Source: Prochlorococcus marinus XMU1412 (GTDB taxonomy: Bacteria; Cyanobacteriota; Cyanobacteriia; PCC-6307; Cyanobiaceae). From it: a DNA stretch of 64,000 nt. Numbering within the stretch: position 1 is the first letter of the stretch; every line of letters starts with the position of its first letter. The position numbers and the translations under genes are program-made. Location of the stretch: contig NZ_JAAORJ010000004.1 in NCBI RefSeq assembly GCF_017696315.1, forward strand, positions 203,125-267,124, read 5' to 3'. Positions 1-64,000 of this stretch are shown here, piece by piece. Under the pieces are notes generated by a model. The model was not told the DNA's origin and did no database searches. It was given only the letters and a program-made list of their open reading frames with translations.

Positions 1-152
1 AAGAAATGATGTATAAATATTTAATGAACTTCTACTCCTTTTATTAGCCACTAGATAACAAATTTTATTAAAAAACATAATATCATTTATTGGTTAAATT
101 GTAGTAACTTTGATATAGTAAAAAATCAAATAATTCATTTATTAAAAGTATT
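1..152. other. AT-rich leader of the kinase/lasso operon
   Basis: No coding frame is convincing here. The stretch lies directly upstream of the first gene of the plus-strand run and presumably carries its promoter. I could not pick out a promoter with confidence. The left limit of the island is outside the window. Confidence 0.4.
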
Positions 153-2573
153 TTGGAAAAAGACAACAATAATAATGATATAAAACCTAAACAGCAAATT
201 ACTGATTTTTCAAAGTTCGATGCTGATGAAATAAATTATAAAGAGCTTTTCCAAGGTATTGTTAGAAAAAAAAAGTGGGCATTTGCAACAGGAATAATAG
301 TTTTTCTAGGAATTATAGGTTATACAGTCAAAGAAAGAATAACAAATCCATTATATGCAGGGTCATTCAGAATCTTAATCAGTGATCCAATAAATTCTTC
401 AGGGAAGAAAAATAATGATCTAATTTCTACTGAGTCATCAACTTTTTTCCAAGAACTTGCCTCGGGATCAAGAAGATACGATGTTGACACATTGATATTT
501 CTCCTAAAAAGCCCTAAATTTCTAGAACCTTTAGCAAAAGAGTTCAAAATAAGTCCTACTGCTTTATCAAATAGTATTTCAATCTCAGTTCCAATCAATA
601 CAAGCAGATTTAGGGCTCCAGCAAGTATCCTTATTGTTAATTTAACTACTAAAAACAAATCTAAAGGAATAAATTTACTTAAAGCACTATCTCAAACATA
701 CCTCGAGGAATCCTTGCGTCAAAGACAGCAGAAACTAAATGATGGTCTAGAATTTCTTAATAAGCAAGCTCCGGGAATTAAAGATAAGGAAAATCAATTA
801 CAAACTAAATTAGTTGCATTTAGAAATAAGCATAAACTAATAGATCCGATTAGAGAGGGAGAGAGTTTAAAAGCTCAACAGAGAATGATTGAGAAGAACA
901 TTATTGACATTAACTCCACAATAAGTCGTTTAAAAGATGTTAGGAAAGAAATCCTGAATGGATCAATCACTGCGACAGGCTTTAGAGAACAAATAGGGAC
1001 AGGATTATCAATTGCTGATTTCGATCAAAGCCTGCTAGATCAATTAATTGCAGTTGAGAGAGAACTTGCCATAGCAAAAACAAAATTTACTTCAAAATCC
1101 TCAATCGTTAAAGGGTTAAAGACTAGGCTAAATCAAATTCAGCCTATAATTCTAAAGAATCAAATAGATGCTGTTGATACTGCAATTAATTTGAACGAAA
1201 GTCTTTTAAGAAATACCAAGGAGTCGTTGAAACAACTTGAACTTGAGTTTCTTAAACAACCCGAACTTATTAAGGAATATAAAAGAATTGAAGGAGAGCT
1301 ACTAATTGCGAGTCAAGATCTTATAAAACTTAATTCTTCTATTAAAAGTTTCGAACTTGAGCTAGCGCAAAGCAATATACCGTGGAGACTTATTTCTTCT
1401 CCAAAAATGAGTCCATCTCCCATTAAACCCTCTTTTAGAAGAAATTTACAATTTGGACTTTTAATTTCAATTATTTTTGGTATTTTAGCAGCATTGTTGA
1501 GGGATAGAATGGATCATGTATTTCACTCCTCAAAAGAGATTAAGGATAATCTTAATTATCCAATACTAGGAGAAATCCCTTTCATTAAAAGTTTTTCAGA
1601 ATTAAGAAGCGAAAAATCAGAAATGCTTTCAATTATGGTTGGCGATGGTACACAAAAAGAAAAATTTAATAATAAAAAAGATATTTATCAAAGATTTTTT
1701 TACACTGAAGCACTAAGAAATTTATTTACTTCTATTCGTTTTTCAAATACTGATGAATCTATTAAATTATTGACAATAACAAGTTCATTACCTAAAGAAG
1801 GCAAATCATTACTTAATGTCTTGCTTGCTAAAACTTTAAATGATATGGGAGAGAAGGTATTGATAATAGATGCTGACATGAGAAGACCCCAGATTCATAG
1901 CAGATTAAATCTCGATAATATTTTAGGACTTTCTAATTTGCTTACTGATAATGATATTAACCTCGAAAAAGTTATACAACCTTTGCAGAATTTCAAAAAT
2001 CTTAGTGTAATGACATCAGGCACAATACCTCCAGATCCAACAAGACTATTAAGTTCAAAACGTTTTAAAGAGATATTATCTGAAATAAAATCTTCAAATA
2101 AATATGACATAATTCTATTTGATACTCCTCCAGTATTGGGTTTGGCAGATACAATTCTATTATCTGAAAATTTAGATGGAATAATATTACTTGTGAGTTT
2201 AGGATCTGTAGATAGATCTCTCCCAAGAGAATCTTTAATGAGATTACAAACCACAAAAACAAATATTCTTGGAGTAGTTACAAATGCTATTAAAGATGAA
2301 TATGAATTCGAATATAAAAGATATGGCAAATATTCAAAATATGGTAACTATGGCATTTATAATCAATATAGTTCTTATCAGCCAATTGAAACCTATATCA
2401 ATTATGGGAAAGATAAGCAGCAGGAGATAGAAAATATATCTAAACAAAAAGGTAGGTCCAAAAAAGATGGGCAATATTCAGTTAAAGAAGATAAAAAAGA
2501 GGGAAAAAGTAAACTTATCAAATCATTCAGTAAAAATGTCATAAATAGATTTACTAAATGGCTTGATTCATAA
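153..2573 (+). CDS. Wzz-domain BY-kinase (polysaccharide co-polymerase / tyrosine autokinase)
   Basis: An 806-aa inner-membrane protein that would control chain length and export of surface polysaccharide. A Wzz-type N-terminal region has a membrane segment near residues 41-60. A long coiled-coil periplasmic part follows, then a second membrane segment near 430-450. The cytoplasmic CpsD/BY-kinase domain shows Walker A (PKEGKS, about 550), Walker A' (IIDADMRRP) and Walker B (ILFDTPP). The C-terminus is rich in Tyr (YKRYGKYSKYGNYGIYNQY), the usual autophosphorylation cluster. The start is TTG; I see no better one. It overlaps or nearly abuts the phosphatase gene downstream, so the two are probably co-transcribed. 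Function in the polysaccharide pathway is inferred from the family; no glycosyltransferases lie beside it inside the window. Confidence 0.88.
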   Translation: MEKDNNNNDIKPKQQITDFSKFDADEINYKELFQGIVRKKKWAFATGIIVFLGIIGYTVKERITNPLYAGSFRILISDPINSSGKKNNDLISTESSTFFQELASGSRRYDVDTLIFLLKSPKFLEPLAKEFKISPTALSNSISISVPINTSRFRAPASILIVNLTTKNKSKGINLLKALSQTYLEESLRQRQQKLNDGLEFLNKQAPGIKDKENQLQTKLVAFRNKHKLIDPIREGESLKAQQRMIEKNIIDINSTISRLKDVRKEILNGSITATGFREQIGTGLSIADFDQSLLDQLIAVERELAIAKTKFTSKSSIVKGLKTRLNQIQPIILKNQIDAVDTAINLNESLLRNTKESLKQLELEFLKQPELIKEYKRIEGELLIASQDLIKLNSSIKSFELELAQSNIPWRLISSPKMSPSPIKPSFRRNLQFGLLISIIFGILAALLRDRMDHVFHSSKEIKDNLNYPILGEIPFIKSFSELRSEKSEMLSIMVGDGTQKEKFNNKKDIYQRFFYTEALRNLFTSIRFSNTDESIKLLTITSSLPKEGKSLLNVLLAKTLNDMGEKVLIIDADMRRPQIHSRLNLDNILGLSNLLTDNDINLEKVIQPLQNFKNLSVMTSGTIPPDPTRLLSSKRFKEILSEIKSSNKYDIILFDTPPVLGLADTILLSENLDGIILLVSLGSVDRSLPRESLMRLQTTKTNILGVVTNAIKDEYEFEYKRYGKYSKYGNYGIYNQYSSYQPIETYINYGKDKQQEIENISKQKGRSKKDGQYSVKEDKKEGKSKLIKSFSKNVINRFTKWLDS

Positions 2574-2577
2574 CTTT

Positions 2578-3039
2578 ATGCCTAAAAATAAAAATAAGAA
2601 TTTTTTTATAAATTGGATTTTAAATGATGAAATTGCTATAGGACCCGCTCCTTTAGTCGATGAACATATTTTAATGCTCAAAGAAAAAAATATTCAAGGA
2701 ATTTTAAGTCTGTGTAGCGTGAAAGAGGCCAATCCTCCAATAAATATCGAAGAATTATTTTTTTGCAAAAGGGTAGTACTTCCTGATCATACATACGATA
2801 GAGTAATGAATATTGAAGAACTAAATCTTGCATTATCTATGTTAGAAGATCTTAGAAAGAAAGGTAGTATTTTTGTACACTGTAAAGCAGCAATTGAACG
2901 CTCACCACTTGTTTGTATGGCTTGGTTAATAAAAAAGCGTGACTTAACCATTCAACAATCTTTAGATTATTTAATGAGTGTGAATAAAGGCACTTGCCCT
3001 CTAAATGATCAATTATCTTTACTCAAGGATTTAAACTAA
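2578..3039 (+). CDS. Dual-specificity protein phosphatase-like protein
   Basis: A small cysteine phosphatase of about 153 aa. The signature loop HCKAAIERSP (HCx5R) sits in the second half, with an upstream conserved Asp (LPDHTYDR) that could be the general acid. An upstream in-frame TTG at 2563 would overlap the kinase gene by 11 bases; ATG 2578 is the more natural start. It lies between the tyrosine kinase and the HPr-kinase-like gene (10-base gap). It could therefore reverse the phosphorylation made by either one; which one is not decided by sequence. Confidence 0.82.
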   Translation: MPKNKNKNFFINWILNDEIAIGPAPLVDEHILMLKEKNIQGILSLCSVKEANPPINIEELFFCKRVVLPDHTYDRVMNIEELNLALSMLEDLRKKGSIFVHCKAAIERSPLVCMAWLIKKRDLTIQQSLDYLMSVNKGTCPLNDQLSLLKDLN

Positions 3040-3049
3040 ATAAGTATAA

Positions 3050-3970
3050 ATGTTTTATAGTTCCTTTGGATTAATTTTCAAATCAGAAGATATTACTCTA
3101 CAAGAACTCGAAGCAATAACTAATAAAAATAATAATTTTGATGTTTTAATAAAGCAAAATAATCATAATGAATGGCCTGTTATAAATTCAAATCAATTTG
3201 ATACAGAATTTTTACAAATGGAAGAAAATGATTTTAGATTAAAAGTAGATGGAATTGCACATTTCAGAGTTATTGATGGGAATCAAATCTTTTGGGATAA
3301 ATTAAGTGCAAAGGTTACTGAAAATGATATAAAAGCATTTTTATTTAGTTCAGTTTTTGGCGCTTTATTGATTCAAAGAGGTTTTCTTTTATTACATGGA
3401 AATTCTCTTACTAAAAATAAAAAATTAATAATTTGTCTTGGCAAGTCAGGAATTGGCAAAAGTACAATTTCATACATGTTGATGAAAAAAGGTTGGCAAT
3501 TAATAACAGATGATTTAGTAGCTATTGATAAAAATATGAATGTTTCAATTGGAATTCAAAGAATCAAGCTATGGAAAGATACTTTAAATTATTTAAAAAT
3601 AGACTACAAAAATTTAAAGAAAGTGAGATCAAATATTCAAAAATTTATCCTTTCAAAAGATGAATTGAATATCTCTAAAAAAAGTTATCCAATAACATCT
3701 GTTTTCATTCTTTATTCTGAGACACAACTAGATAAAAAATCTAAAACAACTGATGCTATAAAAGTAAAAAAGGAAAAAACAAAATTTTTTGTTCTAAGAG
3801 ATAATATTTTTAGACCAAGATTCGTAAAAGGTCTTTGTAAAGAATCAGAATATTTCACAAAATTAAGTAATTTCGCAAAGAAATTACCTGTTTTTTTATT
3901 GCCAATACCGAATGATTTAAAAAGAATGGAGAACTTCCTAAAAAATGACTTTGATGATTTCTTTTTTTAA
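3050..3970 (+). CDS. HPr-kinase-like peptide kinase (lasso-peptide tailoring)
   Basis: A 306-aa protein with the HPr kinase/phosphorylase C-terminal fold. The P-loop is GKSGIGKST (about residues 131-139), followed by the ITDDLVAID block typical of this family. The regulatory N-terminal domain of true HPrK is not recognisable, and no HPr/PTS gene is visible. Family members in lasso clusters (PadeK, ThcoK) phosphorylate the C-terminal Ser of the precursor. The precursor here ends in Ser-Ser, which fits. The gene is separated from the sulfotransferase by two bases, so tight co-expression is likely. Substrate assignment is inference from context. Confidence 0.8.
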   Translation: MFYSSFGLIFKSEDITLQELEAITNKNNNFDVLIKQNNHNEWPVINSNQFDTEFLQMEENDFRLKVDGIAHFRVIDGNQIFWDKLSAKVTENDIKAFLFSSVFGALLIQRGFLLLHGNSLTKNKKLIICLGKSGIGKSTISYMLMKKGWQLITDDLVAIDKNMNVSIGIQRIKLWKDTLNYLKIDYKNLKKVRSNIQKFILSKDELNISKKSYPITSVFILYSETQLDKKSKTTDAIKVKKEKTKFFVLRDNIFRPRFVKGLCKESEYFTKLSNFAKKLPVFLLPIPNDLKRMENFLKNDFDDFFF

Positions 3971-3972
3971 AA

Positions 3973-4869
3973 GTGAATTTATCAAAAAATAAATATTGGT
4001 ATTTAGCAAGCTATCCGAAGTCGGGGAACACTTGGTGCAGACTATTTATAAGAGAATTATATAGGTTAACACAAAATCCCAAAAGTAACTTTGAAGATAA
4101 TACTATTCAAAGTGAGATGGATTTAAGTAAGAATATTTCTACTGGTGCAATAATAAGTGATAGATCTTGGTTTGACGATCAAATTGGAATTGATAGTGAA
4201 GAACTTACCAACTTAGAAGTCGAAAAAATAAGAATCAAAGTACATAATCAGCCGTCTCCATATTCGGAGACGCTTAGGTATCACAAAGTTCATGATGCTT
4301 TTTTAAAGACAAACGGAAAAAATAAAAGGATTATCTCAACCAAGAATTGCGCAGGAATTGTTTACATTATTAGAAATCCAATTGATATCGTAATTTCAAT
4401 GGAAAGTTTTTTTGGATGGAGTAAAGGGGAATGTATAAAATTTATTATGAACCCAAACGCATGTTTATCAAATATTACTGATAGAAGTACTTCTCAAATT
4501 ATTCAATATATTGGGACTTGGGAGCATCATGTTAACTCTTGGACGAATCAAAATGATGTCCCCCTATCAGTTTTCAGATACGAAGATTTTCTACAGAGTC
4601 CATTAAAAGAATTCACTAGGTTAAGTAGTTTTCTACAACTTCCAATCAACCCAAAAACTATTGAAGAAGCCGTTGAAAATTGTTCATTTAAAAAACTAAG
4701 AGAAAAAGAGAGAAACTCATTATTTATTGAACGATCTAAATCAGGGAATCCATTTTTTCGCTATGGAAAAAAAGATTTGGGTTTAAAAAGATTATCAAAA
4801 AATGAACTAGATTTGTTAAAAAATAGATTTAGAAATACATTACATAAGTTTGACTATACTTTTAATTGA
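3973..4869 (+). CDS. PAPS-dependent sulfotransferase
   Basis: A 298-aa Sulfotransfer_1 family protein starting at GTG. The 5'-phosphosulfate loop is YPKSGNTW (about residues 14-21). The 3'-phosphate block is RNPIDIVIS (about 133-141). It sits between the peptide kinase and the precursor gene, so the lasso peptide is the obvious candidate substrate. The predicted core contains no Tyr, so sulfation would have to fall on Ser/Thr or on something else. Alternatively it could modify a surface glycan connected with the Wzz protein upstream. Confidence 0.82.
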   Translation: MNLSKNKYWYLASYPKSGNTWCRLFIRELYRLTQNPKSNFEDNTIQSEMDLSKNISTGAIISDRSWFDDQIGIDSEELTNLEVEKIRIKVHNQPSPYSETLRYHKVHDAFLKTNGKNKRIISTKNCAGIVYIIRNPIDIVISMESFFGWSKGECIKFIMNPNACLSNITDRSTSQIIQYIGTWEHHVNSWTNQNDVPLSVFRYEDFLQSPLKEFTRLSSFLQLPINPKTIEEAVENCSFKKLREKERNSLFIERSKSGNPFFRYGKKDLGLKRLSKNELDLLKNRFRNTLHKFDYTFN

Positions 4870-4934
4870 TCATATTTCATGTTATTGTCTATTTGAATAT
4901 AATATTTTATAATTACAATAAACATTTTTTAAAA

Positions 4935-5081
4935 ATGAAAGATGAAGGAATAAAAAAATGGGTCACTCCAAAACTTGAAATCTTAAGGCATACGGAAATA
5001 ATGGGAAAAGAAAGTTTTAACGTTCCTGAGCAAAACAAGACTGGTACAGATACTTCAGCCGTTTCTAACGCCTCTTCTTAA
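4935..5081 (+). CDS. Predicted lasso-peptide precursor (A)
   Basis: A 48-aa peptide; the longer in-frame reading from 4866 is unlikely because ATG 4935 directly begins a typical leader. The leader (residues 1-23) contains WVTPKLEIL, matching the Y/WxxPxL recognition motif bound by PqqD-like B1 proteins. Cleavage after Met23 gives a 25-aa core beginning GKESFNVPE, where Gly1 and Glu9 can form a nine-residue macrolactam. The tail is rich in Ser, Thr, Asn and Ala and ends in Ser-Ser. The -2 leader residue would be Ile rather than the usual Thr. The gene has its own short upstream spacer (65 bases) inside the cluster. Assignment rests on context plus motif; the mature product is not proven. Confidence 0.8.
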   Translation: MKDEGIKKWVTPKLEILRHTEIMGKESFNVPEQNKTGTDTSAVSNASS

Positions 5082-5491
5082 TAAGTTTAATAAAAAATAA
5101 AATCATACTTAAAAAAATATATTCAGAGATATGCAAGCCACCAAATTTTTTCTGGCTTCAAGATAAAAAAATATTTCAGATATTCAAAATTAGTAATTAT
5201 AATTACATAATTTTTTTTGAAATCTTTAAACAGTTTTTTTCATGGACTAACAAAATCCTTAACATAAGAAGATTTTTAGCTTTCCAAAAGAAAAATAATA
5301 TACCTTTAGAGTATTTATTAAAAGCATCTATATTAAATAACTTCACTTTAAATGAAGTAATATTTTGGTATAAAAATAATATAAAAGAATGGAATAAACT
5401 TGCTTTAATCAAGCCAGAATGTTTAACAAAATCAATACATTTTCAGAATAGATTACATTGGCCTAATCAATGCAAGGAATCAATCAATATT
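5081..5491 (+). other. Open in-frame N-terminal extension of the ATP-grasp gene, no standard start codon
   Basis: Reading upstream from the TTG at 5492 in the same frame, I find no stop until 5066-5068, just before the precursor stop. The 137 extra codons look coding (for example KPPNFFWLQDK and WYKNNIKEWNKLALIKPE) and would restore an N-terminal region to the protein. There is no in-frame ATG, GTG or TTG in this stretch. Possible explanations are an ATA/ATC/ATT start near 5081-5120, or an upstream frameshift or sequencing error (ATG 5131 lies in another frame and hits a stop after 11 codons). Confidence 0.65.
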
Positions 5492-6241
5492 TTGCAACAA
5501 AAATCAAATCTACTACATAGGATTCCTAAAAAATATAGACCTCATTTTGAAACAATTACAGATGAATCATACTCAATAAATCCAAAACTCGAAAAATTCC
5601 TATATAAAGATGGCTTAGTTCTAAAGCCAAATATCGGCAGTAGGAGCAGAAATACTTATCATCTTTTTATGAAAAATGAAAAATTAATAGTAAAAGATTT
5701 ATTTACTTTAAAAATTAACAATAAATCCATGCATAATAATTTATTAGATTTTCTAGGAGATATAAAAACTTTTAAAAAAAGAGAAGGTATTTATTCAAAT
5801 TTAATTTTAATGCCTTATTTAAAACATTCTAATATTTTGCCAAAAAATGATATATCTATTGTATTTAGAACTATATCGGAATATTCAATGGAGCAAGATC
5901 AAATATCTATAAAAGAAGCTTGGATGGAAATATTTGATAAAAATAATAACCTAAACATTATTAATCATGAACAATATTTGTTTAATATTGATAGGCCTCA
6001 AATGAGGCTTGAAGAACTAGAGAAAATTTTGAATTTTAAATTTAAAAATGAAGAGCTAAGGAAAATTTATAAACTATTATTTAGTGCATCTAAAGCTGTT
6101 CATTCTATATTACCCCCAATTAATGAAGTTGCATGGGATTGGATTAAAACAGACAATAAGTTATATTTACTGGAAGGTAATTCATCTTTTAGCCTCTATC
6201 CTATTAAATACTTTAAAATTTTAAAAAATAGGTTACATTAA
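5492..6241 (+). CDS. ATP-grasp protein (sugar-transfer-associated type) in the lasso cluster
   Basis: 249 aa from the first acceptable start (TTG 5492), but coding sequence clearly continues upstream to about 5081, so the full protein is probably near 380 aa. ATP-grasp features visible: GLVLKPNIGSRS (about residues 48-59), which resembles the ATP-binding Lys strand and loop, and the C-terminal block EVAWDWIKTDN...LLEGNSSF, with the Glu/Asn pair that binds Mg-ATP. The family joins a carboxylate to a nucleophile through an acyl phosphate. Its position between precursor and B1 suggests tailoring of the lasso peptide or a role in conjugation, but no exact substrate can be given. Confidence 0.7.
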   Translation: MQQKSNLLHRIPKKYRPHFETITDESYSINPKLEKFLYKDGLVLKPNIGSRSRNTYHLFMKNEKLIVKDLFTLKINNKSMHNNLLDFLGDIKTFKKREGIYSNLILMPYLKHSNILPKNDISIVFRTISEYSMEQDQISIKEAWMEIFDKNNNLNIINHEQYLFNIDRPQMRLEELEKILNFKFKNEELRKIYKLLFSASKAVHSILPPINEVAWDWIKTDNKLYLLEGNSSFSLYPIKYFKILKNRLH

Positions 6242-6257
6242 AATTATTTTAAGCTTA

Positions 6258-6521
6258 ATGAAGTTAAAGAAAAATCCAAAATTAGTATCAGAAGTATTGG
6301 ATGAGGAGATATGTCTTTTTAATCCCAAAAATGCAAAATATATTAATTTAAATTCAACAGGTTCCATAATATGGGGGCTTTTAGACACTTCAAAAGAAGT
6401 TGACGAAATTATTAAAATAATGAAAAAAGGATATAAAGATAAAAACACAAATATAGAAAATGAAATAATGTTATTTATAAATGATGGTATTGCAAATGAT
6501 ATTTTTTATTATGAAAAATAA
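6258..6521 (+). CDS. PqqD-like RRE protein, lasso B1
   Basis: An 87-aa stand-alone RiPP recognition element. Conserved PqqD/B1 features visible are the N-terminal strands (EEICLFNPKNAKYINLNSTGSIIWGLLD) around residues 17-44 and the helix with EVDEIIKIM. B1 proteins bind the leader motif and hand the precursor to the peptidase. It lies 15 bases before the B2 gene, the usual B1-B2 order in clusters with a split leader peptidase. Confidence 0.87.
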   Translation: MKLKKNPKLVSEVLDEEICLFNPKNAKYINLNSTGSIIWGLLDTSKEVDEIIKIMKKGYKDKNTNIENEIMLFINDGIANDIFYYEK

Positions 6522-6535
6522 GAAACTTCTTAAAG

Positions 6536-6934
6536 GTGCTTAAATTTTTATTTATCTTTATCTTATATTTTTTAGATACTTTAACCTGGATATTAATCAA
6601 ATTCATATCGGGAGAACTCTTAATGAAATTGCTAAGAAAAAATTGCATAAATAAATTTAGCTTTAGATTAAAAGATAAAAAAATTTTTTTAATCAAGAAA
6701 AAAACTAGAGAATTTTGTGAAAAAAAATCTTTTTTTAGCTCATGTTTAAGTAAAGCAATATCTATTAAATTTATTTTTGACATACTTAATATAAATAACA
6801 AATTATATTTTGGGATAAGTAAGCATTCTAATGGCAAAAAAGTTGCTCATGCTTGGTTAGTTGATCCAAAAGCAGGAAAATCTATCACTCCTGGATTTTA
6901 TAAAGATAAAGGACTTACAGTTTATAAATTTTAA
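6536..6934 (+). CDS. Transglutaminase-like leader peptidase, lasso B2
   Basis: 132 aa from GTG 6536; a shorter start at ATG 6623 would remove a hydrophobic N-terminus. Visible catalytic elements of the lasso B2 (McjB C-terminal) fold are the nucleophile in SSCLSKA (Cys near residue 68) and AHAWLVDPKAG, holding the His near 102 and the following Asp. It would cut the leader from the precursor, freeing the Gly1 amine for ring closure. It is encoded directly between B1 and the cyclase. Confidence 0.85.
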   Translation: MLKFLFIFILYFLDTLTWILIKFISGELLMKLLRKNCINKFSFRLKDKKIFLIKKKTREFCEKKSFFSSCLSKAISIKFIFDILNINNKLYFGISKHSNGKKVAHAWLVDPKAGKSITPGFYKDKGLTVYKF

Positions 6935-6948
6935 GTTATTAATTACTT

Positions 6949-8487
6949 ATGAAATTACCAACAAATGATCCAAAACTTTTAACCGAGGGTTTATATAAAA
7001 CTGATATTTTTAATTTAAATCCAATGTTTGCAGTTCAATTGCAAAATAAACAACAACTATCATATGTACGTTCTTGGGAAGAAGCATTTGCTATTCATGG
7101 TGAAGCTTATATCTCAGATATCAATCCTGCTTATGTTGCCTCTCTAATAACTAATGTACAAACTAACACTTCCTCCCCTTATAAAAGGATTAAAAGACTA
7201 CCTCGAGCTAACTTTATAAAAATACTAAGAAATGGGGATTTTAAAGCATACCCCTATGAACCTTTCGGAGGGGGGGTTTCTTCTCAAAAGGAGAGAGAAC
7301 TCCATAACATTATTGATTATATTTTTCAAAATAAATTAAAAAATGCAATCCCCCAAGGCGAAAATAGAATAGGTTGTGAACTAAGTAGTGGGTTAGATTC
7401 TAATGCCATAGTTGGCGGGTTAATAAAAGGTTTAGATATTGATCCTAGAAATATTTTCACCTGGAGTCACGATGGTAATGGAGAAGAATCCTACATAAAA
7501 GAATTTCAGACTTTCCACAAACTCAATACTGAAAATACTCATATTAATAAAACTGAATACAAAAAAGAAAATTTCCAAGAATCATTAAAAGAAAATTTAT
7601 TTATTTTTGGTATGCCTCATCAATTGGGAGGGAATACAGAGTGTATAAAATTTTTCAAAAAATGCTCTTGTAAGATATTATTTAGTGGTTTTGGGGGTGA
7701 TCAAGCTATTAGCCACAATGGACATAACCTAGCAACAGACCTAATAAAAAATTTCGAATTTATTGAGTTCTTTCAGTGGATGGATAATCCTTTAAAGGCT
7801 CTAAAAACAATGCTTGGGAGAACATATGGACTAATCAATAACGACTGGCAGGAAAGTAAATTTTCAAAAAAAGTTTCTCATATGAAAAAGAATAATTTAC
7901 TTATTTCATTGCTGACAGAAAAAGGTAAAGATTGGCTAATTCCGCACTTGTCAAAAGAGTTTATTGCTGAGATTGATACGTATAGTACACTTCATAACTC
8001 AATAAGACAAAGATGTATGTCTCAATGGGTCTCTGTAAGACTAGAAGAAGAAGTAAGATTGGCTGCCAAATATGGAATAAGAAAATATTTTCCCTTATTG
8101 GATGAAACACTTTTAGGAACTCTTTTAAATCAAGATCCAAAGTATTTCGCAGAAAAATATCTTCAAGGTAGATTAATCCACAGAAAATCTTTTGCAAAAT
8201 ATCTTCCCGAGAAGTTAAGACTAGATCCATCAAAATATAGAGATATAAATAATCAATGGACTGCATTTGAAAGAGAAAAGCAAGCTAAGGTTTTAAATGA
8301 TCTAATTGAATTTTCTCAACAATGGAATCAACATTTATCTAAATTTTGGCAATTAGATGAGTTAAAGAAATATGCTATTAATACTCAAATAAATATTAAG
8401 AAAATTAATATTCATGAGAGTAGCAAGGTTATCAAAGCTATGAGAACCGTTAATAAATTAAGTTGTTGGTTTTCTGAACTAGAATGA
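6949..8487 (+). CDS. Asparagine-synthetase-like lasso cyclase (C)
   Basis: 512 aa, the same size class as McjC. The ATP-pyrophosphatase motif is SSGLDS (about residues 146-151), with a second conserved block FSGFGGDQ (about 245). The N-terminal glutaminase-like region lacks the Cys2 nucleophile of true AsnB, as expected for an enzyme that adenylates a side-chain carboxylate and couples it to the peptide N-terminus rather than using ammonia. In this cluster it would activate Glu9 of the core. It overlaps the exporter gene by four bases (ATGA). Confidence 0.9.
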   Translation: MKLPTNDPKLLTEGLYKTDIFNLNPMFAVQLQNKQQLSYVRSWEEAFAIHGEAYISDINPAYVASLITNVQTNTSSPYKRIKRLPRANFIKILRNGDFKAYPYEPFGGGVSSQKERELHNIIDYIFQNKLKNAIPQGENRIGCELSSGLDSNAIVGGLIKGLDIDPRNIFTWSHDGNGEESYIKEFQTFHKLNTENTHINKTEYKKENFQESLKENLFIFGMPHQLGGNTECIKFFKKCSCKILFSGFGGDQAISHNGHNLATDLIKNFEFIEFFQWMDNPLKALKTMLGRTYGLINNDWQESKFSKKVSHMKKNNLLISLLTEKGKDWLIPHLSKEFIAEIDTYSTLHNSIRQRCMSQWVSVRLEEEVRLAAKYGIRKYFPLLDETLLGTLLNQDPKYFAEKYLQGRLIHRKSFAKYLPEKLRLDPSKYRDINNQWTAFEREKQAKVLNDLIEFSQQWNQHLSKFWQLDELKKYAINTQINIKKINIHESSKVIKAMRTVNKLSCWFSELE

Positions 8488-10169
8488 AAATTGATATAAC
8501 CACATCCAAACAGCTAAGACTCCTTTTTTATCTTATTAAAGAAGCTGGATATAAAGAAACATTAAAGTTTGGATTATTGATTATCTATAATTATTTTTTA
8601 GAAATAATAAGCTTAAGTATAGGAATAAAGATTCTTTTAAATCAAAATTACAGAATTGATGACCTAAATCAAGAATATGGAATCCCTTTATCTATTACCT
8701 TAATAATCATAATTTTATCAATAAGGTCATTTTCAAGAGTTTTTACTATTAACTTACAAGAAAGAATAAAATGTGAGCTTGCTAATAAATTCAAGGAAGA
8801 AACGCTTAAAAACATTTTGAAATCAGATTATGAAAATTTAAGAGATATAGGTAGAGGTTCTTTACATAAAATAATTCTTATAAACATTTCAAAATCGATT
8901 TCATCAATTGACCAATTTTTAAGGCTTATAAATCAGTTTATATGCTTCTTAGCATACTTATTCGGACTAATATTTTTTAAAACTTATGATGTTAAGCTAA
9001 TAACAATAGTTTTAATCTCTTCATTTACAACTTTAGTAATTTATAACCCCAATACTTGGAATCTTGGGCAATTAATAAACAAGCATACAGGACAATTAAA
9101 TAAAATTATTGGAAATGGACTAGTAGGGATCAAAACAATTAAGTCTGCGAATTCCGAAGAATGGCTTCTTAATAAATTCAAACGAAGTAATAAAAACTAT
9201 AAGAAGTTAATGCTTGAAAACATTTACAGAAATAATTTATTTGTTTGTTTTAAAGATATTGTTGTTCTAATTTCCGTTGGCACTTGGTTAATTTTGATCA
9301 GAAATGATTTGGATATATTATCTGCAGGAACAAGTTTATTGTTCTGCTACAAGTTATCTAATGCAGCTACAAATGGAATAAGAAACTGGAGATCTTGTAT
9401 AAATGGATTACCAGCTTACTTAGAACTTAAAGAGATTACCTCTAAAATAAAAAAGAATAAAATCAAAAATAATTTACCCACTAAAACGAGTAAAATTTTA
9501 AATGAATTTATTAGTAATAAAAATCAAATAATCTCAATAAGTTGGGAAAACAAAAAAAATAAAAAAATAAAAATAAATAAATTAAGTCTCAATGTAGGAG
9601 AAATTACTGTTATTTCAGGAATTTCAGGAGTAGGCAAAACAAGATTGATTGATACATTCATAGGTCTTAGTGACTTAAAAGGATCATCATGGACAATCAA
9701 ATTAAAAAATAAAAATTTAAAACTCAATGGATACACTGAATCTGAATTATTAGCAAGAGAACTTATTTCATACTCACCACAAGATGCAATGCTGATAGAA
9801 GCATCTTTAAAAGATAATCTATTATTGGGTAATTCATTAAATTACAGAGATAAGGACATTTTAGAATACTTAAGAAAAATGAATCTTCAACATATCAATA
9901 ATAGGAATTTTGGACTAAATAAAGAAATAGATTTCTCAATCAATCCATATTCAGGCGGAGAGATTCAGAAAATTAATATTTTAAGAAGCTGGTTAAAAGA
10001 TAATCCAATAGAAATATATGATGAGCCTACAACATTTCAAGATGATAAATCTGTAAAAAATATAATTGAAAAATTAAAAGAAAGGTCTCAAAACAAAATG
10101 ATATTAATTGTAAGCCACGATTTCAGAATAATCCAGATAGCAAATAAACAGCTCATCCTAAATTCATAG
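8484..10169 (+). CDS. ABC exporter with fused membrane and ATPase domains (lasso D)
   Basis: 561 aa: several hydrophobic membrane segments in the first 310 residues, then a nucleotide-binding domain. Walker A is SGVGKT (near 380), the ABC signature YSGGE (near 489), Walker B IEIYDEPT (near 511) and the H-loop SHD. It would export the mature lasso peptide and give the producer immunity. Start codon overlaps the cyclase stop. Confidence 0.88.
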   Translation: MKIDITTSKQLRLLFYLIKEAGYKETLKFGLLIIYNYFLEIISLSIGIKILLNQNYRIDDLNQEYGIPLSITLIIIILSIRSFSRVFTINLQERIKCELANKFKEETLKNILKSDYENLRDIGRGSLHKIILINISKSISSIDQFLRLINQFICFLAYLFGLIFFKTYDVKLITIVLISSFTTLVIYNPNTWNLGQLINKHTGQLNKIIGNGLVGIKTIKSANSEEWLLNKFKRSNKNYKKLMLENIYRNNLFVCFKDIVVLISVGTWLILIRNDLDILSAGTSLLFCYKLSNAATNGIRNWRSCINGLPAYLELKEITSKIKKNKIKNNLPTKTSKILNEFISNKNQIISISWENKKNKKIKINKLSLNVGEITVISGISGVGKTRLIDTFIGLSDLKGSSWTIKLKNKNLKLNGYTESELLARELISYSPQDAMLIEASLKDNLLLGNSLNYRDKDILEYLRKMNLQHINNRNFGLNKEIDFSINPYSGGEIQKINILRSWLKDNPIEIYDEPTTFQDDKSVKNIIEKLKERSQNKMILIVSHDFRIIQIANKQLILNS

Positions 10170-10192
10170 GAAATTAAAACCTAACCTTTGCA

Positions 10193-11356
10193 ATGAAAGA
10201 AACAATATTTGATGATAATTGGAAAAAAGAAATTAATAGTCTTATTAAATTATTCAATTTTATTTATATAAATAAAAAATATATTAATAATAAAAATAAA
10301 AGAAAGATAAAAATTAAAGTTTATAATCAGAATTTTTTTATAAGAACAGCCATAAGACATAATTTTGTCGTTAATGTTCAAAACTTTATGATTTTAGAAA
10401 AAAAATCATTGCAACAAAAAATAAAATATCTGTCTGATTTAGAAGTAAAAAAACTTATGGCTATAACTGGCTACAATTGTCTAATATCAGAGGTTCTACA
10501 AGAAAATAAGATTCCTGTAATAATATACAAAGGAATTATATTATCGCTCTTAACTAATAGAAAATTTAAGGACAGACAATGTAATGATATTGACATCCTA
10601 GTTAATGAGATAGATGTAAAAAAAACAGTTAAAATTCTTGAAAAAATAGGTTTTACAATAAAATATGGTTTCTTTAAAAATGAATCTAATTCTCTAATAG
10701 AAAAGTATTATCTTTTTGGGAATAATGCACTAACGTTAAGTAAAAAAATAAGCAGTTTTGAAATAAATATAGACTTACATTGGAAAATAATAACAACTAG
10801 TCCAAATATTATAAGTTTTGAAGAACTTTGGAACTCAAGAAAAATAATTGAACTAAATGGAGTAAAAATAAATACATTAAATTACTATTACACTTACTTA
10901 ACATGCTGCTATAACTCTTCAAAAAATAAATGGAATAATATAAGTAATCTTTTAGATATTGCTTTGTTGAAAGGAGAGTTAAATAAAGATCAAATAACTT
11001 CTCTTGATAGCAATTTGGTTGTTAAAAATACTAATATTGTCGTTGATTCACTTTTAAACGATGAAATATACAAATATCAAAAAGGTTCAAAAAAAGTAGA
11101 AGAAATATTGATTTTGTCTAAGAATAGTCAAATAAAACATAGTAAAGGAACAAATAAAAAGAAAAAAACTAGTTTTTGGGAAAAATTTTCTTTAGCGAAA
11201 CAAAGGATGGGAATGTGTGAAACATACGAAGATAAGTTGAGAGTTCTTGTAACAGTTTTTTTCCCTGTTTCAATTTTTATAAGTAAAAAAAATACTATTA
11301 TTGCAAATCCTTTATTTATAGTAAAAAATATCTTTGCTAAATTGTTACTTGACTAA
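10193..11356 (+). CDS. Nucleotidyltransferase-family protein (lasso N type)
   Basis: A 387-aa protein related to NTP_transf_5. The core block is IIYKGI...RKFKDRQCNDIDILV near residues 110-140, with the Asp pair of the nucleotidyltransferase fold. Proteins of this kind are regularly found with the HPr-like kinase in lasso clusters (PadeN) but their reaction is less well settled. The C-terminus is Lys-rich then hydrophobic. It is the last gene of the run; the next gene, lexA, is convergent. No terminator hairpin is evident in the 37-base gap. Confidence 0.75.
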   Translation: MKETIFDDNWKKEINSLIKLFNFIYINKKYINNKNKRKIKIKVYNQNFFIRTAIRHNFVVNVQNFMILEKKSLQQKIKYLSDLEVKKLMAITGYNCLISEVLQENKIPVIIYKGIILSLLTNRKFKDRQCNDIDILVNEIDVKKTVKILEKIGFTIKYGFFKNESNSLIEKYYLFGNNALTLSKKISSFEINIDLHWKIITTSPNIISFEELWNSRKIIELNGVKINTLNYYYTYLTCCYNSSKNKWNNISNLLDIALLKGELNKDQITSLDSNLVVKNTNIVVDSLLNDEIYKYQKGSKKVEEILILSKNSQIKHSKGTNKKKKTSFWEKFSLAKQRMGMCETYEDKLRVLVTVFFPVSIFISKKNTIIANPLFIVKNIFAKLLLD

Positions 11357-11393
11357 TAATAAATCATTAAAGAAAAAGAGCTTATTTAAATCA

Positions 11394-12011
11394 TTATATT
11401 TTTCTCCAAACAGCTAGTAATTTTCCTTGAAAAATCACTTGGTTAGGATCTATTACGATTGGTTCATATGCTGAATTTGCCGCTTCTAAAAATATCTTAT
11501 TCCCTTTTTTAAAAAAATATTTTAAGGTAGTTCCTAAACCAGGAACCAAAGCACTTACTATATCTCCATTTCTTAATGCAAATGCATCTTTAATTGGCTC
11601 CATTAGCACCATATCGCCATCAGCAATGCAAGCATCAACCATAGAATCTCCATTTACTGTTAATGCGAACACATCTCTCTTTTTGAGGACATCAGAAATA
11701 TCTAGATTTTCCTGCTGCACATCAGAAAAGGTCTCTATTAACCCTCCAGCTGCAACTGAACCCATGATTGGAACCTTATCGAATTGGTCTGCTATCTGCA
11801 TTGTTCTTGCTTTTCCTTCCTGCCATGAAATATATCCTTTTTCTTGTAAATGTTTCAAACGACTTTGAATTGGAGCAGGTGATTTTAAATTCATAGCTTG
11901 CATCATTTGCCTTATGGAGGGACTATGTTGAAATTCTTTCATATAGTCCTTTATCCATTTGTATAGCTCATGCTGAGGTTCTGTAAGATTATGATCAGAA
12001 GAAATGCCCAC
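11394..12011 (-). CDS. lexA: LexA repressor
   Basis: A 205-aa LexA with an N-terminal winged-helix DNA-binding domain (residues about 1-70) and a C-terminal S24 protease domain. The self-cleavage site is Ala88-Gly89 (SVAAGG); the catalytic dyad is Ser123 (NGDSM) and Lys164 (TTLKYF). It represses SOS genes until RecA-ssDNA triggers cleavage. Two operator-like sites lie within 30 bases upstream of the start, so autoregulation is likely. Confidence 0.95.
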   Translation of the reverse strand: MGISSDHNLTEPQHELYKWIKDYMKEFQHSPSIRQMMQAMNLKSPAPIQSRLKHLQEKGYISWQEGKARTMQIADQFDKVPIMGSVAAGGLIETFSDVQQENLDISDVLKKRDVFALTVNGDSMVDACIADGDMVLMEPIKDAFALRNGDIVSALVPGLGTTLKYFFKKGNKIFLEAANSAYEPIVIDPNQVIFQGKLLAVWRKI

Positions 12012-12025
12012 GGAACAGATGTACT
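12012..12025 (-). promoter_or_regulatory. LexA operator 1 (lexA autoregulation)
   Basis: On the minus strand the site reads AGTACATCTGTTCC, which fits the cyanobacterial LexA box RGTACNNNDGTWCB at every position. It begins one base upstream of the lexA start codon. Confidence 0.8.
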
Positions 12026-12027
12026 CT

Positions 12028-12041
12028 AATACATTTGTACC
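12028..12041 (-). promoter_or_regulatory. LexA operator 2 (imperfect)
   Basis: The minus strand reads GGTACAAATGTATT, one mismatch from RGTACNNNDGTWCB (T for C in the right half). It lies two bases from operator 1, suggesting paired or cooperative binding. Confidence 0.6.
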
Positions 12042-12067
12042 TATTAACTAGATAAATTGCAAGTAAT

Positions 12068-12994
12068 TTAGGACAAAATACAAGATAAAAGGGCTTGTTG
12101 AGCATGCATTCTATTTTCTGCTTGATCAAAAATTCTGCTATTTTTACTTTCAAAAATTTCTTCAGTAATCTCTTTTTCTCTATAAGCTGGAAGACAATGT
12201 AAAATTATGACATTTTCTTTGGCTTGGTTAACTAAATCTTGATCAAGAGTGAATCCATTAAAATCTTTATCTTTTTCTTCTTTCTGATCTTCTTCACCCA
12301 TTGAAGACCATACATCTGTATACAAAACATTCGCTCCTAAAACAGCAGAATTAACATCATTTGTTATCTGTAAAAAGTCCTCATTATTATTAATTGCCTT
12401 TGCCCTTTGAATAATAGATTTATCAGGTTCATAACCTACAGGACAAGCTATCCTAATCTTTGCCTCTAACAATGCTCCGCATAAAATCAGGGAATTAGAT
12501 ACATTATTACCATCGCCTATAAAAGTCAAAACAATATCTTCAAAAGAGCCAAACTCTTCTTTAATAGTAAGAAAATCAGCCAAAGCTTGACAAGGATGCT
12601 CTAGATCAGTAAGCGCATTTATTACAGGCTTTGTAGACCATTTTGCATAATCTTCTATATCTGAATGTTTAAAAGTTCTTATAGCTAAAACATCGCAATA
12701 CCTGCTAAGAACTCTTGCAGTATCCTTAATAGGCTCTCCTCTTCCAATTTGAGATGTATTTGGGTTTAAGTCAATAGTTGTTCCTCCTAGTCGGGACATG
12801 GCAACTTGAAAACTCACTCTCGTACGAGTTGATGATTTATCAAAAACCAAACCAAGAACTTTTTTTTCACAATCTACAGATATTTCTTTTTTCTTAAGTT
12901 GTTGTGCTAACTCTAAAATATAAATCAACTCTAGCTTAGTTATGTCTAGACTTGATAAGAAATCTTTACTTGCAAGCTTTTTAGGTTTAAACAT
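12068..12994 (-). CDS. argF: Ornithine carbamoyltransferase
   Basis: 308 aa. Makes citrulline from ornithine and carbamoyl phosphate in arginine synthesis. The carbamoyl-phosphate motif STRTR is at residues 55-59 and the ornithine/catalytic HCLP motif near 265. Lies 32 bases downstream of ftsH on the same strand, so read-through is plausible. Confidence 0.95.
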   Translation of the reverse strand: MFKPKKLASKDFLSSLDITKLELIYILELAQQLKKKEISVDCEKKVLGLVFDKSSTRTRVSFQVAMSRLGGTTIDLNPNTSQIGRGEPIKDTARVLSRYCDVLAIRTFKHSDIEDYAKWSTKPVINALTDLEHPCQALADFLTIKEEFGSFEDIVLTFIGDGNNVSNSLILCGALLEAKIRIACPVGYEPDKSIIQRAKAINNNEDFLQITNDVNSAVLGANVLYTDVWSSMGEEDQKEEKDKDFNGFTLDQDLVNQAKENVIILHCLPAYREKEITEEIFESKNSRIFDQAENRMHAQQALLSCILS

Positions 12995-13026
12995 TATTAA
13001 AAAAACTGAATTTTAAATAAGTTTTT

Positions 13027-14889
13027 TTATACGGGCAATTTAGTCTCTGAAAGCAAATTTTTAAGATCCTCACCTTCAATTACCTCTTCCTGAAGAATTT
13101 TTTGTGATATTGATTCAAGGAGAGGTAAATTATTTCTCAAAATTTTTAAAGCAGTTTCATGTGCATCATCCACTAGCTCTCTTACTTCTTTATCTATGGC
13201 TTGGGCTGTCGCATCACTAACTGATCTTCTTGGATTATTACTATTGCCAAGGAATTGACCTCCGCCTTGTTTATCATATGCCAAAGGTCCAAGTATATCA
13301 CTCATTCCAAAAGTTCCTACCATTTGTTCCGCGATATCAGTTGCTCTTTGCAAGTCATTTGAAGCTCCAGTAGTAATTTTTCCAAAAACGACTTCTTCAG
13401 CAGACCTTCCACCAAGTAGGGTAGCAATTTGACCTTTTAATTCTTCTTTGGAATTTAAGAATCTTTCTTCAGTGGGTAATTGAAGGGTGTAACCTAAAGC
13501 ACTCATACCTCTAGGGACAATGGAAATTTTAGCAACTTTTGAGCCTCCGGGCATAAGATGTCCAACAATTGCATGACCAACTTCGTGGTAAGCAACAACT
13601 TTTTTCTCATCATCTTGTAACACTCTACTTTTCTTTTCTAAACCAGCCACTACCCTCTCTATAGCCTCACTTAGATCTTGTTGTTGCACGCTTTTCCTTT
13701 TAGCTCTAGCTGCTAGCAAAGCAGCCTCGTTAACCATATTTGCTAGGTCAGCCCCTGCAAATCCACTTGTGGCTTGAGCAATAGAATCTAGATCTATAGA
13801 ATCAGATAACTTAATCTTTTTAGTATAAATCTCAAGAATAGTTTTTCTACCTGACAGATCAGGTCTATCCACTAAAACTTGTCTATCAAATCTTCCAGGT
13901 CTTAACAGTGCTGCATCTAGAACTTCAGGCTGGTTTGTAGCGGCAAGTACTATTACTGGCTTATCAGTGGACGCGAAACCGTCCATTTCTGTGAGGAGTT
14001 GGTTTAAAGTTTGTTCTCTTTCATCATTTCCACCCACAACTCCCATTGATCCTGAACGGCTTTTACCAATTGCGTCAAGCTCATCAATAAATATTATGCA
14101 AGGTGCTTTTTTCTTGGCTTGCTCGAACAAATCTCTAACTCTGGCAGCACCAGCACCAACAAATAATTCTACAAATTCAGAACCTGAAATAATAAAGAAT
14201 GGAACTTCAGCTTCTCCAGCAACGGCTTTAGAGAGAAGAGTTTTTCCTGTTCCAGGAGGTCCAACAAGAAGGACACCTTTTGGAATCCTTGCTCCAATAT
14301 CAGTATATCTTTCAGGTTTTTTTAAAAAATCAACAATTTCTGTAAGCTCATCTTTTGCTTCATCAACCCCTGCAACATCATCAAAAGTAACTTTAGATTC
14401 ATCATCAGGAACATAAACTTTTGCTTTACTTTTGGTAAAACTTAAGGCTCCCTGCGCTCCCCCTCCTCCCATACTTCTTCTAGCAAAGAATTGTAAAACA
14501 AGGATGAAAATTAATGGGGGAACTACCCAGCTCAAGATTGTTGAAAAGAAATTAGGTTTCTTGGGAGGCGCAGCTGCAAATTCTACCCCTTTACTTTCTA
14601 GTCTTTGAGGAAGATCCATATCAAAAATTGGTGTTGTCGCTAAAACAGAAGGAGCGCCTTCTTCAGCTCCATTTAGTTCATATCTAATTTGCTCTTGTGT
14701 AATGTAAGCTCTCTTAACTTCCCCATCATTCACTTGATCTATAAATAAAGAGTAGGGAACTCTTGGTATTTGCATATTTTGATTAGGGAAAAGGCTACTG
14801 AATAGAAGCAACGCTCCAACACCAATTAAAATAATATTTACAATTCCAAATCTTCTATTAGGTTGATTATCGTCTTGTCTTATTGGCAT
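13027..14889 (-). CDS. ftsH: ATP-dependent zinc metalloprotease FtsH
   Basis: 620 aa, membrane-anchored AAA+ protease. Two membrane segments (about 15-33 and 117-137) flank a small lumenal/periplasmic domain. Walker A GPPGTGKT is at 210-217, Walker B IIFIDELDAIG follows, and the zinc site is HEVGH. Cyanobacterial homologues take part in photosystem II repair; several paralogues usually exist, so the exact isoform is not assigned. Confidence 0.95.
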   Translation of the reverse strand: MPIRQDDNQPNRRFGIVNIILIGVGALLLFSSLFPNQNMQIPRVPYSLFIDQVNDGEVKRAYITQEQIRYELNGAEEGAPSVLATTPIFDMDLPQRLESKGVEFAAAPPKKPNFFSTILSWVVPPLIFILVLQFFARRSMGGGGAQGALSFTKSKAKVYVPDDESKVTFDDVAGVDEAKDELTEIVDFLKKPERYTDIGARIPKGVLLVGPPGTGKTLLSKAVAGEAEVPFFIISGSEFVELFVGAGAARVRDLFEQAKKKAPCIIFIDELDAIGKSRSGSMGVVGGNDEREQTLNQLLTEMDGFASTDKPVIVLAATNQPEVLDAALLRPGRFDRQVLVDRPDLSGRKTILEIYTKKIKLSDSIDLDSIAQATSGFAGADLANMVNEAALLAARAKRKSVQQQDLSEAIERVVAGLEKKSRVLQDDEKKVVAYHEVGHAIVGHLMPGGSKVAKISIVPRGMSALGYTLQLPTEERFLNSKEELKGQIATLLGGRSAEEVVFGKITTGASNDLQRATDIAEQMVGTFGMSDILGPLAYDKQGGGQFLGNSNNPRRSVSDATAQAIDKEVRELVDDAHETALKILRNNLPLLESISQKILQEEVIEGEDLKNLLSETKLPV

Positions 14890-14988
14890 GATTGTATTCC
14901 ATTTTTATCATTATAAACTAAACGAAGAGTATTCGTATTCGTATGAATTTTATTGGGTAAGAACCGAACGGTACTTAAACCTAATACT

Positions 14989-16104
14989 TTAGTAGTCATA
15001 ACAGAAATTTTTCAATGAGCTTTTTACGAAGATATCATTACCTATAAATCTAATTTTTGATCCACTTAATTTAATAGTTTCATTCATTTCTCTAAATTCA
15101 AAATCTCCAAAAGGATTCATACTATTTTCTCCTCCTAAAATTTTTGGAGCGATAAAAGATATTATTTCGTTTATGCATCCTGCTTTAACTGCTGAAGTCG
15201 CCAATTTTGGGCCGCATTCCCACAAAACTTTATTAAATCCTCTTTTAGCTAGCAATTTTGAAATTAACTCTGGATTATCTGAAGATATCTTCTCAACCTC
15301 CACACATTTTGGGATTCTTTTAAGAAAACTTTCATTGGCTGTTCTGGAATCGTAAATAATTAAAGTTTTAGCCTCATTACAATCCCAAAGATTTGATTTT
15401 GTTGGTAAATCTAAAGTTTTTGTAAAAACGACTCGCAAAGGTTCTGGAGTTTTCGAACCTCTAGAAGTCAAAAGTGGGTTATCTTTTCTTAAGGTGTTCC
15501 CACCAATAATTATTGCGTCAAATTCTGCTCTAAAATTATGAACTAGAGATCTAGAATCTTCATTGGTAATCCATTTACTTTTTCCATTTTTTAGACCTAT
15601 TCTGCCATCAATACTCATTGCCCATTTAAGAACCCCAAATGCCTTATTTGTTATGTTCCTATAAATAAAAGCCTTATTTAATTCTAGAGATTCTTTTTTA
15701 CATAATCCTAAATGAACTTTTATACCAGCTTCTTCCAGTAATTTAATACCTTTTCCAGATACTCTTTTATCAGGATCTTTATTTGATATATATATCTTTT
15801 TAATACCTGAGGATATTACCTTATCTACACATGGAGGCGTTCTACCTTGATGACAGCAAGGTTCAAGATTTACATACATTGTTCCATCTTTAGCATCCTT
15901 TTTTAAATTATTAAAAGCCATTGCCTCTGCATGAGGCATCCCTGCCTTTAAATGAAACCCTTCTGAAATAAGACTTCCATTCTTATCAAGTATCACCGCT
16001 CCCACCATAGGATTAGGACTTGTTGTATTTTTGCCTAATGAAGCCAAAAAAATTGCTCTTTTCATCCATTTTGTATGGCTTACATTTTTTTCAGACATCT
16101 CCAA
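14989..16104 (-). CDS. ribD: Bifunctional riboflavin deaminase/reductase RibD
   Basis: 371 aa. The N-terminal deaminase domain has the zinc motifs HAEAMAF and PCCHQGRTPPC (residues about 50-95). The C-terminal reductase domain includes ESGIKKIYISNKDP-like linker sequence and GGNTLRKDNPLL. Carries out two steps of riboflavin synthesis; ribF for FAD formation is elsewhere in the window. Confidence 0.93.
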   Translation of the reverse strand: MEMSEKNVSHTKWMKRAIFLASLGKNTTSPNPMVGAVILDKNGSLISEGFHLKAGMPHAEAMAFNNLKKDAKDGTMYVNLEPCCHQGRTPPCVDKVISSGIKKIYISNKDPDKRVSGKGIKLLEEAGIKVHLGLCKKESLELNKAFIYRNITNKAFGVLKWAMSIDGRIGLKNGKSKWITNEDSRSLVHNFRAEFDAIIIGGNTLRKDNPLLTSRGSKTPEPLRVVFTKTLDLPTKSNLWDCNEAKTLIIYDSRTANESFLKRIPKCVEVEKISSDNPELISKLLAKRGFNKVLWECGPKLATSAVKAGCINEIISFIAPKILGGENSMNPFGDFEFREMNETIKLSGSKIRFIGNDIFVKSSLKNFCYDY

Positions 16105-16113
16105 AAATCAAAT

Positions 16114-16614
16114 TCAGTTTATTGATCTCCACTCTTTAACAACGAAGGGAGGTACAGGTAACTCAGAAAAAACTCCTGACAATGATAATCTTAATGGTCT
16201 ATTTTTATCTAAATTTTTAATCAATTCATCAAGATCGAATTCTGCTGCTGCTTGTCTTCCATCATTTGCTAATTCCACATTAAGTAATGTTTTATCATCT
16301 AGAAGCCACTGTTTTCTCCCTGATTCAACCCTCAAGTCAGTGGGATGATCAATCCTGAGATTTCCTGGATATCCTATTACTCTCAAGATCAATTTATCTT
16401 CAAAAAGAGGGGATTTATAAGCTACTAATTGCCAAGTTTCAAAGTCCAAGTCTCTTAAAAACTCACTGCTAGCATTCATTAATGCACCATTAATTTCAGT
16501 TTCTGCAACTTCTGCAGATACTTTTAATGGGTTAAAAATAAAGGATAGTAGTAAAAGTAAAGGTATTATTCCTTTTAAAAAAATATTATTATTTGATTTT
16601 GTAATTTTCTTCAT
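16114..16614 (-). CDS. DUF3122-family secreted/lipid-anchored cyanobacterial protein
   Basis: 166 aa. An N-terminal signal peptide (hydrophobic residues about 13-30, then VSAEVAE) is followed by a domain with WQLVAYKSP and LRIDHPTDLRV. I recognise this as the DUF3122 family, of unknown function. It overlaps the upstream small gene by 26 bases and sits nine bases before ribD on the same strand. Confidence 0.75.
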   Translation of the reverse strand: MKKITKSNNNIFLKGIIPLLLLLSFIFNPLKVSAEVAETEINGALMNASSEFLRDLDFETWQLVAYKSPLFEDKLILRVIGYPGNLRIDHPTDLRVESGRKQWLLDDKTLLNVELANDGRQAAAEFDLDELIKNLDKNRPLRLSLSGVFSELPVPPFVVKEWRSIN

Positions 16615-16840
16615 TTTCAGAATCCATCAGGGCATCAAGAGTTACAGCTGTTCTAACAATAGCTTGATATCTTTTGATTATTTTACGATTTTTTTCTATA
16701 ACTCGAGATAAATTCAAAGTGTCTTTTTCAGAATAGCAAGAAGTTAAATCACTAGAATCTTCTTCAATAAACTCAAATTCACTATCTTTATTAATTAGAG
16801 TTAACAATAAATCATGTAATCTCTTTCTCCTTTCAGACAA
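16589..16840 (-). CDS. Small conserved hypothetical protein
   Basis: 83 aa, charged, mostly helical by appearance, no membrane segment or known motif. It overlaps the DUF3122 gene and its start lies 81 bases from the divergent cobalamin gene, so it is probably the first gene of the ribD transcription unit. Confidence 0.65.
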   Translation of the reverse strand: MSERRKRLHDLLLTLINKDSEFEFIEEDSSDLTSCYSEKDTLNLSRVIEKNRKIIKRYQAIVRTAVTLDALMDSENEENYKIK

Positions 16841-16923
16841 TTAATTCACTATGATAACTCGAATAATAATAAGATAATTTAATAAAACATTCAAACAATT
16901 TAGTTCTATTTCATTAAAAATTG

Positions 16924-18198
16924 ATGACTGAAATTAATAGAAAAATTCATGTAATTGGAATTAATTCTTTTAAATTTGAGGATCTATCTCTCAAATCACA
17001 AAATCTATTTTTAAAAACAACAAATATTGCAGTTCCAAATTCATATTTTGAAGAAATTAAATCATGGAGCGAAAATTGTTTATTAAAAAAGAAATCATTT
17101 TTTTCGAGTAAAAGTGATAACGAACTTATTAATTGGCTTAGATCTCAGAAAAATGATGTTATTTTAATTTCTAGAGGAGATCCTCTTTGGTTTGGAATTG
17201 GGAGAATATTACTAGAAAATTTTTCAAAAGATGAATTAAATTTCTACCCTTCAAATACTTGCATTCAATTAGCATTTAGTAAGTTAAAGATTCCTTGGCA
17301 AGATGCTGTTAATGTAAGTATTCACGGCAGAGATCCTACCAAGTTAGTTGAGGCTCTTAAAGCAAGGCCTTCAAGTTTGGCTATTATTACAGATTCAAAT
17401 AATAAGAGTTTAGAAATAATCAAAGAAAACTTATCAGAATTAAATCTGATTAACTTCTATGATTTTTGGCTCTGTGAAGAAATAGGCTTCGACAAAGAAA
17501 ATATAAGAAAATTAAATCTTAAAGAATCATTACCTTCTGATATATCAAGTTTGAACATTGTTGTTCTTACAAAAACAAAGAAAAATTACTCAAATGATAA
17601 TCTCGCTCTTTTCGGAATCAGTGACCATATTTTTAAGACCTTTGATGATAGACCAAACTTATTAACTAAAAGGGAGGTTCGTGTTCAAATCTTAGCTGAT
17701 CTAGAACTCCCAAAAAATGGCGTAATATGGGATATAGGTGCGGGTTGTGGGTCAATTGGGTTAGAGGCATTAAAATTAAGGCCTAACTTAGATTTGTTTT
17801 GTATCGATAAAAGGTTTGGCTCAAAAGCATTAATACTAGAAAACTCTGAAAGGCTTGGAGTTAAACCAAAATTTATTTGTGAAGAAGACATAAATAATAT
17901 CTTGAATACAAAAAATTTAAGTCCTTTTGAAAAACCTAATAGATTAGTAATTGGAGGCTGTGATAAAAAGACTAAACTTCATATTATTAATTCCTTAGAT
18001 CAGTGGATGAGTATTGGAGATATTATCGTTATCCCAATAATTGACTTTCAAACTATTAAAGAATTGAAAGAGGAATTAGAAGATAAAAATTTCAAAACAA
18101 ATTTAAATTTAATTCAGACCTATAAAAGCTTAAGTATTGCCGAGGGAATGAGATTAGAACCAAATAATCCTGTTTTTTTATTAAAAGGGAAAAAATAA
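16924..18198 (+). CDS. cobL: Precorrin-6Y C5,15-methyltransferase (CbiE-CbiT fusion)
   Basis: 424 aa. The N-terminal CbiE-type tetrapyrrole methylase half contains ISRGDPLWFGIG. The C-terminal CbiT half has the SAM-binding GAGCGSIGLEAL (about residue 275). Methylates C5 and C15 and decarboxylates the precorrin in (pseudo)cobalamin synthesis. TTG at 16921 precedes ATG 16924; ATG preferred. Confidence 0.92.
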   Translation: MTEINRKIHVIGINSFKFEDLSLKSQNLFLKTTNIAVPNSYFEEIKSWSENCLLKKKSFFSSKSDNELINWLRSQKNDVILISRGDPLWFGIGRILLENFSKDELNFYPSNTCIQLAFSKLKIPWQDAVNVSIHGRDPTKLVEALKARPSSLAIITDSNNKSLEIIKENLSELNLINFYDFWLCEEIGFDKENIRKLNLKESLPSDISSLNIVVLTKTKKNYSNDNLALFGISDHIFKTFDDRPNLLTKREVRVQILADLELPKNGVIWDIGAGCGSIGLEALKLRPNLDLFCIDKRFGSKALILENSERLGVKPKFICEEDINNILNTKNLSPFEKPNRLVIGGCDKKTKLHIINSLDQWMSIGDIIVIPIIDFQTIKELKEELEDKNFKTNLNLIQTYKSLSIAEGMRLEPNNPVFLLKGKK

Positions 18199-18211
18199 AT
18201 TCAAATAATTG

Positions 18212-19120
18212 TTATTTGTTAGGTTTAGCTACATGGGGCAAACCCCAACCTAATTTATTTCTTAAAACTTGGAAAAATTCATGATCTTCAAGTCGAATAA
18301 ACTTTACTGAATGTTTACTTTTTCTTATTAAAACTCTATCTTCAGGCCAAACATAACAACCAGCATTTCCATCAACAACCATTACCAACCTTTCAGGAGT
18401 TGCAGGGAAAACAGTTACTGGTTCTGAATCATTAAAAACTAGCGCCCTTGAGGCCAACGAATGTGGCGCAATTGGAGTTAATTGTACTACTGGACAATCA
18501 GGTGTAATAACTGGTCCTCCAGCACTAAGAGAATATGCGGTAGAACCAGTTGGAGTAGATAAAATTACTCCATCAGCTGAAATATCCACAGGTGCATGTC
18601 GCCCTATAGAAATCTCAAAGTGACACATACTTGTTAGAGGTTCTCTATGAAGAGCCATCTCATTAAGGCAAAGAGACTCCCATCTCCTCTGATCATTCCT
18701 CATTACACTAATAATAAAGCAAGTTCTTTCTTCAATATCCCAATTTCCAGCAATTATTTTATCTATAGCCTCATCTAGGTTAGATAAGTAAGCTTCCGCA
18801 AGAAATCCTAAATGACCAGTATTTATTGTAAGAATTGGAATTTTAGCAGGTGCCGTTTGCCTTGCAGCAGAAAGTACAGTCCCATCTCCGCCAAGAACAA
18901 TTGCAAATTCCATTGATGAATCAAACCCCTCAGGGACACAATTCGTATATCCCAAAGGACGAACATGTTGATCAGGATTTGCGAAACCGACCATCCCTCC
19001 AGAGCTACTAACTCTTACAACTTCAAAATTAGATTTTTCCAATTTTTTTTGAACAGAAGTTGCAGTTTGAACAGCTAGTTCCTTTCCATCATTAACGATT
19101 AGTCCTGCTTTACGTACCAA
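18212..19120 (-). CDS. nadK: NAD kinase
   Basis: 302 aa. Phosphorylates NAD to NADP. Conserved [11 protein letters not shown] (around residue 80), [10 protein letters not shown] and the [12 protein letters not shown] substrate motif are all present. The start appears to be TTG directly before [12 protein letters not shown]; no ATG fits. The gene ends 13 bases from the convergent cobL gene. Confidence 0.94.
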
Positions 19121-19189
19121 TCAAAAAATTAAAACTAGGACTATCTTAAACTAATTTGTTGGACAATCCTAATTTAAAATTAAATACTA

Positions 19190-20197
19190 TTAGAACTGTT
19201 CTAAGAATCTAATATCATTTGTATAAAATTTTCTGATGTCGTCGATCTGATGTCTCACCATACAAAATCTCTCAACTCCTAATCCTGCTGCAAAACCAGT
19301 CCATTTCTCAGAATCCATCCCTAATTTTTCTAACACCTTTGGATCAACCATTCCGCAACCCATTACTTCTAACCATTTACCTTTCCACTGGACGTCTACT
19401 TCTGCTGAAGGTTCAGTAAATGGGAAATAACTAGCTCTAAATCTTACAGGAATATCTCCAAAAAAGGCCTTTAAAAATGTAAGAACTGTTCCTCTTAAAT
19501 GACTAAAATCAATATGTTCATCAATACATAAAACCTCAACCTGATTAAATACAGGGGAATGAGTAGCATCAACAGCATCTCTTCTATAAACTCTTCCGGG
19601 GGCAATAATTCTTACTGGAGGAGGGTTTTTCTCTAAGTATCTTATCTGAACAGGGGAAGTATGGGTTCTTAAAAGTCGATTTTCATCCAAGTAGAAAGTA
19701 TCCTGCATATCTCTTGCAGGATGATTTTTGGGTATGTTGAGAGACTCAAAATTATAAAAATCAGTTTCTATTTCAGGTCCACTTTCAACTGAGTATCCTA
19801 AACCACAAAAAATATCTATTATTTCGTCTTGAGTTGAAATCAAGGGATGTTTATTCCCAGGGGGGGTTCCAATTGAAGGGATAGTTACATCAATTTTTTC
19901 TTTTTTAATCTTTTTATCTAAGGCTTCGCTGTTTAGTTTATTTTTTCTTTCAGTTATTAGTTCCTGCAAATTTATCTTTATTAAATTTGCCTTCTGGCCA
20001 ATAATTGGTCTATCAGTAGCAGATAATTGACCCATTGTTTTCAAAATAATTGATAAATCACCTTTTTTTCCTAGCAAAGAAACTCTCAATTGATCCAGTT
20101 CTTCATGAGTATTAGAATTATCTATATTATTTTTTGCTGTTAGAGAAAGATTATTTAGTTTTTCCTCAATTTGACTTAATGATTCAATTTGACTCAC
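19190..20197 (-). CDS. pheS: Phenylalanyl-tRNA synthetase alpha subunit
   Basis: 335 aa. N-terminal coiled-coil tRNA-binding part, then the class II catalytic core: motif 2 ([20 protein letters not shown]) and motif 3 ([12 protein letters not shown]). The beta subunit is not in the window, as is common when pheS and pheT are unlinked. Divergent from surE with a 69-base gap. Confidence 0.96.
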
Positions 20198-20266
20198 TGA
20201 TATAGTAAAAATAAGTATTACTTGTATCTTACTTAAATATCGTCCATAAATAAAATGTCTTGATTA

Positions 20267-21076
20267 ATGAAACCGTTAAATATATTAATTAGCAATGATG
20301 ATGGTGTTTTCGCAGCGGGGATAAGAGCTTTAGCAAAATCAGCCCAAAAAAGAGGACATAAGGTAAAAGTAGTATGTCCTGACCAAGAAAGATCAGCTAC
20401 TGGTCATGGTCTTACTTTACAATCCCCATTAAGAGTGGAAAAAGCTGACGAATTATTTGGAGAGGGTATCGAAGCTTGGGGATGTTCCGGCACACCTGCT
20501 GATTGTGTCAAATTAGCACTATCTGAACTCTTGGATCATAAACCTGATCTGGTACTATCCGGCATAAATCACGGACCCAATTTAGGGACAGATATTTTTT
20601 GTTCGGGCACAGTTGCTGCGGCTATGGAAGGCACTTTAGAAAATGTTCCTTCCATGGCAATAAGTGTTGCTAGTTTTAAATGGAAAAATTTTGAATTTGC
20701 TGGAGAAATTGCAATGAATATTGCCGAACAAGCAATTAACGACAGTTGGCCAGCGTCACTTTTATTAAATTTGAACATACCCCCCTGCGAAAAAAACAAG
20801 ATAAAAGAATTATCCTGGACAAGATTATCGGTAAGAAAATATAAAAATCAATTTTCCAAAAGGGAAGACCCGAGGGGTGATGATTATTATTGGTTAGCAG
20901 GTGAAGTCGTTTTAGATCTTAAATCGAAAGGTTACGGTCCTAAGAATTGGCCCAGTGACGTATCTCAAATACAAGAAAATAAAATATCTATCACACCTGT
21001 AGAACCAGATTTATTTTGGAGAGGTAATTTAGATGACCTACCTAAAATTAATAATTCATTTGTAAATCCTTCTTAA
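20267..21076 (+). CDS. surE: 5'/3'-nucleotidase SurE
   Basis: 269 aa. Metal site NDDG at residues 9-12 and [10 protein letters not shown] near 100 identify the SurE fold, a survival nucleotidase acting on nucleoside monophosphates. Its 3' end overlaps the convergent DUF3611 gene by 21 bases. Confidence 0.94.
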
Positions 21077-21589
21077 AAGCCATAAAGAAAAGCAAAGTCC
21101 AAAAAAATGGGCAGCGATAACTTGCGTGTTACTGAGAACTGATAATATTTCAAGACCAGTAATTGGGATATCAGATGTCGCTGTTATCAATTGTCCAGTT
21201 GTTTGAGAGGATGCTTGTATAAATAAGGCTCCCATAAGAGCTTGATATCCAATTAATCCAAACAAAATTCCAAATAAATCAACAATTAGGCCTCGTTTTA
21301 TCAATTTACCGGTTTGTCCTCTTGAGGGTCTTGCGTTGCTTGCGATTGCTCTTCCTGTTTTAACTATTAACCAACCTTGCCAAAGACTAAAAAGTAGTAA
21401 AATCAAGGATATTGTTGTAAGTGAGAGACCAGGCGCTAAGCCAAGCTGACCTTCGCTGTTATTTACAACATTTGAAAAAAGCAAAACAGCTGCAACAACA
21501 ACACCTAAAATGGACTGAACCCAAAAGCGTATCCATCCAATGCGCCGCATTCCAAATGAAAGGGACTGAAAATCCATTTTGTCAGACAT
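21056..21589 (-). CDS. DUF3611-family membrane protein
   Basis: 177 aa with four hydrophobic segments (about 25-45, 55-75, 105-125, 150-172) and the conserved [14 protein letters not shown] start region. I recognise the cyanobacterial/plastid DUF3611 family; function unknown. A cytosolic patch rich in Arg/Lys separates the second and third segments. Confidence 0.8.
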
Positions 21590-21657
21590 TCATTTGATTT
21601 AATAAACTTTAATCAATCCAAATTTGCCACTAAAATCATAAAATTGCACGTAATCTT

Positions 21658-22581
21658 TTGATCTCTTTAATATCGCCATCTGAAGTTAAGAGTCCTACCT
21701 CAATAGCTATTGGAAGTTTTGATGGCCTTCATGCTGGCCACAGACAATTAATAAAAAGTGTAGTTAAAGAAAATAAATATACCCCAACAATTGCAAGCTT
21801 CTGGCCCCATCCCAGAGAAGTTCTTTACAAAGAGGCCCGTCTTAGACTTGATCTCCCTAATGAAAAACTATCTATTCTTGAAGATCTGGGGATTGAACAA
21901 TTAGTTCTGATTCCTTTTGATATGGAACTATCCAAATTAAGTGCCGAAAGATTCGTAAGAGATATTTTGATAAATCAATTACAAGCAAAAAACATTTCTG
22001 TAGGTGCTAATTTTAAATTTGGTTTCAGAAGAAGTGGAGATATAAATACAATAAAAAATATTATTAAGGATACGGATATTAAACTAAAAATTATTCCAAT
22101 TTTAGAAGACAAGGAAGGTAGAATCAGCAGCAGCAGAATAAGAGATCTATTAGAGAAAAGTGATCTGAAAAATGCTTTCAAAATTCTTAATCGGCCTTAT
22201 AGTTTTAATGGAAAAGTTGTTAAAGGTAAAGGCATCGGAAAAAGTATAGGATGGCCTACCGCAAATCTTGAAATAGATGGCAGAAAATTTTTACCTGGAG
22301 AAGGAGTTTACGCATCTTGGACAACTATAGAAAATTCCAACAAAAAAATTGAATCTGTTATGAATCTTGGCTCTCAACCAACAATAAATCCATTATTGCC
22401 TTCTGCAGTTGAAGTCCATTTAATAAATAAAGATATCGATCTATATGGTTTAAATCTATCTGTTGAACCAGTTGAAAAACTTAGATCTCAAATCAAGTTC
22501 AAAAATATAGATCAACTTTCTAATCAAATTAAAAAAGATAGAGATAATGCTCTAAAAATTTTTAAAAACTACAAAAAATAA
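21658..22581 (+). CDS. ribF: Bifunctional riboflavin kinase/FAD synthetase
   Basis: 307 aa from TTG 21658. N-terminal adenylyltransferase motif GSFDGLHAGH (residues about 18-27) and SSSRIRDLL; C-terminal flavokinase with GKGIGKSIGWPTANLEI. Converts riboflavin to FMN and FAD. Seven bases before thiE. Confidence 0.94.
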   Translation: MISLISPSEVKSPTSIAIGSFDGLHAGHRQLIKSVVKENKYTPTIASFWPHPREVLYKEARLRLDLPNEKLSILEDLGIEQLVLIPFDMELSKLSAERFVRDILINQLQAKNISVGANFKFGFRRSGDINTIKNIIKDTDIKLKIIPILEDKEGRISSSRIRDLLEKSDLKNAFKILNRPYSFNGKVVKGKGIGKSIGWPTANLEIDGRKFLPGEGVYASWTTIENSNKKIESVMNLGSQPTINPLLPSAVEVHLINKDIDLYGLNLSVEPVEKLRSQIKFKNIDQLSNQIKKDRDNALKIFKNYKK

Positions 22582-22588
22582 ATTACAA

Positions 22589-23644
22589 ATGCTGAATTAC
22601 AATCCTAAAGACGCTGAAGATTTAAGAATTTATCAAATTATTGACGCTAATTTAGATAGAGCCAGAGAAGGGCTAAGAGTATTAGAGGATTGGGCTAGAT
22701 TTGGCCTAGGCAAAGAAAAATATGTTGAAAAGATTAAGAACTTTAGGCAAATTTTAGGAAAAAATCATTTAGAAGTTTATAAACAATCTAGAAATCACAT
22801 TGAGGACAAATGTAAAGGATTGACTCATCAAGAGCAATTTAACAGAAAAACTTCTGAGCAGATTATAAGTTCTAATTCAGCCAGAATTCAAGAAGCATTA
22901 CGAGTCATAGAAGAATTCTCAAGGCTGCAGAATCATGAGCTTTCAAAAATCGCTTCTGAAATTAGATATGAAATTTATACTATTGAAATTGACTTATTAA
23001 CTTTTAGCAAGTTTAAGAAGTCGGAGAAAATATTAAAAGAAAATGACTTATATGTAATCACAGATCAAAAAAACAATTTACTAGAAATAATAGAAGAGAT
23101 TTTAATTGCTGGAGTAAGAATTATTCAACATAGATTTAAAAAGGGAACTGATCAAGATCATCTTAAAGAAGCAATTCAGATTAAAAATCTATGTAAAAGA
23201 TATAATTCTTTGTTTATCGTTAACGACAGACTTGATATAGCTCTGGCATCTAACGCTGATGGGATTCATCTTGGTCAAGACGATTTAGATTTAAAAACCG
23301 CAAGGAAACTATTAGGATATTCAAAAATTATCGGTATAAGTGCAAATAATGCAATTGATATTTCAAATGCTCTTGATGAGGGTTGTGATTACATAGGAAT
23401 AGGGCCAGTATTTGAAACTACAACAAAAAAGAATAAAATACCTTTAGGTATTGAAAATATCAAAACATTAACAAAGGATATAAATATTCCTTGGTTCGCT
23501 ATTGGAGGAATCAAGTCAAACAATATTTCAATTTTAAAAAGAAGTGGGTTTAAAAAAGTTGCCTTAGTTTCGGAATTAATGAATTCTGAAGATCCTAAAG
23601 AAGACGCTATGATGATTTTAAAAAAGTTGTCTCATGAAAATTAG
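22589..23644 (+). CDS. thiE: Thiamine-phosphate synthase with cyanobacterial N-terminal domain
   Basis: 351 aa. The C-terminal half (from about 150) is the ThiE barrel: QHRFKKG, VNDRLDIALASNADGIHLGQDD and GIGPVFET. The first 145 residues (LRIYQIIDANLDRAREGLRVLEDWAR) form the extra domain seen in cyanobacterial ThiE proteins, of unknown role. It overlaps thiS by 11 bases, so the two are translationally linked. Confidence 0.93.
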   Translation: MLNYNPKDAEDLRIYQIIDANLDRAREGLRVLEDWARFGLGKEKYVEKIKNFRQILGKNHLEVYKQSRNHIEDKCKGLTHQEQFNRKTSEQIISSNSARIQEALRVIEEFSRLQNHELSKIASEIRYEIYTIEIDLLTFSKFKKSEKILKENDLYVITDQKNNLLEIIEEILIAGVRIIQHRFKKGTDQDHLKEAIQIKNLCKRYNSLFIVNDRLDIALASNADGIHLGQDDLDLKTARKLLGYSKIIGISANNAIDISNALDEGCDYIGIGPVFETTTKKNKIPLGIENIKTLTKDINIPWFAIGGIKSNNISILKRSGFKKVALVSELMNSEDPKEDAMMILKKLSHEN

Positions 23645-23843
23645 GGTAAATGGAGAAGAAAAAAAAATAGAACTTGATCAAGAAAATGCTCTACTATCTA
23701 CAGCTCTTCATCATATGGGATATAAACCAAACACAATTGTAGTGGAGTTAAATAATTTAATTATAAATTCAATGAAATGGGAAACAGTTAAGCTTAAAGA
23801 TGGCGATAATTTAGAAATTGTTTCAATAGTTGGTGGCGGATAA
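23634..23843 (+). CDS. thiS: Sulfur carrier protein ThiS
   Basis: 69 aa, ubiquitin-like, ending in the Gly-Gly needed for adenylation and thiocarboxylate formation (IVGGG). Delivers sulfur for the thiazole half of thiamine. Its start lies inside the end of thiE. Confidence 0.93.
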   Translation: MKIRVNGEEKKIELDQENALLSTALHHMGYKPNTIVVELNNLIINSMKWETVKLKDGDNLEIVSIVGGG

Positions 23844-23955
23844 AAGAAAAATATTTAATGTATTAAAAATCTTCATATTTTTTTAAGTTTAGGCTTGAAA
23901 CAATTACCAAATTTCTCCTTTTTTCGTTTTATATTTTTAATACTTAAAACTAACA

Positions 23956-24123
23956 ATGAAAGAAAAAATTGATAGCAACTCAAGATCTCTAAAATGGGAG
24001 CGAAATGGGGAGTTAGCCCATAAAGATCTCTCCGAGCTGATTGAAAGATTAAAAAATGTAGAAAGTGAACATACCTCATCTGAGCTGTCTAGATTAGGTA
24101 CAAAATCAAACGTAAAAGATTAA
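23956..24123 (+). CDS. Small hypothetical protein, 55 aa
   Basis: Begins at ATG 23956. Charged, helical-looking (ELIERLKNVESEH), no membrane segment. It follows thiS by 112 bases. The reading frame is in the same direction as its neighbours and looks coding, but no family is recognised. Confidence 0.5.
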   Translation: MKEKIDSNSRSLKWERNGELAHKDLSELIERLKNVESEHTSSELSRLGTKSNVKD

Positions 24124-24190
24124 ATTTGTTACTTAGATCTTGTTTTTATAAAAATTTGTACCAAATTAAAAATACTGAATATAAAAATAA

Positions 24191-24322
24191 ATGCCGAAAA
24201 GATTTCCAGAGTGGGTAAATACAGAAGTCGTTATAAAAGCAATCAAAATGAGAGAAGAAGGAATGCTATCAAAACAACTAAATTTATGGATAGAAAACCT
24301 ATTAGAAATACAAAAAAAGTGA
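24191..24322 (+). CDS. Small hypothetical protein, 43 aa
   Basis: Begins MPKRFPEWVNTEV and ends in a Lys pair; the helix VIKAIKMREEGM is amphipathic. Its stop is four bases from the convergent larB gene. Function unknown; could be a short regulatory or structural peptide. Confidence 0.45.
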   Translation: MPKRFPEWVNTEVVIKAIKMREEGMLSKQLNLWIENLLEIQKK

Positions 24323-24326
24323 TTGT

Positions 24327-24983
24327 TTAGGAAATACTTTTAATAATTCTTAGAGCCGCCATTGCTGCTCCATAACCATTATCTATATTCATAACTGCAA
24401 TACCTGGAGAACAGCTTGACAACATACTATTTAAAGCAGTTTCTCCATCCTTGCTAACGCCGTATCCTACTGAGACAGGTACTGCAATTATCGGTTGTGC
24501 CAACAATCCACCTACAACCGTTGCCAAAGCTCCTTCCATTCCAGCACAAACTATTAATACATCATATTTATTAATTTCTTCTAACTGACTCATCAATCGA
24601 TGAAGTCCCGCTACTCCAACATCTATAAAAGATTTACACTTCACTCCGTAAATTTCAAGTGCTAATTGGGCTTCAAGTGTTACAGCCAAATCGCTTGAGC
24701 CGCCTGATATGATGGCAACTTTTTTATTCGTATTTATTTTATTCAGATTTTTCCCAATTGTTAGGCAATTTGCTTCTTGATAGAATCGTGCATCATCATA
24801 CAAATCTAAAAGATAATTAGCCTTTTCACTATTAATCCTAGTAATGAAAACAACCTCATTTTTACTTAATACATTTTCAGATAATCTCTCTAATTGGTCG
24901 ATACTCTTATCTTGCCCCCAAATAGCCTCAATGAGTCCAAGCCTATCTCTTCTTTGAAAATCAAACTTGATATCAAAATTCAT
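24327..24983 (-). CDS. larB: LarB-like pyridinium-3,5-biscarboxylic acid synthase
   Basis: 218 aa with the PurE/AIR-carboxylase fold: SGGSSDLAVTLEAQ, DVGVAGLHRL and VCAGMEGALATVVGGLL. LarB carboxylates nicotinate adenine dinucleotide in nickel-pincer cofactor synthesis. No larC or larE is visible nearby, so its role here is not certain. It overlaps the upstream TIGR03792-like gene by four bases. Confidence 0.85.
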   Translation of the reverse strand: MNFDIKFDFQRRDRLGLIEAIWGQDKSIDQLERLSENVLSKNEVVFITRINSEKANYLLDLYDDARFYQEANCLTIGKNLNKINTNKKVAIISGGSSDLAVTLEAQLALEIYGVKCKSFIDVGVAGLHRLMSQLEEINKYDVLIVCAGMEGALATVVGGLLAQPIIAVPVSVGYGVSKDGETALNSMLSSCSPGIAVMNIDNGYGAAMAALRIIKSIS

Positions 24984-25426
24984 ATTTGCTTATCCAATTC
25001 TCCCTCATAAATCAATTCAAAAGGATTTTCACCTACACTTAGAGCAGCTTTAACATTAGCTTCAAATTTTTGTTGAACTACATTTACTTCTGACATTGGT
25101 ATGTTCTTCCATAATTTCTTACTTTTCCAATTTACCAATATTAAAGCTTCTTCTTTTTCTTTATCCCAAAATAATTGTCTTTCCAAAAACCCATCTTGCG
25201 AGGATAACCATGGCTCCCATATTTCTTTTTCAGCATTCAACCATGCTTCTTTTGCATAGGCAGGGACTTTAAGTCTTAATTCCTCTATGACCATATCACC
25301 TTGATAATTTTTCATTGTAAGAGCTTTTAGATTTGGAGTATTTGATTGAAAAATTAAAACTATTAGGCAAATAAATACTAGACAAAATCTTTGAATTTTT
25401 TTTTTCAAATTTAAATTTAATTTCAT
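24980..25426 (-). CDS. TIGR03792-like exported hypothetical protein
   Basis: 148 aa. An N-terminal hydrophobic anchor or signal (residues about 10-27) is followed by a ferredoxin-like domain ([37 protein letters not shown]). I take it as the cyanobacterial TIGR03792 family, resembling antibiotic-monooxygenase folds. Overlaps ispF by four bases, so in one operon ispF-this gene-larB. Confidence 0.7.
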
Positions 25427-25923
25427 TTTTTCTTAAGCAATGCTACAGAATGGCAACTTATACCCTCTTCTCTTCCTTCTGGACCCAATTTTTCATTTGT
25501 AGTTGCCTTTATCCCAATTAAATTTTCATCAACACTCAAGATATCTGAAATATTTTTTTTCATTAATTGTATATGAGGCATGATTTTAGGCCTTTCTGCA
25601 ATAATCACACTATCAATATTATTAACTTCCCACCCTTTACTTCTAATTAAAAATATAACTTGAGATAATAGTATTAAACTATCTGCATTTTTCCACTTTT
25701 CATCCGTCGGTGGGAAATATTTGCCAATATCTCCTAGTGATAGGGCGCCTAATAGTGAATCCATAATTGAATGGCTTAAGACATCAGCATCACTGTGTCC
25801 ATCTAACCCTAAATTATCAGGATGATGTAATTCAACACCTCCAATGATCAAGTTTCTACCTTTTACAAGTCTGTGCATATCATATCCATTGCCAATACGG
25901 AAATCAGGAAGAGAATTAGTCAT
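25423..25923 (-). CDS. ispF: 2-C-methyl-D-erythritol 2,4-cyclodiphosphate synthase
   Basis: 166 aa. Zinc-binding GYDMHRL and [20 protein letters not shown] motifs near the N-terminus, and [16 protein letters not shown] near the C-terminus, all typical of IspF. Acts in the MEP isoprenoid pathway. Confidence 0.96.
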
Positions 25924-26244
25924 AGCAATGGGTTTGGATTATCTAAAAACAATCTACAAGTAATTTATGATTTTAACCTTATCATAGGTAACTTGTCATT
26001 TTTACTAATAATTAAACATATTTTTCTTTCCAAATATGTAATAGTAAATAATAGTAAATGTTCTTTTTTTTAATTCACCAATTCTTCTTTGAGAAAAGAT
26101 CTTAAAAAAAATGAAATTAATTCCAAAATAGTCTTCCAACTATTAATAATTTCTATTAAATATATTCATGGGCTTAAATTTTAATCAATCAATTCTTTAT
26201 TATTCAATTAAGGGTAGTTTAAAAAAACTCTTACTTTATTCTTA
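25924..26244. other. Intergenic gap, no gene found
   Basis: A 321-base AT-rich gap between divergent ispF and the glycosyltransferase. No convincing reading frame, RNA gene or inverted repeat was seen. It must hold promoters for both directions. Confidence 0.5.
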
Positions 26245-27423
26245 ATGAAATACTGTCTATATATTACTTATGATGGCCTATTAGATCCCTTAGGCCAATC
26301 TCAGATTCTTCCTTACTTAAGAAATTTAAATAAAAATGATAATAAATTTATAGTTGTTAGTTATGAAAAAATTGAGAAGAATAAAATTGAAATAAAATCA
26401 CTAAAGAAAATTTTAGAAAGAGAGGGGTTTGAATGGATAATCCTTCCTTTTAAAAAAGGCAAAATACATTTTTTATTAAGAATAATATTCGGAGTGATTC
26501 GTATTAAAACATTACTAATCTTAAGAAAGATTAATTTAGTTCATTTAAGAGGCTGTTTCCCAGGCCTTATTTACATACTTACTTTTTCTTCAACAAATTA
26601 TTTATATGACCTAAGGGCCTTTTTTGGACAATGGGCTGATGGAGGAATTACAAAGTATAATTCCCTAGCTTATAAATTTTCATTGTTACTTGAAAAAAGA
26701 ATAATAAATAAAGCAAGTGCGATAGTAGTACTAGATCAATCTGGCAAAGAATACATAGAAAAAAATTATGCCCTCAAGAGTCCCACCTATATAATCTCCA
26801 CAGCAACAGATTTAAGTAAATATAAATTAAAAAAATTACCTAAATCAAATAAAAATAGATTAATAAAATTAGTTTATCTTGGTGGAGCAAGATTTCCTCC
26901 ATATAGAATTGTGGATGCAATAATTCTAACCAAGATATTTATTAAAGCTGGAGTAAATTGTAGGTTAGATTTTATTAACAAGAATGACCATAATTTTATT
27001 GAAGATACTCTTTATAAATACCAAATTCCAAAAAATTCCTACACCATTAAAAATTTGAATCACGATCAAATTTATACAAAGCTTCCAGAATATGATGTAG
27101 GCTTTGTATTTTTAAATAAAGGTAAATGGATAAGAATGAGCTCCCCAACAAAGATAGGGGAATATTTAGCTGCAGGATTAATTGTTATAGGTAATCATGA
27201 TATTGCTGTGCTTGATAGGCTATCTTTGGAATCAAAAAACATTGAGATCATAAAAGAATGTGGTGAAAAAATTTCTTATGAAAAAGATAAGATTTCTAAT
27301 CTACTAAAAAAAATTTATAGTAAAAACACAAAACACGAGTCTCAAAAATTGGCAGAAAAATATTATTCATTAGAGAATGCAAACTCAGAGTATCAAAAAA
27401 TTTACAATTTTTTAAATAAATGA
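26245..27423 (+). CDS. Glycosyltransferase, GT4-like
   Basis: 392 aa with a GT-B layout: an N-terminal Rossmann half starting YCLYITYDGLLDPLGQSQILPYL and a C-terminal half with a nucleotide-sugar site (SPTKIGEYLAAGLIVIGN, about residue 300). It would transfer a sugar to a lipid-linked or surface glycan. The next gene, an epimerase, is convergent. Exact donor and acceptor unknown. Confidence 0.8.
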   Translation: MKYCLYITYDGLLDPLGQSQILPYLRNLNKNDNKFIVVSYEKIEKNKIEIKSLKKILEREGFEWIILPFKKGKIHFLLRIIFGVIRIKTLLILRKINLVHLRGCFPGLIYILTFSSTNYLYDLRAFFGQWADGGITKYNSLAYKFSLLLEKRIINKASAIVVLDQSGKEYIEKNYALKSPTYIISTATDLSKYKLKKLPKSNKNRLIKLVYLGGARFPPYRIVDAIILTKIFIKAGVNCRLDFINKNDHNFIEDTLYKYQIPKNSYTIKNLNHDQIYTKLPEYDVGFVFLNKGKWIRMSSPTKIGEYLAAGLIVIGNHDIAVLDRLSLESKNIEIIKECGEKISYEKDKISNLLKKIYSKNTKHESQKLAEKYYSLENANSEYQKIYNFLNK

Positions 27424-27425
27424 AG

Positions 27426-28256
27426 TCATAATTCAGGAACATAACTCATAACTTCATTATTTCTATAGGGTATGACACCATTTATTATTCTCCCTTTAGC
27501 TCCTAATCTCTCCCATTCACTTTTAGCAAATGAAAGAAGACTCATATTTTGATCTGTACCAATATTTTTAATTATTCCACCATCACTATAGTTATCTAAA
27601 CTCATAGCAATATCGAGTAATTTTTTAACAGCTTCTTCAACTCTCATAAAGTTCCTTAGTTGATTACCCAAGGTCATTTCAAAATTCTCCCCAGCTTGTG
27701 CTGCTCCAACGAGTTTAGGCCAAAACCTCAATTTATGGTCCCCTTTACCATACAAATGAAAAAATCTCGGTACTACAAGCTTTATCCCTTTGTCTTTCGC
27801 AAAATTTAGAGCAAACAGGCTGCCTGCTGCTTTTGAAAACCCATAGGCTCCGACGGGTTTTAAAGGAGCTGTTATTGGAATTCGATCAAATTCATCTCCT
27901 GAATAACCATATTCAAAACAAGATCCACAGATAATGAACTTAGTTATTCCGCTCTCAAAAGCGTTTTTAATTATTTGACTAGTTTGAATGAAATTTACCT
28001 TGGCACATTTCTCCCAATCATTGTGATTATTAACTACACCCTCTGATGCGCAATGTACAAAAATATCACAACCTTCCATATCTTTACTCCAATCGTTAAA
28101 TAATTCTCCCCTGCAAATTTTTAATTTTCTTATGAATTCAACTCTAGGATTACTATTAGGCCTTAAAAGAGCCGTAACTTTATGCCCATTGAAAAGCAGT
28201 TCATTTACAAAATTACTTCCTACAAACCCACTAGCACCAGTAACAAAGAAATGCAC
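27426..28256 (-). CDS. NAD-dependent sugar epimerase/dehydratase
   Basis: 276 aa extended short-chain dehydrogenase. The nucleotide-binding motif is GASGFVGSNF (residues 7-16) and the catalytic triad likely includes YGFSKAAG (Tyr...Lys, near 133-137). Modifies a nucleotide-linked sugar. It ends two bases from the convergent glycosyltransferase, so the pair forms an islet for a surface sugar. Confidence 0.85.
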   Translation of the reverse strand: MHFFVTGASGFVGSNFVNELLFNGHKVTALLRPNSNPRVEFIRKLKICRGELFNDWSKDMEGCDIFVHCASEGVVNNHNDWEKCAKVNFIQTSQIIKNAFESGITKFIICGSCFEYGYSGDEFDRIPITAPLKPVGAYGFSKAAGSLFALNFAKDKGIKLVVPRFFHLYGKGDHKLRFWPKLVGAAQAGENFEMTLGNQLRNFMRVEEAVKKLLDIAMSLDNYSDGGIIKNIGTDQNMSLLSFAKSEWERLGAKGRIINGVIPYRNNEVMSYVPEL

Positions 28257-28396
28257 TTATGAAATTTTGTCGTTTACATAGACAATTTAAACAAAATTTC
28301 TAATAATTACAAACAAATTATTTTTTTACTTTAAAGATTTGAATTTTTAGAGGCTTAGATAAAAATTTTATTTTATTTTTTTAAAAAGTCAATCCG

Positions 28397-29113
28397 TTAT
28401 GTTTCCTTTATGTTAGGGAATTCCTGTATTTGATCTTCTTTAACCAAATCCTTACGTCTTTCTAGTGTTCTTATAAACATTTGTTTTTTTCTCCATGCTT
28501 TGATTTCATTGTGGTTACCGCTAACAAGGATATCTGGAACTTTCATATCTTTAAAAATCGCAGGTCTAGTATATTGGGGATATTCTAATAGATGATTATT
28601 ATGGCTCTCATCTTTTAGAGATTCTGAATCTCCTAAAACGCCTGGCAATAACCTGGACAAACCATTAACTATTGACATGGCAGGTATTTCACCACCAGAT
28701 AAAACATAATCTCCTAAAGATATCTCCTCATCTGCAAGACACCTCACTCTTTCATCAAAGCCTTCATATTGACCACAGATAATTATTAATTGATCAAGAT
28801 TTGTCCATCTTAATAAATCATTTTGCTTGAGCACTTTCCCCTGGGGAGTCATTAATAGGGTTTTATTATTTGGAAATTTATTAACTGAATCATGGGCTTT
28901 ATAAATTGGTTCTGGTTTCAATACCATCCCTGCTCCTCCACCATACGGTTTGTCATCTACTTGCCTATATGAACCTTCTCCAAAGTCTCTTAAATCGTGA
29001 AGATGCAAATTAATAATATTTTTATCTAAAGCTTTAGTAATAACCCCTAAATTATTTATCGATTCAAAAGCTTTAGGAAATAATGTAATTACATCAAAAT
29101 TAAAACTAGTCAT
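28397..29113 (-). CDS. trmD: tRNA (guanine37-N1)-methyltransferase
   Basis: 238 aa. TrmD SAM-binding trefoil-knot motifs [15 protein letters not shown] and [21 protein letters not shown] are present. Methylates G37 of tRNA to prevent frameshifting. Starts at the base immediately after the era stop codon. Confidence 0.96.
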
Positions 29114-30025
29114 CTATGAATCTTCCTCGTAACCAAACTCAATTAGCCTTGATTGTTTTTTTCTCCAGTTTGGAACAACTTTCACAAACAACTCTAGATG
29201 AATTGGACTATCAATTAATTTAGATATATTTGATCTTGCTGACTGACCAATAACTTTTAACATTGAACCTTTTTTTCCAATTAGGATACCTTTTTGACTA
29301 GTTCTTTCAACAATAATAGTAGCCAAAATAGCTGTAAAGCACTTGCCATTTTTTCTTTTCATTTCCTCTATCTTTTCTATCTTTACTGCAACACTATGAG
29401 GAATTTCTTCTCTTGTATTTATTAATACTTGCTCTCTTACTAAATCTGACAATAAATTTTCTAATGGTTGGTCACAAATCATATCTTCACTATATAGTTT
29501 TGGTCCCTTTGGAAGACAATCAAGTACTATATCGACTAGTTCTGAACATCCTTCACCTTTAGAAGCACTTACAATTTGAAAGTTTCTGTTAATTCCAAAA
29601 AATCTTCTATATTGATCTAATCGTAAATTCTTAAATTCTTTATTAACCAAATCCCACTTATTTAATGCAACAATAAAATCAGTTTTATTTGCTATTAGAA
29701 AGTTCAAAATATATTCATCACCTCTACCAGGTTCTTCACTTGAATCAATTACAAAAATTACCATATCAACTCCATTAATTGCAGATTTAGCGTTTTTTAC
29801 TAATATCTCTCCAAGTCGATGATGAGGTTTATGAACGCCTGGGGTATCGACAAAAATTATTTGCCCATCGTCTGTAGTAAGTATTCCTTTTAATTTGTTT
29901 CTGGTAGTTTGCGCTATTGGAGAAGTAATTGTTATTTTTTCTCCAATTAATTTATTTATTAAAGTAGATTTACCGACATTTGGCCTCCCTAGTAAAGTTA
30001 CAAACCCAGATCTATAATTGGTCAA
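29114..30025 (-). CDS. era: GTPase Era
   Basis: 303 aa. GTPase motifs GRPNVGKST (G1, residues about 13-21), DTPG (G3) and NKWD (G4); C-terminal KH domain with GKKGSMLKVIG. Assists 16S rRNA maturation and 30S assembly. First gene of an era-trmD unit. Confidence 0.96.
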   Translation of the reverse strand: MTNYRSGFVTLLGRPNVGKSTLINKLIGEKITITSPIAQTTRNKLKGILTTDDGQIIFVDTPGVHKPHHRLGEILVKNAKSAINGVDMVIFVIDSSEEPGRGDEYILNFLIANKTDFIVALNKWDLVNKEFKNLRLDQYRRFFGINRNFQIVSASKGEGCSELVDIVLDCLPKGPKLYSEDMICDQPLENLLSDLVREQVLINTREEIPHSVAVKIEKIEEMKRKNGKCFTAILATIIVERTSQKGILIGKKGSMLKVIGQSARSNISKLIDSPIHLELFVKVVPNWRKKQSRLIEFGYEEDS

Positions 30026-30063
30026 AGACTTTTAATGCATCAATAATAAAATTCTGATCAAAA

Positions 30064-30591
30064 ATGAAAAAAAAAACCATAAGTTTAAAAGAAGCTTCGT
30101 TCACGCAAGCAATAAACATATCTGCACAATGGTGCAAAGAGTGGGGTGAAGATTTACTCAGCGAAGAGGTTTTAGCAGATAGAATCGCAGAGCTAACTAA
30201 AACAAGAAATGGACTCAGAGGATTTTTTGCATACGCTTTATCAGATAAAGACTGTTTTTTGTTAGATAAACTTCCTTTTTCACTAATTTACAAACTGAAC
30301 GAAGGTGGTGATGCTGTAACAGAAATAGTAGTAAAAAATTTAATAATGAGTTCCGCTCAAATTATTATTCATCGAAGAAGTAATAATCATGAATATGAAA
30401 CAGCCTCGGTGAACATTTCAGATAGATGTAAGGCAATTTTGAGACTGCTAGAAACTAGGTCAGTTACAAAGTCTGTTAATCAAGTCCTTAGAGACTTAGA
30501 TAATATGGGAAACAGTTTTGATAATTCAGTAAAATATGACTCAGAACAAAAGGAATTCATAAAAAAACAAATTCTTGATGTCGCTCAATAA
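30064..30591 (+). CDS. Conserved hypothetical protein
   Basis: 175 aa, soluble, no signal or membrane segment. It has a duplicated alpha/beta look (NISAQWCKEWGEDLLSEEVLADRIAEL). I recognise it as a picocyanobacterial conserved family but cannot name it. Divergent from era with a 38-base gap; a terminator for the opposite gene follows it. Confidence 0.7.
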   Translation: MKKKTISLKEASFTQAINISAQWCKEWGEDLLSEEVLADRIAELTKTRNGLRGFFAYALSDKDCFLLDKLPFSLIYKLNEGGDAVTEIVVKNLIMSSAQIIIHRRSNNHEYETASVNISDRCKAILRLLETRSVTKSVNQVLRDLDNMGNSFDNSVKYDSEQKEFIKKQILDVAQ

Positions 30592-30617
30592 AAAAGCGTA
30601 GAAACAATTCTACGCTT
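30591..30617 (-). terminator. Rho-independent terminator of the Bax-inhibitor-1 gene
   Basis: A perfect 10-bp inverted repeat AAGCGTAGAA / TTCTACGCTT (30594-30603 and 30608-30617) with a four-base loop. On the minus strand it is followed by a run of T. It stands 25 bases after the stop of the gene at 30643-31380. Confidence 0.75.
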
Positions 30618-30642
30618 AGGGTTAGTTATTTACTCAATGTAC

Positions 30643-31380
30643 TTAGTCTCTTCTTCCACCGCCTTGAAGTGCAATCATTAGCCTCAATATAAAAACAAAA
30701 AGATTTATATAAGTTAGATACATACCTAAGGCCCCTGAAAGGTATTGATCATCATTATATCTTCTTGGCATTGTATAGAAATCAACGAAAGACATTGCAA
30801 CAAACAAGACAGTTCCAAATCCTGCAATTATCAATTCGAGTCCTGAACCTCCAAAAACTCCTGGAGCAAAGAATCCTCCAATTAATTGGACAAACATTGC
30901 TATTAGCAGTCCTATCAACCCAAGACCAACTACCCCACTTAGTGCTTGACCAACGCTATCACTCATTCTTTGGCCAGTGTAAGAAGCAATAACGAAAGTT
31001 ATACCTGTAGCTAAGGCAGCTGTTCCAACCGAACCAATCCCAATTGTTCCTATTGCTAAGGCAACTATTCCACTTAAGGTAAATCCAGTTAACAAGCTAA
31101 AGGCTGTGAGTAAAGGTAAAGCTTTTGCATTATTTGCATTATTTGCAGCGCTTGTGGCTATAAAAAACAAAATCAATTCTGCAATTAATGCAACTATTGA
31201 GAGAGGCTGGAAAAGCCCAGGATTTGTTGCTATGAGTGAGATACCTGCTAAAACGCCTAAAGAAGTTAAAACCATACCTCCACCGACGTAAGGTAAAGCT
31301 TTTTTAACAACGTTAGGTCCAACGATTGAACTAGTTTGTGCTTCACGAATAGCCTGATTGAAATTACTACTTGCTGGCAT
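30643..31380 (-). CDS. Bax inhibitor-1/YccA family membrane protein
   Basis: 245 aa from ATG 31380 (MPASSNFNQA); a longer in-frame start at 31470 would overlap phoH and is rejected. Seven hydrophobic segments and the C-terminal stretch FVDFYTMPRRYNDDQYLSGALGMYLTYINLF are typical of the BI-1/TMBIM family. Likely an ion-handling or membrane-protein quality factor. Confidence 0.9.
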   Translation of the reverse strand: MPASSNFNQAIREAQTSSIVGPNVVKKALPYVGGGMVLTSLGVLAGISLIATNPGLFQPLSIVALIAELILFFIATSAANNANNAKALPLLTAFSLLTGFTLSGIVALAIGTIGIGSVGTAALATGITFVIASYTGQRMSDSVGQALSGVVGLGLIGLLIAMFVQLIGGFFAPGVFGGSGLELIIAGFGTVLFVAMSFVDFYTMPRRYNDDQYLSGALGMYLTYINLFVFILRLMIALQGGGRRD

Positions 31381-31453
31381 TTTTTTTATTAAACATAGAC
31401 TTATTCTACTTGATTTTTGAAATTTCAGAGTACGGATCTCCAGAGTTATAAGT

Positions 31454-32410
31454 TTATTGATAAGCCTCAATGATTTTCTGAACTAAAGGATGACGAACTA
31501 CATCTTCAATAGTTAAATAACAAAATTTTATATCTTGAGTTTCAGAGAAAATTCTCGATGCTTCGATGAGGCCGCTTTCCTGATCTTTTTTTAAATCAAT
31601 TTGTGTAATATCTCCGTTTACAACCATTTTTGATCTCTCTCCTAATCTGGTCAAAAACATTCTCATTTGAGAGCAAGTTGTGTTTTGTGCTTCATCTAGG
31701 ATAACTATCGCGTTATCTAAGGTTCTACCTCTCATAAATGCTAAAGGAGCAACTTCAATAATTCCTTTATCGATTAACGAATTTGTTCTATCAAAACCAA
31801 AAATGCTATGTAAAGAATCAAAAAGGGGTCTTAAATATGGATCTACTTTTTGTTGCAAATCACCAGGTAGAAATCCCAAACTTTCACCAGCTTCTACAGC
31901 TGGCCTGGTTAAAATAATTTTATCAATTTTTTTTTCGTTCAATAGTCTGGCCGCGCAAACAGTTGCTAAAAATGTCTTCCCAGTTCCAGCTGGTCCAATT
32001 GCGAACGTAAGATCATAATTTTCAATTGATTCAACATATTCTTTTTGCCTTATAGTTCTTGGTCTTAGATATCTTCCTTCTTTGGAACGCGCAAGAACTT
32101 TTTTCCCAAGTTCAGCATGTGAAGAAGATTCTCCCATATTTAAAGAACTTAAAGCCGCTTTAAGATCTACCTCTGGGACTTCTAACCCTTGTTCCCAAAT
32201 TGGTCTTGTTAGTTCGACTAATGCTGAGGCTCTCTCAATCTTCGATATGACACCGTTCATTTCAAGTTGTAAGCCTCTTATGGTTAAAGAAACTCCTGTT
32301 AAGGACTCAAACTTTTTTAAGAAAGAATTACCCGGGCCTGATAATGCTGTAGCGGCATCAGAGCTTGGCAAGTCTATTGTGAAGTGACCAGTTTTGGAAA
32401 CTTCCTTCAT
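31454..32410 (-). CDS. phoH: PhoH-like ATPase
   Basis: 318 aa. P-loop GPAGTGKTFLA (about residue 142), Walker B AIVILDEAQN and NGDITQIDL match the PhoH/YbeZ family linked to RNA metabolism. Follows rpsP at 30 bases on the same strand. Confidence 0.93.
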   Translation of the reverse strand: MKEVSKTGHFTIDLPSSDAATALSGPGNSFLKKFESLTGVSLTIRGLQLEMNGVISKIERASALVELTRPIWEQGLEVPEVDLKAALSSLNMGESSSHAELGKKVLARSKEGRYLRPRTIRQKEYVESIENYDLTFAIGPAGTGKTFLATVCAARLLNEKKIDKIILTRPAVEAGESLGFLPGDLQQKVDPYLRPLFDSLHSIFGFDRTNSLIDKGIIEVAPLAFMRGRTLDNAIVILDEAQNTTCSQMRMFLTRLGERSKMVVNGDITQIDLKKDQESGLIEASRIFSETQDIKFCYLTIEDVVRHPLVQKIIEAYQ

Positions 32411-32440
32411 CTAGTTATTGAATAAAAATTTGTCAAATCA

Positions 32441-32806
32441 CTAGCTTTCAGCTTCATTACTCTCGCTTTCAGCTTTACTACTATCATTTTCTTCGTCTTT
32501 AGTTTTAGCCTTAGCTAATTTTTCCTTCTCTAACTTTGCTTTGCCAATTGCGATAGAGGGCCTTTCTTTTTTTTCTAATAATCCTCCCTTTTCTAATAAA
32601 GATCTCACAACATCAGTTGGCTGAGCTCCCTGAGTAAGTCTTGTTCTTAAAGCTTCTGTATCAAGCCTAGTTTCCTTAGTTCTTGGGTTATAAAAACCTA
32701 GTTCTTCTAGAGGTCTACCATCTCTTCTGGAAGTACTGTTGGATGCAACGATTCTGAAACTTGCCTCTTTTTTCTTTCCAAAGCGCTTAAGGCGCAGTTT
32801 AATCAT
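32441..32806 (-). CDS. rpsP: 30S ribosomal protein S16
   Basis: 121 aa. The first 80 residues ([20 protein letters not shown]) are classic S16; the rest is an acidic/basic low-complexity tail rich in Lys, Glu and Ser. Downstream of ffh on the same strand. Confidence 0.96.
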
Positions 32807-32860
32807 CTTGAATTAAAGTGTTTTTAATAATAATATCATTGAAAGGTATAAATTTAGAAA

Positions 32861-34330
32861 CTATAAATCAGCAAACCCTTTTTTCTTCTTGTTATTTTTT
32901 TGTTTTTTCATCGGTTTATTACCAGTCATTCCTGGCATCCCGCCCATTCCTGGCATCCCGCCCATTCCTGGCATCCCGCCCATTCCTGGCATCCCGCCCA
33001 TTCCTGGCATCCCGCCCATTCCTGGCATCCCACCGTTCGACATTTGTTTCATAAAGCCTCTCATTCTTTGAAAATCAGCTAATACTTTGTCTACATCTTT
33101 TGCTTCATAACCGCTACCTTGAGCGATTCTTTGTCTTCTTGAAGGCTGAGCAGCAAGAACCTCAGGTTTTTGTTTTTCCTCAAGAGTCATTGAAGAGATC
33201 ATAGATTCTATTTTCTTTAATTGATCTTCTCCATCTTTTATCATCCCATCATCGATTTTGTTCATTCCAGGAATCAATTTAATCAATCCACCAAGTGATC
33301 CCATTCTTTTAATTAATCTCATTTGCTTAACAAAATCATTAAAATCAAAAGTCGCTTCTTGAAGTTTCTTTTGCATCGCTTCTGCATCAGCAAGTTCAAC
33401 TTCTTTTTGGGCTTTTTCAACAAGTGTCAATACATCACCCATGCCTAAAATTCTGCTAGCCATTCTCTCTGGATGAAATGGTTGCAGTGCCTCTATTTTT
33501 TCACCGACACCTATAAATTTGATTGGTTTACCACTTATTTTCCTTATTGATAAAGCAGCACCTCCTCTTGAGTCCCCATCCAACTTAGTTAATATCGCCC
33601 CTGAAATTCCTACTTTTTCATGAAATGACTTTGTTAAGTCTGCAGCTTCTTGCCCAATCATTGAATCAACAACAAGCAATACTTCATCAGGATTAGAAAC
33701 TTCTTTTATTCGAACCATTTCACTCATCATGGAATCATCTATTTGCAATCTTCCTGCAGTGTCAATAATTATCGAATTAAAATCATTTTCATTAGCAAAA
33801 TTCAATGCGTCCTTTGCTATCTCTTCTGGTTTACTATTTTGTTGTTTAGCTGAAAAAACCTCCAAATCATATTGACTTCCCAATGTTTTAAGCTGCTCTA
33901 CAGCTGCTGGTCGATAAATATCTGCAGCAACTAAAAGAACTTTTTTATCTTTTTCCTTCAAATACAGTCCTAATTTTCCTGTTGCAGTTGTTTTACCCGC
34001 TCCCTGAAGTCCAGCCATCAAAATGACTGTAGGACTATTTTCATTTTCGTTTAATGGAGAATTTTCATTCCCCATAATGTTAATCAATTCTTTATTTACA
34101 ACTTCTATAAATTTTTGACCTGGATTTACACCCCTTACTACTTCTTCTCCAATGGCTTTATCTTTGACATCTGATATAAAATCTTTTACTACAGACAAGC
34201 TTACATCTGCATCAAGGAGTGCTCTTTTTACCTCCTTTAAGGCATCGTTAATGTTATTTTCACTAATTTTTGCTTCGCCTCTTAAACCCTTTACTGCGTC
34301 TTCAAAGCGTGAAGAGAGTTCATCAAACAT
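32861..34330 (-). CDS. ffh: Signal recognition particle protein Ffh
   Basis: 489 aa. NG domain with GLQGAGKTTATGKL (about residue 107), DTAGRLQ and TKLDGDSRGG, followed by the Met-rich M domain that binds the SRP RNA. The C-terminal part consists of GGMPGM repeats encoded by a tandem DNA repeat. The partner SRP RNA is also in the window. Confidence 0.96.
   Translation of the reverse strand: MFDELSSRFEDAVKGLRGEAKISENNINDALKEVKRALLDADVSLSVVKDFISDVKDKAIGEEVVRGVNPGQKFIEVVNKELINIMGNENSPLNENENSPTVILMAGLQGAGKTTATGKLGLYLKEKDKKVLLVAADIYRPAAVEQLKTLGSQYDLEVFSAKQQNSKPEEIAKDALNFANENDFNSIIIDTAGRLQIDDSMMSEMVRIKEVSNPDEVLLVVDSMIGQEAADLTKSFHEKVGISGAILTKLDGDSRGGAALSIRKISGKPIKFIGVGEKIEALQPFHPERMASRILGMGDVLTLVEKAQKEVELADAEAMQKKLQEATFDFNDFVKQMRLIKRMGSLGGLIKLIPGMNKIDDGMIKDGEDQLKKIESMISSMTLEEKQKPEVLAAQPSRRQRIAQGSGYEAKDVDKVLADFQRMRGFMKQMSNGGMPGMGGMPGMGGMPGMGGMPGMGGMPGMGGMPGMTGNKPMKKQKNNKKKKGFADL
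32927..33032. repeat. 18-bp tandem repeat in the 3' end of ffh
   Basis: Six copies of a unit containing ATTCCTGGCATCCC, spaced exactly 18 bases (from 32928, 32946, 32964, 32982, 33000, 33018). The DNA is nearly identical between copies and much richer in G+C than its surroundings. Each unit encodes Gly-Gly-Met-Pro-Gly-Met on the minus strand. Confidence 0.95.
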
Positions 34331-34377
34331 TATTAAAAAGTAATTTTAATTATTATAGATGATCTTGAAGTTTGTAA

Positions 34378-36483
34378 TTACAAGCCACTCACGAAATCAA
34401 CCAATTTCCACGATTTATTTGAAAAACCCAAAATATATTTAACTTTAAGGGGATTCAATGATGTTTCATTAATAAATTCTCCAGAATTCTTTACTATTCT
34501 CTCTAGATAATTCAATTCAACTAAAACAACTATCCGAGATGAAGTTTGCGATTCCAAATCAATCTTACGAATTTGGGAATTAATCTCCTTGTAAATTCCC
34601 TTCTTGATATCGTTCTGTCTTTCTTCGATTGTTCGATCAATTAGACCTTTACTAACAATCTTAGAAAGATTAATTTCACCCTTTCCACCTAAGTAATTAC
34701 TTTTATTAAAAAGCCATCCATTAATTAAATTCTTTATATCTTCCAAAGAAGGTGAAGCAGTATTAAGTTCTTTGAATTCATAGGAAATAATTGAAGTAGA
34801 TTTCTCAGAAATAGAATTCAATTTACTTGAAGGATTTTTTTTTATTTCTTGAATAATATCTATCTCACTAAGCTTTTGATTTTTATCTTTTGCAATTAAA
34901 GGTTTTTCAGCAATAGATTCGTCCTGAATTGATTTTTTAAAATTATTTCTTAAAAATCCAATCCCAATACCAAATGCAAATAAGATCAAAAACGCATAGA
35001 TATAAATTAAATACGGCGACCGATTAATTATCTGTTTATCCTTCAAGAATTCCCCAAAACTAAACTTTAATTCAGCAATTTTTTCAATAAAAAAATTATA
35101 AAACTCAATTGGTTTTTTCTTAAAGTATTCCTCATTGAATTCTATTTTTTTGGTCTCAACCTTTTCATAGCCTTGTTTTATGCCACCAGGCCAAGGTAAT
35201 CTTCTTTCATCAATATTACCCAATATATTATCAAAATCTTCAGTCGTTTTTGTGGAGGTTTCCTTCTCAATTTGTTGGTTTTGAAGATTTGATCTAATTG
35301 CAATTTTGTTTGATTTCTTTTCTAATTTTTCAATAAATTCTTGAATTTCCCTATCTTCAAACCAAGAATCTAAATCCACCTCTCTTGAGTCAATGTCTCT
35401 ATATCCAACTAAAACATCATTCTCTAACCAATTTTTACAGAAAATACATATCGCTTCTAACTTATTTCCAGGATAATTATTAAGCCAATCTCGTAAATTT
35501 TCATCAGAACTACTTGAAAACCTTGCAGAGGCTTGGTCAATATCAGCTAACAGCAAATCTAAACAGCCAACTAGAGGCATTGAATCAAGACCTGATAAAT
35601 TTAGTTTCTTTAAAATTCTCCTGGCTTCAAATAATTTTTCTGGCTTTCTTCTAGAGAAACCAATAGCTGTTAAAGATAGAAACGCTAAAAATCCTGCTTC
35701 TAATGATCCTCTTTTTTGTAATTCAAGAAACAAATCAATCTGTTCTTGCACTGTCAAAAATGGCTTAATTTGTTGAAAAAAAACTTCAAACTCTTGCTGA
35801 TTTAAATAATCTTTATACTCAGATTTATTATTACCCTCCAAACCACCTCTTTTGATTATTAAATTTTCCAACATACTTAAGCCTTTTTTATGAGACTCTT
35901 GATCATTTAAATCTCTACTAAGTAGATCTAGGATTCTGTAAGGAAGCAAAGCAACCAAATCTTCTTCAAGTTCTTTTCTAATTTCTCCAAGCTTTCCCAT
36001 TCTTTGTAGAAGTTGTATACCCTCATGTAAAAAGTCTGCCGCGTTCGAATATGATCTAAGCTGTTGTTCTTGAATTGCAGAATCTCTAGCTGTTAAAGCA
36101 GCCAATAATATTAAATCAGCTTCTCTACTACTTCCTAAAGCTGGAGTTTGTGGGGGTTGTAATGCTTTTCTCGTAATTTTAAAAGCTTCTTTTGGTGAAC
36201 CTGATTCCCAAAGAAGTATTAATCCTGCTACTTCTCTATTTGAGGAAAAATCCAATCCAGAATTGCCATTTAATAACAAATTTTCGTACTCTCTTCTGCT
36301 TTCTGGATCTGTAAGTAGATCTGCAGTGAGGCGAAGCAGCTCAGATCTTTGGGTTAAAACTTCATAAGTAAAACCTTCATCAGGTGTTTTATCTAACCGC
36401 AATTGAAACGCCCTTAATATTTCCTCAGAAGTTGCGGAGGGGCTTACGCCAATTAAACGAAAATGGTCTAAAGGAAGTTCCAA
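34378..36483 (-). CDS. ftn2: Cell division protein Ftn2/ARC6 (ZipN)
   Basis: 701 aa. The N-terminal J-like domain (LDHFRLIGVSPSATSEEILRAFQLR) is followed by a long helical region. A single membrane segment lies near residues 484-505 (LIYIYAFLILFAFGIGIGF). The C-terminal domain ends KYILGFSNKSWKLVDFVSG, as in ARC6. Anchors FtsZ at the membrane in cyanobacteria and plastids; ftsZ itself is at the other end of the window. Confidence 0.92.
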   Translation of the reverse strand: MELPLDHFRLIGVSPSATSEEILRAFQLRLDKTPDEGFTYEVLTQRSELLRLTADLLTDPESRREYENLLLNGNSGLDFSSNREVAGLILLWESGSPKEAFKITRKALQPPQTPALGSSREADLILLAALTARDSAIQEQQLRSYSNAADFLHEGIQLLQRMGKLGEIRKELEEDLVALLPYRILDLLSRDLNDQESHKKGLSMLENLIIKRGGLEGNNKSEYKDYLNQQEFEVFFQQIKPFLTVQEQIDLFLELQKRGSLEAGFLAFLSLTAIGFSRRKPEKLFEARRILKKLNLSGLDSMPLVGCLDLLLADIDQASARFSSSSDENLRDWLNNYPGNKLEAICIFCKNWLENDVLVGYRDIDSREVDLDSWFEDREIQEFIEKLEKKSNKIAIRSNLQNQQIEKETSTKTTEDFDNILGNIDERRLPWPGGIKQGYEKVETKKIEFNEEYFKKKPIEFYNFFIEKIAELKFSFGEFLKDKQIINRSPYLIYIYAFLILFAFGIGIGFLRNNFKKSIQDESIAEKPLIAKDKNQKLSEIDIIQEIKKNPSSKLNSISEKSTSIISYEFKELNTASPSLEDIKNLINGWLFNKSNYLGGKGEINLSKIVSKGLIDRTIEERQNDIKKGIYKEINSQIRKIDLESQTSSRIVVLVELNYLERIVKNSGEFINETSLNPLKVKYILGFSNKSWKLVDFVSGL

Positions 36484-36596
36484 ACAAATATCCTATTGAA
36501 AATTCTTAGACAAATTTTATCAAGTTAAAAATTTTTTTCACAAGGTCTTACAGAGTTATTAAAAAAAATCATGAAAATCGCCCATCACGGCTTAGA

Positions 36597-37670
36597 ATGT
36601 TAACAAATCAAAACTTCGTTAAGGTATTTTTCTTGGAAACACACGTAGAGAGAATCTCAAATCTTCAAGACATAAAAAAAGCCGAATTAGATCGAGAAAC
36701 CGGATTATTCCTTTATGAAGACATGACGCTTGGTCGTAGGTTTGAAGATAAGTGTGCAGAAATGTATTACAGGGGAAAAATGTTTGGTTTCGTTCATTTA
36801 TACAACGGTCAAGAGGCTATAAGCACGGGAGTAATTGGCGCCATGAAAAAGAAACATGATTGGTTTTGTAGTACCTATCGCGATCATGTTCATGCACTAA
36901 GTGCGGGTGTTCCCTCATTTGAAGTAATGAGTGAACTTTTTGGTAAATCCACTGGTTGTAGCAAAGGCCGAGGTGGATCCATGCACTTATTTTCAAGAGA
37001 GCATCACCTACTAGGAGGATATGCATTTATTGGAGAGGGAATTCCAGTTGCCTTAGGGGCAGCCTTTTCAAGTAAATACAAAAAGGAAGTTGCAGGAAAT
37101 AGTAATAGTGATGCCGTAACTGCAGCATTTTTTGGGGATGGGACTTGCAATAATGGGCAGTTTTTTGAATGTTTAAATATGGCTCAGTTATGGAAATTAC
37201 CCATAATTTTTGTTGTTGAGAATAATAAATGGGCTATTGGTATGGCTCATGATAGAGCTACTAGTAATCCTGAAATCTGGAGAAAAGCGTCTGCTTTTGG
37301 CATGCACGGCGAGGAAGTTGATGGAATGGATGTATTAGCAGTAAGAGGGGCAGCACAAAGAGCAATTGAGCGAGCTAGGGCAGGAGAAGGGCCAACACTT
37401 TTAGAATGTTTAACTTATAGATATAGAGGGCATTCTCTTGCAGATCCAGATGAATTAAGATCTGAAAAAGAGAAGGAGTTTTGGGGGAAAAGAGATCCTA
37501 TCAAGAAATTAGCTCAAGAAATTATTGATGGTAAATTTGCTACAGAAGAAGAATTAAAAATTATTGAAAAGAAAATTGATGCTGAAATATCGGAGTCAGT
37601 TAAAAATGCAATTGAAGCTCCTGAACCTCCTTCAGAAGAATTAACCAAATATATTTGGGCAGAAGATTAG
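36597..37670 (+). CDS. pdhA: Pyruvate dehydrogenase E1 alpha subunit
   Basis: 357 aa. Thiamine-pyrophosphate motif [23 protein letters not shown] (about 180) and the phosphorylation-loop-like [16 protein letters not shown] are present. A TTG at 36633 is an alternative start giving METHVERIS. Makes acetyl-CoA with E1 beta, E2 and the E3 encoded at 46206. Confidence 0.95.
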
Positions 37671-37671
37671 A

Positions 37672-38613
37672 TTAAATACCACTAGGTAATTTTCTGGTTA
37701 AATTCCTTAATTTTCTTAGTGCCTTAAGTTCAACTTGTCTTACTCTTTCTCTAGAAACTTCTAATAATCTTCCAATTTCTGCAAGCGTATGTCTCTCATT
37801 TGCATCAAGTCCAAACCTTAGTTTGAGAACATGTTGTTCTTGCTCGCTTAAATGACTTAACCACTTACCAAGTTGCTCTTGATGCATTTTCTGTTCAACT
37901 TGATCTAAGGGCTCTTCGTTATTACTATCTGCAATTAAATCTCCTAAAAAGCTCCTGCCGTCATCGCCATTTACTGGAGCATCTAAACTACTTGTCGATA
38001 AAGCTTGTCTTAAAACAGAATCCAATTCTTCAACATCAATTTCCATTGCCTCTGCAATTTCAATTCTGCTTGGCATAGCACCAAGCTTATGAGCTAAATC
38101 TCTACTAACTTTTCTAATAGATGCTAACCTTTCACTTAAATGAACTGGTAAACGAATTGTTCTTGATTGACAGGCAATTGCTCTTGTCATACTCTGCCTA
38201 ATCCACCAAAAGGCATAAGTAGAAAACTTATATCCTCTTGTCGGATCAAATTTTTCAACAGCCCTCTCTAACCCAAGAGAACCTTCTTGAACTAAATCAA
38301 GTAATTCCAATCCTTTACCTTGATATTTTTTTGCCACACTGACAACTAATCTTAAATTAGCTTTCATCATTCTTTCTTTAGCTCTTCGACCAATTTTTAT
38401 AGTTCTTTTTTGCTGAGTTGTAAAATCATTAATCTTTTCATTTAATTGTCCATCTTCTGTAAGAATCATCATCTTCTGGACTTGATTACCCAATTCAATC
38501 TCTTCGGCAGGTGTTAATAAAGGAACTCTTCCAATATTCTGCAAATACCAACTTATTGGATCATTACTCCTCCTTTTTGGTTGTTCTGATTGAACTGGTA
38601 ATGATGAAACCAT
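37672..38613 (-). CDS. RpoD-like group 2 sigma factor
   Basis: 313 aa, shorter than the primary sigma. Regions 1.2-2.4 (ISWYLQNIGRVPLLTPAEE, YAFWWIRQSMTRAIA) and 4.2 (TLAEIGRLLEVSRERVRQVELKALRKLRN) are clear; region 1.1 is missing. Its stop is two bases from the convergent pdhA stop. Two copies of an unexplained motif lie upstream. Which SigB-E type it is cannot be told. Confidence 0.92.
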   Translation of the reverse strand: MVSSLPVQSEQPKRRSNDPISWYLQNIGRVPLLTPAEEIELGNQVQKMMILTEDGQLNEKINDFTTQQKRTIKIGRRAKERMMKANLRLVVSVAKKYQGKGLELLDLVQEGSLGLERAVEKFDPTRGYKFSTYAFWWIRQSMTRAIACQSRTIRLPVHLSERLASIRKVSRDLAHKLGAMPSRIEIAEAMEIDVEELDSVLRQALSTSSLDAPVNGDDGRSFLGDLIADSNNEEPLDQVEQKMHQEQLGKWLSHLSEQEQHVLKLRFGLDANERHTLAEIGRLLEVSRERVRQVELKALRKLRNLTRKLPSGI

Positions 38614-38639
38614 TTTTTGACCTATTTAGGTGTATAAAC

Positions 38640-38718
38640 TCTCGTACACTTTTGTAGAAATGGCCAAATATTTAATGCGCGCTTCAGATTTCAAGTAATA
38701 TTTGTACACTTATGTGTT
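38640..38718 (-). promoter_or_regulatory. Duplicated motif ACAWAAGTGTAC upstream of the sigma gene
   Basis: On the minus strand, ACATAAGTGTAC and ACAAAAGTGTAC occur about 60 bases apart, within the 139-base gap before the sigma start. This could be a paired operator or promoter element. It does not fit the LexA box. Confidence 0.4.
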
Positions 38719-38752
38719 TAAAACTATAAATAACTCTCTTAAATTGTTTCTT

Positions 38753-40318
38753 TCAAGATATTTGTCTCGTTTTTATATTTCTCATTAATTTTGTCAGTTC
38801 ATCACCAATAGCAGAAGCATTTGACCCACTTTTGCACTTTGATGCAGCAAATGAATGCAAAAGTACATATTTAGCAAAAAAATCTGTTGATATATTTCTA
38901 CACAAGGTTAAATCAATCGCAGAACTACCAGCTACAAAACCAGATAAAAGATCACCCAATCCAGCTCGAGCTGTCTGAGAGTCGGTTCCAAAAAGTTGCC
39001 ATACTTTTTTATTATCAGCAACTATGCTGTTAGCTCCTTTTAACAAAATACTGATATTGAATTCTTTTGCCGCATCACGAGCGAGCCCAACATTGGTCTT
39101 AGATTTTATATTAGGAAATAATCTTCCAAATTCTTTGCTATGTGGTGTAATCCATGTCTGAAACCTTCTCTCTAAAAAGAAATTTGCCCCCAACTTAGAT
39201 TCCGAAATTCTATTAAGTGCATCTGCATCCAAAATTAATAATCCTTCAAAATCTAATAGAAAATCTTTTGATTTTTGCCAATCATCATTATCAATTCCTA
39301 TTCCTGGACCGACAGCTAATGAATCAAACGCACTCAAATCAATATTTTTTAATGCACTGAAAAGAGATGAATTACCAGTTTGGTTACAATGCATAGTTTC
39401 TTTTAAAACTATTTCTGGGGCAACTTGCCAAATAGATTCAGCAACTATCCTAGGAAGGACGGCAGAGATAAAGCCTGCTCCACTGGATATGGCCCCTTTC
39501 AATGCCAAGTATGCAGCACCAGGATATTTTTCACTTCCGGCTATTAGTAATGTTCTGCCTCTTTGATATTTGTTGGAATTTTTTGGTAAAGAAGGTAAAT
39601 CAATATTTTTTATATCTTTGTAAGTAACCTTAAAAATCTTTTTATCAATTTTGGATAGCTTACTAGTAGGCATCCCAATATCTATATGGTGCAATTCTCC
39701 AATAAAAGGTAAAGCAGAATCTTGGGTCAACCCAATCTTATAAAGACCAATGGCCAAGGTATAGTCTGCCTTTACTGCGTCTTCTAAAAAAGGGTCTCCT
39801 TTATCAGGACATAATCCTGTTGGGATATCAATACTTATTACCTTTCCAGATTTTTTATGAAATTTTTGATTAAACAGTTTAATTAATTTATCATCAACTT
39901 TTCTTGTTTGATTATTACCAAAAACTGCATCAATCCAAAGATCTTTCCCGTTTGCATCAGGAGGCTCTAGTAATTTTGTAACACCAATAGATGTAAGATA
40001 ATTAAGGTGGTCATTTGTTAGTGTTTTTTTTATCGGGAATGGACACCATACCTGAACATTAAAACCTTTCAAAAAAAGCTCTCTAGCTATTACTGCACCA
40101 TCCCCGCCATTATGCCCAGGGCCTATAAAAACAGTTATTCCATTCTTGAGAAGAGGTTTCTTTTTTAAGAGCCATCTACTAATTTGGATACCAGCTTTTT
40201 CCATCAATGCTTCTTGTGGCATCCCATCAGAAAACATTTCTTTCTCTACTATCAACATTTGCTTTGAATCAACAATTAAATGTTTAGAATCAATTGTTGG
40301 CCACACAATTTCGTTCAT
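38753..40318 (-). CDS. nnrD: Bifunctional NAD(P)H-hydrate epimerase/dehydratase
   Basis: 521 aa. The N-terminal epimerase half has GPGHNGGDGAVIAREL (about residue 66); the C-terminal ADP-dependent dehydratase half has GPGIG and the NTARAGLGDLLSG-like block TARAGLGDLLSGFVAG. Repairs hydrated NAD(P)H. Divergent from mnmA. Confidence 0.93.
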   Translation of the reverse strand: MNEIVWPTIDSKHLIVDSKQMLIVEKEMFSDGMPQEALMEKAGIQISRWLLKKKPLLKNGITVFIGPGHNGGDGAVIARELFLKGFNVQVWCPFPIKKTLTNDHLNYLTSIGVTKLLEPPDANGKDLWIDAVFGNNQTRKVDDKLIKLFNQKFHKKSGKVISIDIPTGLCPDKGDPFLEDAVKADYTLAIGLYKIGLTQDSALPFIGELHHIDIGMPTSKLSKIDKKIFKVTYKDIKNIDLPSLPKNSNKYQRGRTLLIAGSEKYPGAAYLALKGAISSGAGFISAVLPRIVAESIWQVAPEIVLKETMHCNQTGNSSLFSALKNIDLSAFDSLAVGPGIGIDNDDWQKSKDFLLDFEGLLILDADALNRISESKLGANFFLERRFQTWITPHSKEFGRLFPNIKSKTNVGLARDAAKEFNISILLKGANSIVADNKKVWQLFGTDSQTARAGLGDLLSGFVAGSSAIDLTLCRNISTDFFAKYVLLHSFAASKCKSGSNASAIGDELTKLMRNIKTRQIS

Positions 40319-40364
40319 AATTAGTACAAAGCAATTGAAGAACTGTTCACAAATTTAAACTTCC

Positions 40365-41519
40365 ATGTTAAAGACACAAAAGGATAAAAAATTAGAGAAC
40401 TTTTTTTCTAATAATAAAACTAAAAAGAAGAAAAATATTATTGTAGGTCTTTCTGGTGGCGTAGATAGTTCCCTTTCAGCTGCTCTTCTTGTAGAAAGGG
40501 GCTGGAATGTTGAGGGGCTAACTCTTTGGCTAATGAAAGGACAAGGCTCCTGTTGTTCTGAAGGATTAGTAGATGCTGCTGGCCTTTGTGAAGATTTGGG
40601 AATTAATCATAAAATAATAGACTCAAGAGAAATTTTCGAAAGAGAGGTGATTAAAAAAACTACTGAAAGCTATGAGAATGGATTCACTCCACTGCCATGT
40701 TCGATGTGCAACAAGAATGTGAAATTTGAAGAGATGCTTAATTACGCAATTAACAAAAAAGACTTTACTCATATTGCGACAGGACATTACGCAAGGATAA
40801 AAAAATCATCTTATGCTGAAAAACTTAATTACAAGAGCTTTGTATTTAAGGACTTCCTTCTTCTCAGAGGTGCTGACGAAAAAAAAGACCAAAGTTATTT
40901 TCTTTATTCTCTTTCACAAGAAGTACTAAGCAGATTAGAATTTCCTCTTGGTGAAATGAAAAAGGAAGAGACAAGAAAGGAAGCCATGAGATTAGGCCTC
41001 AGAACTGCTCAAAAACCAGAAAGTCAAGATTTATGTTTAGTTGAGCATTATGGATCAATGCAGATATTTATCGACAAACACATTGAACCCAAAGAAGGAG
41101 AAATTGTTCATGTAAATGGGAAAGTCCTAGGAAAGCACAATGGTATTCAGCACTTTACAGTAGGTCAAAGAAAAGGTTTGGGCATTGCTTGGCCGGAACC
41201 ATTATATGTAAAAAGTTTAGACAGGGTAAAAAACATAGTTTATGTGGCAGATAAAAGTGATCTATTTAATAGAGAAGCAATAATTAGTAAGGTTAACTGG
41301 GTTTCAATCGAAGAACCTAAGCAAGAGATTGAAGTAGAAGCACAAATCAGATATAGAAGTCATCCAGTAAAAGGAACTTTAATCCCTTTGAAAAATAAAG
41401 ATCATCCTGCTAAAACATTTAAATTAATTTTTGAAGATAGTCAAAGTTCGGTAACGCCCGGACAAGCTGCAGTTTTTTATAAAGGAGAAATTTTATTAGG
41501 TGGAGGGTTAATTAATTAA
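40365..41519 (+). CDS. mnmA: tRNA-specific 2-thiouridylase MnmA
   Basis: 384 aa. PP-loop GLSGGVDSS near residue 30; catalytic cysteines in CSMCNK and SQDLCLVEH. Thiolates U34 of tRNA Lys, Glu and Gln. Overlaps the convergent lnt gene by eight bases. Confidence 0.95.
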
Positions 41520-42999
41520 TTTTCCAAAAGATATTTAATCCCACAAAAAATATAAACAAAAACAAAATAGGTTTATCACCAAATTTTGTATAGAAAGTCT
41601 TTTCGGATGAAAAATTAGGGAACACTATTTCATTTCGCTCAACATCATAATCTAAAAGTTTAATTATTTTTCCATCATCTTGAACTAAGCCAGAAGGGCC
41701 TGTATTTGATACTAGTAAATTATTTTTCTTATTTTCAATACTTCTTAATCTAGCCAAAGATAGGAATTGATTATAAAGCTTAGCTGGATATGGATCTAAA
41801 TTTGCTGCAGTTATTATTAGTTTAGCACCACTATTAATAGCTTTTCTTATTTCTAGTCCATCACTAATTTCGTAACATATAGCTACTGCTAATGGGGGTG
41901 TAATTTTAGTATCAAAAAATCTTGAATCAGAGCCTGGTTGAATTCCTCCTACTGCAGATAATCCTCTTGAAAAAATATTTAGAAATCTAGGTATTTTTTC
42001 ACCTATTGGAACAAGTCTATTTTTATCAATAAATGAGGTAAAAGATTTATCTCCAATTTGAAATCCTAGTAAAGAACTTCTTAACTCATTATTTGAATTT
42101 CTGAAACCTCCTGACAAGGTATTAACCTTAATGCCTTTAGAAAAATAAAAATTATTAGATAGAGTTCCTTCAGGAGCAACAAGAAGTTTCGCTTTGTTTG
42201 ATAAAGCATATTTTTGAGCGATGGATAGCTTTTCTTCAATAAATTCATCATTTATTTTTAATTTTTCTCTTGTTGGTATATTAGTTTGCCAAATAGCTAC
42301 TGGATATTCATAATTTCTTTTTAATGGATTTGTTAAACCTCCAAATAAATGTAAGAAAATAAAAACCAAAAGTCCTAAAAGAAATATTTTTTTAAAGTGA
42401 AGTTTTCTTTCCCATCTACCTTGAATATAAAAAATCCAAAATCCAATCAATATTTGTAATACGCATAAACCACTTGCACCAATCCATCTTGCTAAACCAG
42501 CAAGATAAATATCACCTGGGATAAGACTCTCTCCTAAACCTATCCAAAAAAAAGGTGTTTGAGAAAGTATCAGTTCACCAATACCCCAAGTCAAGGATAA
42601 AAAAAATACTTTTACTGTTAAAGATAATATTTTCATTTTGAAAACATCCTCTTTCCAGAGAATAATTTCAACTAACAATCCCCATAAATAAACTAATATC
42701 CCACCCAGAAAAGCGCAAAATAATAATATTAAAATGGTAATTATTAAACTTGCAAGCCATGAAAACCCAAGCCATGTCAATGGATGAAGATCATAAAGCC
42801 AAGAATGACTTATCAAGATAAAGAAAAAACCCCAACAAAAATTTGCTATTCTCCTTTCACTTCCCTTCCATAAAATAAATAAAGATATCGGCATAAAAAT
42901 CAGCCAAAAATGAGTTGAAACTGAAATTCCTCCTAAAATCCCTCCTAAACAAGGGTAAAAATATTGTCTTAGACTTTTAATTTGGGTTGGGATTAACAA
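41512..42999 (-). CDS. lnt: Apolipoprotein N-acyltransferase
   Basis: 495 aa from TTG 42999. Six or more membrane segments in the first 220 residues, then a nitrilase domain with catalytic Glu in APEGTL and Cys in AICYEIS. Adds the third acyl chain to lipoproteins. Confidence 0.9.
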
Positions 43000-43085
43000 T
43001 CTAAAATTACGAAATTAAATTTATAATCACCCATTTATTGTACCTTCATTCTGTAAACTAAGGTTTAGTAACTTTCAAAATTTAA

Positions 43086-43658
43086 GTGAAAGAAGTCTTT
43101 ATTAGTTTTGCAGTTTTTGTTTTTTGTGTTTCATTAACTCTTTTCAGTCAATTTAATTCACCTCAAGTTGTTAATGCTGCTGAATCAGAATCTCAGTCAG
43201 TTCAAAGAACACCTGTTGCAAAATCATCAAATGTCTCAAATAATAATTTATTTGAACTAGACCCATCAGATCCAAATCCTGTACTTTTCGCTATGGCAGA
43301 AGAAACACCATCAGATAACAATTCAAGGACTACAGAAAGTGGTCTAATTATTGCAGATATCGTAAACGGGGAAGGAGATGAAGCTAGTGCTGGGCAAACA
43401 GTTACTGTAAATTACACAGGAACTCTAGAAGATGGGACACAATTTGATACCAGTATCGGCAGAGCTCCATTCAGCTTTCCCTTGGGTGCTGGACGAGTAA
43501 TAAAAGGTTGGGACGAAGGTGTAGCAGGCATGAAAGTTGGAGGCAAAAGAAAATTAACAATACCTCCGGAACTTGGATACGGATCAAGAGGAGCTGGAAA
43601 TGTAATACCTGCTAATGCGACTTTAATATTTGAAGTTGAATTATTAAAAGTCAATTAA
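43086..43658 (+). CDS. FKBP-type peptidyl-prolyl isomerase, exported
   Basis: 190 aa from GTG 43086. A signal peptide (about residues 1-30) and a Ser/Asn-rich linker precede the FKBP domain ([28 protein letters not shown] ... [24 protein letters not shown]). Assists folding in the periplasm or thylakoid lumen. 84 bases upstream of sodN. Confidence 0.93.
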
Positions 43659-43742
43659 ATTTAAATTAAGTAAGAAAAATATCTAAGACTTTTCAATTTA
43701 GTTAATCTACAAGTAATATATATACAACACAAAATATTTGAA

Positions 43743-44216
43743 ATGTTAAGTAAATTCATCAATTCTTTTCTAGATAAAAACTTCCCAATGACAGTCCATG
43801 CTCACTGCGATGGTCCTTGTGGTGTTTACGACCCCGCATCTACGAGAGTTGCAGCTGAAGCAGTTTTATCAATGACAAAAAAACTTATTGCATTAGAGGC
43901 TCCTTCTAGCACTGATTCAGCAGAGTGGGCTGCATACAGTAATACATTTTCTAGATATGTTGCAGTTAAAGAAGAGCAAGCAAAAGAAACAAAGAAAGAG
44001 ATTCTAATTTTGTGGACAGATTACTTTAAACCAGTTCACTTAGAAACATATCCAGACTTACATGAAACCATTTGGAAGGCGGCCAAATTATGCAGTGCAT
44101 GCAAAGTTAATATTGACTTAGCCCAAGCTGAAGAACTCATGAGTTATGTAGAAAAAATTCATAATATTTTCTGGGCTTCAAAAGGAAGATCAGACGCTTT
44201 TGTAAAAGCTAGTTAA
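43743..44216 (+). CDS. sodN: Nickel superoxide dismutase
   Basis: 157 aa. The nickel hook HCDGPCGVYDPA begins at residue 21 after a short propeptide that must be removed so that the His amine can bind nickel. The rest is the four-helix bundle. Ni-SOD is the superoxide dismutase of many marine picocyanobacteria. The maturation protease follows immediately. Confidence 0.96.
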   Translation: MLSKFINSFLDKNFPMTVHAHCDGPCGVYDPASTRVAAEAVLSMTKKLIALEAPSSTDSAEWAAYSNTFSRYVAVKEEQAKETKKEILILWTDYFKPVHLETYPDLHETIWKAAKLCSACKVNIDLAQAEELMSYVEKIHNIFWASKGRSDAFVKAS

Positions 44217-44224
44217 TCAGAGTT

Positions 44225-44617
44225 ATTTTCAAAAGTTTTTTTGATTTTATTTTATTTTTTTTAGGTTTAAGAAAAACCGCGATTATTAGTGGTGAATCAA
44301 TGTTTCCTTACCTAAAAGAAGGTGACATTGTATTTTTTAAAAAATATAAAAAGAATAAATCAATACTTAAAAATCGACAAATAGTTATTTTTAATCATCC
44401 AATTAAAAATAAAAACCTAATAAAAAGGATAAATTCAGTAAATCAAAATAATGTTGAGGTTATTGGCGACAACATTGAATTTAGTGAAGATAGTAATAAA
44501 TTTGGATTGATCAATAACGAAAAAATAATTGGGATTGTCACCTCTAAATTAATTATTCCTAAATTAAAAAATTTTTTAATTCAAAAAAACAGAAGCACTT
44601 CTTTGAATCCAAAATAA
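44225..44617 (+). CDS. sodX: Ni-SOD maturation protease SodX (signal-peptidase-like), non-standard start
   Basis: About 130 aa if read from the ATT at 44225. The first ATG (44300) would start directly after the catalytic Ser of the GESMFPYL motif and thus lose it, so translation must begin earlier. In-frame sequence is open back to 44213 and encodes FKSFFDFILFFLGLRKTAIISGES, but has no ATG, GTG or TTG. ATC 44216 and ATT 44225 are candidates. The catalytic Lys is in LIKRINSV and the family motif is GDNIEFSEDSNKFG. The protease would cleave the SodN propeptide. Confidence 0.8.
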   Translation: MFKSFFDFILFFLGLRKTAIISGESMFPYLKEGDIVFFKKYKKNKSILKNRQIVIFNHPIKNKNLIKRINSVNQNNVEVIGDNIEFSEDSNKFGLINNEKIIGIVTSKLIIPKLKNFLIQKNRSTSLNPK

Positions 44618-45247
44618 TCCCAAAGAAAAGGAAAGCCCTCCTGCTACAGCTATTAATCTTTTGATAAATTTTTGACTTGCTTTAAAGGTAGTAAAAGATA
44701 TTAAACAAGTAAAAAGATTCATACTTATGAGTGAACCAATCAAATATGAAATCAAATATAAGCAAGCGCTTGTTAAAGGTAGTGCTAAAGCAGGAAGAAC
44801 TGCAAGAAAATGTGAACCTCCAGCTATACCGTGTAGCAAGCCTAAGCCCGTCAAAGCATGTGAGTGCTTATTATTATTTTTTTGTTCCTTAACATGAAAG
44901 TGAAAGTGACGATGGGCAATTCCATTCTCATGCTTATGGGAATGCGAGTGGATACTTAATTGAAAAGAATTTTTCATAGCAAATACTCCAACAATTAGAA
45001 GTGAAATTCCAACTAGGAATTCGGCAATACTAGAAAATTTGTTTAATGGCGTAATATCCTTAATAAAAATTGCTAGAAAAGCTAACAAAAGGACTCCTGA
45101 AGAATGTCCCAAGCCCCATGAGAAACTATTTTTAAGAGCTTTCTGGGGATTATTAATCGCTGCTGGTGCCATTGCAATTAAATGATCAGCGCCACTAACT
45201 ACATGCACAAATCCTGCGACTATACCTGTTAAAATTACAGCCTGCAT
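44576..45247 (-). CDS. Nickel/cobalt transporter, UreH/HupE-like
   Basis: 223 aa with about six membrane segments. A conserved GADHLIAMAP motif lies in the first segment and a His-rich loop HSHSHKHENGIAHRHFHFH near residues 98-116 probably gathers metal. It overlaps the 3' end of sodX by 42 bases on the opposite strand. Nickel supply for SodN is the natural role. Confidence 0.85.
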   Translation of the reverse strand: MQAVILTGIVAGFVHVVSGADHLIAMAPAAINNPQKALKNSFSWGLGHSSGVLLLAFLAIFIKDITPLNKFSSIAEFLVGISLLIVGVFAMKNSFQLSIHSHSHKHENGIAHRHFHFHVKEQKNNNKHSHALTGLGLLHGIAGGSHFLAVLPALALPLTSACLYLISYLIGSLISMNLFTCLISFTTFKASQKFIKRLIAVAGGLSFSLGLFWIQRSASVFLN

Positions 45248-45302
45248 ATATATTCAGTACAACTCTGTTTATTCAATTTTATAGCACGATTTGAAGTCAA
45301 TA

Positions 45303-46190
45303 TTAAATTGAGTTAAATAATTTCTTGAACGATTGTTCAATATCAGTTTCTCTCATAAAAGTTTCACCAATTAATACTCCCATGATTCCAATGGATCTAA
45401 GCGATTCTAAATCTTCGGCACAATTAATTCCAGATTCACTTATGGGAATAATATTTTGTTTTAAAAATATATCTGCATATGTATGCATCAATTCTTTTGA
45501 TGTTTTTAAATCCGTTTTAAAAGTCTTTAAGTCCCTATTATTTATTCCAATCAAATTAAAAGATTTTAACTTTAGAATCCTTTCTAATTCATTAGAGTTA
45601 TGGACTTCAACAAGAACACTCATCTTTAAATTATCAGCTATTTTCTTTAAATAAATTAAATCATCATCACTTAAAATCGCAGCGATTAATAATATTGCAT
45701 CAGCACCAGATACCCTTGCTTTATAAATCTGATAAGCAGAAATAATAAAATCTTTGCAGAGTAGAGGGAGATTAGTTGATTTCCTTACAGTTTCTAGTAT
45801 TTCATAACTACCTTGAAAAAACCTTTTATCAGTAAGTACTGAGATACATGATGCACCTAATCCTTCATAACAAATTGCTATGTTTTCAGGGTTAAAATCT
45901 TTTCTAATAACTCCTTTACTCGGACTAGCTTTTTTTATTTCAGCAATAACTCCTGGTTTTATTTTTGACTCCAAGATATTTTTGTAAAAATCTTTGGGAG
46001 TAGGAAGTTTTTCAATCTTTTTTATAAGATCTTCTAAAGAGACTATTTTTTTAAAATTCTTAATTTCAATGTCCTTATGCCATACAATTTCTTCCAAAAT
46101 ATTTTTTGCTTGTGCTTCTCTATGAGGTACAGCATATTCTAAATTCTCTACCCTTACTGTTGGATTTGGTGGCCTACGTCTTATCTCCAT
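45303..46190 (-). CDS. trpC: Indole-3-glycerol-phosphate synthase
   Basis: 295 aa. TIM-barrel motifs [30 protein letters not shown] and [11 protein letters not shown] are typical of IGPS in tryptophan synthesis. Downstream of lpd by 15 bases on the same strand. Confidence 0.95.
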
Positions 46191-46205
46191 TAATTTTAGA
46201 TACTA

Positions 46206-47645
46206 TTATTTTATTTGAGAAGCCGCTTGTTTATATGCAACCTCAACTACTTCACTAAGAGTGGGATGAGTATGAACTTCTTTAGATAATTCAATGACAT
46301 CTTGGTTCCTTGAAATAGCGTTCGAAATTTCTTGAATTAAATCAGCTGCATGTAACCCAAAAATATGTGCACCTAATACTTTTCCATTATCTTTATTGAA
46401 AATCAACTTTAGCAATCCATCACTTTCCAATTCAGCCAATGCTTTTGAATTAGCCTTAAAGAAACTTTTGACAACTCCCAAAGTAAAATTTTCTTTCGCA
46501 GATATCTCTTTAGCTTCAGCTTCAGAAAGACCAACTGAACTTATCTCAGGGTGAGTAAAGGTTGCTGCAGGGATACTTTTATAGTTAATTTCGACATTAC
46601 CACCGCAAATATTATCAACAGCAATGGTACCCTGCGCTGCAGCTGTATGAGCAAGCATTAGTTTGCCTGTTACATCTCCAACCGCCCAAATGTTAGGTAT
46701 TATTCCATCGCCATTCTTAACTCTCATTTGATCATCTACTGGAATAAACCCTTTTACTGTTTCGATCCCAACAGAATCAAGATTTAAGTTATTGCTATTA
46801 GGACTTCTACCAGTTGCAACAAGTACAGCGTCAACTTCTAAAGTTTCTACAACTTCCTTAGATTTTGCATCTGTCAGTTCTATTTTTACAGGACATCCAG
46901 GTGTTATTTTTGTCGCAAAGACATTTGATTTTGTGTCTATATCTCTTGCTTGAATAAGATTCTTCTTAGCGATTTTAGTGATGTCTGGGTCAAATGTTGG
47001 CATAATATTTTCCAAAGCCTCGATCATGGTAACTTCGCAACCAAGTGCTGTATAAACATCAGCAAATTCTAGTCCTATATATCCGCTTCCAATAATTGCT
47101 ACCCATCTTGGAAGCCACTCAAGTTTAACTGCATAATCACTAGTAAATACAGTTCTATTATCCAAAGTTATTCCACGGGGCACAAAAGGAGAAGAACCAG
47201 TTGCTATAACAATATTCTTACATGTAAAGATTTTATCAATTCCGTTTTTATCTCTTACACCTACTTTTTGATTTCCTTCAATTCGGCCAATGCCCAAAAT
47301 AATTTCAACTCCACTCCTTTTAAGAGTTTTTGTTAAATTTTCTCTAACATTTAAAACTAAATTATTTGCATGATCTGCAATTTTTGATCTCTCGAACCTT
47401 ACTGGGGAAGCATGAATACCAAATTTAGCTAAATGTTCATAATCAGCTATTTCTCTAACTTTTCCACTTGCAGCCAAAAGAGCTTTAGAGGGAACACATC
47501 CCTTGTTAACACAAGTTCCTCCCATATCCGAAGATTCTACTATTGCAACTTTCAGTCCCTTACCAGCAGCATGTTTAGCGGCATCAAAACCTCCATATCC
47601 TGCTCCTATTACGATTAAATCGAAATCAAAACTTGAATCAGTCAC
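46206..47645 (-). CDS. lpd: Dihydrolipoamide dehydrogenase (E3)
   Basis: 479 aa. FAD site GAGYGGFDAAKHAAG near the N-terminus, redox disulfide GGTCVNKGCVPSK (about 42-54), NAD-binding IGSGYIGLEFADV and C-terminal HTHPTLSE interface. Shared E3 for pyruvate dehydrogenase; pdhA is also in this window. Confidence 0.96.
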   Translation of the reverse strand: MTDSSFDFDLIVIGAGYGGFDAAKHAAGKGLKVAIVESSDMGGTCVNKGCVPSKALLAASGKVREIADYEHLAKFGIHASPVRFERSKIADHANNLVLNVRENLTKTLKRSGVEIILGIGRIEGNQKVGVRDKNGIDKIFTCKNIVIATGSSPFVPRGITLDNRTVFTSDYAVKLEWLPRWVAIIGSGYIGLEFADVYTALGCEVTMIEALENIMPTFDPDITKIAKKNLIQARDIDTKSNVFATKITPGCPVKIELTDAKSKEVVETLEVDAVLVATGRSPNSNNLNLDSVGIETVKGFIPVDDQMRVKNGDGIIPNIWAVGDVTGKLMLAHTAAAQGTIAVDNICGGNVEINYKSIPAATFTHPEISSVGLSEAEAKEISAKENFTLGVVKSFFKANSKALAELESDGLLKLIFNKDNGKVLGAHIFGLHAADLIQEISNAISRNQDVIELSKEVHTHPTLSEVVEVAYKQAASQIK

Positions 47646-47652
47646 TTTTTAT

Positions 47653-48528
47653 TTATTTATTAGAGGTGTATGCGACTCTTTTTCGTTCTAGTAATAATGG
47701 AACTGCAACACAAGCCACATTCAATGATTCTACAAGCTCACTATGCGGAATTGTAATTGTTTCATTAAAAGCTTCTTGAATTTTTTTATGAATACCTTGA
47801 CCTTCATTACCCAAGATTAATGCTGTACGTTTAGACCAATCAACTTCCCAGTAAGGTTTTGAAGGTTTTTTTGAACTTTTAGTATGGCTACTAGTAGAGA
47901 AAATCTTAAATCCTACATTTGATAATTCAGATAAAGACTTAAGTAAAGAATTTAATATTTCTTCTTCAGTTCCATCAAATCTTAAATATGGCAGATGAAA
48001 AACTGCTCCTGAGGATGCCCTTAATACCTTTTGGCCTAATGGGTGCGCACCTCCAACTAAAAAAACTGTATCAACACCAGCAGCTAAAGCAGTTCTAAAA
48101 AGATTACCCATATTCCCAGGATCTTGAATCCTATCGAGTACAAGAACAAAATCATCTTTTCTATTAAATTTATAATTAGGTATTTCTGAAACCTTTACTA
48201 AGGCTGCTATCCCATCTGGATTAATTGTTGAAATCGCAGATGCTAAGACTTCCTCTGAAACAATATTTATGAATGACTGATGAAATTTTTTGCTTAGATT
48301 TTGATTTTTTATTAGCCATTTTTCGGTAACTAAAATCTTAGAAGGATTTTTCCCAGACTTCAGCAACTCTTCAATGAGATGTGTACCCTCTATGCAAAAA
48401 AAGTCTTGATCTTTTGGAGATGATCCTCTTTTAAATGATCTAAATCTTTTAACTAGATTATTGTTTTTACTAGTTATTTTTAAAAAAGTATTTTCTATGA
48501 GTAATTTGAAAAATTCGTTTTCAACCAT
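47653..48528 (-). CDS. SpoU/TrmH-family RNA 2'-O-methyltransferase
   Basis: 291 aa. N-terminal substrate-binding part (VKRFRSFKRGSSPKDQDFFCIEG), then the knotted SPOUT domain with DRIQDPGNMGNLFRTALAAG, LILGNEGQGI and ESLNVACVAVPLLLERKR. Methylates ribose in rRNA or tRNA; exact target unknown. Confidence 0.92.
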   Translation of the reverse strand: MVENEFFKLLIENTFLKITSKNNNLVKRFRSFKRGSSPKDQDFFCIEGTHLIEELLKSGKNPSKILVTEKWLIKNQNLSKKFHQSFINIVSEEVLASAISTINPDGIAALVKVSEIPNYKFNRKDDFVLVLDRIQDPGNMGNLFRTALAAGVDTVFLVGGAHPLGQKVLRASSGAVFHLPYLRFDGTEEEILNSLLKSLSELSNVGFKIFSTSSHTKSSKKPSKPYWEVDWSKRTALILGNEGQGIHKKIQEAFNETITIPHSELVESLNVACVAVPLLLERKRVAYTSNK

Positions 48529-48686
48529 ATTGTAATTACATAAAGATTTTGATCAATTATTTATTAAAGTTTTATTTCCCAAAATATCAAAAAAACATTT
48601 TCACTTTTAATTAATATTCGTGACGTTACATAGGGTGGACTTAATATTATTAGTTTGTCATGATGAACCTAATAAATTAAGTCTTA

Positions 48687-50057
48687 ATGATTTGCGGAAG
48701 CAAAACGAAGTCATATCTTAAATCGCAAAATTTAAAGATTCTTGGCCAAGGCAAGTTAAATGGAATAGTTAAGATAAGTGGTGCGAAAAATTCCGCCTTA
48801 GTTTTATTAGCCTCATCATTGCTAACTAATGAAAAAATAATTCTTGAAAATGTACCTTTTCTAACTGATATTGAAAAAATGGGCAATATCCTAAAAAATT
48901 TAGGAATGAATTTAGTTCATAAAAACAACAAACTAGAAATAGATCCGACAACTATTTCGATTAAAGAACTTCCATATGAACTTGTTAAAGGATTAAGAGC
49001 TAGTTTCTTTTGTATAGGTGCACTATTAACTAAATTTGGAGAAGCTCAAGTGCCCTTACCAGGTGGATGCAATATTGGTTCAAGGCCAATAGACGAGCAC
49101 ATTAATGGACTAATCGCATTAGGAGCAGACATAATTATTGAAGAGGGAATTGTCAAGGCAAAAATAAGGGATAACAAAAATAGACTTTATGGCACTCATA
49201 TTAAATTAAAGTGTCCAAGTGTAGGTGCGACTGAAACTTTAATAATGGCAGCATCTTTAGCTAAAGGAAGAACTACTATTGAAAATGCTGCTAGAGAACC
49301 TGAAGTTCAAGATTTATGCCAAATGCTTAATAAAATGGGGGCAAAAATTTATGACTCCGGTAAAGAAACAATAATTATTGATGGTGTTAATAAGCTAGGC
49401 GGTTGTACCCATAGAGTAATTCCAGACCGAATAGAAGCTGGAACTTTTCTAATAGCTGCTGCTGCAACTTCCTCTTCAATAACAATTTCTCCAGTAATCC
49501 CTCATCATCTTGAGGCTGTTACTAATAAGCTTCAAGAGAGTGGGAGTAAAATAACAATTAAAGGTAATTCTATTTCTATCAAGAGTAAAGAGATTAAAGG
49601 AGTAGATATTGAAACAGCTCCTTTTCCAGGCTTCCCTACTGATTTGCAGGCACCATTTACAGCTCTAATGACAATCGCAAATGGTGAATCAAAGATAACC
49701 GAAACAATTTTCGAAAACAGAATGAATCATATTTATTTACTTAATGAAATGGGCGCCCGTATAAAACTAAACAAAAATGTAGCTCACATCAAAGGTGTTA
49801 AATCAATTAGTGGGATGAATCTAGTTGGCTCAGATTTAAGGTCATCAGCTGCATTAATAATTGCAGGAATCATCGCAAAAGGTAGTAGCAAGATCTTTGG
49901 ATTAGAACATCTTGATAGAGGTTATGAGAATTTTGAATTAAAACTAAAAAATCTAGGTATTACAATAATTAGAGAGGCTAATGAAAGCACTTTTGAGGAG
50001 AATAGATATAAAATCGAACCTAAATCAAAGAATTTATCAAAACTCGAAGCAGCTTAA
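48687..50057 (+). CDS. murA: UDP-N-acetylglucosamine 1-carboxyvinyltransferase
   Basis: 456 aa. Two EPSP-synthase-like domains. The fosfomycin-target Cys lies in PGGCNIGSRPIDEH (about residue 127). ISGAKNSALVLLASSLLT is the substrate-binding block. First committed step of peptidoglycan synthesis. Confidence 0.95.
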   Translation: MICGSKTKSYLKSQNLKILGQGKLNGIVKISGAKNSALVLLASSLLTNEKIILENVPFLTDIEKMGNILKNLGMNLVHKNNKLEIDPTTISIKELPYELVKGLRASFFCIGALLTKFGEAQVPLPGGCNIGSRPIDEHINGLIALGADIIIEEGIVKAKIRDNKNRLYGTHIKLKCPSVGATETLIMAASLAKGRTTIENAAREPEVQDLCQMLNKMGAKIYDSGKETIIIDGVNKLGGCTHRVIPDRIEAGTFLIAAAATSSSITISPVIPHHLEAVTNKLQESGSKITIKGNSISIKSKEIKGVDIETAPFPGFPTDLQAPFTALMTIANGESKITETIFENRMNHIYLLNEMGARIKLNKNVAHIKGVKSISGMNLVGSDLRSSAALIIAGIIAKGSSKIFGLEHLDRGYENFELKLKNLGITIIREANESTFEENRYKIEPKSKNLSKLEAA

Positions 50058-50589
50058 TATTTTCCAAAAATATTTTTAAAGATTATGAAGGTGATTCAAA
50101 CGTAAGCGATATTGATTAGTGAAATACAACCCAAAAATAATATGGACAACACTAGAAAGCGATTAGACCAATTTTTATTTAAACCATTAAATTTGAATTC
50201 GTTCATGCCCAAGTTCCGCTATTAGATCCGAATGTTGTCAGTATGGTCACTGCAATAAAAAGATAAGGGACAAACTTAAATGATAATTTTTTAGCTTGAG
50301 TTTTAGACATTTGTTTTTTTATCAAATATAACACAATATTACTAATCATGAAGCTATCTCCTTTTAAAAAAGACTTTTAAGGGTATTAAATCACAAAAAT
50401 GTATCATAAATGTTTAAATTTTCTTTTTTTACATTATTTCTTGTCAGCAAATGCAATAAATAATTCTATGTTTCTATCGAAAAGATTAACTATTAACAAA
50501 CGTTATCTTGATAACTGTTCCTTGGCCAAAACAATAGTCAATAAGTTGATTTTTGTTATAATAAAAAAGTTCATTTTTTCAAAAGCCTT
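50058..50589. other. Intergenic gap between murA and tRNA-Leu
   Basis: A 532-base gap. The only convincing content is a 35-codon minus-strand ORF at 50203-50310. A plus-strand ORF at 50399-50611 runs into the tRNA and looks spurious. I see no terminator hairpin after murA. Confidence 0.5.
50203..50310 (-). CDS. Small single-span membrane peptide, 35 aa
   Basis: ATG 50310; begins MSKTQAKKLS, followed by a hydrophobic stretch FVPYLFIAVTILTTF and a polar end with GSNSGTWA. The basic N-terminus and single span resemble small thylakoid or membrane subunits. No family is recognised. Possible lone gene in an otherwise empty gap. Confidence 0.5.
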   Translation of the reverse strand: MSKTQAKKLSFKFVPYLFIAVTILTTFGSNSGTWA

Positions 50590-50671
50590 GGGAGCGTGGT
50601 GGAATTGGTAGACGCACCGCACTCAAAATGCGGCACCTTCGGGTATGTCGGTTCAAGTCCGACCGCTCCCA
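50590..50671 (+). tRNA. tRNA-Leu (CAA)
   Basis: 82 nt. Acceptor pairs GGGAGCG with CGCTCCC; anticodon stem CCGCA/TGCGG with loop CTCAAAA, so anticodon CAA; long variable arm (CACCTTCGGGTAT-type); T-loop GGTTCAAGTCC. The discriminator is A. argD begins six bases later. Confidence 0.95.
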
Positions 50672-50676
50672 CTTTG

Positions 50677-51852
50677 ATGAATACCTATAGTCGATTCGAT
50701 ATATCTTTTAAAAAAGGAAAAGGTTGTTGGCTATGGGACAAAACAGGTAAGAGGTATCTAGATGCAGTCGCTGGTATAGCAACTTGTAGTCTTGGACATA
50801 GCGACAGAGTTTTAAGAAGAAGGTTATCAACTCAACTAAAAAAGATTCAGCACATTTCTAATCTCTACAACATTGAAGAACAAGAACAATTAAGCAAAAC
50901 TTTAACGAATATGAGTTGTGCTAAAAGCGTCTTCTTCTGCAATAGTGGTGCTGAAGCAAATGAATCAGCAATTAAATTAATTAAAAAATATGGTAATACA
51001 ACAAATAAAGGTAAAGAATCAATTATTCTCGCAGCAGAATCCAGCTTTCATGGAAGGACGCTTGCAGCCTTGAGTGCCACTGGACAGCCCAAATATCAAA
51101 AAGGTTTCAAACCAATGATTCAAGGGTTCAAATTTTTTAAATTTAATAATTTTGATTCTGTAAAAAAATTATTTGAAGAGTGTGAAAATAATGATCAAAA
51201 AATTTCAGGCGTTTTAGTTGAACCAATACAAGGAGAAGGCGGCGTAATTCCTGGAAGTAAAATATTTTTTAAAAGCCTGAGAGAAATATGTGATAAATAT
51301 AATTCTCTTCTCATTTTAGATGAGGTCCAAAGTGGAGTAGGTCGAACTGGGAAAATGTGGGGTTATGAAAATTTAGGAATTGAACCAGATGGATTCACCC
51401 TCGCTAAAGGATTAGGAGGAGGTCATGCAATTGGAGCATTATTGGTAAAAGAAAAAGCCAACATTTTTTCTCCAGGAGATCATGCAAGCACTTTTGGAGG
51501 GAACCCATTTGCCTGTAAAGCTGCCCTAACTGTATTAGAAGAAATAAATAGAAGAAATATTATCAATAATGTTTATCTAAGAGGGGAACAATTAAGTGCT
51601 GGGTTTGAAGAATTGTCAAAAAAATTTCCGAATATTATTATTGGGAAAAGAGGTTTAGGTTTAATTCAAGGTCTTGTGATCAATGATGATTATGCTGATG
51701 CAAAAAAAATTACATTAAAAGCTTTTGATAAAGGATTACTGGTAGTTCCTGCAGGAGGAAATGTTGTAAGGATTGTCCCACCATTAGTTATATCTCGAAG
51801 AGAAATTAATATTCTTTTGGATAAGCTAAATTCAATTTTTGAAGAGTTGTAG
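50677..51852 (+). CDS. argD: Acetylornithine aminotransferase
   Basis: 391 aa from ATG 50677. A longer reading from 50596 starts inside the tRNA and is an artefact. The PLP lysine lies in TLAKGLGGGHAIGA; ILDEVQSGVGRTG is conserved. Works in arginine synthesis together with argF at 12068. Confidence 0.95.
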   Translation: MNTYSRFDISFKKGKGCWLWDKTGKRYLDAVAGIATCSLGHSDRVLRRRLSTQLKKIQHISNLYNIEEQEQLSKTLTNMSCAKSVFFCNSGAEANESAIKLIKKYGNTTNKGKESIILAAESSFHGRTLAALSATGQPKYQKGFKPMIQGFKFFKFNNFDSVKKLFEECENNDQKISGVLVEPIQGEGGVIPGSKIFFKSLREICDKYNSLLILDEVQSGVGRTGKMWGYENLGIEPDGFTLAKGLGGGHAIGALLVKEKANIFSPGDHASTFGGNPFACKAALTVLEEINRRNIINNVYLRGEQLSAGFEELSKKFPNIIIGKRGLGLIQGLVINDDYADAKKITLKAFDKGLLVVPAGGNVVRIVPPLVISRREINILLDKLNSIFEEL

Positions 51853-51863
51853 CAATTTAAATT

Positions 51864-53096
51864 TTGAAAAATGCAAATTTAAAAATTTTTGAATTATTTT
51901 CTCCTAAATATGAAAGGGATAATATCAAGTTAGGTTTATCAAGAATTAAAAAAGTACTTCAAGAACTTGGTAATCCTTGCAAGAATATCCCTGCTATACA
52001 TATTATTGGAACCAATGGAAAAGGATCAATCGCGGCATATTTAGAAAGTATACTTTTTGAAGCTAAAAAGAATTTCGGTGTGACGACATCTCCTCATCTT
52101 TTGGATGTCTGCGAGAGGATTAGAGTTAATAAAAAAAATATTAATAAAACTGATTTTGAAAAAATCTATAGATTAATAGAAAAAAAATTTTTAACATTTG
52201 AATTAACTCCTTTTGAAAAAATCATTTGCTGCGCACTAACTTTTTTTGACCATAAAAAAGTTGAATTACTCATTCTTGAAGCAGGCTTAGGGGGAAGATT
52301 AGACGCGACAACAGCCCATAAATTTAGACCAATCATTGCTATTGGGAATATTGGCTTAGACCATAAAGAATTTCTTGGAGATACTATTGAAAAAATTGCC
52401 GAAGAAAAATTAGCAGTCATTGAAAAAAACTCAATTGTCATCTCATGCAATCAAAATAGTCAAGTTGAAAATTTAATAACCAAAAAAGTTAAAGAGGTAG
52501 GAGCAGAAATTATTTGGAAAGATTCAATTTCAAACAGCTATGAGCTTGGATTAAAAGGAATTTTTCAAAAGCAAAATGCTTCGGTAGCTGTTGGAGCAAT
52601 TGAAGCACTGAATAATTTGGGATTTAATATAAAAGAAAAATACATATCTGAAGGTCTTAAAAAGACAACTTGGAACGGAAGGCTAGAAATAATAAATTAT
52701 TTCAACAAAGAAATTCTCGTGGATTGTGCGCATAATTATCCTGCTGCAAAAGCACTCTCTAATGAGCGAAGCAATTGGGAGAATGAAGATAAAGGAATTT
52801 ATTGGATTTTAGGTGTCCAAAGACAAAAAGATATTTACGCAATATTAAAAACACTTCTAAAGAAAAATGATCGCTTATTACTTGTGCCAGTTCCAAACCA
52901 ACCTAGTTGGCAATTAAATGATCTCTCTCAGATTAAAGAAATTGACTTTCAAAAAACAATTGAATTTAAAACATTTGAACTTGCCATTGAGTATTTATTT
53001 TCCCTAGAAAAATGGCCACCTAATCATCCTGTTCTAACAGGTTCTATTTTTTTAGTTGCTGAATTTATTAAATTTGTTAATAAAGAAAAATGTTAA
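51864..53096 (+). CDS. folC: Folylpolyglutamate synthase/dihydrofolate synthase
   Basis: 410 aa, TTG start at 51864. Mur-ligase-like ATP site GTNGKGSIAAYLE (about 48), LEAGLGGRLDATT and WNGRLEIINYF. Adds glutamate to folate. Overlaps the convergent oxidase gene by four bases. Confidence 0.93.
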   Translation: MKNANLKIFELFSPKYERDNIKLGLSRIKKVLQELGNPCKNIPAIHIIGTNGKGSIAAYLESILFEAKKNFGVTTSPHLLDVCERIRVNKKNINKTDFEKIYRLIEKKFLTFELTPFEKIICCALTFFDHKKVELLILEAGLGGRLDATTAHKFRPIIAIGNIGLDHKEFLGDTIEKIAEEKLAVIEKNSIVISCNQNSQVENLITKKVKEVGAEIIWKDSISNSYELGLKGIFQKQNASVAVGAIEALNNLGFNIKEKYISEGLKKTTWNGRLEIINYFNKEILVDCAHNYPAAKALSNERSNWENEDKGIYWILGVQRQKDIYAILKTLLKKNDRLLLVPVPNQPSWQLNDLSQIKEIDFQKTIEFKTFELAIEYLFSLEKWPPNHPVLTGSIFLVAEFIKFVNKEKC

Positions 53097-54445
53097 ATTT
53101 TAAATTGTTCTTTTACTTCCCAACCTTCCAATTTCCCTGGATTTAATAGCCCTTTAGGATCAAATCTTAATTTCGCTTTTACTTGATCTGCATCCACAAC
53201 TCCGAGACCTCCGCCTTCAACTGTTAAAACATGAGGATTAAAAATAAAAGCACCAAGTTTCTTGCAATCTTCCATTATTTCATTTAATTCTTCTGCCCCA
53301 TTCCACTTTAATACAGGCAAAGCCGCTAATCGCTGTGATCCTTGTTGAGAAACTGCCTCTAAATGCCAAAGAACTTTTTTACCCCATTTTTTTCTAAAAA
53401 AATTAATTAATTCTAGTTCATTATTAAGTGGCAAAAGCATCTGTAAATACGTCCAATTTTTATCTCTAGACCTCATATGAAGAGTTGTATGATTCCATAC
53501 GACTTCAGAAATTCCATTAGCGAGCTTTTCTTCTTCCCCAAGTAGGGCGGATTCAACTTTAAATTTTTTACAAATTAGCTCGATGGTTTTTATTCCATCA
53601 AGCGTAGATTGAATTAATATCTTGTGACTTCTAGATTTACTTTTAAACCATTTTGGCATTTGATCTACAATTTCTTCTTCAAGAATTGCTCCTAATTTCA
53701 GATTAATTGCTGCGCTAGTAAGAGTTTTTAATATTTCTATTGTTTTTTCAAATTCAATACAGTCGATAACTAATGAATACCACTTACGTTTGATATCAGT
53801 AGCAAGTAATAAAGAAGTAATTATTCCATTAGTCCCATAAGCATGATTTAGAGGTTCGGATTCTTCAGCATCAAATTTTAATAATTCAGGTTTTTCATTC
53901 ATCGTTACTGCCTCTAGACCTATAAGATTTCCTGGATCTCTTAAAAATCCCCACCTAATGGAACCAATACCTCCAGATCCACCTGCAATAAAACCTCCAA
54001 TTGTTGCAGTTTTCCAAGTACTAGGAAGTAACCTCAATTCCCTCCCATATTTCTCTAATTGTTTATTCAAATCTCCCATAACACAGCCAGACTGTACTTT
54101 TACAAAGCCTGTATCTGGATCAAATTCTTCTAACTTATTAAATTGACTCATCTGCATTACTACTCCTTTAAATAATGGGACAGCTTGTCCATAATTACCT
54201 GTACCTGAACCCCTTAAAGTAAGTGGGATAGATAATTCCCAACAAATTTCTGCTACTTCCTTTACCGCTTTGTGATCACTAGGTCTTACCACTAAATCAG
54301 CAATACATTCATCTAATTTTTCAGTAAGAATTGGAGAGTAGTTATAAAAATCTTTTGAAAGTCTTTTTACATCTGATTTATTTTCAATGATCTCTAAGTT
54401 TTTGACTTCTCTAAATTTGTCTATAAATTTAAGTTTTGATATCAT
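53093..54445 (-). CDS. FAD-binding oxidase (GlcD-like)
   Basis: 450 aa of the VAO/PCMH type. FAD site LTLRGSGTGNYGQAVPLF (about 75) and the ATIGGFIAGGSGGIGSIRWG block are seen. The C-terminal region ends in FDPKGLLNPGKL, typical of glycolate-oxidase-type subunits. Substrate not decided; a 2-hydroxyacid is likely. Confidence 0.85.
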   Translation of the reverse strand: MISKLKFIDKFREVKNLEIIENKSDVKRLSKDFYNYSPILTEKLDECIADLVVRPSDHKAVKEVAEICWELSIPLTLRGSGTGNYGQAVPLFKGVVMQMSQFNKLEEFDPDTGFVKVQSGCVMGDLNKQLEKYGRELRLLPSTWKTATIGGFIAGGSGGIGSIRWGFLRDPGNLIGLEAVTMNEKPELLKFDAEESEPLNHAYGTNGIITSLLLATDIKRKWYSLVIDCIEFEKTIEILKTLTSAAINLKLGAILEEEIVDQMPKWFKSKSRSHKILIQSTLDGIKTIELICKKFKVESALLGEEEKLANGISEVVWNHTTLHMRSRDKNWTYLQMLLPLNNELELINFFRKKWGKKVLWHLEAVSQQGSQRLAALPVLKWNGAEELNEIMEDCKKLGAFIFNPHVLTVEGGGLGVVDADQVKAKLRFDPKGLLNPGKLEGWEVKEQFKI

Positions 54446-54483
54446 TAATAAAAATTTTTATGCTTTGTATATAAATTAGCCAA

Positions 54484-55719
54484 TTAGCAATATAAATCGC
54501 CATTTATAAATACTTTTCTCTTTAAATTGAACGAAAAAACATCTGCCCATCTTTGTGCATCTAAAATCACAAAATCAGCAGGACAACCTTTTTTAATTAA
54601 ACCATCCCATTTTAAATTTAATAATCTGCTTGGAGCTAAAAAAATAGAAGATAGAGTCATTCTCTCCCAGGGATTTAGCTGAAGCATAGGCATCGAGCAA
54701 GACAACGTATAAAAAGGGTCAAAATTACCAAATGGGTACCAAGGGTCTTGAACATTATCACTACCAAGAGATACGTCCACATGTGATTTTTGTAATTGCT
54801 TTATTGGCGCAACTGGTCTTTTTAATGAAGTAGTTTTATTACTTCGATTAAGAAGCCAAAAATTTGTTAGGGGTAACGCAATAACCTTAATATTTTTCTC
54901 AGCCATTTTTTCCCCTAAATTTAAAATCTCTCTATTACTGAGAGAAATAAGACTACTCAAATGACTACAAGTGATCGGAATACTATTAATATTTAAATTT
55001 TCGATTGTTTCTAATAAAACTTTTATTCCAGCTCCAGGTTCAATAATTGATTCATCTATATGCAAATCAATTTCTAATTTATAGTTACTCGCTAGAAGAA
55101 GCATCTTTGCTAGAAATTTTCTTGTATCTTTTTTATTGAAAGGGGGTACAATAACACCGCCTAAAATGCCTCCATTAGAAGAAAATATTTTTGCCAAATC
55201 TTTTCCATCTGTTGTATCCCAGAATTCCAATGGAGCAAGAGCAACGTATTGTAAAGTCAACTCAGATGAAAATTTTTTTTGTAATTTAAAAAGTTCAATC
55301 CAAATATCAATAGATTGACCTTTGTATGTATCAATATGGCTTCTAATTGCTCGGTATCCATTTTGTATGGCAAGTTTTAATGATTTCTCAACTCTTTCAA
55401 GAACCTTATCTGTAGTTCTAGTTTTATGTTCTTCAAGATTTACTGATAATGCTCCTCCATAGTTTGATTCCAGATTAGGAAAGTCTGCCCATGTAAAAGA
55501 TTTATCAAAATGCGAATGCGTTTCAACAAATCTTGGGAATAAAATATTTTTTGGTTTTGTAATTTTATTTTTTAAAGGCTTTAACTCAGAAACAAATCCA
55601 TCCTCCCAACTGATAGAAACTGAACATAAATCCTCTACATCGATAATGAGGTTATCTAGATCTTCTATTAAGCAAAGGCTTCTAGGAATAAGAACCTCAG
55701 CTGTCCTGAAATTACTCAA
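54484..55719 (-). CDS. Cytosine deaminase-like amidohydrolase
   Basis: 411 aa. Metal and catalytic motifs: HSHFDKSF (first His pair), IRSHIDTY, LDLHIDES and SLGSDNVQDPW (Asp). These are the amidohydrolase features of the CodA/cytosine deaminase branch. The substrate may be cytosine or another cyclic amidine. Confidence 0.85.
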   Translation of the reverse strand: MSNFRTAEVLIPRSLCLIEDLDNLIIDVEDLCSVSISWEDGFVSELKPLKNKITKPKNILFPRFVETHSHFDKSFTWADFPNLESNYGGALSVNLEEHKTRTTDKVLERVEKSLKLAIQNGYRAIRSHIDTYKGQSIDIWIELFKLQKKFSSELTLQYVALAPLEFWDTTDGKDLAKIFSSNGGILGGVIVPPFNKKDTRKFLAKMLLLASNYKLEIDLHIDESIIEPGAGIKVLLETIENLNINSIPITCSHLSSLISLSNREILNLGEKMAEKNIKVIALPLTNFWLLNRSNKTTSLKRPVAPIKQLQKSHVDVSLGSDNVQDPWYPFGNFDPFYTLSCSMPMLQLNPWERMTLSSIFLAPSRLLNLKWDGLIKKGCPADFVILDAQRWADVFSFNLKRKVFINGDLYC

Positions 55720-55847
55720 ATTTTTAAATTTTCTTTTATTTTAAATCATAAGAAAACTTTACTGAATTAGAAAATAATTCAAATTTCTCTAAAAGATAAA
55801 AATAACTATGAAAAATTACCCTTGAGTTGTTAAATTTATAAATGTGA

Positions 55848-55921
55848 GGCGGGCGTCGCCAAGTGGTTAAGGCAGCGGCTTGTGGCGCCGCTATTCGGGG
55901 GTTCGAATCCCCTCGCTCGCC
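55848..55921 (+). tRNA. tRNA-His (GTG)
   Basis: 74 nt with an encoded extra G at position -1 pairing C73, the identity mark of tRNA-His. Acceptor pairs GCGGGCG with CGCTCGC (one G-T). Anticodon stem GCGGC/GCCGC with loop TTGTGGC gives GTG; T-loop TTCGAAT. Confidence 0.95.
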
Positions 55922-55993
55922 CTCAAAAATATTGCAGCAAAATTATTTAACTTGTAATTTTGAATTAATGAATCATAAAAAATTCCTAGCAAA

Positions 55994-57388
55994 GTGCTAA
56001 CAAAAACAAAATCAGACGAAAAAAAAACTCAAAAGAATTCAACTACCGGCAGTTATTGGATAACCACATTTGGATGCCAAATGAATAAGGCTGATTCTGA
56101 GAGAATGGCTGGGACATTAGAGAAAATGGGATACACCAGAGCAGATAATGAATTAAATGCGGATTTGGTCTTGTACAATACATGTACTATTAGAGATAAT
56201 GCAGAGCAAAAAGTTTATAGCTTTCTAGGAAGACAAGCAAAAAGAAAGCACAAAACACCTAGCTTAAAACTTGTTGTTGCAGGTTGTCTTGCTCAGCAAG
56301 AAGGAGAATCCTTACTAAGGAGAGTCCCAGAACTTGACCTAGTAATGGGCCCCCAACATGTAAATAACCTTGAGAATCTTCTGGGGAAAGTTGATTTAGG
56401 AAATCAAGTTGCTGCTACAGAAGAAACCTTCATTTCTGAAGACATAACAAGTGCCAGAAGAGAAAGCTCTATTTGTGGCTGGGTTAATATCATCTATGGA
56501 TGTAATGAAAGATGTTCATATTGTGTAGTACCGTCTGTCAGAGGAAAAGAACAATCAAGATATCCAAATGCGATAAAAAGTGAGATCCAAAAATTAGCTG
56601 ATGATAATTTTAAAGAAATTACTCTTTTGGGTCAGAACATTGATGCTTATGGTAGAGACCTTCCAGGGACAACAAAAGAGGGGAGAAAAGAGAATACCCT
56701 AACTGATCTTTTGTATTATATTCATGATGTTAAAGGAATTCGCAGAATAAGATTTGCTACTAGTCATCCAAGATATTTTTCAAAAAGGTTGATTCAAGCT
56801 TGTTATGAACTTGATAAAGTCTGTGAACATTTCCATATCCCCTTCCAAAGTGGAAATGATGAAATTTTGAAGCAAATGTCTAGAGGATATTCAATTAAAA
56901 AGTATAAAAATATTATCGAGAACATAAGGTCATTAATGCCAGATGCATCAATCACTGCTGACGCGATAGTTGCTTTTCCAGGAGAAACCGAACAACAATA
57001 TCAAGATACATTAAAGCTAATATCAGAAATCGGCTTTGATCAGGTGAATACAGCAGCATACTCTCCAAGACCAAATACGCCTGCAGCAGTTTGGACGAAT
57101 CAACTTTCGGAAGAGGTAAAAAAAGCTAGATTAAAGGAAATTAATGATTTGGTCGAGAAAACTGCTAGGAGTAGAAATCAAAGATATATCAATAATATCG
57201 AAAGCATTTTGATTGAGGGTTTAAATCCAAAAAATTCCTCTCAAATCATGGGTAGAACTAGAACAAATAGATTAACTTTCGTAGAGATTCCAAAAAACAT
57301 TAACTTTAATTTTTCGTTGGGAGATGAGATAAATGTCAAAATAAATGAAGCAAGACCTTTCTCTTTAACAGGAGAACTTTCTTTATAA
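55994..57388 (+). CDS. miaB: tRNA-2-methylthio-N6-dimethylallyladenosine synthase
   Basis: 464 aa from GTG. N-terminal UPF0004 cysteines ([26 protein letters not shown]), radical SAM motif [11 protein letters not shown] (about 169-179) and a C-terminal TRAM domain. Methylthiolates A37 of tRNA. Confidence 0.96.
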
Positions 57389-57399
57389 ATTTTTTTTAA

Positions 57400-58467
57400 A
57401 TGATCGGGGGACAGAAAAAATGTATTGGGTTAATATTTGGCGGGCATTCCAATGAACATGAAGTATCGATATCCTCTGCAAAAACAGTTTTTCAAGCATT
57501 TAATGCAAAAATTAATAAAGAACGCTTTATTGTTAAAACCTTTTACATAAACAAAAATGGAGATTGGCTTGATAGTGAAATTTCAGAAAAAATCCTAATT
57601 GGTGAAATTGAAAACTATAAAACAAAAAAACAAGAAATTTTTAATCAAGAAAAAATTAACTTCCTTGACGGAATTGAATTTCAAAATATTGATGTTTGGT
57701 TTCCTCTTTTACATGGATTTAATGGTGAAGACGGATCAATTCATGGCTTAATTAGATTTACAAAGAAACCTTTAGTCGGGTGCGGAATTATTGGCTCTGC
57801 ACTTGGAATGGATAAAATATTGATGAAAACAATTTTCTCAAATCTTAAACTTCCACAAGTTAAATATCTTGTTTTTCAAAATGAAGATCTAAATGATAAG
57901 CAAGTAAAAAATAAAATAATTAATGAAATTTTAAAAAAATTAAAATTTCCTGTTTTTGTTAAACCATCGAACTCTGGATCATCTCTTGGCATCTCTAAAG
58001 TCAAAAATGAATCGGAAATATTACTAGCATTAGAAAAGGCTCGGGAAATAGATCCAAGAATCTTAATAGAGGAAGGTTTAGAGGTAAGAGAGATTGAATG
58101 CGGGATAATTGGGAATTCAAAACTCTTAACCTCTGAGATAGGCGAGGTAAATTACAAAAGTGATTGGTATGATTACGATTCAAAATATAAATCAAAAAAT
58201 AAAATAATTATCCCAGCCGAAATAGATTCTAAAATCAAAAAAGAAATTAAAGAAATTGCTATTAAAAGTTGTAGAGCACTAAATATTTTCGGTTTTGCAA
58301 GAGTAGATTTCTTTTTAGAAAAATCTTCAAATAAAATTTTACTAAATGAAATAAATACAATCCCTGGTTTTACAAAAAACAGTATGTTTCCAATGCTTTG
58401 GGAAGCTTCAGGTTTAAAAATTGAACAACTTGTGGCTAAACTAGTAGAAATATCTTTAGATTTGTAA
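57400..58467 (+). CDS. ddl: D-alanine-D-alanine ligase
   Basis: 355 aa ATP-grasp ligase. GGHSNEHEVSISSA at the N-terminus, VFVKPSNSGSSLGI and LLNEINTIPGFTKNSMFP at the ATP/Mg end. Makes the D-Ala-D-Ala end of peptidoglycan precursors. First gene of a ddl-hypothetical-ftsQ-ftsZ series. Confidence 0.96.
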   Translation: MIGGQKKCIGLIFGGHSNEHEVSISSAKTVFQAFNAKINKERFIVKTFYINKNGDWLDSEISEKILIGEIENYKTKKQEIFNQEKINFLDGIEFQNIDVWFPLLHGFNGEDGSIHGLIRFTKKPLVGCGIIGSALGMDKILMKTIFSNLKLPQVKYLVFQNEDLNDKQVKNKIINEILKKLKFPVFVKPSNSGSSLGISKVKNESEILLALEKAREIDPRILIEEGLEVREIECGIIGNSKLLTSEIGEVNYKSDWYDYDSKYKSKNKIIIPAEIDSKIKKEIKEIAIKSCRALNIFGFARVDFFLEKSSNKILLNEINTIPGFTKNSMFPMLWEASGLKIEQLVAKLVEISLDL

Positions 58468-58477
58468 TTTAAATCAA

Positions 58478-58888
58478 ATGTTGCATGGACTACTTTGGTT
58501 ACCATTACTTTTAATCTTCATTTTATTAACTGCACTTGGATGGTTAGAAAGAAGAAGGCAAAATCTTTTTAGAAGTTGGGCTAGTGATTCTGAACTGTGC
58601 AAGTTGGATAGCTCATGTGCAGCGTCTTTAAAAAATGGGGAGTTAAAGTGGAGTGCATTTGAAGCCGGTAAATTTGAAGAAAAAGATTGTTTTACGATCA
58701 AGAAACTGGAATTAGTTGAATTAATGGCACTAACTTCAGGTGAAGCTCCTCTAACGAGTGAATCTCAAGGTAAGTGTAGGTTGAGATTAGTAGGGGATGG
58801 AAAAGAGATGGATGTACCATTTTCAGATGCAGAGCAAGCGAGAGAATGGATGGACCAACTGATGGAAAAAGCTCGATGTGATTTGTGA
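58478..58888 (+). CDS. Conserved cyanobacterial hypothetical protein before ftsQ
   Basis: 136 aa. One N-terminal membrane segment (LLWLPLLLIFILLTALGWL) then a soluble domain with CKLDSSCAA and WMDQLMEKARCDL. It overlaps the ftsQ start by four bases and so is likely co-translated with division genes. Confidence 0.75.
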   Translation: MLHGLLWLPLLLIFILLTALGWLERRRQNLFRSWASDSELCKLDSSCAASLKNGELKWSAFEAGKFEEKDCFTIKKLELVELMALTSGEAPLTSESQGKCRLRLVGDGKEMDVPFSDAEQAREWMDQLMEKARCDL

Positions 58889-59610
58889 AAAACAAAAAAG
58901 GAATCAAAAATAGAAGCTTTTTTTTTCTAATTTCATTTTTATTTTTAACAAGCTTATTAAGCACAAAAACACTTAAAAAAGTTGATACTCAGGATATTAG
59001 GGTTTCTGGTAGTGAATTATTTTCGCAAAATGATGTGATAAAAAATTCATCTTTAAATTTTCCTATCCGATTAATTTTTGTTGAAACTAATTTGCTAGAA
59101 AAAGAGTTAAAACAAAATTTATCTCTCAAGAATGTTTCGGTAAGTAGAGAACTATTTCCTTTTGGTTTGAAAGTTCATATTAATTCAAGAACTCCAATAG
59201 CTTACGGTGAGAGAATATTAAACGACGAAAAAATTTTAGGCTTCATTGATAAAGATGGAATTTTTATAAAAAAACAAAATGTGGATGAAAAAAATTTGAA
59301 TAAATTAACCATAAAAGTTTTTGGGTGGAAAGAAAAATTTAAAAAAATATTATCTGAAATTTTTATTGCTATAGATAATTATGAATTAGATATAGTTAAC
59401 ATAACTTTTTCATCCGATGGGTTTCTAACTGTTGAGGAAAAAGATTTAAAAACAATATTCTTAGGATTTAAGCCAAATTTAATCAACAATCAATTTCAAA
59501 AAATCAATTATCTTAAAAATGAATTTAAGAAAAATAGCTTTTCCAAAAAAATAGATAATATTGATCTTACTAATCCAGATAAACCAAAAATAAAAGTGTT
59601 CAAACCCTAA
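58885..59610 (+). CDS. ftsQ: Cell division protein FtsQ
   Basis: 241 aa, GTG start overlapping the previous stop. One membrane segment (about 12-28), then a POTRA-like domain (IRVSGSELFSQNDVIKNSSL...). Weak sequence conservation is usual; location just before ftsZ supports the call. Divisome scaffold. Confidence 0.87.
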   Translation: MKNKKGIKNRSFFFLISFLFLTSLLSTKTLKKVDTQDIRVSGSELFSQNDVIKNSSLNFPIRLIFVETNLLEKELKQNLSLKNVSVSRELFPFGLKVHINSRTPIAYGERILNDEKILGFIDKDGIFIKKQNVDEKNLNKLTIKVFGWKEKFKKILSEIFIAIDNYELDIVNITFSSDGFLTVEEKDLKTIFLGFKPNLINNQFQKINYLKNEFKKNSFSKKIDNIDLTNPDKPKIKVFKP

Positions 59611-59789
59611 TATTTGAAAAAGGATTTTGAGTAATTTTTTTTAATTATTGTAGTGTTGATATGGGTTTTGCATTCAAAACAAAATATTTAATAAATAAAT
59701 ATTTTTAGGATTTTCCTCAACAAATTCCTACATATGAGCGCAGTAAGTTCATAATGCACCCAATACTAGTAAAAGATTCCTATTAAGAG

Positions 59790-60905
59790 ATGAGCTTCGG
59801 TAACAATCCAAACTTTGATCAATCGAGAGAAATCCTTCCAAGCCAAAACGCCAAAATAGAAGTTATTGGTGTAGGTGGTGGTGGCAGTAATGCAGTCAAT
59901 AGAATGATAAATAGTGATTTAGATGGTGTTTCATTTAGAGTCCTCAATACCGATGCACAAGCTCTACTACAATCTTCTGCAGAAAGTAGAGTTCAACTTG
60001 GACAAAACCTCACTAGAGGTTTAGGTGCAGGTGGGAATCCAAGTATTGGACAAAAAGCAGCCGAAGAATCCAAAGAAGAGCTTCAACAAGCTTTAGAGGG
60101 ATCTGATTTAGTTTTTATAGCCGCTGGAATGGGTGGAGGAACTGGTACTGGTGCTGCTCCCGTTGTTGCAGAAGTAGCCAAACAAAGTGGGGCGCTTACA
60201 GTAGGTATAGTAACCAAACCATTTTCTTTTGAAGGGAAAAGAAGAATGCGTCAAGCAGAGGAGGGGATCGCAAGACTAGCTGAAAACGTTGATACTCTTA
60301 TAGTTATTCCAAATGACCGATTAAAAGACGTTATAGCAGGAGCTCCTCTTCAAGAAGCATTTAGGAATGCTGATGATGTTCTGAGGATGGGAGTCAAAGG
60401 TATTAGTGACATAATTACTTGCCCGGGATTAGTTAATGTTGATTTTGCAGACGTTAGATCAGTTATGACTGAGGCTGGCACTGCACTTCTCGGCATAGGT
60501 ATAGGTTCAGGAAGATCGAGAGCTATAGAGGCAGCACAGGCAGCAATGAATAGTCCTTTATTAGAAGCAGCAAGAATTGACGGAGCTAAAGGCTGCGTTA
60601 TAAATATTACTGGAGGCAAAGACATGACTTTAGAAGACATGACTTCTGCATCTGAAATTATTTATGATGTTGTTGATCAAGAAGCGAATATTATTGTTGG
60701 TGCGGTAGTCGATGAGGCAATGGAAGGGGAGATACAAGTTACTGTAATTGCTACAGGATTTGAAACAACCCAACCATTAAACCAGCAAAGAATAAAAAAC
60801 AGATTATCTAATCAACCCTTATATAATTATTCCGAAAATAAAGAATCAGGAGCTAGTATTCCTGAATTTTTGAGATTAAGGCAAAATAAAAAAGATATAG
60901 GTTAA
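59790..60905 (+). CDS. ftsZ: Cell division protein FtsZ
   Basis: 371 aa tubulin-like GTPase. [15 protein letters not shown], the tubulin signature [14 protein letters not shown] (about 116-129) and synergy loop motifs are present. The C-terminal peptide [11 protein letters not shown] contacts partners such as Ftn2/ARC6. A 179-base gap before it presumably holds its own promoter. Confidence 0.97.
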
Positions 60906-60920
60906 AAGGTAAAATAGAGT

Positions 60921-61014
60921 GACTCGGTTATCTCGCCTGCCTCAAGCATCCCTTGTGGCTGCTACCTTCCGGTCCTGACCAGGTTTAGGCGTTAAAACCG
61001 CGAAAGGCCGAGTC
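60921..61014 (-). ncRNA. ffs: Signal recognition particle RNA (4.5S type)
   Basis: Reading on the minus strand, the conserved apical domain GGTCAGGACCGGAAGGTAGCAGCC-type core (61000-60950 region) contains the symmetric and asymmetric loops bound by Ffh. The ends GACTCGG and CCGAGTC pair as the closing stem. About 94 nt, small bacterial type. Confidence 0.93.
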
Positions 61015-61061
61015 AAAATAATACTAGCAATTCTTGATTAAAAAAGATACATAAATTTATT

Positions 61062-61835
61062 ATGTTACCTTCAGACCTTGTTAATTATAAAAAAAAATCT
61101 CGCAAAATCATTGCACTAACTGCATGGGACTCCATATCAGGCTCTATTGCAGAACAAGCAAATGTTGATCTCGTACTAGTAGGTGACTCATTAGCAATGG
61201 TCTGCTTAGGATACAAATCGACATTGCCAATAACTTTAGAAAACATAATTTATCATACTAATGCTGTTTCAAGAGGATTTAAGAAAAAAATTGAGGAACA
61301 ACCTCTAGTCGTTTCAGATATGCCTTTTCTGACTTACCAATGCGGTGAGGATAGGGCTGTTGAGTATGCAGGGAAAATCATTCAGAGCACTTATGCAAAA
61401 GCTGTAAAAGTGGAAGGAGCTGAACCAGAAATACAAAAAGTTATTTCTAGATTAATAAGAATGGGAATCCCTGTTATGGGTCATATAGGTCTTACACCAC
61501 AAAGCTATCTAAATATTGGATTAAGAAAACAAGGTGAAAGCTTAGCAAGCCAAGAAAAAATTAAGAAAGAGGCTTCAATTCTTGAAGAATTAGGATGTTT
61601 TTCAATAGTTCTTGAACATATTCCTGATTTGCTTGCTAAGGAAATACAAAATTCATTAACAATTCCCACAATAGGTATCGGCGCAGGTAATTATTGCGAT
61701 GGTCAAGTAAGAGTTACTGCAGATTTGTTAGGCCTCAATGATGATCAACCCCCATTTTGCCAACCAATTATCCAAGGAAAGAAATTATTTAAGGATAAAT
61801 TAAAAGAATGGGTAGACTCTCAAAGACTTAACTAA
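61062..61835 (+). CDS. panB: 3-methyl-2-oxobutanoate hydroxymethyltransferase
   Basis: 257 aa. Motifs ALTAWDSISGSIAEQA, LVGDSLAMV, VKVEGAE and GHIGLTPQS fit PanB of pantothenate synthesis. Confidence 0.95.
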   Translation: MLPSDLVNYKKKSRKIIALTAWDSISGSIAEQANVDLVLVGDSLAMVCLGYKSTLPITLENIIYHTNAVSRGFKKKIEEQPLVVSDMPFLTYQCGEDRAVEYAGKIIQSTYAKAVKVEGAEPEIQKVISRLIRMGIPVMGHIGLTPQSYLNIGLRKQGESLASQEKIKKEASILEELGCFSIVLEHIPDLLAKEIQNSLTIPTIGIGAGNYCDGQVRVTADLLGLNDDQPPFCQPIIQGKKLFKDKLKEWVDSQRLN

Positions 61836-62065
61836 TAAACCCCATTTTTTCATAAAGTCTAATTCCTTAAGAACATAGTAATTCCAAAGGTTTAGTAGAA
61901 TATATATTATCTTTTAATCATTTCATTTTCTTCTATTTTTGATATTTAAAAATAAGTTTGTATAGTTTGCAATAACTAATAAAAGCAAAAGGAATGTATT
62001 AGTAGTCATTTAAAAAGAGAGTCGTTATAACCTTTAATTTAGATCTACTGTCAATCGATGGATTT

Positions 62066-62350
62066 TTGTTTCAAAATTTATTTTTTACAAATTACAAAAG
62101 ATATTTAAGACTATATTCCTTTGTTAGTAAATTGATTTTGAAAAACTCTATTTCTCTAATTCCTTTTCTTTCGTTGATAATTATTGCATTGGGATGTACT
62201 AATACAACAGAAGAAAATGAAATGAAAATGCCAATGTTATTTGATAACAGAGAACAGGCAGAAAAAGAAGCAAATAAATTTGGTTGCAAAGGAGCTCATC
62301 AAATGGGGAATAAATGGATGCCATGTAGTATGCACAAACATAATCATTAA
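62066..62350 (+). CDS. DUF3721-type lipoprotein
   Basis: Up to 94 aa from TTG 62066; a start at TTG 62138 gives a more typical lipoprotein signal (KNSISLIPFLSLIIIALGC). Lipobox ALGC, then a short mature part with EQAEKEANKFGCKGAHQMGNKWMPC, which I recognise as DUF3721, and a His-rich end. Possible metal binding; function unknown. Confidence 0.75.
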   Translation: MFQNLFFTNYKRYLRLYSFVSKLILKNSISLIPFLSLIIIALGCTNTTEENEMKMPMLFDNREQAEKEANKFGCKGAHQMGNKWMPCSMHKHNH

Positions 62351-62522
62351 AACGAGTGTTTATTCTCTCCAATTTATATCAACTAAGAATTATTTTTTTT
62401 GCCGAGATTTGCTTCTCCTTTTGTTAAAGAAGTTTTTGAGGGAATTTATTTTATTATCTGTAATTCCCATAAAACAAATGATAGAGATAGTTTTATCTAT
62501 GACAAAATAGGTATGGTTAATC

Positions 62523-63746
62523 TTAGTTAATCTCATCCCACCACTTAAACATAGAAACAAGAACTTGATTACTAAGTTCCATACCATCAGGCTCACTTAA
62601 AAAGAATCTATTCCCCTTTCTTACTAGTAGTCCACTTTCAAGAAATCTTTCCCATTCTTCAACCAATTTACTGAAGTTGCTTTCAAATTTTTTGTTTTCC
62701 CAGTTTTGTTCTTTAAATACTTCTTTAATATCTACACCCTCTTTGAGTCTTAATCCCAACATTATTTTCTCATCAAGTTCTTTATAAACAAACTCCTTAT
62801 TTGTCAGGGATGAATCTAAAATAATTTCGTCTTGTCTAGTTACCCATTCTTTATATTCTTTACTAACTCTTGGTCGAGTAAACTTTTCCCCCCAAGGTGA
62901 ACTAGTAGAACCTTGACCAAAACTCCACCAGCCTAAACCGCTCCAATAAACTCTATTATGTCTCGATTGATGTCGCGGAAGGCAATAGTTTGATATTTCA
63001 TATCTTGAATACCCTGAGTTTTTTAAAATTAAATGGGTTGATTCACTATTTCTAAAAGCCTCTTCATCACTTGGGAGTTTTAATTTTCCTAAATTAACTA
63101 ATTTTTTAAAAACAGTTCCATTTTCAATATTTAAATCGTAAATAGATAGATGCGGTGGTGAAAATGTTAATGCTTTTTTTAAGTCACCTTGCCATTCTTT
63201 AAATCCACTAAGTGGCAAGTTTTGAATTAAATCTAAACTCCAGCTTTTTATTAACCCAGAATCATAAACTCTTTTCAACCATAAACAAGATTTTTCTGCA
63301 TCTTCTTTCAAATGACGCCTTCCCGACTTTTGAAGTATCTGATTATTAAAACTTTGTACTCCGAGACTAAATCTATTTATCCCAGCATTTATGAATCCAA
63401 AAAGATCATCTTGAGTAAAACTAGCTGGATCAACCTCCATAGTGATTTCAGCACCATAGTCAATTCCATAATTTTTTTTAAAAAGATCAATTAATTCTTT
63501 GATTTGGGTTGGATCTAAAATTGATGGTGTACCACCCCCTACATAAATTGTCGATAAAGGTGATTTATGCTCAATTGACAATATTTCTTTATATAAAAAT
63601 TGCAAATACTCTTGAACAGTTTTGCTTCCATAACCTTTTAAAGTTTCAACATTGTTTCCTAATGGAATAACTGCAAAATCACAATAAAAACACCTTCTGT
63701 GGCAAAAAGGAATGTGCACATAAGCACTTCTTGGAAACTTATTCAT
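62523..63746 (-). CDS. hemW: Radical SAM heme chaperone HemW-like protein
   Basis: 407 aa. Iron-sulfur motif CHRRCFYCDF (residues 14-23), GGGTPS (SAM) and a C-terminal HemN-like domain. Annotated in many genomes as oxygen-independent coproporphyrinogen oxidase, but this shorter CxxxCxxC form is usually a heme chaperone. Confidence 0.93.
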   Translation of the reverse strand: MNKFPRSAYVHIPFCHRRCFYCDFAVIPLGNNVETLKGYGSKTVQEYLQFLYKEILSIEHKSPLSTIYVGGGTPSILDPTQIKELIDLFKKNYGIDYGAEITMEVDPASFTQDDLFGFINAGINRFSLGVQSFNNQILQKSGRRHLKEDAEKSCLWLKRVYDSGLIKSWSLDLIQNLPLSGFKEWQGDLKKALTFSPPHLSIYDLNIENGTVFKKLVNLGKLKLPSDEEAFRNSESTHLILKNSGYSRYEISNYCLPRHQSRHNRVYWSGLGWWSFGQGSTSSPWGEKFTRPRVSKEYKEWVTRQDEIILDSSLTNKEFVYKELDEKIMLGLRLKEGVDIKEVFKEQNWENKKFESNFSKLVEEWERFLESGLLVRKGNRFFLSEPDGMELSNQVLVSMFKWWDEIN

Positions 63747-63842
63747 AATCTAAATTCATTTTTAAGCTTCAAAAAAGTATTAAGGATCGAAAAAAATAAA
63801 GTCCTTATTTACTCAATTAATAAATCCTAGTAGATTATAGAT

Positions 63843-64000
63843 ATGACAGATATCTTAGTATTAATTTTATTTGTATTGTCTGGAGCTGCCTCAGGCTGGC
63901 TTGGTGTTGATTTATTGCCAGTAGACATTCTCAAACAGATATCTAATGTAGAAGGTTTTAGAATTGTTTTAGCAATAATTGGTTTTTTTGTAGGATTAGC
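63843..64000 (+). CDS. PIN/TRAM-domain membrane protein, 5' end only
   Basis: The first 52 codons are in the window. The N-terminal membrane segment MTDILVLILFVLSGAASGWL and LLPVDILKQISNVEGF match the cyanobacterial YacL-like PIN/TRAM proteins. The catalytic PIN domain lies past the edge. Confidence 0.7.
   Translation, partial: MTDILVLILFVLSGAASGWLGVDLLPVDILKQISNVEGFRIVLAIIGFFVGL

Follow-up and report, generated by a model that had tools for sequence, protein, structure and literature searches.

The closest described relatives of the locus analysed here are the lasso peptide clusters that carry a kinase gene, such as that of paeninodin from Paenibacillus dendritiformis; they share with it the core genes, a kinase with the His-Lys-Asp-Asp motif (reported for lasso kinases in PMC9266682) and a precursor ending in Ser (accessible text of PMC8498205 and PMC9266682). 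According to the same excerpts, the kinases PadeK, ThcoK and SyanK phosphorylate the terminal Ser, and in pseudomycoidin from Bacillus pseudomycoides, whose cluster combines a kinase with a nucleotidyltransferase, the terminal phospho-Ser bears one or two hexoses, a hexose being added by PsmN, a protein annotated as a nucleotidyltransferase; neither a sulfotransferase nor an ATP-grasp enzyme is mentioned there for this peptide. The BsfA cluster of Bradymonas sediminis comprises A, B1, B2, C, D, K and N genes and, like our locus, has Ile at leader position −2, where it was validated experimentally, but its kinase BsfK phosphorylates Ser3, not the terminal Ser, and no counterparts of the ST and X genes discussed below are mentioned in the accessible text (PMC10368454). 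A sulfotransferase gene, putative and with no function given in the part of the source available to us, has already been noted in lasso clusters of Firmicutes (PMC8498205). Lasso clusters as such are also known in other cyanobacteria (PMC9332814, PMC8600333, both seen as excerpts); those of Nostocales, e.g. Cyanocohniella sp. LLY, have a precursor, B1, B2 and C, and are set apart from ours by their description, that is, by the filamentous host and by the absence of any mention of a kinase, a sulfotransferase or an ATP-grasp enzyme in the available portion (PMC9332814).

The window, by which we mean the whole analysed stretch of 64,000 nucleotides, contains a complete, co-directional and nearly gapless lasso-peptide operon on the plus strand of a Prochlorococcus-type genome (3050–11356, 8.3 kb). 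Prochlorococcus genomes are very small, and the RiPPs usually discussed there are lanthipeptides. The operon consists of nine genes, K, ST, A, X, B1, B2, C, D and N, and we consider it very probable that its product is an exported lasso peptide with several decorations. Pfam and NCBIfam profiles place all genes named in the original prediction where it had put them, on the plus strand and almost without gaps; as a complete list, that inventory fell short, since the ST (3973–4869) and X (approximately 5081–6241) genes had been overlooked. The proposed paeninodin-type gene set is likewise present as regards the core genes, the kinase and the nucleotidyltransferase, but the extra sulfotransferase and ATP-grasp genes preclude simple identity: compared with the paeninodin type, the window adds ST, N and X, has a shorter cyclase N-terminus and Ile(−2), and belongs to a marine picocyanobacterial host. 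Judged from sequence, the product would be a lasso peptide of the paeninodin/pseudomycoidin type, the new elements being the dedicated ATP-grasp gene, the short N-terminal region of the cyclase and the host. As far as our literature search reached, a heavily decorated lasso peptide would be a rare, undescribed product for Prochlorococcus.

The core enzymes are recognizable, although diverged from the curated models. B1 (6258–6521), a PqqD-like leader-binding protein (RRE), matches PqqD (PF05402) with 41.2 bits at a cut-off of 23.4, and its best NCBIfam match is lasso_PqqD_Bac, with 42.4 bits under a cut-off of 80. The transglutaminase-like leader peptidase B2 (6536–6934) stays below both curated cut-offs, with 24.1 bits against 26 in Pfam and 22.4 bits (E 1.2e-4) against 33 for its sole NCBIfam match, lasso_biosyn_B2. 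C (6949–8487; 512 aa), an asparagine-synthetase-like lasso cyclase with an LSSGLDS loop, is matched best by the lasso cyclase model NF033535 (E 2.3e-13), and its 49.6 bits are far under the cut-off of 525; this cut-off does not divide lasso from non-lasso proteins here, because all four distant C proteins tested (160–383 bits) are also below it. Neither B2 nor C falls clearly into a non-lasso family. The lasso B2 model NF033537 matches seven of the seven picocyanobacterial B2 proteins at E ≤ 1 (best E-value 1.5e-9), with Cys70 and His105 invariant in 14/14 aligned sequences, and at E ≤ 1e-5 the lasso cyclase model recovers 9/9 picocyanobacterial C proteins and the asparagine synthase model 4/9. 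Searches of B2 against the sequences of solved structures returned nothing useful, and those of C only weak Asn-synthetase matches. The N-terminal region of C is short, residue 64 aligning to model position 181, and picocyanobacterial C proteins have 503–564 aa versus 619–654 aa for most distant ones; we dropped the short cyclase as a unique trait, as three Legionellales C proteins in the tree are also 542–549 aa long. The operon is completed by the ABC exporter D (8484–10169), a fused permease and ATPase (PF00005, 57.6 bits; PF00664, 29 bits).

The precursor gene A (4935–5081) encodes 48 aa from an ATG, the listed ORF beginning at TTG 4866. Its leader carries the recognition motif WVTPKLEIL and has Ile in place of the Thr(−2) of lasso leaders, a residue which is not strictly defining, because Ile(−2) is validated in BsfA (PMC10368454, accessible text). 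The predicted core has 25 aa, starting at Gly1 and ending with Ser25, and in this numbering an acidic residue is present within positions 7–9, namely the putative ring acceptor Glu9. In keeping with the original prediction, precursors accompany the enzymes in related genomes. W-x-x-P and the terminal Ser are common to 8/8 picocyanobacterial precursors located (the window's and those of seven other loci), where several were searched for with the W-x-x-P motif itself, and the terminal Ser was not required in finding six of the eight but was demanded by the pattern used for L025 and L028. The precursor of L024 matches the Gly1–Glu9 pattern poorly. A strict leader/ring/terminal-Ser pattern, composed after the precursors had been seen, has the precursor as its sole match in the window and zero matches in a further 209,748 bp of Prochlorococcus island DNA. 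A conserved Thr(−4), considered as a leader rule on the basis of four precursors, was dropped, since Thr, Ile or Ser at −2 fits about equally well.

The tailoring enzymes retain their conserved residues. In the HPr-like kinase K (3050–3970), which matches Hpr_kinase_C (PF07475) with E 1.2e-7 and 31.9 bits, just below the cut-off of 33.3, H116, K137 and D154 are invariant throughout an alignment of 16 K proteins from lasso clusters, and D155 is shared by 15 of the 16. From its sequence, K is expected to act as a peptide kinase on the C-terminal Ser of the precursor, although this site is uncertain because BsfK targets Ser3. In the nucleotidyltransferase N (10193–11356; NTP_transf_5, PF14907, 89.3 bits, cut-off 31.2), K113-G114, R128 and D132-x-D134 are invariant in 10/10 aligned sequences. 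The PAPS-type sulfotransferase ST (3973–4869) matches Sulfotransfer_1 (PF00685) with 76.1 bits at a cut-off of 22, and S-x-P-x-SGNTW, K105/H107, R134 and S142, which we take to be functionally meaningful, are invariant in the 14 lasso-cluster ST proteins aligned. Sulfation of Tyr by this enzyme is unlikely in the window, because the core contains no Tyr. For lasso peptides, our literature search met sulfation only as a general example in the texts available.

The ATP-grasp gene X is placed at 5081–6241, its start being putative. The family model PF14397 ("sugar-transfer associated ATP-grasp"), for which we found no describing paper in the literature search, matches eight of the nine X proteins, the exception being the window's own, which also has no NCBIfam match; weak NCBIfam matches in the family are to glutathione synthase and RimK (E 0.071 and 0.38), in one member each. 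A sequence search of X against solved structures gave nothing useful, and its AlphaFold model (pLDDT 77.8) matches ATP-grasp ligases in Foldseek with probability 1.00. Graspetides are RiPPs made with an ATP-grasp enzyme acting on a ribosomal peptide. No graspetide ligase model of Pfam or NCBIfam matches any of the nine X proteins at E ≤ 1, and in contrast to graspetide clusters the window has the full lasso machinery; action of X on a peptide is nevertheless conceivable.

By analogy with characterised homologues, we infer the following steps for B1, B2, C, K and N. B1 would bind the 48-aa precursor at its W-x-x-P-x4-L leader and present it to the tailoring enzymes; K would place a phosphate on the Ser25 hydroxyl, probably while the precursor is still linear; B2 would cleave the leader after Met(−1); and C would activate the Glu9 side chain to form a bond with the new Gly1 amine, so that a 9-residue ring traps a 16-residue tail. 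N would then glycosylate the phosphate, a reaction that PsmN carries out or seems to carry out. For ST and X, the targets are suggested far more tentatively: ST might move sulfate from PAPS onto a hydroxyl group in the tail or on the new sugar, and X might use ATP to form one more amide- or ester-type bond, e.g. joining an amino acid or a small acid to the sugar/phosphate terminus, or crosslinking side chains. D would export the finished product. The predicted product is thus a Gly1–Glu9 lasso with a 16-residue tail and a phosphorylated terminal Ser, probably bearing a sugar and a sulfate, and perhaps one further group added by X. The calculated monoisotopic masses are 2536.168 for the bare lasso (18.01 Da less than the linear core), 2616.134 with phosphate, 2616.125 with sulfate, 2778.187 with phosphate and hexose, and 2858.144 when sulfate is present in addition to these two. 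It is conceivable, though we would not expect it with any confidence, that X is a new lasso tailoring enzyme, an ATP-grasp ligase specialised for picocyanobacterial lasso clusters, which together with K, N and ST creates a charged phospho-sulfo-glyco terminus or a graspetide-like crosslink. Such a terminus or second crosslink was seen on no lasso peptide in our literature search.

The sites of tailoring could differ from this scheme, the phosphate being placed on an internal Ser or Thr, or the ring, and not the terminus, being the part modified by ST and X. The core offers five Ser and three Thr as well as Lys and Glu close to the ring, and the action of BsfK on Ser3 provides a precedent (PMC10368454, in part); still, PadeK, ThcoK and SyanK phosphorylate the terminal Ser (excerpts of PMC8498205 and PMC9266682), and this residue is common to all eight precursors, for two of them partly through the search design, which makes the terminal scheme preferable and internal modification somewhat unlikely. 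A different possibility is that this strain carries a decaying or silent operon, with the X start lost and the product absent or devoid of the X modification. The X frame, open from 5069, has no ATG, GTG or TTG before 5492 (residue 138 of 386 when numbered from 5081), so X may not be made; moreover, both X and the lasso cluster occur rarely, and one relative (G583) has a decayed X with internal stops. We rejected a frameshift as the cause of the missing start, as a single indel within 5069–5130 would restore no standard start in that interval, there being no ATG, GTG or TTG in any of its frames. Against decay, the X frame runs through 390 codons of AT-rich DNA without a stop, X retains the positions that its eight counterparts have in common, among them K170-x3-G174, R251, D341 and E353-G-N355, K, ST, B2 and N have intact catalytic residues, and no gene of the operon other than X is interrupted. 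In addition, an ATA codon in frame at 5081 overlaps the stop codon of the precursor gene, the expected place of a coupled start, and starting there would leave 17 residues ahead of the Cys that aligns with the Cys of L029, which has 16. On sequence grounds, X may have either an ATA start or a lost one, and we regard a decaying or silent operon as quite unlikely.

Since the operon is carried as cargo by a surface-polysaccharide island, it could be argued that it modifies polysaccharides or sugars and has no ribosomal peptide product. It lies between a Wzc-DSP pair and lexA, with Wza/Wzc nearby, several enzyme folds of the operon are common in polysaccharide islands, and PF14397, to which eight of nine X proteins belong, is associated with sugar transfer. 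We know of no role of B1 or B2 in polysaccharide synthesis. The preference of the nine C proteins for the lasso cyclase model over the asparagine synthase model, and the precursors with a RiPP leader motif and a terminal Ser in this operon and at seven other picocyanobacterial loci, speak against such an operon, and we consider it highly improbable. The lasso peptide itself, which remains our preferred product, may be surface-associated or capsule-linked rather than a freely diffusing antibiotic, because the Prochlorococcus clusters adjoin capsule-type genes.

In Prochlorococcus the cluster is rare: C is found in four of 266 genomes of the genus, the window's genome counted, and X in exactly these four. 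Thus, the original prediction was right that a lasso cluster with a kinase and a nucleotidyltransferase exists in a Prochlorococcus-type genome, but this is not a general trait; it was also borne out that the class differs from the prochlorosins, as the gene set is that of a lasso peptide and the window's genome has no match to the LanC-like cyclase model PF05147 at E ≤ 0.001. The three other carriers are the SAGs AG-347-M18, AG-402-K16 and AG-347-M23, with proteins approximately 26–43% identical to the window's, and the gene set was also found in freshwater Cyanobium/Synechococcus MAGs; no relative of C was confirmed in viral_contigs. The profiles of K, ST, B1, B2, C and N also retrieve lasso clusters in other phyla (16 loci), of which seven have K–ST pairs and none has X; in these distant loci, B2 exceeds the lasso B2 cut-off in 3/3 cases tested and B1 its cut-off in the one tested. 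As rare island cargo with cyclases aligned at only 29–38% identity to the window's among the carriers, the nine-gene operon could be a diversifying trait that matters in dealing with neighbours or phages or at the cell surface. It marks out a branch of lasso clusters with three or four predicted tailoring steps, and since no activity of a sulfotransferase or an ATP-grasp enzyme on lasso peptides is reported in the literature found, as far as its accessible text goes, the cluster offers peptide chemistry that is open to testing.

The flanking genes do not belong to the lasso core. Upstream, on the plus strand, are a Wzc-like polysaccharide protein and a dual-specificity phosphatase, DSP (153–3039); the former matches AAA_31 with 37.9 bits and Wzz with 19.7 bits, below the cut-off of 25.5, and the latter DSPc with 45.9 bits. 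DSP adjoins the cluster in all four Prochlorococcus lasso loci and Wzc is also present in three, the stretch read in AG-347-M23 (L031) containing DSP next to the lasso genes and no Wzc. We rejected DSP as a lasso gene, as it occurs in 8 of 61 genomes sampled, six of them lasso-negative, where it directly adjoins Wzc. Its presence beside the cluster is still enriched (4/4 lasso loci versus 6/59 lasso-negative genomes, Fisher p = 3.5e-4, in a count that mixes two samples, G130 and G158 being outside the 61 genomes). Downstream, lexA and the ornithine carbamoyltransferase gene (11394–12994, minus strand, assigned with Pfam) form a conserved border of the island: lexA, argF and ftsH stay together in 5/5 relatives read by eye, with other island genes adjoining lexA, and in the relative G103, which lacks the cluster, DSP and lexA are 113 bp apart.

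All genes that the original prediction had named for a lasso peptide cluster at 3050-11356 of the window were found at their positions, every one on the + strand, in a host genome of 1.73 Mb (5 contigs, completeness 100%). The same interval contains two genes that it had not named: a sulfotransferase gene, ST (3973-4869; Sulfotransfer_1, 76.1 bits), and an open frame from 5069 to 6241 encoding an ATP-grasp-like enzyme, X. Judged by its sequence, the cluster is a genuine lasso operon, and a variant of the kinase/nucleotidyltransferase kind of lasso cluster, the new elements being a dedicated ATP-grasp gene and a short N-terminus of the cyclase. Any product chemistry other than the ring and the phosphate would be hypothetical. 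Lasso clusters of other cyanobacteria have already been published (accessible parts of PMC9332814 and PMC8600333). No title or abstract searched paired "lasso peptide" or "lassopeptide" with Prochlorococcus, marine Synechococcus or picocyanobacteria (supplements and most subscription papers being outside the scope), and the accessible parts of PMC11118758, PMC7014017, PMC7761380 and PMC8600333 contain no picocyanobacterial lasso claim. Provisionally, we regard the picocyanobacterial lasso cluster as undescribed so far.

For the cyclase C of the window, the top NCBIfam match is the lasso cyclase model, at 49.6 bits against a cut-off of 525; at E<=1e-5 all nine C relatives match this model, and four of the nine match the asparagine synthase model. 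The lasso model for the transglutaminase-like peptidase B2 matched all seven B2 proteins at E<=1 (best 1.5e-9), the window's own B2 being under the cut-off. As a control we used distant cyclase loci: B2 of L034, L035 and L041 and the PqqD-like leader binder B1 of L034 exceeded the NCBI lasso cut-offs, and C of L034, L035, L041 and L047 was below its own, at 160-383 bits. In the 16 distant loci (L032-L047), picocyanobacterial profiles detected the HPr-like kinase K in 10 and B1 in 11, and B2, ST, the ABC exporter D or the nucleotidyltransferase N often lay nearby; the relation is weaker for L038, L039 and L043-L046, since K was not found in these six. In the unrooted tree of C, a split with 100/100 support sets the 11 picocyanobacterial rows apart from the 12 others. 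Support for the grouping of the four Prochlorococcus rows is only 80/92, their branches are long, and the program issued warnings on branch length and on uneven composition.

The search for precursors yielded eight from picocyanobacteria, one in the window and the others at the related loci L022, L024, L025 and L028-L031; the patterns used found none at L023, L026 and L027. All eight have the leader motif W-x-x-P and a terminal Ser, a count that depends partly on how they were located: for L025 and L028 the search pattern itself required an aromatic-x-x-P motif and terminal Ser, for L024 and L022 the patterns required the leader motif (alternatives being allowed for its first residue) or this motif plus an acidic residue, and three SAG precursors were located by reading the intergenic gap. 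A strict pattern, drafted after the precursors were known and missing L022 and most distant-cluster precursors, had the true precursor as its sole match in the window and no match in lasso-free Prochlorococcus DNA totalling 209,748 bp. The predicted core of the window precursor begins at Gly1 and ends at Ser25; its acceptor would be Glu9, and the residue at -2 is Ile. Thus the 25-residue core proposed originally is reasonable. The Gly1-Glu9 fit is poor in the L024 precursor.

Among the tailoring enzymes, K retains the His-Lys-Asp-Asp motif in an alignment of lasso-cluster K proteins, all 14 aligned ST proteins keep K-x-H and the conserved blocks that we take to be PAPS motifs, and D-x-D of N is kept in 10 of 10. 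K has ST as its direct neighbour at 7 of the 16 distant loci (L033-L036, L040, L041 and L047); at L032, L037 and L042 K is present without ST beside it. The Metabacillus litoralis lasso cluster has a single sulfotransferase gene between two kinase genes (L034:6220-8928). A putative sulfotransferase had already been noted for Firmicutes lasso clusters (accessible part of PMC8498205). According to the accessible part of PMC9266682, His-Lys-Asp-Asp is the lasso kinase motif, and PsmN, the nucleotidyltransferase-annotated enzyme of pseudomycoidin, installs hexoses on phospho-Ser, a possible alternative being nucleotidylation plus host glycosylation.

The frame of X has no ATG, GTG or TTG upstream of position 5492. 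Because the alignment of the window X with its relatives extends, at the N-terminal end, to before the first standard start codon, the real start should be near 5081-5130; a putative ATA start at 5081 overlaps the stop codon of the precursor. PF14397 (sugar-transfer associated ATP-grasp) matched eight of nine X proteins (best E 1.1e-6) and gave no match to that of the window; NCBIfam yielded only two ATP-grasp matches, both weak and to one member each. An AlphaFold model of the window X, built from position 5117 onwards (mean pLDDT 77.8, poor over the first 27 residues), matched D-Ala-D-Ala ligases and tubulin tyrosine ligase at a Foldseek probability of 1.00, with query TM-scores of only 0.30-0.39 among the 50 matches listed. 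Within the genus, the genomes with X are exactly those with C (4/266), and six of the seven with X in the 400-genome family sample also have C; X was found in none of the 16 distant loci, some on short contigs. Thus, X is tied to the picocyanobacterial lasso branch. One genome, G338, has C without X; another, G583, has broken X pieces, and C was not detected in it. These pieces (G583:C130, L080-L082), two with internal stop codons, are likely a decayed cluster.

Of the 266 genomes in the genus (the window's own and 265 others), four gave a match to the cyclase, both by a single-protein search (E<=1e-30) and with a nine-row profile (E<=1e-10); the carriers include Prochlorococcus sp. AG-347-M18, AG-402-K16 and AG-347-M23. 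Many of these genomes are incomplete; C is present in 3 of the 87 with completeness of at least 90% and contamination of at most 5%. In the family sample C occurs in 7 of 400 genomes, own counted, and 5 of 59 genera. Most carriers share K, ST, the precursor gene, B1, B2, C, D, N and X. The AG-347-M18 cluster is interrupted by the Wzc-DSP pair, beyond which lie B1, B2 and N, and its K is truncated by the contig end; the L028 sequence starts inside D. In G338, a stretch of about 10 kb contains C, D, N and a precursor, and B1/B2 are about 30 kb off; neither K nor ST was detected in the parts that were read, and X was not found genome-wide. Neither K nor ST was found at L023 (a 5.4-kb contig) or L026 (12.2 kb read). 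Between C and D, AG-402-K16 has a 2OG-Fe(II) oxygenase-like gene (L007:7291-7875; PF13640, 31.2 bits), possibly a hydroxylase for its lasso peptide. In freshwater Cyanobium/Synechococcus clusters a family-2 glycosyltransferase gene lies between D and N, at L017:13460-14314 (PF00535, 63.9 bits) and, assigned by eye, in L018 and L020. The freshwater Synechococcus MAG G397 has two different lasso clusters (L017 and L020), one of which may be foreign, as this MAG is 85% complete with 3% contamination.

The cluster is flanked on the left by genes for the surface-polysaccharide proteins Wza (assigned by eye) and Wzc and a dual-specificity phosphatase (DSP), and on the right by lexA, argF and ftsH. 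In five relatives read, the genes beside lexA are different members of the island, for the most part polysaccharide genes (named by eye). In the genome G103, DSP and lexA are 113 bp apart and lasso genes are absent; we take this junction as an unoccupied site. DSP lies beside the cluster in all four Prochlorococcus carriers, and Wzc was found in three of them. In the window the gene for the Wzc-like protein and, directly 3' of it, the DSP gene together lie at 153-3039, and the pair is also adjacent in six lasso-negative loci read. A glycosyltransferase-like gene (by eye; 26245-27423, + strand) lies in a stretch of about 28% GC, which is perhaps a second small island.
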